In this document: positions 1 to 20,176 of the stretch, piece by piece | Numbering within the stretch: position 1 is the first letter of the stretch | Layout of the letters: each line of letters starts with the position of its first letter | DNA from: a virus | IMG/VR virus record: IMGVR_UViG_3300036846_000048 | Span: 1 to 20,176 of that record | Strand: one strand, 5' to 3' | Length of the DNA stretch: 20,176 nt | Program-made: the position numbers and the translations under genes | Notes under the pieces: generated by a model | Seen by the model: only the letters and a program-made list of their open reading frames with translations | Databases searched by the model: none | Told to the model about the DNA's origin: nothing

Positions 1-378
1 GTCAAGGCCGCCGACATCATCTCGATCGAGACGCCGACCGGCACAACGATCGATCCGCTCGATTATTGGATCGAGGAGCGGTCCGGCAAGATCCAGCTGG
101 TGACCACCGGCGGCGAGATCGTGGTGCACTATAGCGGCGGCTACGTCGTGCCCGACGAGACGCCACCAGCGCTCAAGCAGGCGATGGAATTGATGATCCG
201 AGAATCGATGGCGCTGGCGCAGCGCATGCTCAATTCCGGAATCCGATCAATGACGCACAAAGAGGCTCGGGTTCAATTTTTTGATCCGCTGGCGCTGCTA
301 ACAAAGACGCAAGGCTTTGGCTTCGCCACCACCGCAGCCAATCAGCTGCTGATGAAATACGTCCGTTTCGAAGTATGA
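1..378 (+). CDS. Head-tail connector protein (gp6-like), C-terminal part
   Basis: This frame is open from the first base and ends with TGA at 376-378, so the start lies upstream and about 125 residues are visible. The visible protein has a beta-rich stretch (LDYWIEERSGKIQL, then VVHYSGGYVVPDETPPALKQA) followed by an alpha-helical tail. The pattern 'Y-x-G-G-Y ... P..LKQA' just before a helix is typical of HK97 gp6 / phiE125 gp8-type connectors, which form the ring joining the portal to the tail. Its place at the head of a neck and tail cluster agrees. The role is inferred from motif and position, without a database hit. Its stop overlaps the next gene's start by 4 nt (ATGA). Confidence 0.7.
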   Translation, partial: VKAADIISIETPTGTTIDPLDYWIEERSGKIQLVTTGGEIVVHYSGGYVVPDETPPALKQAMELMIRESMALAQRMLNSGIRSMTHKEARVQFFDPLALLTKTQGFGFATTAANQLLMKYVRFEV

Positions 379-743
379 AAATCCTAGCATTGTTGTTGCT
401 GCTCGCCCCGATCACGGCGCAGGCCTGCGACGTTCATTTCGGCTGCAACGACGGCCGCATGACGATCGACGGCAAGAGCTATCCGATCGTTTGCGATCGC
501 AAGACCGGCGAGAATGGCGGCGGCACCGTTGGCTCATGGTTCCGCGCCAACGGCAAGCCTGGCCCCGGCAAGGTCGCAGTCGGCACGCCGATGATCCCGA
601 CGTCGCCGCCGCTCTGTTTCGACTGTTTCGTGCATGTCGCCTCGAGTTTTAGTTTCAGCAATGGCTGCGTCGGCACTTCGTCTGCAGGCTTCCGCGCGCT
701 GCAGGCGTGCTCGGGCAGCAAGTTCACCATCGCGCGCCGCTAA
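375..743 (+). CDS. Small exported cysteine-rich protein, possible L,D-transpeptidase-like
   Basis: This 122-residue protein starts at an ATG overlapping the upstream stop (ATGA) and has no clear ribosome binding site. Residues 1-17 are a textbook signal peptide: Lys2, a leucine-rich core and an AQA cleavage site before Cys18. It is not a lipobox, since position -3 is Ala. The mature part has seven cysteines (18, 24, 40, 81, 84, 98, 112), suggesting disulphides in the periplasm. Residues 85-119 run F-V-H87 ... S95-N-G97-C98-V, then a hydrophobic helix and a final beta strand. This order recalls the His / S-x-G-C core of YkuD-type L,D-transpeptidases, and GTP at 70-72 could be the usual TP motif. 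A secreted protein between neck genes is unexpected, so it may be a moron acting on host peptidoglycan. The enzyme call is tentative; export is well supported. Confidence 0.5.
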   Translation: MKILALLLLLAPITAQACDVHFGCNDGRMTIDGKSYPIVCDRKTGENGGGTVGSWFRANGKPGPGKVAVGTPMIPTSPPLCFDCFVHVASSFSFSNGCVGTSSAGFRALQACSGSKFTIARR

Positions 744-747
744 AAAA

Positions 748-1137
748 ATGGTCGGCTTCAATTTTCAGATGGAAGGCCTCGACGCCATCGCCGCGCGAAT
801 TGACGGTATGGTGCACAAGCTTGCGCACGCCAAGGCCGTCGATGTCGGCCAGGTGCTGAGCGAGTGGCAGACCAAAGACATGCACCGGCGGCGGCCGTTC
901 ACAATGCGCAGCCGCCGCAAGGGCAGGGCGGTGACGGTCGTCCGTCCACACTCGCGCTATGAGATGCAGCATTCGCATCGGTTTCAGATGAAGGTCCGGC
1001 GGCGGCTCAAACGCAAACCCGACGCCGCAATCCCGTTGGTGCGGCGGCGCTGGTCGACGCGGCCGATCCTGCGCGCTGAGCTCGAGGAGCAACTTTCCCA
1101 GCGCGTGCACGAATTGCGCGAACGCTTGAAGTGGTGA
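748..1137 (+). CDS. Basic neck/tail-completion protein (HK97 gp10-like candidate)
   Basis: I choose the ATG at 748, 4 nt after the previous stop. The same frame is open further upstream (ATG at 634), but that part overlaps the secreted protein and is not needed. The product has 129 residues. It opens with a short strand and the phrase F-Q-M-E-G-L-D-A-I, the way many HK97 gp10-family proteins start ('...i.Gld.l...l'). It continues with a helix and a strongly basic middle and C-terminus (MRSRRKGR, VRRRLKRK, VRRRWSTR). Genes of this size here usually encode a neck or tail-completion component bridging connector and tail terminator. No Shine-Dalgarno is visible, so translation may be coupled to the gene before. 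Family assignment is moderate, based on position and the N-terminal pattern. Confidence 0.55.
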   Translation: MVGFNFQMEGLDAIAARIDGMVHKLAHAKAVDVGQVLSEWQTKDMHRRRPFTMRSRRKGRAVTVVRPHSRYEMQHSHRFQMKVRRRLKRKPDAAIPLVRRRWSTRPILRAELEEQLSQRVHELRERLKW

Positions 1138-1141
1138 TCGC

Positions 1142-1483
1142 ATGGCGGTCAATTTTTCGACCATCGTCTACTCGCCAAATTATGACATGTGGGCGCGGCC
1201 GATCACGGTGACGCCAGCCTCTGGCACCGGCGCCTATCAGGCCCGCGGTATCTACAACCGCAACCGGCTCAACGTCGTGCTCGAGGACGGTTCGATTTTC
1301 ACCGAGCAGGAAACCATCCTCGACATCTTGATGGTCGAATTTCCGGTGCTGCCCAAGCAGGGCGATCAGATCGACGTTCCCGCCGATGGCGACATTCCCG
1401 GCGAGGGCTCGTTCACCGTCACCTCGACCTGGGACAATGGCGGCGGCGAGCTCAACATGCACCTGCGGGAATTGACGCCTTGA
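1142..1483 (+). CDS. Small head-closure / head-tail joining protein candidate
   Basis: This 113-residue, predominantly beta-strand protein starts 4 nt after the basic neck protein. The second half contains EFPVLPKQGDQIDV (about residues 67-80), then a strand, a D-N-G-G-G-E turn and a last strand L-N-M-H-L-R-E-L. A 'P..GD.I.v' motif near the end followed by a hairpin is the usual layout of head-closure or stopper proteins of the lambda FII / HK97 gp7 type, which plug the connector and receive the tail. Size and location between neck and terminator genes support this, but overall similarity is weak and another small beta-barrel neck component is possible. Its TGA overlaps the TTG start of the next gene. 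Confidence 0.5.
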   Translation: MAVNFSTIVYSPNYDMWARPITVTPASGTGAYQARGIYNRNRLNVVLEDGSIFTEQETILDILMVEFPVLPKQGDQIDVPADGDIPGEGSFTVTSTWDNGGGELNMHLRELTP

Positions 1484-2130
1484 GCAACGGCAACAGCGAC
1501 GCCTACAACATTCGCGACGCCTTTTATAATTTGTTGGTCGCGGATTCGTTTTTTGCTGGTTACACGACCCGCAAGAACAAGATGAATCCGGTGCAGAAAG
1601 ATCAGATCCCCTACCTCGGCGTTTATTTGGTCGGCGAGGTGATGCTGCCCGACGGCGATGCCAATCACGGCGATGTGCGTTTCATCCATACCGCGCGCAT
1701 CGGCTTCTCGGTGATCGTCAAGAATAGCGATCAGAATCTCGCCGAAGAAATGGCCGACCAGGCTTTTTGGCGGATCATGACCACGGCGTACACCGATCCG
1801 CATCTGATGAACGTCCTGCACAACAACAATCCGGATGGCGTCGGCATCGAAGGCATTGCCCGCGGCGTCCGGCAAATGGTTTTCGGCGCGCCGTCGACCG
1901 ACAACGAAACGCCGTTTGTCGAAAATCAGTATGAGGCCAGCTGCACCTGGCGTTCGATGTGGGATCCGGTGATCACCGACACGCTCGACGAGATCGATGT
2001 CACCGTCGCGCTCGACAACAAGGATCCGGCGAGCATGCCGCCGATCGTCATCAAATACGATTTCACGCAGTCGGCTCGAGCTCCGCTGCGTCGACCATGG
2101 CTGTCAGCTCGAGATCAACGGAGGAACTAA
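1480..2130 (+). CDS. Tail terminator-like protein (Mu gp37 position)
   Basis: The most likely start is TTG at 1480, overlapping the upstream TGA (TTGA). The open frame continues leftwards to 1189, but that would overlap the previous gene completely, and the first in-frame ATG falls inside the conserved N-terminal region. From TTG the product has 216 residues. It begins with a helix (AYNIRDAFYNLLVADSFF), continues with strands (IPYLGVYLVGEVM; RIGFSVIVKN) and the helix NLAEEMADQAFWRIM. Helix, then strand pair, then 'a...ia.ai...l' is the fold order of phage tail terminators, which cap the tube and set tail-head joining. In Mu, gp37 occupies the same place immediately before the DUF2635 gene and the sheath. 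Function is inferred from fold pattern and synteny. Confidence 0.65.
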   Translation: MSNGNSDAYNIRDAFYNLLVADSFFAGYTTRKNKMNPVQKDQIPYLGVYLVGEVMLPDGDANHGDVRFIHTARIGFSVIVKNSDQNLAEEMADQAFWRIMTTAYTDPHLMNVLHNNNPDGVGIEGIARGVRQMVFGAPSTDNETPFVENQYEASCTWRSMWDPVITDTLDEIDVTVALDNKDPASMPPIVIKYDFTQSARAPLRRPWLSARDQRRN

Positions 2131-2132
2131 CA

Positions 2133-2426
2133 ATGGTCAACGGATCTCCCTTGACGCCAACCCAGCAGCTCAGGGCCCGTCAAGAGCGCATGCGGAAATT
2201 GCACGAGCGGCCCAGCGTGCGCGTTCAGCCTGCCAATGCTGACATGCGGCGGCTGCTCAAGCATCCGAAGGCGGGCGGCTTCCGCGGCGAGGGCTCGATG
2301 GAATGGCCCGACGACATGTTCACCCGCAAGCGCTTACGCGATGGCGACATCACCATCGTCGAACGCAACGGTGAGCAGCAGCAGCGCAGCAGCGGCCGCG
2401 GGCATCAGCGCGCGCGTTCTGAGTGA
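2133..2426 (+). CDS. DUF2635 protein (Mu gp38-like)
   Basis: The ATG at 2133 has a good upstream Shine-Dalgarno (ACGGAGG at about 2118-2124), giving a 97-residue protein. The core, about residues 30-83, contains VRVQPAN, L-L-K-H-P, G-S-M-E-W-P-D-D and finally R-K-R-L-R-D-G-D-I-T. This pattern (R.RP.N ... W..D..w.RRl.DGDV) is the signature of DUF2635, a small protein of unknown role that in Mu-like phages sits directly before the tail sheath. The first 25 residues and the Gln/Ser-rich end (GEQQQRSSGRGHQRARSE) look disordered. The 38-nt gap to the sheath gene holds only the sheath ribosome binding site and no obvious hairpin. Confidence 0.8.
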   Translation: MVNGSPLTPTQQLRARQERMRKLHERPSVRVQPANADMRRLLKHPKAGGFRGEGSMEWPDDMFTRKRLRDGDITIVERNGEQQQRSSGRGHQRARSE

Positions 2427-2451
2427 CTTCGATCTGAAAATCCACATAACT

Positions 2452-2457
2452 AGGAGG
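2452..2457 (+). promoter_or_regulatory. Strong ribosome binding site of the sheath gene
   Basis: A perfect AGGAGG lies 7 nt upstream of the ATG at 2465. It is the strongest such site in the window, consistent with the sheath being needed in many copies per virion. Confidence 0.85.
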
Positions 2458-2464
2458 CATCACG

Positions 2465-4051
2465 ATGCCGATCTCATTTGCTGCAATCCCTCAAAACATC
2501 AAGGTGCCTTTGTACTGGGTTGAGGTCGATCCGTCGAAGGCCGGTCTGCCGTCGATCAATCTGCGGGCGCTGCTGGTCGGCGTCATGACCAGCGACGGCA
2601 ATGCTACACCCGACACGGCGATCCCGATCGGTACGCAGGCGCAGGCTGATGAAGCCTTTGGCGCGGGCTCTGAGCTCAGCCGAATGGTGCAAGCCTACTA
2701 CTCGAATAATTTTGCAAATGAGCTCTGGTGCTTGCCGGTGGCTGAGCCGACCGGCGGCAGTGCTGCAACCGGATCGGTCGTTATCGCTACGCCACCGACG
2801 GCGGCGGGAACGATCCATCTCTACGTCGCGGGCACGCATGTGCCGGTCAACATCATGACCACGGACACCGTTGACGACATCGGCTCAGCGATCGCCGATG
2901 CGATCAACAGCTACTATCTCGACACCGCCGTGGCATTGCCGGTCACTGCGGTCAACACCGCTGGCACGGTGGCGCTGACGGCGCTGTTCACCGGCGTCAA
3001 CGGCAACGAGATCACCGTCACGATGAACTATTACGGTTCGGTCGGCGGCGAATTCACACCGACAGGGCTGGGGATAACGCTGCCGAGCGGCGGCATGCTC
3101 GCGGGCGGCGTCGGCACGCCGATGTTCGACACCGCGATCGCCAACATCAACAAAGAAGCATTCGAATATGTCGCCATGCCCTACACCGACAGCAATTCGC
3201 TGTTTGCGTGGGATCAGGAATTTGGCTTCACCGATCAGGGCCGCTGGGGCTGGATGCGCGAGCAGTTCGGGCACGTCTTTTCGGCGAAGCGCGGCAGCTA
3301 CGCGAGTTTCTTGACGTTCGGCGAGACGCTCAATTCCGGCGTCGAGTCGATCTTGGCATTCGAGCTGACCTGTCCGTCGCCGATGTTCGAAGTCGCTGCC
3401 GCCTATGCGGCGAAAGCACAGCGCGCCCTGATCAACGATCCGGCCAGGCCGCTGCAGACGCTTGCCCTGAACAACATCAAGGCGGCGCCGCTGAAAGATC
3501 GGTGGGATTTTCAGGAGCTCAATTCGCTGGCCTCGACTGGCTTTGCCATTCAGGAAGTCGGCAGCGATCAGCAGCCGATGATCCTGCGCGAGCAGACGAC
3601 CTACCAACTTAACCTCTATGGCCAAAGCGATGACGCCTATGAATTGGTGACCACGCTGGCCACGCTGGCCAAGGTGCTGCGCAATCAAAAGCAGGCGATC
3701 ACCAGCAAATATCCGCGCAGCAAGCTTGCTGATGACGGCACGCGGTTCGGACCGGGCCAGGCGATCGTTACGCCCGGCATCATCAAGGCCGAGCTCGTCA
3801 ACGAGTATCAGCTCGATATGTGGAACGGCCTGGTCGAGAATCTGAGAGAGTTCAAGGCTAACCTCATAGTCGAACGTGACAGCTCAAACCCCAACCGCCT
3901 GAACGTGCTCTATCCTCCGGATCTCATCAACCAGCTGCGGATCTTCGCGGTGCTGGCGCAATTCCGCTTGCAGTATGACCGCGGCATCGACCTGCAGATC
4001 ATCGGCCAGGCACCGCCGCCGTTCCAGGCTTCCGGCGGCACGCCGCAGTAA
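2465..4051 (+). CDS. Tail sheath protein (Mu gpL-like)
   Basis: This 528-residue protein is of normal length for a myovirus sheath (about 500 residues). The N-terminus matches the family layout: 'I-P-Q-N-I-K-V-P-L-Y ... K-A-G ... LRALLVGVM', then 'AQADEAFGAGSELSRMVQAYY', the usual A..fG.GS.l..M helix. The middle is a beta-rich insertion domain. The conserved C-terminal part includes RPLQTLALNNI, LKDRWDF, a helix-strand section ending in TTYQLNLYG, and final strands before the helical end. Sheath subunits polymerise around the tube and contract to drive it through the cell envelope. The gene follows DUF2635 and precedes the tube, as in Mu. The C-terminal proline-rich tail (QAPPPFQASGGTPQ) looks flexible. 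Confidence is high. Confidence 0.93.
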   Translation: MPISFAAIPQNIKVPLYWVEVDPSKAGLPSINLRALLVGVMTSDGNATPDTAIPIGTQAQADEAFGAGSELSRMVQAYYSNNFANELWCLPVAEPTGGSAATGSVVIATPPTAAGTIHLYVAGTHVPVNIMTTDTVDDIGSAIADAINSYYLDTAVALPVTAVNTAGTVALTALFTGVNGNEITVTMNYYGSVGGEFTPTGLGITLPSGGMLAGGVGTPMFDTAIANINKEAFEYVAMPYTDSNSLFAWDQEFGFTDQGRWGWMREQFGHVFSAKRGSYASFLTFGETLNSGVESILAFELTCPSPMFEVAAAYAAKAQRALINDPARPLQTLALNNIKAAPLKDRWDFQELNSLASTGFAIQEVGSDQQPMILREQTTYQLNLYGQSDDAYELVTTLATLAKVLRNQKQAITSKYPRSKLADDGTRFGPGQAIVTPGIIKAELVNEYQLDMWNGLVENLREFKANLIVERDSSNPNRLNVLYPPDLINQLRIFAVLAQFRLQYDRGIDLQIIGQAPPPFQASGGTPQ

Positions 4052-4064
4052 GCAAACAAACAAG

Positions 4065-4094
4065 CATCGCCGCCGCCGCTAAGCTGCGGCGATG
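4065..4094 (+). promoter_or_regulatory. Hairpin between sheath and tube genes
   Basis: CATCGCCGC (4065-4073) and GCGGCGATG (4086-4094) form a perfect 9-bp GC-rich stem with a 12-nt loop, 14 nt after the sheath stop. No T-run follows, so it is not a classical intrinsic terminator. It could be an attenuator, a processing site or an mRNA 3'-end stabiliser that sets sheath versus downstream expression. It sits in the largest non-coding gap of the window (4052-4134), which otherwise holds only the tube ribosome binding site. Confidence 0.45.
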
Positions 4095-4117
4095 AGCTCT
4101 CGCGCCCTTATCAGCTC

Positions 4118-4126
4118 AGAAAGGAG
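4118..4126 (+). promoter_or_regulatory. Ribosome binding site of the tube gene
   Basis: AGAAAGGAG ends 8 nt before the ATG at 4135. Together with the hairpin upstream it makes the tube gene independently translated rather than coupled to the sheath. Confidence 0.75.
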
Positions 4127-4134
4127 CTCACGTC

Positions 4135-4500
4135 ATGGCTCAGAGATTTGCCGGAATTGCCTACCTGAAAGTCGACGGTGTGCAGCTCGCACTCCGCGGC
4201 AACTTGAACGTCTCACCGAGCTCGGTCGAAAGAACGATGCTCGCTGGCCAAGATGGCGTGCACGGCTATCAGGAACTGCCGCGCGTGCCGTATATCGAGG
4301 GCGACATGTCGGCCGTGCCTGGCTTGCTGCTCGAGGATCTCGAGGCGCAGACCGACGTCACTGTCGTCGCCGTGCTCGCCAACGGCATGCAATACAGCCT
4401 GACCGGCGGCACCTGCAAAGCAGGCTTCGAAGAAAACGCCCGCGATGGTCAATTCCGCGTTCGCTGGGAAGGCCTCGCCTGCCAGGAAATCACGCTCTAA
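4135..4500 (+). CDS. Tail tube protein (Mu gpM-like)
   Basis: This 121-residue protein has the pattern of the Mu gpM / phage tail tube family: an N-terminal strand 'AYLKVDGVQLALRGNLNVSPSSVERTM', a central GVHGYQELPRVPYIEGDM, the helix LLEDLEAQ, and closing strands 'NGMQYSLTGGTCKAGFEENARDGQFRVRWEG'. The 'G-Y-x-E-x-P-x-x-P-x-I-E-G' phrase and the final 'EGQ..vrFeG' style strand are typical. Tube subunits stack as hexamers inside the sheath and form the DNA conduit. The position immediately after the sheath and before the chaperone is the standard order. Confidence 0.9.
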   Translation: MAQRFAGIAYLKVDGVQLALRGNLNVSPSSVERTMLAGQDGVHGYQELPRVPYIEGDMSAVPGLLLEDLEAQTDVTVVAVLANGMQYSLTGGTCKAGFEENARDGQFRVRWEGLACQEITL

Positions 4501-4509
4501 GAGGCGCTA

Positions 4510-5007
4510 ATGTCAGAAACAGTCAGACCATTGCGTGAGGGCTTTGTGCGGCCAGTCGAGGACGTGGTCGAGCACATGGAGCCGCTCGAGACCCCAAGCG
4601 GCGCGCCGCCGCGTGATCCGCTGCCACCGGAAATGAAGCTGACCGAGCATCCGCCCGAGCCGCCGATCGATCCTTATGAGGAAGTGCGCAGGGACATTGC
4701 CGACAGAGCGGAAAAATGGCCGATCACCGTGCAATTGCTTTATCGGCCGATCCGCGATGTCGATGGCAAGGAGCTCACAGCCTTGACGTTCCGCGAGCCA
4801 CGCGCCGCCGAGATCAATCGCATCGGCAACCCGACGCGCGTGCTGTGGGACAGCGAGATCGTCGTCGAGGAACGCAAAATGACGTTCATCATGGCGTCGC
4901 TGTCCGGCATCCTGCCGCCGATCCTCGAGCAGATGGATCCGCGCGACTGGAATTCTTGCGCACTTCGCCTGCGCAAGTTTTTTATAGCCGATCTGCGGGC
5001 GTGGTGA
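4510..5007 (+). CDS. Tail assembly chaperone, zero-frame product (Mu gp41 / P2 gpE-like)
   Basis: The ATG at 4510 follows GAGG (4501-4504) and yields 165 residues. The first 65 residues are acidic, proline-rich and probably disordered. The conserved domain begins near residue 75: ITVQLLYRPIRDVDGKELTALTFREPRAAEI, ending with MTFIMASLSGILPPILEQMDPRDW and a short helix. This is the 'E/41/14' chaperone family: a beta hairpin carrying 'l.y.p...dG.e...l.lR.P...dl', then a helix containing 'la.l.gl....i..ld..D'. Such proteins coat the tape measure during tube assembly. Near the end of the gene lies a run of six T (4978-4983), after which a -1 shift enters a further open frame. Confidence 0.85.
   Translation: MSETVRPLREGFVRPVEDVVEHMEPLETPSGAPPRDPLPPEMKLTEHPPEPPIDPYEEVRRDIADRAEKWPITVQLLYRPIRDVDGKELTALTFREPRAAEINRIGNPTRVLWDSEIVVEERKMTFIMASLSGILPPILEQMDPRDWNSCALRLRKFFIADLRAW
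4977..4983 (+). promoter_or_regulatory. Probable -1 ribosomal frameshift site
   Basis: The zero-frame codons AAG TTT TTT ATA contain the in-phase heptamer G-TTT-TTT. A P-site Phe tRNA on the second TTT can slip back one base and still pair with TTT. The -1 frame then continues from TAT at 4983 to TGA at 5169-5171, while the zero frame stops at 5005-5007. P2 uses a T-run slippery site at the equivalent place between E and E', and frameshifting here is conserved across tailed phages. The downstream stimulatory structure was not assessed. Confidence 0.7.
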
Positions 5008-5171
5008 TCACGCAGGTCGACGACTCCCTGGTGTTGGATTGCTACCGCCTCGCCAGCTATTACAAGCTTGATCCCCGCATTTTTCTCGACATGCCGATCA
5101 GCGAGGTGCGCTTGCACGCGCAGCGCACCATCGAGCTCGAGATGAGCAAACGCCCGCCGCCTGGTGATTGA
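4983..5171 (+). CDS. Chaperone -1 frame extension (Mu gp42-type / P2 E'-like part)
   Basis: This 62-codon segment in the -1 frame fills the space between the zero-frame chaperone stop and the tape measure start. It encodes a helical segment VDDSLVLDCYRLASYYKLD followed by a short helix 'ISEVRLHAQRTIELEMSKR'. The pattern 'll....ryy..dp..fl.mpl.e...h...t..l' is what second-part tail chaperones look like. If produced by frameshifting, the fusion would be about 220 residues (158 from the first frame plus 62). The alternative is independent initiation at GTG 5001 or 5004, giving about 55-56 residues with the upstream TGA overlapping. No Shine-Dalgarno supports that, so I favour frameshifting. Its stop overlaps the tape measure ATG by one base (TGATG). 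Confidence 0.65.
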   Translation, partial: YSRSAGVVITQVDDSLVLDCYRLASYYKLDPRIFLDMPISEVRLHAQRTIELEMSKRPPPGD

Positions 5172-7972
5172 TGGCTGAAACCGAAGAACTGAGAATTGGC
5201 GTTAGCCTGGTCGACAACGCTTCGGCGCCGCTCGCGCAGCTGTCGAAGAATTTTCAAAACGTGTTTGGCAACCAAGCCAGGCAGCAAGTCGATCTATGGC
5301 GGCGATCGCAATCAGACGCTACCAAAAACATCAAGGAGATGACCGAGGCCATACTCGGCGGCGAGCGGGCGATGCTTGGCATGATCGGCAAGTGGGGCCT
5401 GCTCGGCTTTGCCGTCGGCAAGGCTGGCGAAATGCTGGTGCAATTTGCTGGGCGCCTGCAGAGCACCGCGCGACTCGCAGAAGATCTCGGCCGCTCCTTC
5501 GGCAGCGTCCATGACGCCATTCGGCAGTTTCAATCGGTTGGCGTGCCGCTCGATCGCGCCAAGCAGGCGATCGCCAGCCTCAATGACGCCGTCGTCGAGC
5601 TCGGCCGTCAGGGCTCGCAATCACGCAATCGATTGCTCGATGCTTTCGGCCCGCAAAATCAGCAGCAGGTGCTGAGATACATCGACGCGATCAGCAACGC
5701 CAAAGACGAAACTGAAAGACTGCAGCGCACCTATGAACTGCTGCATGCAGGCGAACAGGCGCGCTATGACTTTTTGCGGCGGCAGCACGTCGACGAAGCC
5801 AAAGCCCGCGCCGACGCCGCCAAATTCTATCGCGACCAGGCCGCGGCAATGGGCATCGACCCGTCTGATCTGCGCCGCGCTGCTACGCATGCGCGAGTGC
5901 GGCCATCGACGCCGGAAGAAATCACTTCCGCTAAAGAAATCGCCGAGTCGAGCAAGGAAGCGCAGCGCGCATTCAACACCGGCATGCAACAGGCGGGCGA
6001 CGCCGCCGAGCGCTTTGCCGGATCGCTGAATAAGGCGCTCGACGAGGTCGCCGACTACATCGACAAGCAGCTCGGCCGCAACAAATACGCACCAGGCAGC
6101 ACAGTAGCCGTACCCGGGCATCAACACGGCGGCATTGTCACCAGGCCGCATCTGGCGATGGTCGGCGAGGCCGGTCCCGAGGCGATCATTCCGCTGAATG
6201 CGGCTGGCGGCATGCTCGGCAACGGCATGAGCCAGGAGGAGCGCGACAAGGCGCTGAAAGAGAACACTGAGCAGCTCGCAGCGCTGAATGACAAATTTGA
6301 CTTGCTGATCGGCAGCGACGGTGGCGGCGGCGGCCTCGGCGGCCTTCATGGCGGCGGCCGCGGCGGCCGCGGGCTCGGCGGCGGCGGCGGCGGCGGTCCT
6401 GGCGGCGGCGGTCCTGGCGGCGGCGGCGGCGGAGGAGGAGGGGGCGGCGGTGGTGGCGGCGGCGGCGGCGGCGGGACGGACGCCAGCGGCACCGATCACA
6501 GCAATCCGACCACGCACACCAAGCGGCAGCTCGGCGGCTTTCAGGCCACCGGCGGCGGCGCACCAGGCGGCGGCACGTTCCCGAAGATCGCTGGCGGTGG
6601 CGCAGCTGGCGCGGCCGAGCATGAAGCGCTGGCCGGTCACCGGCGCCTCGGCGGCGGCGGCGGCGGCGGACAGACATTGTCGGGCAGCGCCTTCCTGCAG
6701 GAACAGCGAAGAAGCCGCTTTGAGGAACTCGAAAAGGATCCGGAGACCAAAAAGCTATTCGGGCAAATGCTCGCGACGGAAGCACTCGCAGGCAATCAGG
6801 CCTCGCACACCGCAACAGCAGAGGCGCTGGTCAATCGGTCGGTGATGGTCGGCAACACGCTCAAGCAAGAATTGAACAGCGGTTTCTATGGGCCGATCAA
6901 ACATGGCATCGCGCAGCAGCGTGCGCCGAGCCCGTTGACCGACAGCACCATCGCCGCGGTCAGGGGCGGCAGCAATCTTATTCAAAGCCGCACTGATCAG
7001 GGCTCGGGCAACGATCCAAATGTCGGCGGGCCCGGCCGCGTGCGTTATCCCGGCCAGAAGGGCGGCGAGGTTTTCAACTTCTGGAAAGGCCGACGCATGG
7101 GCCGAGATTGGAGTCATGCGGACACTCAACGATTTGCCGAAGAAAACGAGCGCAAGATCCGCGAAGGCGGCACCGTCAGCAGCGAAGGCGATGCCAAGCA
7201 CCATCCGCGTCGCCTGGCCGATCTGCACGGCGGCGCTGCTGGCGTCGCTGGCGATGTTGGCGTCACCAGTCTCGGCCCGAGCTATAAGTCTGGCAATCTG
7301 TCCGTCGCTGGTTCCGATCAACCGTTTCATTGGGGCAGCGGCAGCGGGAGAGCTCAAGGCATTCCTTTCGGCACTTATAACGTCGATTTTGGCGGCGTCG
7401 GCCCGCAGGGACGCAGCGGATGGGGCGGCAAGCTGCCGCCTGCGCTCGCAGGCGTGACCACCGACGCCAGCGGCAACGTCGTTCGCGGCGGCGGCTATAC
7501 GGGACAAGGCATCGAGATCCATGCCAATTCAGCCAACGATCTCGATCATCTTTACACGCTGGGCTGCTTTAGTGTTCCCGCCAACGAATGGCCCGCAGCA
7601 AAACAAGCGATCCTCAATGCGGCCAAAAACGCGCCTGGCGGCAAACTGCGATTGAACGTGCGGCCGGGAGCAAAACCAGGCGATCCGATGCGAGCATCTA
7701 TCGGACCGCCGAGCGCTCAAGCTACCGGGAAGGGCGACGCGCCGTATGAGCCGCATGCCTTGCGCTCGTCGCTCGATCGCGCCGCAGAGATGACGCACAG
7801 AGTCAAAGGCGACGCCAACGTCAACGTCAAAGTCACGGCACCGCACGGCACTGAGACGACGGCGGACTCGAGCGGCATATTCCGTCGCGCCCGGATTCAT
7901 CGCCAGCATCCGATGGCACCGGCGGCGCCTGGCGCTGGCACGGCAGCGCCTAATCAGCAGCCATTCGCATGA
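5171..7972 (+). CDS. Tail tape measure protein with glycine linker and two cell-wall domains
   Basis: I start at ATG 5171 (TGATG overlap); TTG 5168 is an alternative adding one residue. The product is 933 residues. Residues 1-345 are helical tape-measure sequence ending in the hallmark GGIV..P.LAMVGEAGPEAIIPLN (320-343), common in phage tape measures. Residues 384-435 are almost pure glycine, including 20 Gly in a row, and a second Gly-rich stretch follows to about 500. Residues 511-660 resemble a SleB-like or muramidase-type hydrolase: LFGQMLATEALAGN with Glu537, then TATAEALVNRS and a G-F-Y-G-P-I-K segment. Residues 731-815 have YkuD-type L,D-transpeptidase marks: IPFGTY, IEIH (His784) and LGCFSVP (Cys799). 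Tape measures set tail length and often carry wall-degrading domains released on injection; two different ones is unusual. Tape measure call is firm, both enzyme calls tentative. Confidence 0.85.
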   Translation: MAETEELRIGVSLVDNASAPLAQLSKNFQNVFGNQARQQVDLWRRSQSDATKNIKEMTEAILGGERAMLGMIGKWGLLGFAVGKAGEMLVQFAGRLQSTARLAEDLGRSFGSVHDAIRQFQSVGVPLDRAKQAIASLNDAVVELGRQGSQSRNRLLDAFGPQNQQQVLRYIDAISNAKDETERLQRTYELLHAGEQARYDFLRRQHVDEAKARADAAKFYRDQAAAMGIDPSDLRRAATHARVRPSTPEEITSAKEIAESSKEAQRAFNTGMQQAGDAAERFAGSLNKALDEVADYIDKQLGRNKYAPGSTVAVPGHQHGGIVTRPHLAMVGEAGPEAIIPLNAAGGMLGNGMSQEERDKALKENTEQLAALNDKFDLLIGSDGGGGGLGGLHGGGRGGRGLGGGGGGGPGGGGPGGGGGGGGGGGGGGGGGGGGTDASGTDHSNPTTHTKRQLGGFQATGGGAPGGGTFPKIAGGGAAGAAEHEALAGHRRLGGGGGGGQTLSGSAFLQEQRRSRFEELEKDPETKKLFGQMLATEALAGNQASHTATAEALVNRSVMVGNTLKQELNSGFYGPIKHGIAQQRAPSPLTDSTIAAVRGGSNLIQSRTDQGSGNDPNVGGPGRVRYPGQKGGEVFNFWKGRRMGRDWSHADTQRFAEENERKIREGGTVSSEGDAKHHPRRLADLHGGAAGVAGDVGVTSLGPSYKSGNLSVAGSDQPFHWGSGSGRAQGIPFGTYNVDFGGVGPQGRSGWGGKLPPALAGVTTDASGNVVRGGGYTGQGIEIHANSANDLDHLYTLGCFSVPANEWPAAKQAILNAAKNAPGGKLRLNVRPGAKPGDPMRASIGPPSAQATGKGDAPYEPHALRSSLDRAAEMTHRVKGDANVNVKVTAPHGTETTADSSGIFRRARIHRQHPMAPAAPGAGTAAPNQQPFA
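6321..6475 (+). repeat. GGC-type trinucleotide tract encoding poly-glycine
   Basis: Nearly every codon in this stretch is GGN, mainly GGC, interrupted by a few Leu, Arg, His and Pro codons. The last 60 nt (6416-6475) encode 20 consecutive glycines. It lies in frame within the tape measure gene, between the tape region and the enzymatic domains. Replication slippage here would change linker length by whole codons without breaking the frame. Confidence 0.9.
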
Positions 7973-9255
7973 GCGACACCTCGGTCACGCTGCCGGAAAT
8001 CGTCGTTACGCCGGACACGCCGACGGACGCAAAGCCGCAGATCAAGCGCGGCGAGTGGACGCCGACGCCTGGCGTGACGCAGCAGAACGACGGCGGCGCT
8101 ACCGGCAGCGAGACCACGGTCAGGCCAGTGGTTCCGTCCTTGAGCATGAACAAGCCCGAGGATGTCGCCACGCTGGTGGTCAACGGCATGGAGTTCGACG
8201 ATTGGGAAACCGTTTCCATTCACGCCACGCACGTCGAGCAGGCGTCTACGTTTCGGTTCACCGCCGCCGAGCGCGATTTCCCCGCGGGCGCGCTGCGCCA
8301 ATTCGGTCCCGGTGATCGCTGCCAGATCTGGCTCGGCAATTCTTTGGTGATCGATGGCTTTATCGAGCACCGTCAGATCAGCTATGACGCGCAAAATCAC
8401 GGCGTCGAGCTGCAAGGCGTGAATTTCGCTTCGCCGGTGTTGCGCTCCAGCGTCGACACCACGACCGGCAATTTCGACAACATGAATGTTCAGCAGGTTG
8501 CTGAAAAAGTCTTGTCGGCCTATGCGGGACTGGTCGGCGTCAGAGTGATTGGCGCGCTCAATCTGCTGCCGTTCGTCAAGCTACAAAACCAACCTGGCGA
8601 ACAGATCTACGATTTCATTGAGCGCATCGCGCGGCCGCGCGGAATCATCGTCGGCAATGATAGTTTCGGCAATATGCTGTTGATCGGGCCGAACGCGGCG
8701 AAAATCGATCTGCAACTGATCGAAGGTCAGAACATCAAAAAATGCCAGGCGATTTTTCACAAGTCGCATTCCTATACGGAGATCGACACCATCGGCCAGA
8801 CCGCGGCCGACGATTCGCAGTCGGGGACTGCAGCCTCGGAGCAACAAGGCCAAGCACCAGGCCCGGGCTATTTTCCAAGCAAGCTGATCGTGCAGTCGGA
8901 ACAGCCGGTTTGGGGCAAGCCCGAGCTCGTTGATCGCGCCAAGTGGGAAGCGCTGTGGCAGGCATCAGATCAGTTTCAGGTCTTTTGCACGGTGCCTTAT
9001 TGGTATTTCGCGCCAGGTCAATTGTGGTGGCCGCTCGATAACGTCTATGTCTTTTCGCCGATGGTGCCGGTCGACACCAACATGGCGATCCAATCGGTGA
9101 CGTTCTCACAAGACGACCGCGGCGGCACGCAGACCGAGATCGAGCTGCGCATGCCGTGGGGGCTCAACAGCAACGTGCCGATCGGCAAGATCGGCCCGGC
9201 GGCGCCCGCCGTGACTATTCCGCCAGGCCAGGCGCTGCCGCCGACGCCGCTCTAG
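7969..9255 (+). CDS. Baseplate hub protein (Mu gp44/gpP-like)
   Basis: The ATG overlaps the tape measure stop (ATGA) and gives 428 residues. Residues 65-300 match the Mu gp44 / T4 gp27-type hub: VATLVVNGMEFDDWETVSI, then strands with FRFTAAERDF, PGDRCQIWLGNSLVIDGFIE, the strand HGVELQGVNFASPVLRSS, and a helix 'NVQQVAEKVLSAY'. These form the trimer that links the tube to the spike. The first 60 residues (MSDTSVTLPEIVVTPDTPTD..., rich in Pro, Thr and Gly) are a low-complexity extension not needed for the fold. Met60 is an alternative start without a better ribosome binding site. The C-terminal part (to VPIGKIGPAAPAV) is beta-rich and ends in a proline-rich tail. Order differs from Mu, where the N gene precedes this one. 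Confidence 0.82.
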   Translation: MSDTSVTLPEIVVTPDTPTDAKPQIKRGEWTPTPGVTQQNDGGATGSETTVRPVVPSLSMNKPEDVATLVVNGMEFDDWETVSIHATHVEQASTFRFTAAERDFPAGALRQFGPGDRCQIWLGNSLVIDGFIEHRQISYDAQNHGVELQGVNFASPVLRSSVDTTTGNFDNMNVQQVAEKVLSAYAGLVGVRVIGALNLLPFVKLQNQPGEQIYDFIERIARPRGIIVGNDSFGNMLLIGPNAAKIDLQLIEGQNIKKCQAIFHKSHSYTEIDTIGQTAADDSQSGTAASEQQGQAPGPGYFPSKLIVQSEQPVWGKPELVDRAKWEALWQASDQFQVFCTVPYWYFAPGQLWWPLDNVYVFSPMVPVDTNMAIQSVTFSQDDRGGTQTEIELRMPWGLNSNVPIGKIGPAAPAVTIPPGQALPPTPL

Positions 9256-9265
9256 GAAAAACCAG

Positions 9266-10033
9266 ATGGCATTCGTCGACAATCCGCGCGCGCCAGCGCC
9301 GCCTGGCACCGGGCTCGTGCCGGTGCCTGCGACATTCCCGGCTGGCCTCGAGGGGACGCGCGCGCAACCGGCGCCCTGGCGCGCGGCGCTATTGCCCGCA
9401 GCGTTTCGCAATGCGCACTTTCACTGCGAGACCGGCAGCCGCCGCAATGGCCGCCGCATCGTCACCCACGAATTTCCGAAGAAGGAATTGCCCTGGTCGG
9501 AGGACATGGGGCGGCGCGCTAAAGAGTTTACGGTTCGCGCCTATTGCATCACCTACCCGACTGACCTGGGCGCTGGCGCTTTCGTCATGGGCACCGGCGG
9601 CGACGGCCTCGAGCTCTACAAGCGCGACTATCGCATCGCCCGCGATTTGCTGCTGTCGGCGCTCGAGCAGATAGGACCGGGGACGTTGCAGCTGCCGCTG
9701 CTGCCCGCCGAGAATGTCGTGGTCACGCAATATCAGCTGACCGAGGAGGAGCGGCTTGGTGGCTACTGCGTTTTCGACATTCAATTCTCTGAGTATGGCC
9801 AGGATCCAAGGATCACGGTCGCCAACGGCGCTGCGATCCTCGCCGCTGCAGCTCAGCAGGTTCAGCAGACTGCAGTGACAACGACCGACACCGTCGACGG
9901 CACCGAAAACCCGTCAGGCCCGAATGATCCCGGCAACACGTTCAGCCAGCGCTTTGGCAGTTGGTCATCGCAAGCGCAGCCCGGGGCTGGTACTGGTGGC
10001 ACCGGCGCATTCGGCGAAAGCAATCCGTTCTGA
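9266..10033 (+). CDS. DNA circularisation protein N-terminal half (Mu gpN-like)
   Basis: AGGA at 9254-9257 precedes the ATG by 8 nt, and the product has 255 residues. Residues 38-93 are the conserved N-terminal domain of the Mu gpN family: W-R-x-x-L-L-P-A-A-F-R, F-H-C-E, GRRIVTHEFPKKELPWSEDMGRRA and a F-T-V-R-A-Y strand. The family pattern is W...L..asFrg..F.v......gGRR...HE.P.rd.p..EDlGr. Homologues act in tail and baseplate assembly, and Mu gpN has also been linked to circularising infecting DNA. In Mu it is one protein of about 490 residues. Here the frame stops after a Gly/Pro/Ser-rich tail (AQPGAGTGGTGAFGESNPF), and the rest of the family's domain is in the next gene. Confidence 0.78.
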   Translation: MAFVDNPRAPAPPGTGLVPVPATFPAGLEGTRAQPAPWRAALLPAAFRNAHFHCETGSRRNGRRIVTHEFPKKELPWSEDMGRRAKEFTVRAYCITYPTDLGAGAFVMGTGGDGLELYKRDYRIARDLLLSALEQIGPGTLQLPLLPAENVVVTQYQLTEEERLGGYCVFDIQFSEYGQDPRITVANGAAILAAAAQQVQQTAVTTTDTVDGTENPSGPNDPGNTFSQRFGSWSSQAQPGAGTGGTGAFGESNPF

Positions 10034-10035
10034 AC

Positions 10036-10707
10036 ATGAACAAGGTCGCCGTCAACGAAGCGGTGCCGATCATCAATCGGCTGTGCGCCAATCTCTTGAC
10101 CTGCGTCGACAACCGCACGGGCAATCCGGCATTCGTGGCCAGGACGGCGATCGGCGAGCTGCTGGCGCAGGCGCCGCAGTTCTGCTGGTACAACAGCATC
10201 GGCCAGGCGCTGAATACTTGTTTCGGTCTGGTGCGACTTGCGGGCTGCACAATCGGGCAGATGGAAGGCGTGCGCCGCGAGCTCGCCGCCGAGGCGACAG
10301 TGTCGCTCGGTGCCACACTGATCCGCGATTTCGGAATCCAGATGGCGCTGGCACAAGAGGCCAAGATCATCGTCGCCATGACGTTCTCGAGCCGCGAAGA
10401 TGTCGACGCGCTGTTGGCCTCGATCCAGCAGCCATTCGCCGACGCCGAGGAAATTGCCGCCGACAGCTATGATCCGATGGTCTATCGCGGGCTGGTCGAG
10501 CTGCACGCGGCGATCGTCAATTATCTGGTGCAGACGGCGCGGCCGCTGCCGACGATGCTGACCTATCAATTCGCCGCGCCGCTGCCGAGCCTGGTGATTT
10601 CGCATCGGCTCTATGGCGACGCCAGCCGCTATGACGAAGTCCGCGACGAAAACAAAATCGTGCATCCCGCGTTCTGCCCGGTCATTGGCCGGGCGCTCTC
10701 AGCCTAA
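10036..10707 (+). CDS. DNA circularisation protein C-terminal half (Mu gpN-like), separate gene
   Basis: The ATG at 10036 is 2 nt after the upstream stop and in the -1 frame relative to it; no Shine-Dalgarno is visible, so coupling is likely. The 223-residue product is helical. Residues 183-214 read P-L-P-S-L-V-I-S-H-R-L-Y-G-D-A-S-R and then N-K-I-V-H-P-A-F, matching the C-terminal signature of gpN-family proteins (lPs.vlA.rlYGda.R..Ei..RN.i.HP.Fvp). Both halves together have 478 residues, close to the undivided Mu protein, with no obvious loss. I read this as gene fission rather than a recent frameshift, because the first half ends in a linker-like tail and the second has its own ATG; sequencing error or programmed frameshifting is not excluded. 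Confidence 0.72.
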   Translation: MNKVAVNEAVPIINRLCANLLTCVDNRTGNPAFVARTAIGELLAQAPQFCWYNSIGQALNTCFGLVRLAGCTIGQMEGVRRELAAEATVSLGATLIRDFGIQMALAQEAKIIVAMTFSSREDVDALLASIQQPFADAEEIAADSYDPMVYRGLVELHAAIVNYLVQTARPLPTMLTYQFAAPLPSLVISHRLYGDASRYDEVRDENKIVHPAFCPVIGRALSA

Positions 10708-10708
10708 C

Positions 10709-10713
10709 AGGAG
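10709..10713 (+). promoter_or_regulatory. Ribosome binding site fixing a TTG start
   Basis: AGGAG lies 8 nt before TTG 10722, just after the stop of the preceding gene. The good spacing makes TTG the natural start and explains why no ATG is found before the conserved N-terminus. Confidence 0.75.
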
Positions 10714-10721
10714 CTCTCGCT

Positions 10722-11657
10722 TTGCATCGCGCCACGCCGGTCTCGACTTCAATCCGCTCCTATGTCGCGGGCGGTTCGCGTTCCACCGTCAACGCCGCCG
10801 ACGACCAGCATTTCATGCAGGAGAGCGGCGCGAACATGATGGCCAACGAGTCGCGCGACAAGATCGAGAGCCCGCAGAATTTCGGCTTCACCAGCGTGGT
10901 GATGGATGCGATTCAGAAAATGGGGGGCAGCGCGATGGGCAGTGCCTCGGGCATGATGAGCCAGATCGCCGCCTCGGCCGAGACGTTCGTCAGCTTCATG
11001 GGCGGCAACCGATCGTTTCCGGTGATCGGCAACATGGACGATCGGCGCCATCGCCTGCAGGGGCTCGACCAGGGCGACTCGGGCATGTTCTCGACGCAGG
11101 GGCGAAAGCAGCAATTTCACATGTCGAGCGACGGCGGCTTTTGGTCGGCGCCGCAGGACAAGACCGTGCGCATGGCGGTGCTCAGCGAGGATTCGGAGAA
11201 AGACCAGACCAGTCAAAGCTACCAGGCGCAACAGAGCGCGCAGCTGCCTGGCGGCCGCGCGCACGCCGCAGCCTTGGCCGCGGTTGCCGCGGGCAGGATC
11301 CCCGACATCAGCGTGCCGCTGATCGATCCGATCCCCGGCGTGCCGACGCTCTATGACACCGGCGGCACCGGCAGCGCTACCTCGGGCACCAACTCGGCGG
11401 GCACCTACAACGGCATGAAGATGGGGCAGAAGTCGCTCAAGCAAAAAAATCAGGACAGCAAGCGATTCATTCACGTCACCAAAGACGAGGCCGCGCAGAG
11501 CGGCACCAACGTGCGCGGCTATCTCGATGACGGCAACGGCTATTACGAAGTGAACAAAGACAAAAACATGTATTGCGGGGCGCTCAAGGGCAAAGGGCAA
11601 TTCGCACTTGTCTCGACGCTTAAGGGCCCGGCAAAGAACACGCTGGCCAAATTATGA
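10722..11657 (+). CDS. Baseplate spike protein (Mu gp45-like)
   Basis: Starting at TTG 10722 with a well-placed Shine-Dalgarno, the protein has 311 residues. Residues 49-60 (E-S-P-Q-N-F-G-F-T-S-V-V) and 95-116 (G-N-R-S-F-P-V-I ... D-D-R-R-H-R-L-Q-G-L) match the N-terminal OB-fold region of Mu gp45-type spikes (phage baseplate assembly protein V family), followed by the strand 'GDSGMFSTQGRKQQFHMSS'. Such trimers sit below the hub and pierce the outer membrane. An Ala/Pro/Gly-rich linker (about 165-230) replaces the compact beta-helix start, and the C-terminal 70 residues, with a basic stretch and Cys285, are unfamiliar. The H-x-H iron site that tips Mu- and P2-type spikes is absent. The last four bases overlap the next gene (ATGA). 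Confidence 0.8.
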   Translation: MHRATPVSTSIRSYVAGGSRSTVNAADDQHFMQESGANMMANESRDKIESPQNFGFTSVVMDAIQKMGGSAMGSASGMMSQIAASAETFVSFMGGNRSFPVIGNMDDRRHRLQGLDQGDSGMFSTQGRKQQFHMSSDGGFWSAPQDKTVRMAVLSEDSEKDQTSQSYQAQQSAQLPGGRAHAAALAAVAAGRIPDISVPLIDPIPGVPTLYDTGGTGSATSGTNSAGTYNGMKMGQKSLKQKNQDSKRFIHVTKDEAAQSGTNVRGYLDDGNGYYEVNKDKNMYCGALKGKGQFALVSTLKGPAKNTLAKL

Positions 11658-12187
11658 TCGAGCCAAATATCACCGCGCTGGCTACGCCGGTCGACATCCG
11701 GCTGCAGCAGACAAATGCCTATCCGGCTTATTCGGTCACGCTCGACTGGACGCTGCTCGCCGACGGCACGCTCGCCGACGACCAGGCGCTGGCGACGGCG
11801 GTCGCGGTCGCGCTCGGCACCAACGCGCTCGCTGACGTCGACGACATCTTGCCGGATCCGGATTCGACCAATCGCGAAGGCTGGTGGGGAGACATGGATG
11901 CGCAGACGATCTGGAACGGCTGGCCGATCGGCACCAAGCTGTGGCTGCTGCGGCGAAGCGCCATTCGCCCTGCGGAATCGAAATTCGGCGCGACGCAAAC
12001 CTGGGTTAATCAGTACATCGTCAACGCCATCCAGCCGTTCATCGATGCCAGAATCGCAACGCAGTTTCAGATCGTTTCGGTGCGTGTCGACAAGCAGCGC
12101 ATTGATGCGCTGATCCGCATGTATCGCGGCCCACGGACAGCGGTGCAATTACAGTTTCAAGCGCTCTGGCAAGAGATCAGGCAATAA
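11654..12187 (+). CDS. Baseplate wedge/sheath initiator protein (Mu gp46-like)
   Basis: The ATG overlaps the spike gene stop (ATGA), and the product has 177 residues. The central phrase 'S-T-N-R-E-G-W-W-G-D' (71-80) followed by P-I-G-T-K-L-W-L-L-R-R (91-101) is the signature of Mu gp46 / GPW_gp25-related baseplate proteins ('..GWWgD.....GSrLWLL.r.k'). After it come helices in 'WVNQYIVNAIQPFIDARI' and strands in FQIVSVRV and TAVQLQFQALW, the usual C-terminal layout. These proteins connect the wedge to the first sheath ring. The neighbouring gp45-like and gp47-like genes confirm the order. Confidence 0.83.
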   Translation: MIEPNITALATPVDIRLQQTNAYPAYSVTLDWTLLADGTLADDQALATAVAVALGTNALADVDDILPDPDSTNREGWWGDMDAQTIWNGWPIGTKLWLLRRSAIRPAESKFGATQTWVNQYIVNAIQPFIDARIATQFQIVSVRVDKQRIDALIRMYRGPRTAVQLQFQALWQEIRQ

Positions 12188-12191
12188 GCAA

Positions 12192-13283
12192 ATGCCCTGG
12201 CAAACCCCGACGCTCTACCAAGTGCGTTCGCTGGTCCGCGACCAGATTCACGGCTCGTTGCCGGGTTCGGACGCGACCATTCCCAACAGCGTGCTGCGCG
12301 TGCTTTCAGACAGCCAGGGCGCGCTCTGCTTTTTGACCCTCGAATATATCGACTGGCTGGCGCTGCAGCTCATGCCGGACACCGCGGAAGCGGAATGGCT
12401 CGATCGGCATGGCCAGATCTGGCTAAAAAATTCCGACGGCACCGTCGGCCGCAAGCTTGCCACCGTGGCCACGGGCAGCGTGCTGGTACAGCGCACGCCC
12501 AACATTGTCATCGGTAGCACCATTCTGCCGATCTACAGTCAGCTCACCGGCGGCGGCGTCACTTACGAAACCTTGCAGCAGGCTATTCTGGTCGACGACT
12601 CGCCGGTGCCGGTGTCGGTGCAAGCGCGCGATCCCGGCAGCATCGGCAATCAGGCGCAGGGCTCGCTGCTGTCGATCACCAATCCGCCGTTCGGTGTCAG
12701 CTCGCAGGCGACGGTGCAGCTGATGACCGGCGGCACCGACGACGAGACCGACGACGAGCTGCGCTATCGCGTCCTCAAGCGCATTCAGCAGCCGCCGATG
12801 GGCGGCGACGCCAGCGATTGGGAGCTGTGGGCGCTGGCGGTCCCCGGCGTGACGCGGGCCTGGGTTTATCCGCAGGAGATGGGCATCGGCACCGTGACGG
12901 TGCGGTTCATGATGGACGATCTACGCGCCACAGGCGGTGGCTTTCCGCTGCCCGACGATGTCATCGCCGTCGAGAATTATCTGAACACGGTGCGGCCGGT
13001 TACCGTCAAAGACATGTTTGTTGAGGCGCCGGTGCCGACGCCGATCCCGGTGCGCATCACTTATTTGGATGCCGACAATCAGCTCGTGCATAACGCCATC
13101 GTCGACTCGTTGCTGCAGGAATTCCTCGGGCGGCAACGGCCAGGTCAAACGTGGTATCGGGCATGGACCGACGAAGGCATCATGAAGGCGGTCGGTGTCA
13201 ACGCCTACGATCTCGTCGGCAGCGACGTGGCGATGGTCGGTGCTGGTTATATGCCGATTTTGGGCGATGTGACTTATGGCTGA
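12192..13283 (+). CDS. Baseplate wedge protein (Mu gp47 / P2 gpJ-like)
   Basis: This 363-residue protein begins at ATG 12192, 4 nt after the previous stop. The N-terminal part has the gpJ pattern: 'LYQVRSLVRDQI', S-V-L-R-V-L-S-D, EYIDWLALQLMPDTAEAEWLDRHG and W-L-K-N-S-D-G. Then come a beta domain with GSVLVQRT, DPGSIGNQAQGS, MTGGTDDETDDELRYRVLKRI and P-M-G-G-D-A-S-D-W. Next is VPGVTRAWVYPQEMGIGTVTVRF, and the terminal part holds 'PVTVKDMFVEAP'. These are the hallmark phrases of the baseplate J family, which forms the wedge arms around the hub. The start of the next gene overlaps its end by 8 nt. Confidence 0.92.
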   Translation: MPWQTPTLYQVRSLVRDQIHGSLPGSDATIPNSVLRVLSDSQGALCFLTLEYIDWLALQLMPDTAEAEWLDRHGQIWLKNSDGTVGRKLATVATGSVLVQRTPNIVIGSTILPIYSQLTGGGVTYETLQQAILVDDSPVPVSVQARDPGSIGNQAQGSLLSITNPPFGVSSQATVQLMTGGTDDETDDELRYRVLKRIQQPPMGGDASDWELWALAVPGVTRAWVYPQEMGIGTVTVRFMMDDLRATGGGFPLPDDVIAVENYLNTVRPVTVKDMFVEAPVPTPIPVRITYLDADNQLVHNAIVDSLLQEFLGRQRPGQTWYRAWTDEGIMKAVGVNAYDLVGSDVAMVGAGYMPILGDVTYG

Positions 13284-14022
13284 AGGCTACGAGCTCATCA
13301 CCCGCGATCGGCATGTTCGCCGCGGCGGCCCGGATTACACGCAAGCGCTGATGAATCTGCTGCCGAGCGGCCAGGCTTGGCCGCGGTCGATCGGCGGCAC
13401 ACTGTTCATGACGGTGCAAGGCCTCGCCAATTATTGGGGCACCGTCGACGGCCGCGCTGCCGACCTGCTCGAGATCGAGAGCGATCCGCGGGCAACCTCC
13501 GAGCTATTGACCGATTGGGAAAGGAATTGGGGGCTACCGGATCCTTGCATCCAAAATCCGCCGAGCGACGAAAATCTTCGCCGCATCCAGCTCGTTCTGA
13601 AAATGACCCTGCTGGGCGCGCAGTCGCGGCAGTGGTTCATCGATGTCGCCGCGGCGCTCGGCTACACCGTCACCATCACCGAATATGCGCCCTACGTCTG
13701 CGGCATCTCGAGCGTCGGCGACACCTCCGATCTCAATCTCGACGAGCCTGGCGGCGGCATGCGCTGGGAGCTCGGCCCCGCCGAGATGCGCTACTACTGG
13801 ACGGTGCACGTCGAGGCGCTGCGGTTCACGCAATTCTATGTCGCCTCGAGTCAGACCGGGCTCGATCGATTGCTCGATATCTTTGGGCCTGAGGATCTGA
13901 TGTGCATTTTTGAGCGCTGGAAACCGGCGCACACTCAAATCGTCTGGGATTTCTCACCGGCCGAGGCGCTCGATTACACGCTCGGCTCGAACACCATGTA
14001 TCTGCCGTTGGGGATACCCTGA
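13276..14022 (+). CDS. Baseplate protein of DUF2313 type (Mu gp48-like)
   Basis: The ATG lies 8 nt inside the end of the wedge gene; the product is 248 residues. The N-terminal segment 'YTQALMNLLPSGQAWPR' followed by LANYWGTVDGRAADLLEIESDPRATSELLTDWERNWGLP is the DUF2313 (YmfQ/Mu gp48) signature, and 'RRIQLVLKM ... QWFIDVAAALGY' continues it. A second conserved part is the strand YYWTVHVEA and 'LMCIFERWKPAHTQIVWDF'. Proteins of this family attach tail fibres to the baseplate. Genes downstream are fibre and adsorption genes, which fits. The last 30 residues are probably strand-forming and not well conserved. Confidence 0.88.
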   Translation: MAEGYELITRDRHVRRGGPDYTQALMNLLPSGQAWPRSIGGTLFMTVQGLANYWGTVDGRAADLLEIESDPRATSELLTDWERNWGLPDPCIQNPPSDENLRRIQLVLKMTLLGAQSRQWFIDVAAALGYTVTITEYAPYVCGISSVGDTSDLNLDEPGGGMRWELGPAEMRYYWTVHVEALRFTQFYVASSQTGLDRLLDIFGPEDLMCIFERWKPAHTQIVWDFSPAEALDYTLGSNTMYLPLGIP

Positions 14023-14023
14023 G

Positions 14024-14707
14024 ATGGACAACAAACAAATCAAGGACGGCATCGGAAACATTTTCACGGTGCGGATGCGCGACAAGTCACCGTCGCTCGA
14101 CGGCACCGTGCAGCAGGCGATGCACCTCGCGACGGCTTACGCGATCGATTACGGCAGCGGCGGAATCTTTTCGTACGTTGCCAAAAGCGGCGTCATGAAT
14201 GCGGGCATTGCCGCCGGGGCACCGATCATCTCGATGCGCTGGCCTGGGCCTGGCAACTACATCAGCCTGCGGCGCATCCGCATGATGGCCTGGACCAACA
14301 CGCTGTTTGCTGGCGGCATGGCGACGTTCGACGTTTTCGCCGCTCGCGGCTTCACCACGCAAGATACCGGCGGCGCCCAAGCCAATCTGTCGCCACAGAC
14401 CAACATGCTGCGAACCTCGATGGCGCCATCGAGCGCCGATCTGAAATACTCGGTCAGCGATGCGTTGGTCCCTGGCACGCGAACGCTCGACCTGGCGCCG
14501 CTCGATAGCCGCACCGTTCCGGTCGGCCTGACTGCGAACACCATGTTCGGCGGCACTGCGCCGATGACCTTGCTGGACAAGCCGCTCGGCGAGCATCCGC
14601 TGCTGCTCGGCGCCAACGACGGCTGCGTCGTCAAGGTGACGCTGCCGACCGATGGCAACTGGTGCTATTCGGCGACGATCGAGTGGGACGAGATTCCGAT
14701 CTACTAA
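14024..14707 (+). CDS. Unrecognised virion-associated protein
   Basis: The ATG at 14024 follows GGGGA (14010-14014) with 9 nt spacing; the same frame is open further left but inside the gp48-like gene. The product has 227 residues. Visible elements are a central 'APIISMRWPGPGNYISLRRIRMMAWT' beta section, a segment G-F-T-T-Q-D-T-G-G, N-M-L-R-T-S-M-A-P-S-S, then 'ALVPGTRTLDLAPLDSRTVP', and a last strand W-C-Y-S-A-T-I-E-W-D-E-I-P. There is no signal peptide, membrane segment or collagen repeat. A beta-rich layout and a place between baseplate and fibre genes suggest a structural or decoration component. I recognise a pattern seen in prophage structural clusters but know no defined function; none is assigned. 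Confidence 0.6.
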   Translation: MDNKQIKDGIGNIFTVRMRDKSPSLDGTVQQAMHLATAYAIDYGSGGIFSYVAKSGVMNAGIAAGAPIISMRWPGPGNYISLRRIRMMAWTNTLFAGGMATFDVFAARGFTTQDTGGAQANLSPQTNMLRTSMAPSSADLKYSVSDALVPGTRTLDLAPLDSRTVPVGLTANTMFGGTAPMTLLDKPLGEHPLLLGANDGCVVKVTLPTDGNWCYSATIEWDEIPIY

Positions 14708-14722
14708 AAGGGGCGAGTGCAG

Positions 14723-16018
14723 ATGCAATACAATCAACCATTCGATCAGCCGACCAATCCAAACGCGCCTTATGTCAATGGCGTCAAGAATGCGGGTATC
14801 AAAGGCTCGATCGTGCCCGCCGAGGGCGTCGAATACGACCAGAGAGAAATCGTCGAGGTCATCGCCAAGGCCTACGCGCGCGGCTACAAAGATTTCACCG
14901 GCACGCCGTGCGGCGCGCCGACCAACACCGACCTGCAGCAACTCAGAAAGGCACTCGAGGGCTATATCGAGAGCCAGATCACGGTGCCGCAGTGGTACAT
15001 CGACACGACGGTAACCTTCACCGTTCATGGCGCTGGCGCCAACTTCCCCGATCTTGTCTCCGCGCTGCAATATCTCAGCAAATACATCATCACCAATCGC
15101 GGCTTTGTCACGCTGGCGATCGCTGCTGGTCGCTGGAATTACGGCGCTACGCAGATCAAGCTCAATCATCCGAACGCTGATCGCATTCTGATCACCGGCG
15201 CAACCATGTCGCACGCGCTCGCGATCACCAGTTTCCCGATCAGCGGATACAACCCGGCAAATCGTGTCAATGACCGCGCCGCGGCGATCAACAATTGCCG
15301 CGCCGCCTACACCACCGAGCTGACGTTTAGCGGTAACGGCGGCATCTTGAACTCTGCCGTTGGCTGCACCCTCACTCAACTTCTGCTTACCGGCACGAAG
15401 GCGAGTGAGATGGGTGTCTGGAACAGTGCGGGATCGTGCTTTGTCAACAATTGTTCTTGTTGCGACATGGGCTATAGCGGTTTCGTGTCAAACGGCGGCT
15501 CGCTCTATCTGAGCGGTTTTTGCTCTGCGACCGGCGGCAACAACAGCGGCTTTGCCGCCACCAACGGCCTGATGTGGCACGGCGGCACAATGGTGTCGAC
15601 GTCGCATGACGGCAGTGGATTTTCCAGCGGCTACAGCTCGATCATTTCTGGCGGCGCGATCGGCATCGGCTGCGGCAACGGCGGCTGTGGCGGCATTGCG
15701 ACCTTCGCCTCGCTCGAGCTCGCTGCCGGATCGCAGCTCAACTATAATGCCACGGAAGGCGTGTTCATCGAACAAGCGATGTTTCAGCTATTCGGCAGTG
15801 CTGGCGGCTCGCAGATTAAATTTAATGGTGACTGGGGACTGTATGCCAGCATCGGCACCACGGCGGTAGGGCCGAAGACTGCATTCGGTAGCAACGCCTC
15901 TGGATCGATCACCATCAATTACTGGTCGACCTGCTACTTCGCTGGATCAACCGGCGTTGTGAGCACCTGCAATCCAGCAGCTAACAATTGGGGCGCAGGG
16001 GGTTTGATCGTCGTATGA
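14723..16018 (+). CDS. Tail fibre/tailspike with beta-helix body
   Basis: I choose ATG 14723 because AAGGGG (14708-14713) sits 9 nt before it; GTG 14717 would be too close. The 431-residue protein begins with a virion-anchor type region: Y-N-Q-P-F-D-Q-P-T-N-P-N-A-P-Y-V-N-G, G-S-I-V-P-A, E-Y-D-Q-R-E-I-V-E-V-I-A and T-D-L-Q-Q-L-R-K-A, a known fibre N-terminus pattern. After VHGAGANFPDLVSALQYL it continues with 'GRWNYGATQIKLNHPNADRILITGAT', then 200 residues of short Gly/Asn/Ser-rich strands (for example NSGFAATNGLMWHGGTMV). That texture is typical of right-handed parallel beta-helix, pectate-lyase-like tailspikes that bind or cut surface polysaccharide. A catalytic residue cannot be placed from sequence alone. 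The stop overlaps the next ATG (ATGA). Confidence 0.75.
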   Translation: MQYNQPFDQPTNPNAPYVNGVKNAGIKGSIVPAEGVEYDQREIVEVIAKAYARGYKDFTGTPCGAPTNTDLQQLRKALEGYIESQITVPQWYIDTTVTFTVHGAGANFPDLVSALQYLSKYIITNRGFVTLAIAAGRWNYGATQIKLNHPNADRILITGATMSHALAITSFPISGYNPANRVNDRAAAINNCRAAYTTELTFSGNGGILNSAVGCTLTQLLLTGTKASEMGVWNSAGSCFVNNCSCCDMGYSGFVSNGGSLYLSGFCSATGGNNSGFAATNGLMWHGGTMVSTSHDGSGFSSGYSSIISGGAIGIGCGNGGCGGIATFASLELAAGSQLNYNATEGVFIEQAMFQLFGSAGGSQIKFNGDWGLYASIGTTAVGPKTAFGSNASGSITINYWSTCYFAGSTGVVSTCNPAANNWGAGGLIVV

Positions 16019-16221
16019 AATCGCCGATCGACGATCACAAGGTCGCCAGTGTTTGGGATCGGAAAGCTGACGACTATCGCGAAGCCGCAGAGCGGCTCAA
16101 GGGCAGCACTGAGGTCAAAGACATCATGGCCAGAGCCACGCTGCTGCGGTTAGCCGATGACTGCGAAGATGTTGGGCGCAAACAGCGCTCGATGAGTCGC
16201 GAGCGAGGAAAACACCCATGA
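16015..16221 (+). CDS. Small charged hypothetical protein
   Basis: This 68-residue protein has ATGA overlaps with both the fibre gene before it and the gene after it, so it is almost certainly translated within the operon. It is highly charged and helical (ADDYREAAERLKG, ARATLLRLADDCEDVGRKQR) with a basic end (RERGKHP). A plausible role is a fibre assembly helper, as tail fibre genes are often followed by small chaperones, but nothing in the sequence proves it. It does not look like the Mu U or T4 gp38 chaperone. No family is recognised. Confidence 0.6.
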   Translation: MKSPIDDHKVASVWDRKADDYREAAERLKGSTEVKDIMARATLLRLADDCEDVGRKQRSMSRERGKHP

Positions 16222-17075
16222 TGCTGCTTTACTGTCGGAACGGAGTTGTCATCGCTCATAGCGATGATGGTCCGCAGGCGATCCCTGCCGAAGTCTATGG
16301 CACCGATGTTCGCGTCATTCCCTGGCCATATCCCTTCGGCGATCTAACAAAGAGCGGAAGTCCGCCACCGCCTGATGCGCTGACCGGCATCGTAGCTGAC
16401 CCTCGGCCTTACGATCAGCCAACAGAAACGCCGGACATCCTGCTCGGCTATGCCGCGCAAGTACGTTACGAGACCACCGTGCAGGGCGTGAACTTCACCG
16501 CGGCGAGCGGAGCGATCGACGCCAACACCACGCGCGTTGATCAGGGGCTAATCAATAATCTCGCCAACTACGCCAAGACCCTGCAGCCGACCGATTCAAT
16601 CTCTTTCACCCAGGACAACGTCGCCTATTCGATCACCGCGCAGGAGGCGATCGACCTGTTCAATCAGGTGCAGGTGCAAGCACAGAATGCGCGGGCGATC
16701 GAGGCGCAGTGCATCGCCGATCTAAGCAGTGGCGTGGTCAACATCACCGCGGCGACGTGGACGTCGGGGAGCAATGAAACAGAGTACGACACCGCGGCAC
16801 CGCACGGTTTAGCAGTCGGCGCCAACATCACCATCAGCGACTGCAATCCGAGCACGCTCAACGGCGATTTCACCACGGTCACCGGCACCGCAGGCTCAAC
16901 GATCATCGTCAGTCAGGCGACTGATCCGGGCGCCTATGTGGACGGCGGCACAGTAAGAAACCAGACGACAATCAAGACCTATGCCGACGTCGACGCTAAA
17001 TTTGCCGGTACGCGACGAGCGCCGAAGAATCGCAAGGTGCCGAAAAAATATCTCGTCAGGGCGCGGGAGGCCTAA
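16218..17075 (+). CDS. Tail fibre accessory protein with DUF4376 domain
   Basis: GAGGA at 16205-16209 precedes the ATG by 8 nt, and the product has 285 residues. Residues 1-70 include 'GVVIAHSDDGPQAIPAEVYG', a short beta unit found at the start of phage tail proteins that describe a coordinate or slot. Residues 80-170 match DUF4376: YETTVQGVNFTAASGAIDANTTRVDQG, S-I-S-F-T-Q-D-N-V-A-Y-S-I-T, helix 'EAIDLFNQVQVQAQNARAIEAQCIADL'. Residues 172-247 are a separate beta sandwich with T-A-A-P-H-G-L-A-V-G and D-P-G-A-Y-V-D-G-G-T-V, a module frequent in phage fibres. The last 20 residues are strongly basic (TRRAPKNRKVPKKY). Exact role is unknown; association with fibre attachment is likely from context. 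Confidence 0.75.
   Translation: MMLLYCRNGVVIAHSDDGPQAIPAEVYGTDVRVIPWPYPFGDLTKSGSPPPPDALTGIVADPRPYDQPTETPDILLGYAAQVRYETTVQGVNFTAASGAIDANTTRVDQGLINNLANYAKTLQPTDSISFTQDNVAYSITAQEAIDLFNQVQVQAQNARAIEAQCIADLSSGVVNITAATWTSGSNETEYDTAAPHGLAVGANITISDCNPSTLNGDFTTVTGTAGSTIIVSQATDPGAYVDGGTVRNQTTIKTYADVDAKFAGTRRAPKNRKVPKKYLVRAREA
17065..17070 (+). promoter_or_regulatory. Ribosome binding site of the accessory gene at 17079
   Basis: GGGAGG overlaps the end of the preceding gene and ends 8 nt before ATG 17079. It suggests independent initiation in spite of the 3-nt gap. Confidence 0.65.
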
Positions 17076-17078
17076 GCG

Positions 17079-17465
17079 ATGGCCGGGCCTGCTTATTACG
17101 ACGCAGTCGTCAACATCGCGCTCAACGAGGATTGGATCGTGCCGTTCGTCTACGGCACCTATGACGTCGACGGCGTCACCGTCATTCCATTTGATCTGAC
17201 CGGCTCGGTGTTCAAGCTGGAAATCCGCCAGATCGAAGAAGATCAGGAGGCGATCGTCGATGTGTTTTCGCCGAATGATGGGATCGCATTTTTCAACAAC
17301 GATCCAAAGAATGGCGGTGGCTTTAGTATCCAAATCACTCGCGCCAAGCTGCAGCGTCTATTCCCTGGCGACTTCACCATCGATCTGGTGCGGCTGATGC
17401 CGAGCGGCTGGCAGGAACGAATTTTTGAGGGCGTGGCCAAGGTGGTAACGGGGACGACGCGATGA
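17079..17465 (+). CDS. Beta-sandwich tail accessory protein, unknown role
   Basis: The 128-residue product consists mainly of strands: WIVPFVYGTYDVDG, PFDLTGSVFKLEIRQIE, FSIQITRAKLQRLFPGDFTIDLVRL and the C-terminal ERIFEGVAKVVTGTTR. The pattern 'D...pf.y......p.DLTG..f..qiR ... g.y..Dl......g....i..G...v..g.T' is common in phage genes preceding fibres, with an Ig- or BppU-N-like beta fold. It probably docks a fibre on the baseplate or on another fibre. The last 4 nt overlap the start of the collagen fibre gene (ATGA), supporting joint production. No enzyme motif is visible. Confidence 0.65.
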   Translation: MAGPAYYDAVVNIALNEDWIVPFVYGTYDVDGVTVIPFDLTGSVFKLEIRQIEEDQEAIVDVFSPNDGIAFFNNDPKNGGGFSIQITRAKLQRLFPGDFTIDLVRLMPSGWQERIFEGVAKVVTGTTR

Positions 17466-18763
17466 CTCAGCGATTCACCCTCGAGGGCGGCACGCCACGC
17501 ATCACACTGGCGCCGAACGTCGCGCCTGGGCCTGGCGTGATCGCGCTGGTGACGACCCCGATGGGCCCGCCTGGCCCGCCTGGCCCGCCTGGTCCGGTCG
17601 GCCCGCAAGGCTTGCCGGGAGCTCAAGGGCCGATCGGCCCACAGGGCGCGCCGGGAGGTCAGGGCTCGGCGGGGCCGGTTGGTCCGGCTGGGCCTGGCGG
17701 CGCGCAGGGCTATGGCGGCAGCTCGACGACCTCGATCTTTATGGCGACCGGCGCGCAGACGCTGACCACGCAAACCAACCTCGCCTATAAGGTCGGCGCG
17801 CGCATCCGCGTCGTCTCTAACGGCACGCCGTCGAATTGGATGGAAGGCCAGGTCACCGCCTACGATCCGGCGGGCACGGCGCTCTCGTTCAACTGCGATA
17901 CCGTCAACGGCGGCGGCACTGCGTCCGATTGGAATATCAGCATCACCGGACAGATCGGCACGCAGGGCGCGCCTGGCCCGCAGGGACCGGCTGGCAACTC
18001 TGGCGATGCCAGCTCGCCGCTCGGCGGCCGCTTGTCGTTCGTCAACACCACGACGTTGCAGTTCAAGCCGTATCGCGGCGATCGCATCAAGATCGCGGGC
18101 ACGATCTGGCCGATTCCGGCAGCGGGAATCGTCGGCCTCACCAAAACCAACGCCTTTATCGATGGCGTTGCCGGGCAGACCCTGGTCAACGGACGGCTTT
18201 ATTTTGTCTACTGCTTTGTCAACACCGGCGGCGTTCTAACGGCGGACTTTTCGACGACCGGGCACACCACGTCGGTCGCCACCGGCAACGTCGGCATCGA
18301 AATCAAACAGGGCGATGAAACGCGCAGCTTGATCGGTCTGATCTACGTCGCCAGTGACGGCACCTTTCATGACGACACAACTTTTCGTTATGTGCGCAGC
18401 TGGTTCAATCGGCCGCGAGCGGTGCTCAGGACGACGGCCAACGCCAGCGGCGCCAACAACATGCAAACCTGTTTCGTTTATTTTGTCGCCTGGAATGACG
18501 AGATTTTTGATTACAGCGCTAACGGCCCTGTGCAGAACAATCAGGCGGGCAATAATCTTTCTGTGGGAATCTACATCGACAACACGCTGGTTAGTTCAAA
18601 CACGGTCACCGCGCGCAACGCCAGCACCTATTACTCAATCAGCGCGCGCGGCATCGCTCAACTGACCAACGACGCAGCATTGCATTCTGCTTACGTTTAT
18701 TTGAGCTGGGATGTGAACGGCACGATGACCGGCAACATGTACGCGCAGGGCGTGCTTGGCTGA
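17462..18763 (+). CDS. Collagen-like tail fibre, first copy
   Basis: This 433-residue protein starts in an ATGA overlap. Residues 1-34 are a short anchor. Residues 35-85 form 17 Gly-X-Y triplets (GPPGPPGPPGPV...), and a second set of about seven triplets lies at 163-183, separated by a beta domain (VGARIRVVSNGTPSNWMEGQV). Collagen-like triplets make stiff trimeric stalks in phage fibres. The C-terminal 250 residues are a predicted beta-rich head: RIKIAGTIWPIPAAGI, DGVAGQTLVNG, T-G-N-V-G-I-E-I, RSLIGLIYV, SWFN. A homologous head is in the next gene. The likely role is receptor binding at the distal tip. Function is inferred from architecture; the receptor is unknown. Confidence 0.8.
   Translation: MTQRFTLEGGTPRITLAPNVAPGPGVIALVTTPMGPPGPPGPPGPVGPQGLPGAQGPIGPQGAPGGQGSAGPVGPAGPGGAQGYGGSSTTSIFMATGAQTLTTQTNLAYKVGARIRVVSNGTPSNWMEGQVTAYDPAGTALSFNCDTVNGGGTASDWNISITGQIGTQGAPGPQGPAGNSGDASSPLGGRLSFVNTTTLQFKPYRGDRIKIAGTIWPIPAAGIVGLTKTNAFIDGVAGQTLVNGRLYFVYCFVNTGGVLTADFSTTGHTTSVATGNVGIEIKQGDETRSLIGLIYVASDGTFHDDTTFRYVRSWFNRPRAVLRTTANASGANNMQTCFVYFVAWNDEIFDYSANGPVQNNQAGNNLSVGIYIDNTLVSSNTVTARNASTYYSISARGIAQLTNDAALHSAYVYLSWDVNGTMTGNMYAQGVLG
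17566..17592 (+). repeat. Three exact 9-bp repeats in the first collagen stalk
   Basis: CCCGCCTGG occurs three times head to tail (17566-17574, 17575-17583, 17584-17592) and encodes the Gly-Pro-Pro triplets at the start of the collagen segment. Exact repetition makes copy-number change by slippage possible, always in frame. Confidence 0.85.
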
Positions 18764-20176
18764 TGTCAATTCAACCGTGGCAGTGTGCGCATGGCGACGC
18801 GCCTTCGGCGACGTTGACTTGTGCGAACACCGTCGCGCTGGCACCGCCTGACGATAGCGTCGACACCAACAAAGTCGTCATCACCGGCAGCGGCACGATC
18901 TACTCGTTTGGTCCGCCGCCAGGCACGCAGCTGATCGGCGTCGACGAAGACGGCAACGAAGAATATGCCGCCATCGGTGTGACCAAGCAGGTCACCTTTG
19001 AGCCGTCCGGCGGCAGCATCACGCTGGCGCATAACGCCATCTGGCTCGATCTGCTCGGCAACGCATCGCGCTCGATCTCCACTGTTTGCATCGGCACCTA
19101 TAGCTGCGATGCGCTCGGCCACTGGCGCGAAGAAAGCTTCCAAGACACCAACACGATCGGCGGCGGCGGTGGTGGCGGAACAGCGGGGCCGCCTGGTCCG
19201 GCCGGTCCGCAAGGGCCGCAAGGGCCTGCAGGTGCCACCGGCCCGCAAGGGCCTGCAGGCGCCACCGGCGCGCAAGGCCCGGCCGGGCCAGGCGTTGCGA
19301 CGGGCGGCAGCTCGGGCCAGGTTTTAGCGAAAAATTCCTCGAGCGATTACGATACGCACTGGATCACGCCGAGCGGTGGCTCAGGCGGCACTGCGGTCAG
19401 TATTGGCGCCACGCCGCCAGCGAGTCCCACTCCCGGCAATCTCTGGTGGGATGCCGTCGGCGGCGCGCTTTTTATTTGGTATGACGACGGCAACACGCAG
19501 CAGTGGGTTGTCGTCGTCAACCAGGGCGGCACGGCGCAGGCGGCCCCGCTCGTCAGCGGGCAGTGCTATCTAACAAGCACGTCGCGAACCAACCTCATCC
19601 TGCTCCCCAGGAACGGCAATCTGATCGTCATCAATGGAGTGGCTTATTCCATTCCGGCTGCAGGCATCTCGTCGGGAGTGACGGGCGTCTACGTCAATGG
19701 CGTCGCCGGACAGAACTTAGCAAACAACACCATCTATGACGTCTTTTTGTTCATCAATGCCGGGGCTCTAACTTTCGACTTTTATCCTACATCCTCGGGC
19801 ACGCACATAACCGACACGACGACGGGCAATGTCGGCGTCGAGGTGCTGAAATCCGGCGGCGTGCCGGTGTCGTCGAGGACTTTGATCGGCAAGATCGTCA
19901 CCCAGAGCACCGGCATTCTCGCAACGTTTCCAAACAATCCCGGCACAGACACCAGTGGCACGACTAATAACTGGACGAGCGTCACCGGAGTCCAGGGCGT
20001 CGGCTTAATCAGTTGGTTCAATCAAAAATATCTGGACATCGGCGGCAACCTGACCGGCGACGGCACCTATGTCTATGCGACAGGCAGCTGGGTCGAGGTG
20101 AACTCTGCCTTTAGAATTTACTTCCTGTCTTGGGGCGACAGTGCTGTTCAGTCGAGAGGCAATCTTGGATTTGGTG
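18763..20176 (+). CDS. Collagen-like tail fibre, second copy, cut by the window edge
   Basis: The frame opens at ATG 18763, which shares its A with the upstream TGA (TGATG), and stays open for 471 codons to the last base, so the end is outside the window. Residues 1-132 are a beta-rich anchor with [12 protein letters not shown] and a strand-rich body. Seven glycines (133-139) lead into about 12 Gly-X-Y triplets (142-177). Next is '[23 protein letters not shown]', a motif common in phage fibres, then the small unit '[26 protein letters not shown]'. The visible C-terminal part repeats the head of the previous fibre: [48 protein letters not shown]. It is probably an alternative or partner receptor-binding fibre. 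Confidence 0.8.
19216..19269 (+). repeat. 27-bp tandem repeat in the second collagen stalk
   Basis: Two adjacent 27-bp units (19216-19242 and 19243-19269) differ at a single base (GGT versus GGC) and encode G-P-A-G-A-T type triplets. A third, degenerate unit follows. They mark recent in-frame duplication of the stalk. Confidence 0.85.

Follow-up and report, generated by a model that had tools for sequence, protein, structure and literature searches.

Tape measure proteins with two enzymes are already known, and the closest described case is CwlP (YomI) of the SP-beta prophage, a very large tail protein with a muramidase and a D,D-endopeptidase domain (PMC5380687, PMC3314691). The tape measure protein of mycobacteriophage TM4 is reported to carry a peptidoglycan hydrolase motif that aids infection (PMC1796659). 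SleB requires its catalytic Glu to act as a lytic transglycosylase (PMC12331253). Tlde1a combines carboxypeptidase activity with D-amino-acid exchange and forms small amounts of 3-3 cross-links, and its H129A variant, in which the motif His is substituted with Ala, kept the exchange activity, lost most of the cross-linking and showed partly reduced carboxypeptidase activity (PMC9638812). In the literature searched, with most subscription journals outside its coverage, no tape measure protein was described as having a domain of the L,D-transpeptidase fold (including YkuD), and no report of D-amino-acid exchange or L,D-cleavage as the chemistry of a phage tail was found.

The window, that is, the whole stretch of 20,176 nucleotides analyzed here (virus record IMGVR_UViG_3300036846_000048), encodes a tape measure candidate in which an earlier note had seen two wall-active domains. 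Both domains are real in that their motifs are conserved and both segments fold in structure prediction, as the check proposed at the time, domain-wise modeling, returned one hydrolase-like and one L,D-transpeptidase-like fold. The two segments are referred to as domain A and domain B.

A tape measure candidate in a Mu-like tail module

A Mu-like contractile tail module was identified in the window by PHROG matches (Table 1). The order of genes, sheath, tube, chaperone-like protein, the 934-aa ORF and hub, places the ORF at the tape measure position. Tape measure PHROG matches were restricted to the GEAGPE segment, and were weak, at best E 1.2e-6 for an unnamed family and 2.2e-4 for a named tape measure family. 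Gene order and these weak matches together suggest that the ORF encodes the tape measure protein of a Mu-like tail, the profile assignment itself being weak.

The ORF starts at TTG 5168 or at ATG 5171, the latter being the start used in the earlier note, and stops at 7970-7972. Residue numbers given here follow the TTG start; subtraction of 1 gives the numbering from ATG 5171, in which Glu538 is Glu537. There is no frame break between domains A and B. A frameshift hidden in the linker and fusing two genes was considered and rejected, because the frame is open throughout and the same layout is repeated in relatives.

The hub gene lies upstream of the GpU-like gene in the window (7969-10033), whereas the GpU-like gene comes first in three related loci (L002, L007 and L011). 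Elsewhere in the window, a tail-fibre-like ORF at 17462-18763 contains a collagen-like Gly-X-Y stretch (GPPGPPGPPGPVGPQGLPG...).

Table 1. Features of the tail module and of the tape measure-like protein, with positions in the window and residues in TTG numbering.
Feature	Position	Strand	Residues	Basis
Sheath	2465-4051			PHROG, E 9e-152
Tail tube	4135-4500			PHROG
Chaperone-like protein	4510-5007			PHROG
Tape measure-like protein, 934 aa, with both enzyme domains	5168..7972	+		Open frame; gene position; residues 314-348 weakly matched by TMP PHROGs
GGIV..GEAGPEAIIPL motif	6128..6196	+	321-343	Typical of tape measure proteins
Glycine-rich linker	6320..6475	+	385-436	Similar linkers in relatives
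Second short Gly run	6647-6685			Follows the glycine-rich linker
Domain A, predicted SleB-like lytic transglycosylase fold	6698..7156	+	511-663	AF2 model; SleB match; hhalign
Predicted catalytic Glu538	6779..6781	+	538	16/16 invariant; aligns with the first Glu of the SleB profile, itself conserved
Domain B, predicted L,D-transpeptidase fold, nearest Tlde1a/DUF5675	7268..7708	+	701-847	AF2 model; structure matches; hhalign
Predicted catalytic His785 (His784 from the ATG)	7520..7522	+	785	14/14 invariant
Predicted nucleophile Cys800 (Cys799 from the ATG)	7565..7567	+	800	14/14 invariant; His-Cys distance 15
C-terminal tail, common to relatives whichever enzymes precede	7820..7924	+	885-919	C-termini of 12 relatives side by side
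Baseplate hub (Mu gpP-like)	7969..9255	+		phrog_177, E 1.3e-51; start overlaps the TMP stop codon
Hub/GpU-like protein	9266..10033	+		phrog_184, E 1.1e-31; query for relatives
Baseplate wedge proteins	up to 14022			PHROG

Relatives found through neighboring tail genes

When the two segments were searched directly against Pfam, PHROGs, NCBIfam, PDB sequences and the phage and plasmid collections, nothing significant was returned, with the exception of one 70% relative of domain B in a 4-kb contig (L002). Phages searched with other A and B members as queries gave no relatives either, and neither domain is covered by a named family of Pfam, PHROG or NCBIfam. Relatives were therefore sought in viral contigs by means of the neighboring genes. 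The hub led to 11 loci, including L008, where a 51% relative of domain A is encoded, and the GpU-like protein led to 80 loci. All open frames of these loci were scanned with A and B profiles, and the resulting 16 A and 14 B sequences were aligned. Identity to the window is 26-50% for A members and 35-67% for B members.

Two scans of genome contigs yielded no relative, so that no cellular genome or host is linked to the module, and a sheath search in plasmids indicated no host.

Domain A resembles SleB in predicted fold and catalytic residues

The AlphaFold model of domain A (pLDDT 90.8, pTM 0.85) matched SleB (4fet_A) with Z 11.5 and rmsd 2.5 over 114 of 122 residues at 10% identity, and SleB was its only credible structural match. 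The segment around the Glu, previously called hydrolase-like, is thus SleB-like by structure prediction. Foldseek gave the comparison with SleB a probability of 0.99 but a weak E of 0.21. The hhalign comparison of A with a profile of seven phage SleB-type proteins reached E 7.3e-4, with Glu aligned on Glu and Asn-Arg on Asn-Arg; Glu538, Glu552 and Asn556 are invariant in the A alignment (n = 16). Pfam Hydrolase_2 (PF07486) gave no match above cut-off in the window, in the L017 record or in the 16 A members, indicating that domain A belongs to a distant, unnamed branch rather than to PF07486.

Domain B is predicted to share the L,D-transpeptidase fold but departs from the canonical motif

For the AlphaFold model of domain B (pLDDT 85.6), all 50 matches listed are L,D-transpeptidase-fold PDB entries, in agreement with the YkuD-like reading of this segment in the earlier note. 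The best match listed is Tlde1a (7uo8; Z 7.7, rmsd 3.4, 116 residues aligned, 16-18% identity), followed by Pgp2, mycobacterial Ldts, Csd6 and YkuD. Since a Z of 7.7 is within reach of chance arrangements, the case is carried by the uniform one-family list and the conserved motif; the Foldseek E of 0.079 is also weak.

No match of the window's domain B above cut-off was obtained with PF03734, PF10908 or PF18925, and Tlde1_dom (PF10908) was touched weakly by three of the 14 B members (best E 0.042). The only phage-collection matches of B, at a non-significant E of 4, came from crAss-like phages; these proteins carry the annotation L,D-carboxypeptidase/transpeptidase and belong to DUF5675. A BFVD fold search with B gave nothing significant, a DUF5675 protein ranking second at E 1.1, and the hhalign comparison of B with DUF5675 reached E 1.2e-4 with P.GTY, IH and T.GC aligned. 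The profile search suggested in the earlier note gave nothing significant against the databases and gave matches in the two profile-to-profile comparisons. In column-shuffle controls (100 each), 99 shuffles scored at most 16.2 for A (real score 29.0) and at most 19.7 for B (real score 32.8); the remaining shuffle of each set scored 132.7 (over 7 columns) and 136.9 (over 26), respectively, which is implausible and was taken as a program artefact.

Within the HXX(14-17)-(S/T)HGC motif, the first His and the Cys are invariant in the 14 B members and the Ser/Thr and Gly are kept too. The motif search found a His-to-Cys distance of 15 in 13 members, and in the last one, L076, the distance comes to 15 as well if it is counted from the second His, the aligned one. 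Leu-Asp before Leu-Tyr and Trp-Pro after the Cys are likewise invariant (14/14). The His of (S/T)HGC, in turn, is missing from every member and replaced by A, E, Q, L or K, and for this reason domain B was kept apart from the canonical YkuD and Tlde1 members.

The motifs quoted in the earlier note were all located, namely ATEALAGN (536-543), EALVNR (552-557), PFGTY (733-737), IEIH (782-785) and LGCF (798-801), and the invariance of the three residues it had singled out (its Glu537, 16/16; its His784 and Cys799, 14/14) takes them beyond chance. The interval proposed there, 6701-7690, covers both domains well but stops short of the end of B at about 7708.

Loss of catalysis is common within hydrolase folds, and one or both domains might accordingly lack activity and instead bind the wall or play a structural part, a reading to which the departure of B from the canonical motif would lend itself. 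It is nevertheless very improbable, as the Glu of A and the His and Cys of B remain invariant at the low identities seen among the members.

The fold of B and the few 3-3 cross-links made by Tlde1a are in line with a further claim of the earlier note, that the injected tip re-cross-links the wall; on this reading B would seal the entry hole opened by A and spare the host. The absence of the HGC His from all 14 members, together with the strongly reduced cross-linking of Tlde1a H129A (PMC9638812), argues against this by analogy and leaves carboxypeptidase, endopeptidase or exchange activity. In relatives, moreover, peptidases or amidases hold the place of B, and a one-shot injected protein would provide few copies for repair. 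Re-cross-linking is thus highly unlikely, and that part of the claim is not supported. The alternative named beside it, that the tip modifies peptidoglycan, is possible for B by analogy with Tlde1a, in the form of carboxypeptidase activity or D-amino-acid exchange.

Enzyme modules are exchanged between the linker and the common C-terminal tail

The segment between the glycine linker and the common C-terminal tail is an exchange slot in which the enzyme pairs vary among relatives. Domain B is combined with Phage_lysozyme2 in L053 (E 6e-9) and L077 (E 2e-16) and with a SleB-like domain in L076, and precedes an A-like domain in L058, where the order is reversed. Domain A is combined with CHAP in L052 and L056, with a CHAP-like domain (phrog_1259) in the prophage L017 and with M15_4 in L051. 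Pairs containing neither A nor B are CHAP with Glucosaminidase (L067), SLT_3 with M15_4 (L013, both weak) and an Amidase_2-like domain with an SLT-like segment (L005). Domain A stands alone in L008, B occurs twice in L078, and B is found with no identified partner in L042 ORF1, L077 ORF1 and L084. The partners in L057 and L087, the SLT part of L005 and the lysozyme-like part of L011 were called by eye from motifs, without a scored search, and a PHROG search with the unnamed partner domains gained little. The pairing of two wall-active domains, regarded as unusual in the earlier note, is hence less so than stated, given CwlP (PMC5380687) and the many relatives with pairs.

Where both parts can be named, a glycan cutter is predicted beside a peptide or amide cutter by domain family. 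Domain A has the same kinds of partner as glucosaminidase and SLT domains, and B the same kind as M15 and amidase domains; Amidase_2, M15 and CHAP gave no match in any of the B-bearing ORFs scanned. These partnerships suggest that A acts as the glycan cutter and B as the peptide-acting enzyme. As the relatives swap enzyme pairs at one spot, the tail has the look of a rod that delivers interchangeable tools for opening the wall.

Domain B might instead be an L,D-carboxypeptidase or D-amino-acid exchanger that alters stem peptides so that the wall is weakened or later phages are affected, with no part in cutting the hole. Tlde1a, the closest solved match listed, performs these reactions, and its exchange activity survives loss of the same motif His. 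The pairing of B with a glycan cutter and its location in a tail protein point to entry, however, and each infection brings in only a few copies of the tape measure, which makes a role apart from the hole unlikely.

Many relatives appear to have a tandem pair of long tape-measure-like ORFs before the hub or GpU gene, in contrast to one in the window (L007 2080-6515, L011 2155-6632, L045, L061, L068, L077, L078, L084 and L088), each ORF often with its own enzyme cassette. In L078 (3468-4451) and L080, two tandem B copies lie in one ORF, and SLT-like and amidase-like segments were recognized by eye in the next. The first tape-measure-like ORF of L045 (2374-5637) ends, by eye, with a peptidase-like and a small alpha/beta-hydrolase-like segment (LFLHGM...GFSAGG). 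Near-identical linker peptides (YGSDVGPGSGAG; GTSGGAGATG) lie before or between the modules of otherwise different proteins in L042, L052, L056, L057, L061, L072, L077, L084 and L088 and are absent from the window; they may be joints for module exchange.

Discussion

One open frame, two predicted folds, conserved catalytic residues, a position in the tail operon and module exchange were seen here. A two-enzyme cassette on a Mu-like tape measure, acting on glycan and stem peptides and built from exchangeable modules, would account for them, and we consider this account as a whole to be probable. Ejection, refolding, the activities and the bonds attacked are its inferred parts. When the sheath contracts, the cassette behind the glycine linker would be ejected together with the tape measure and then refold in the periplasm. 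Domain A, with its SleB-type active site, would cut glycan strands as a lytic transglycosylase, and B, as a Cys/His enzyme, would act on stem peptides. The likeliest activities of B are those of an L,D-carboxypeptidase, an L,D-endopeptidase or a D-amino-acid exchanger, by which it would open or edit the mesh instead of cross-linking it anew. Between them, A and B would clear the wall locally so that the tube and the DNA can pass. Related phages swap each half for other enzymes, keeping a predicted glycan cutter next to an enzyme that would cut peptides or amides. Glycan cutting with stem-peptide cleavage or exchange on entry is therefore favored over re-cross-linking.

More tentatively, injected B may edit stem peptides at the entry site, by D-amino-acid exchange or L,D-cleavage, and the C-terminus of the tape measure may be a standardized socket in which one glycan-cutting and one peptide-acting module are swapped to fit the host wall; both together are conceivable, if somewhat doubtful. 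If B acts specifically on L,D bonds, hosts whose walls contain many 3-3 cross-links would be a good fit for it.

The locus brings two unnamed families of predicted enzymes into phage entry and reveals one slot on the tail ruler where related phages swap wall enzymes in pairs. The pairing of a glycan cutter with a peptide cutter is a testable rule and a source of new wall-active enzymes.

Comparison with known systems

In phage Mu, the tape measure gp42 precedes the DNA circularisation protein and the hub, the order with which the position of the 934-aa ORF was compared. Domain A shares the fold and the E...NR core motif with the SleB catalytic domain (Hydrolase_2, PF07486) and differs in its own GGSNxI..T.QG segment, its fusion to a tape measure, an identity of 10% and a similarity below Pfam detection. 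Domain B shares the IPxGTY...IH...T.GC signature with DUF5675 (PF18925), for example the crAss001 'L,D-carboxypeptidase/transpeptidase', yet DUF5675 proteins are separate, small and adjoin lysis genes in crAss-like phages, whereas B is a tail-protein domain, and the His-Cys distance is 15 in B and 11 in DUF5675. The T6SS L,D-transpeptidase effector Tlde1 (PF10908) resembles B in fold, in the His...GC motif and in delivery by a contractile machine; B differs in the replaced HGC His, in an identity of 16-18% and in belonging to a tail protein. TM4 is a siphophage whose tape measure is reported to have one motif, compared with two predicted enzymes in tandem in the window. CwlP carries two wall-hydrolase domains of different kinds, one acting on glycan and the other on peptides, as predicted for the tape measure described here, but it belongs to a Gram-positive (Bacillus) host, whereas the window combines predicted SleB-like and L,D-transpeptidase-fold domains with a Mu-like contractile tail module.
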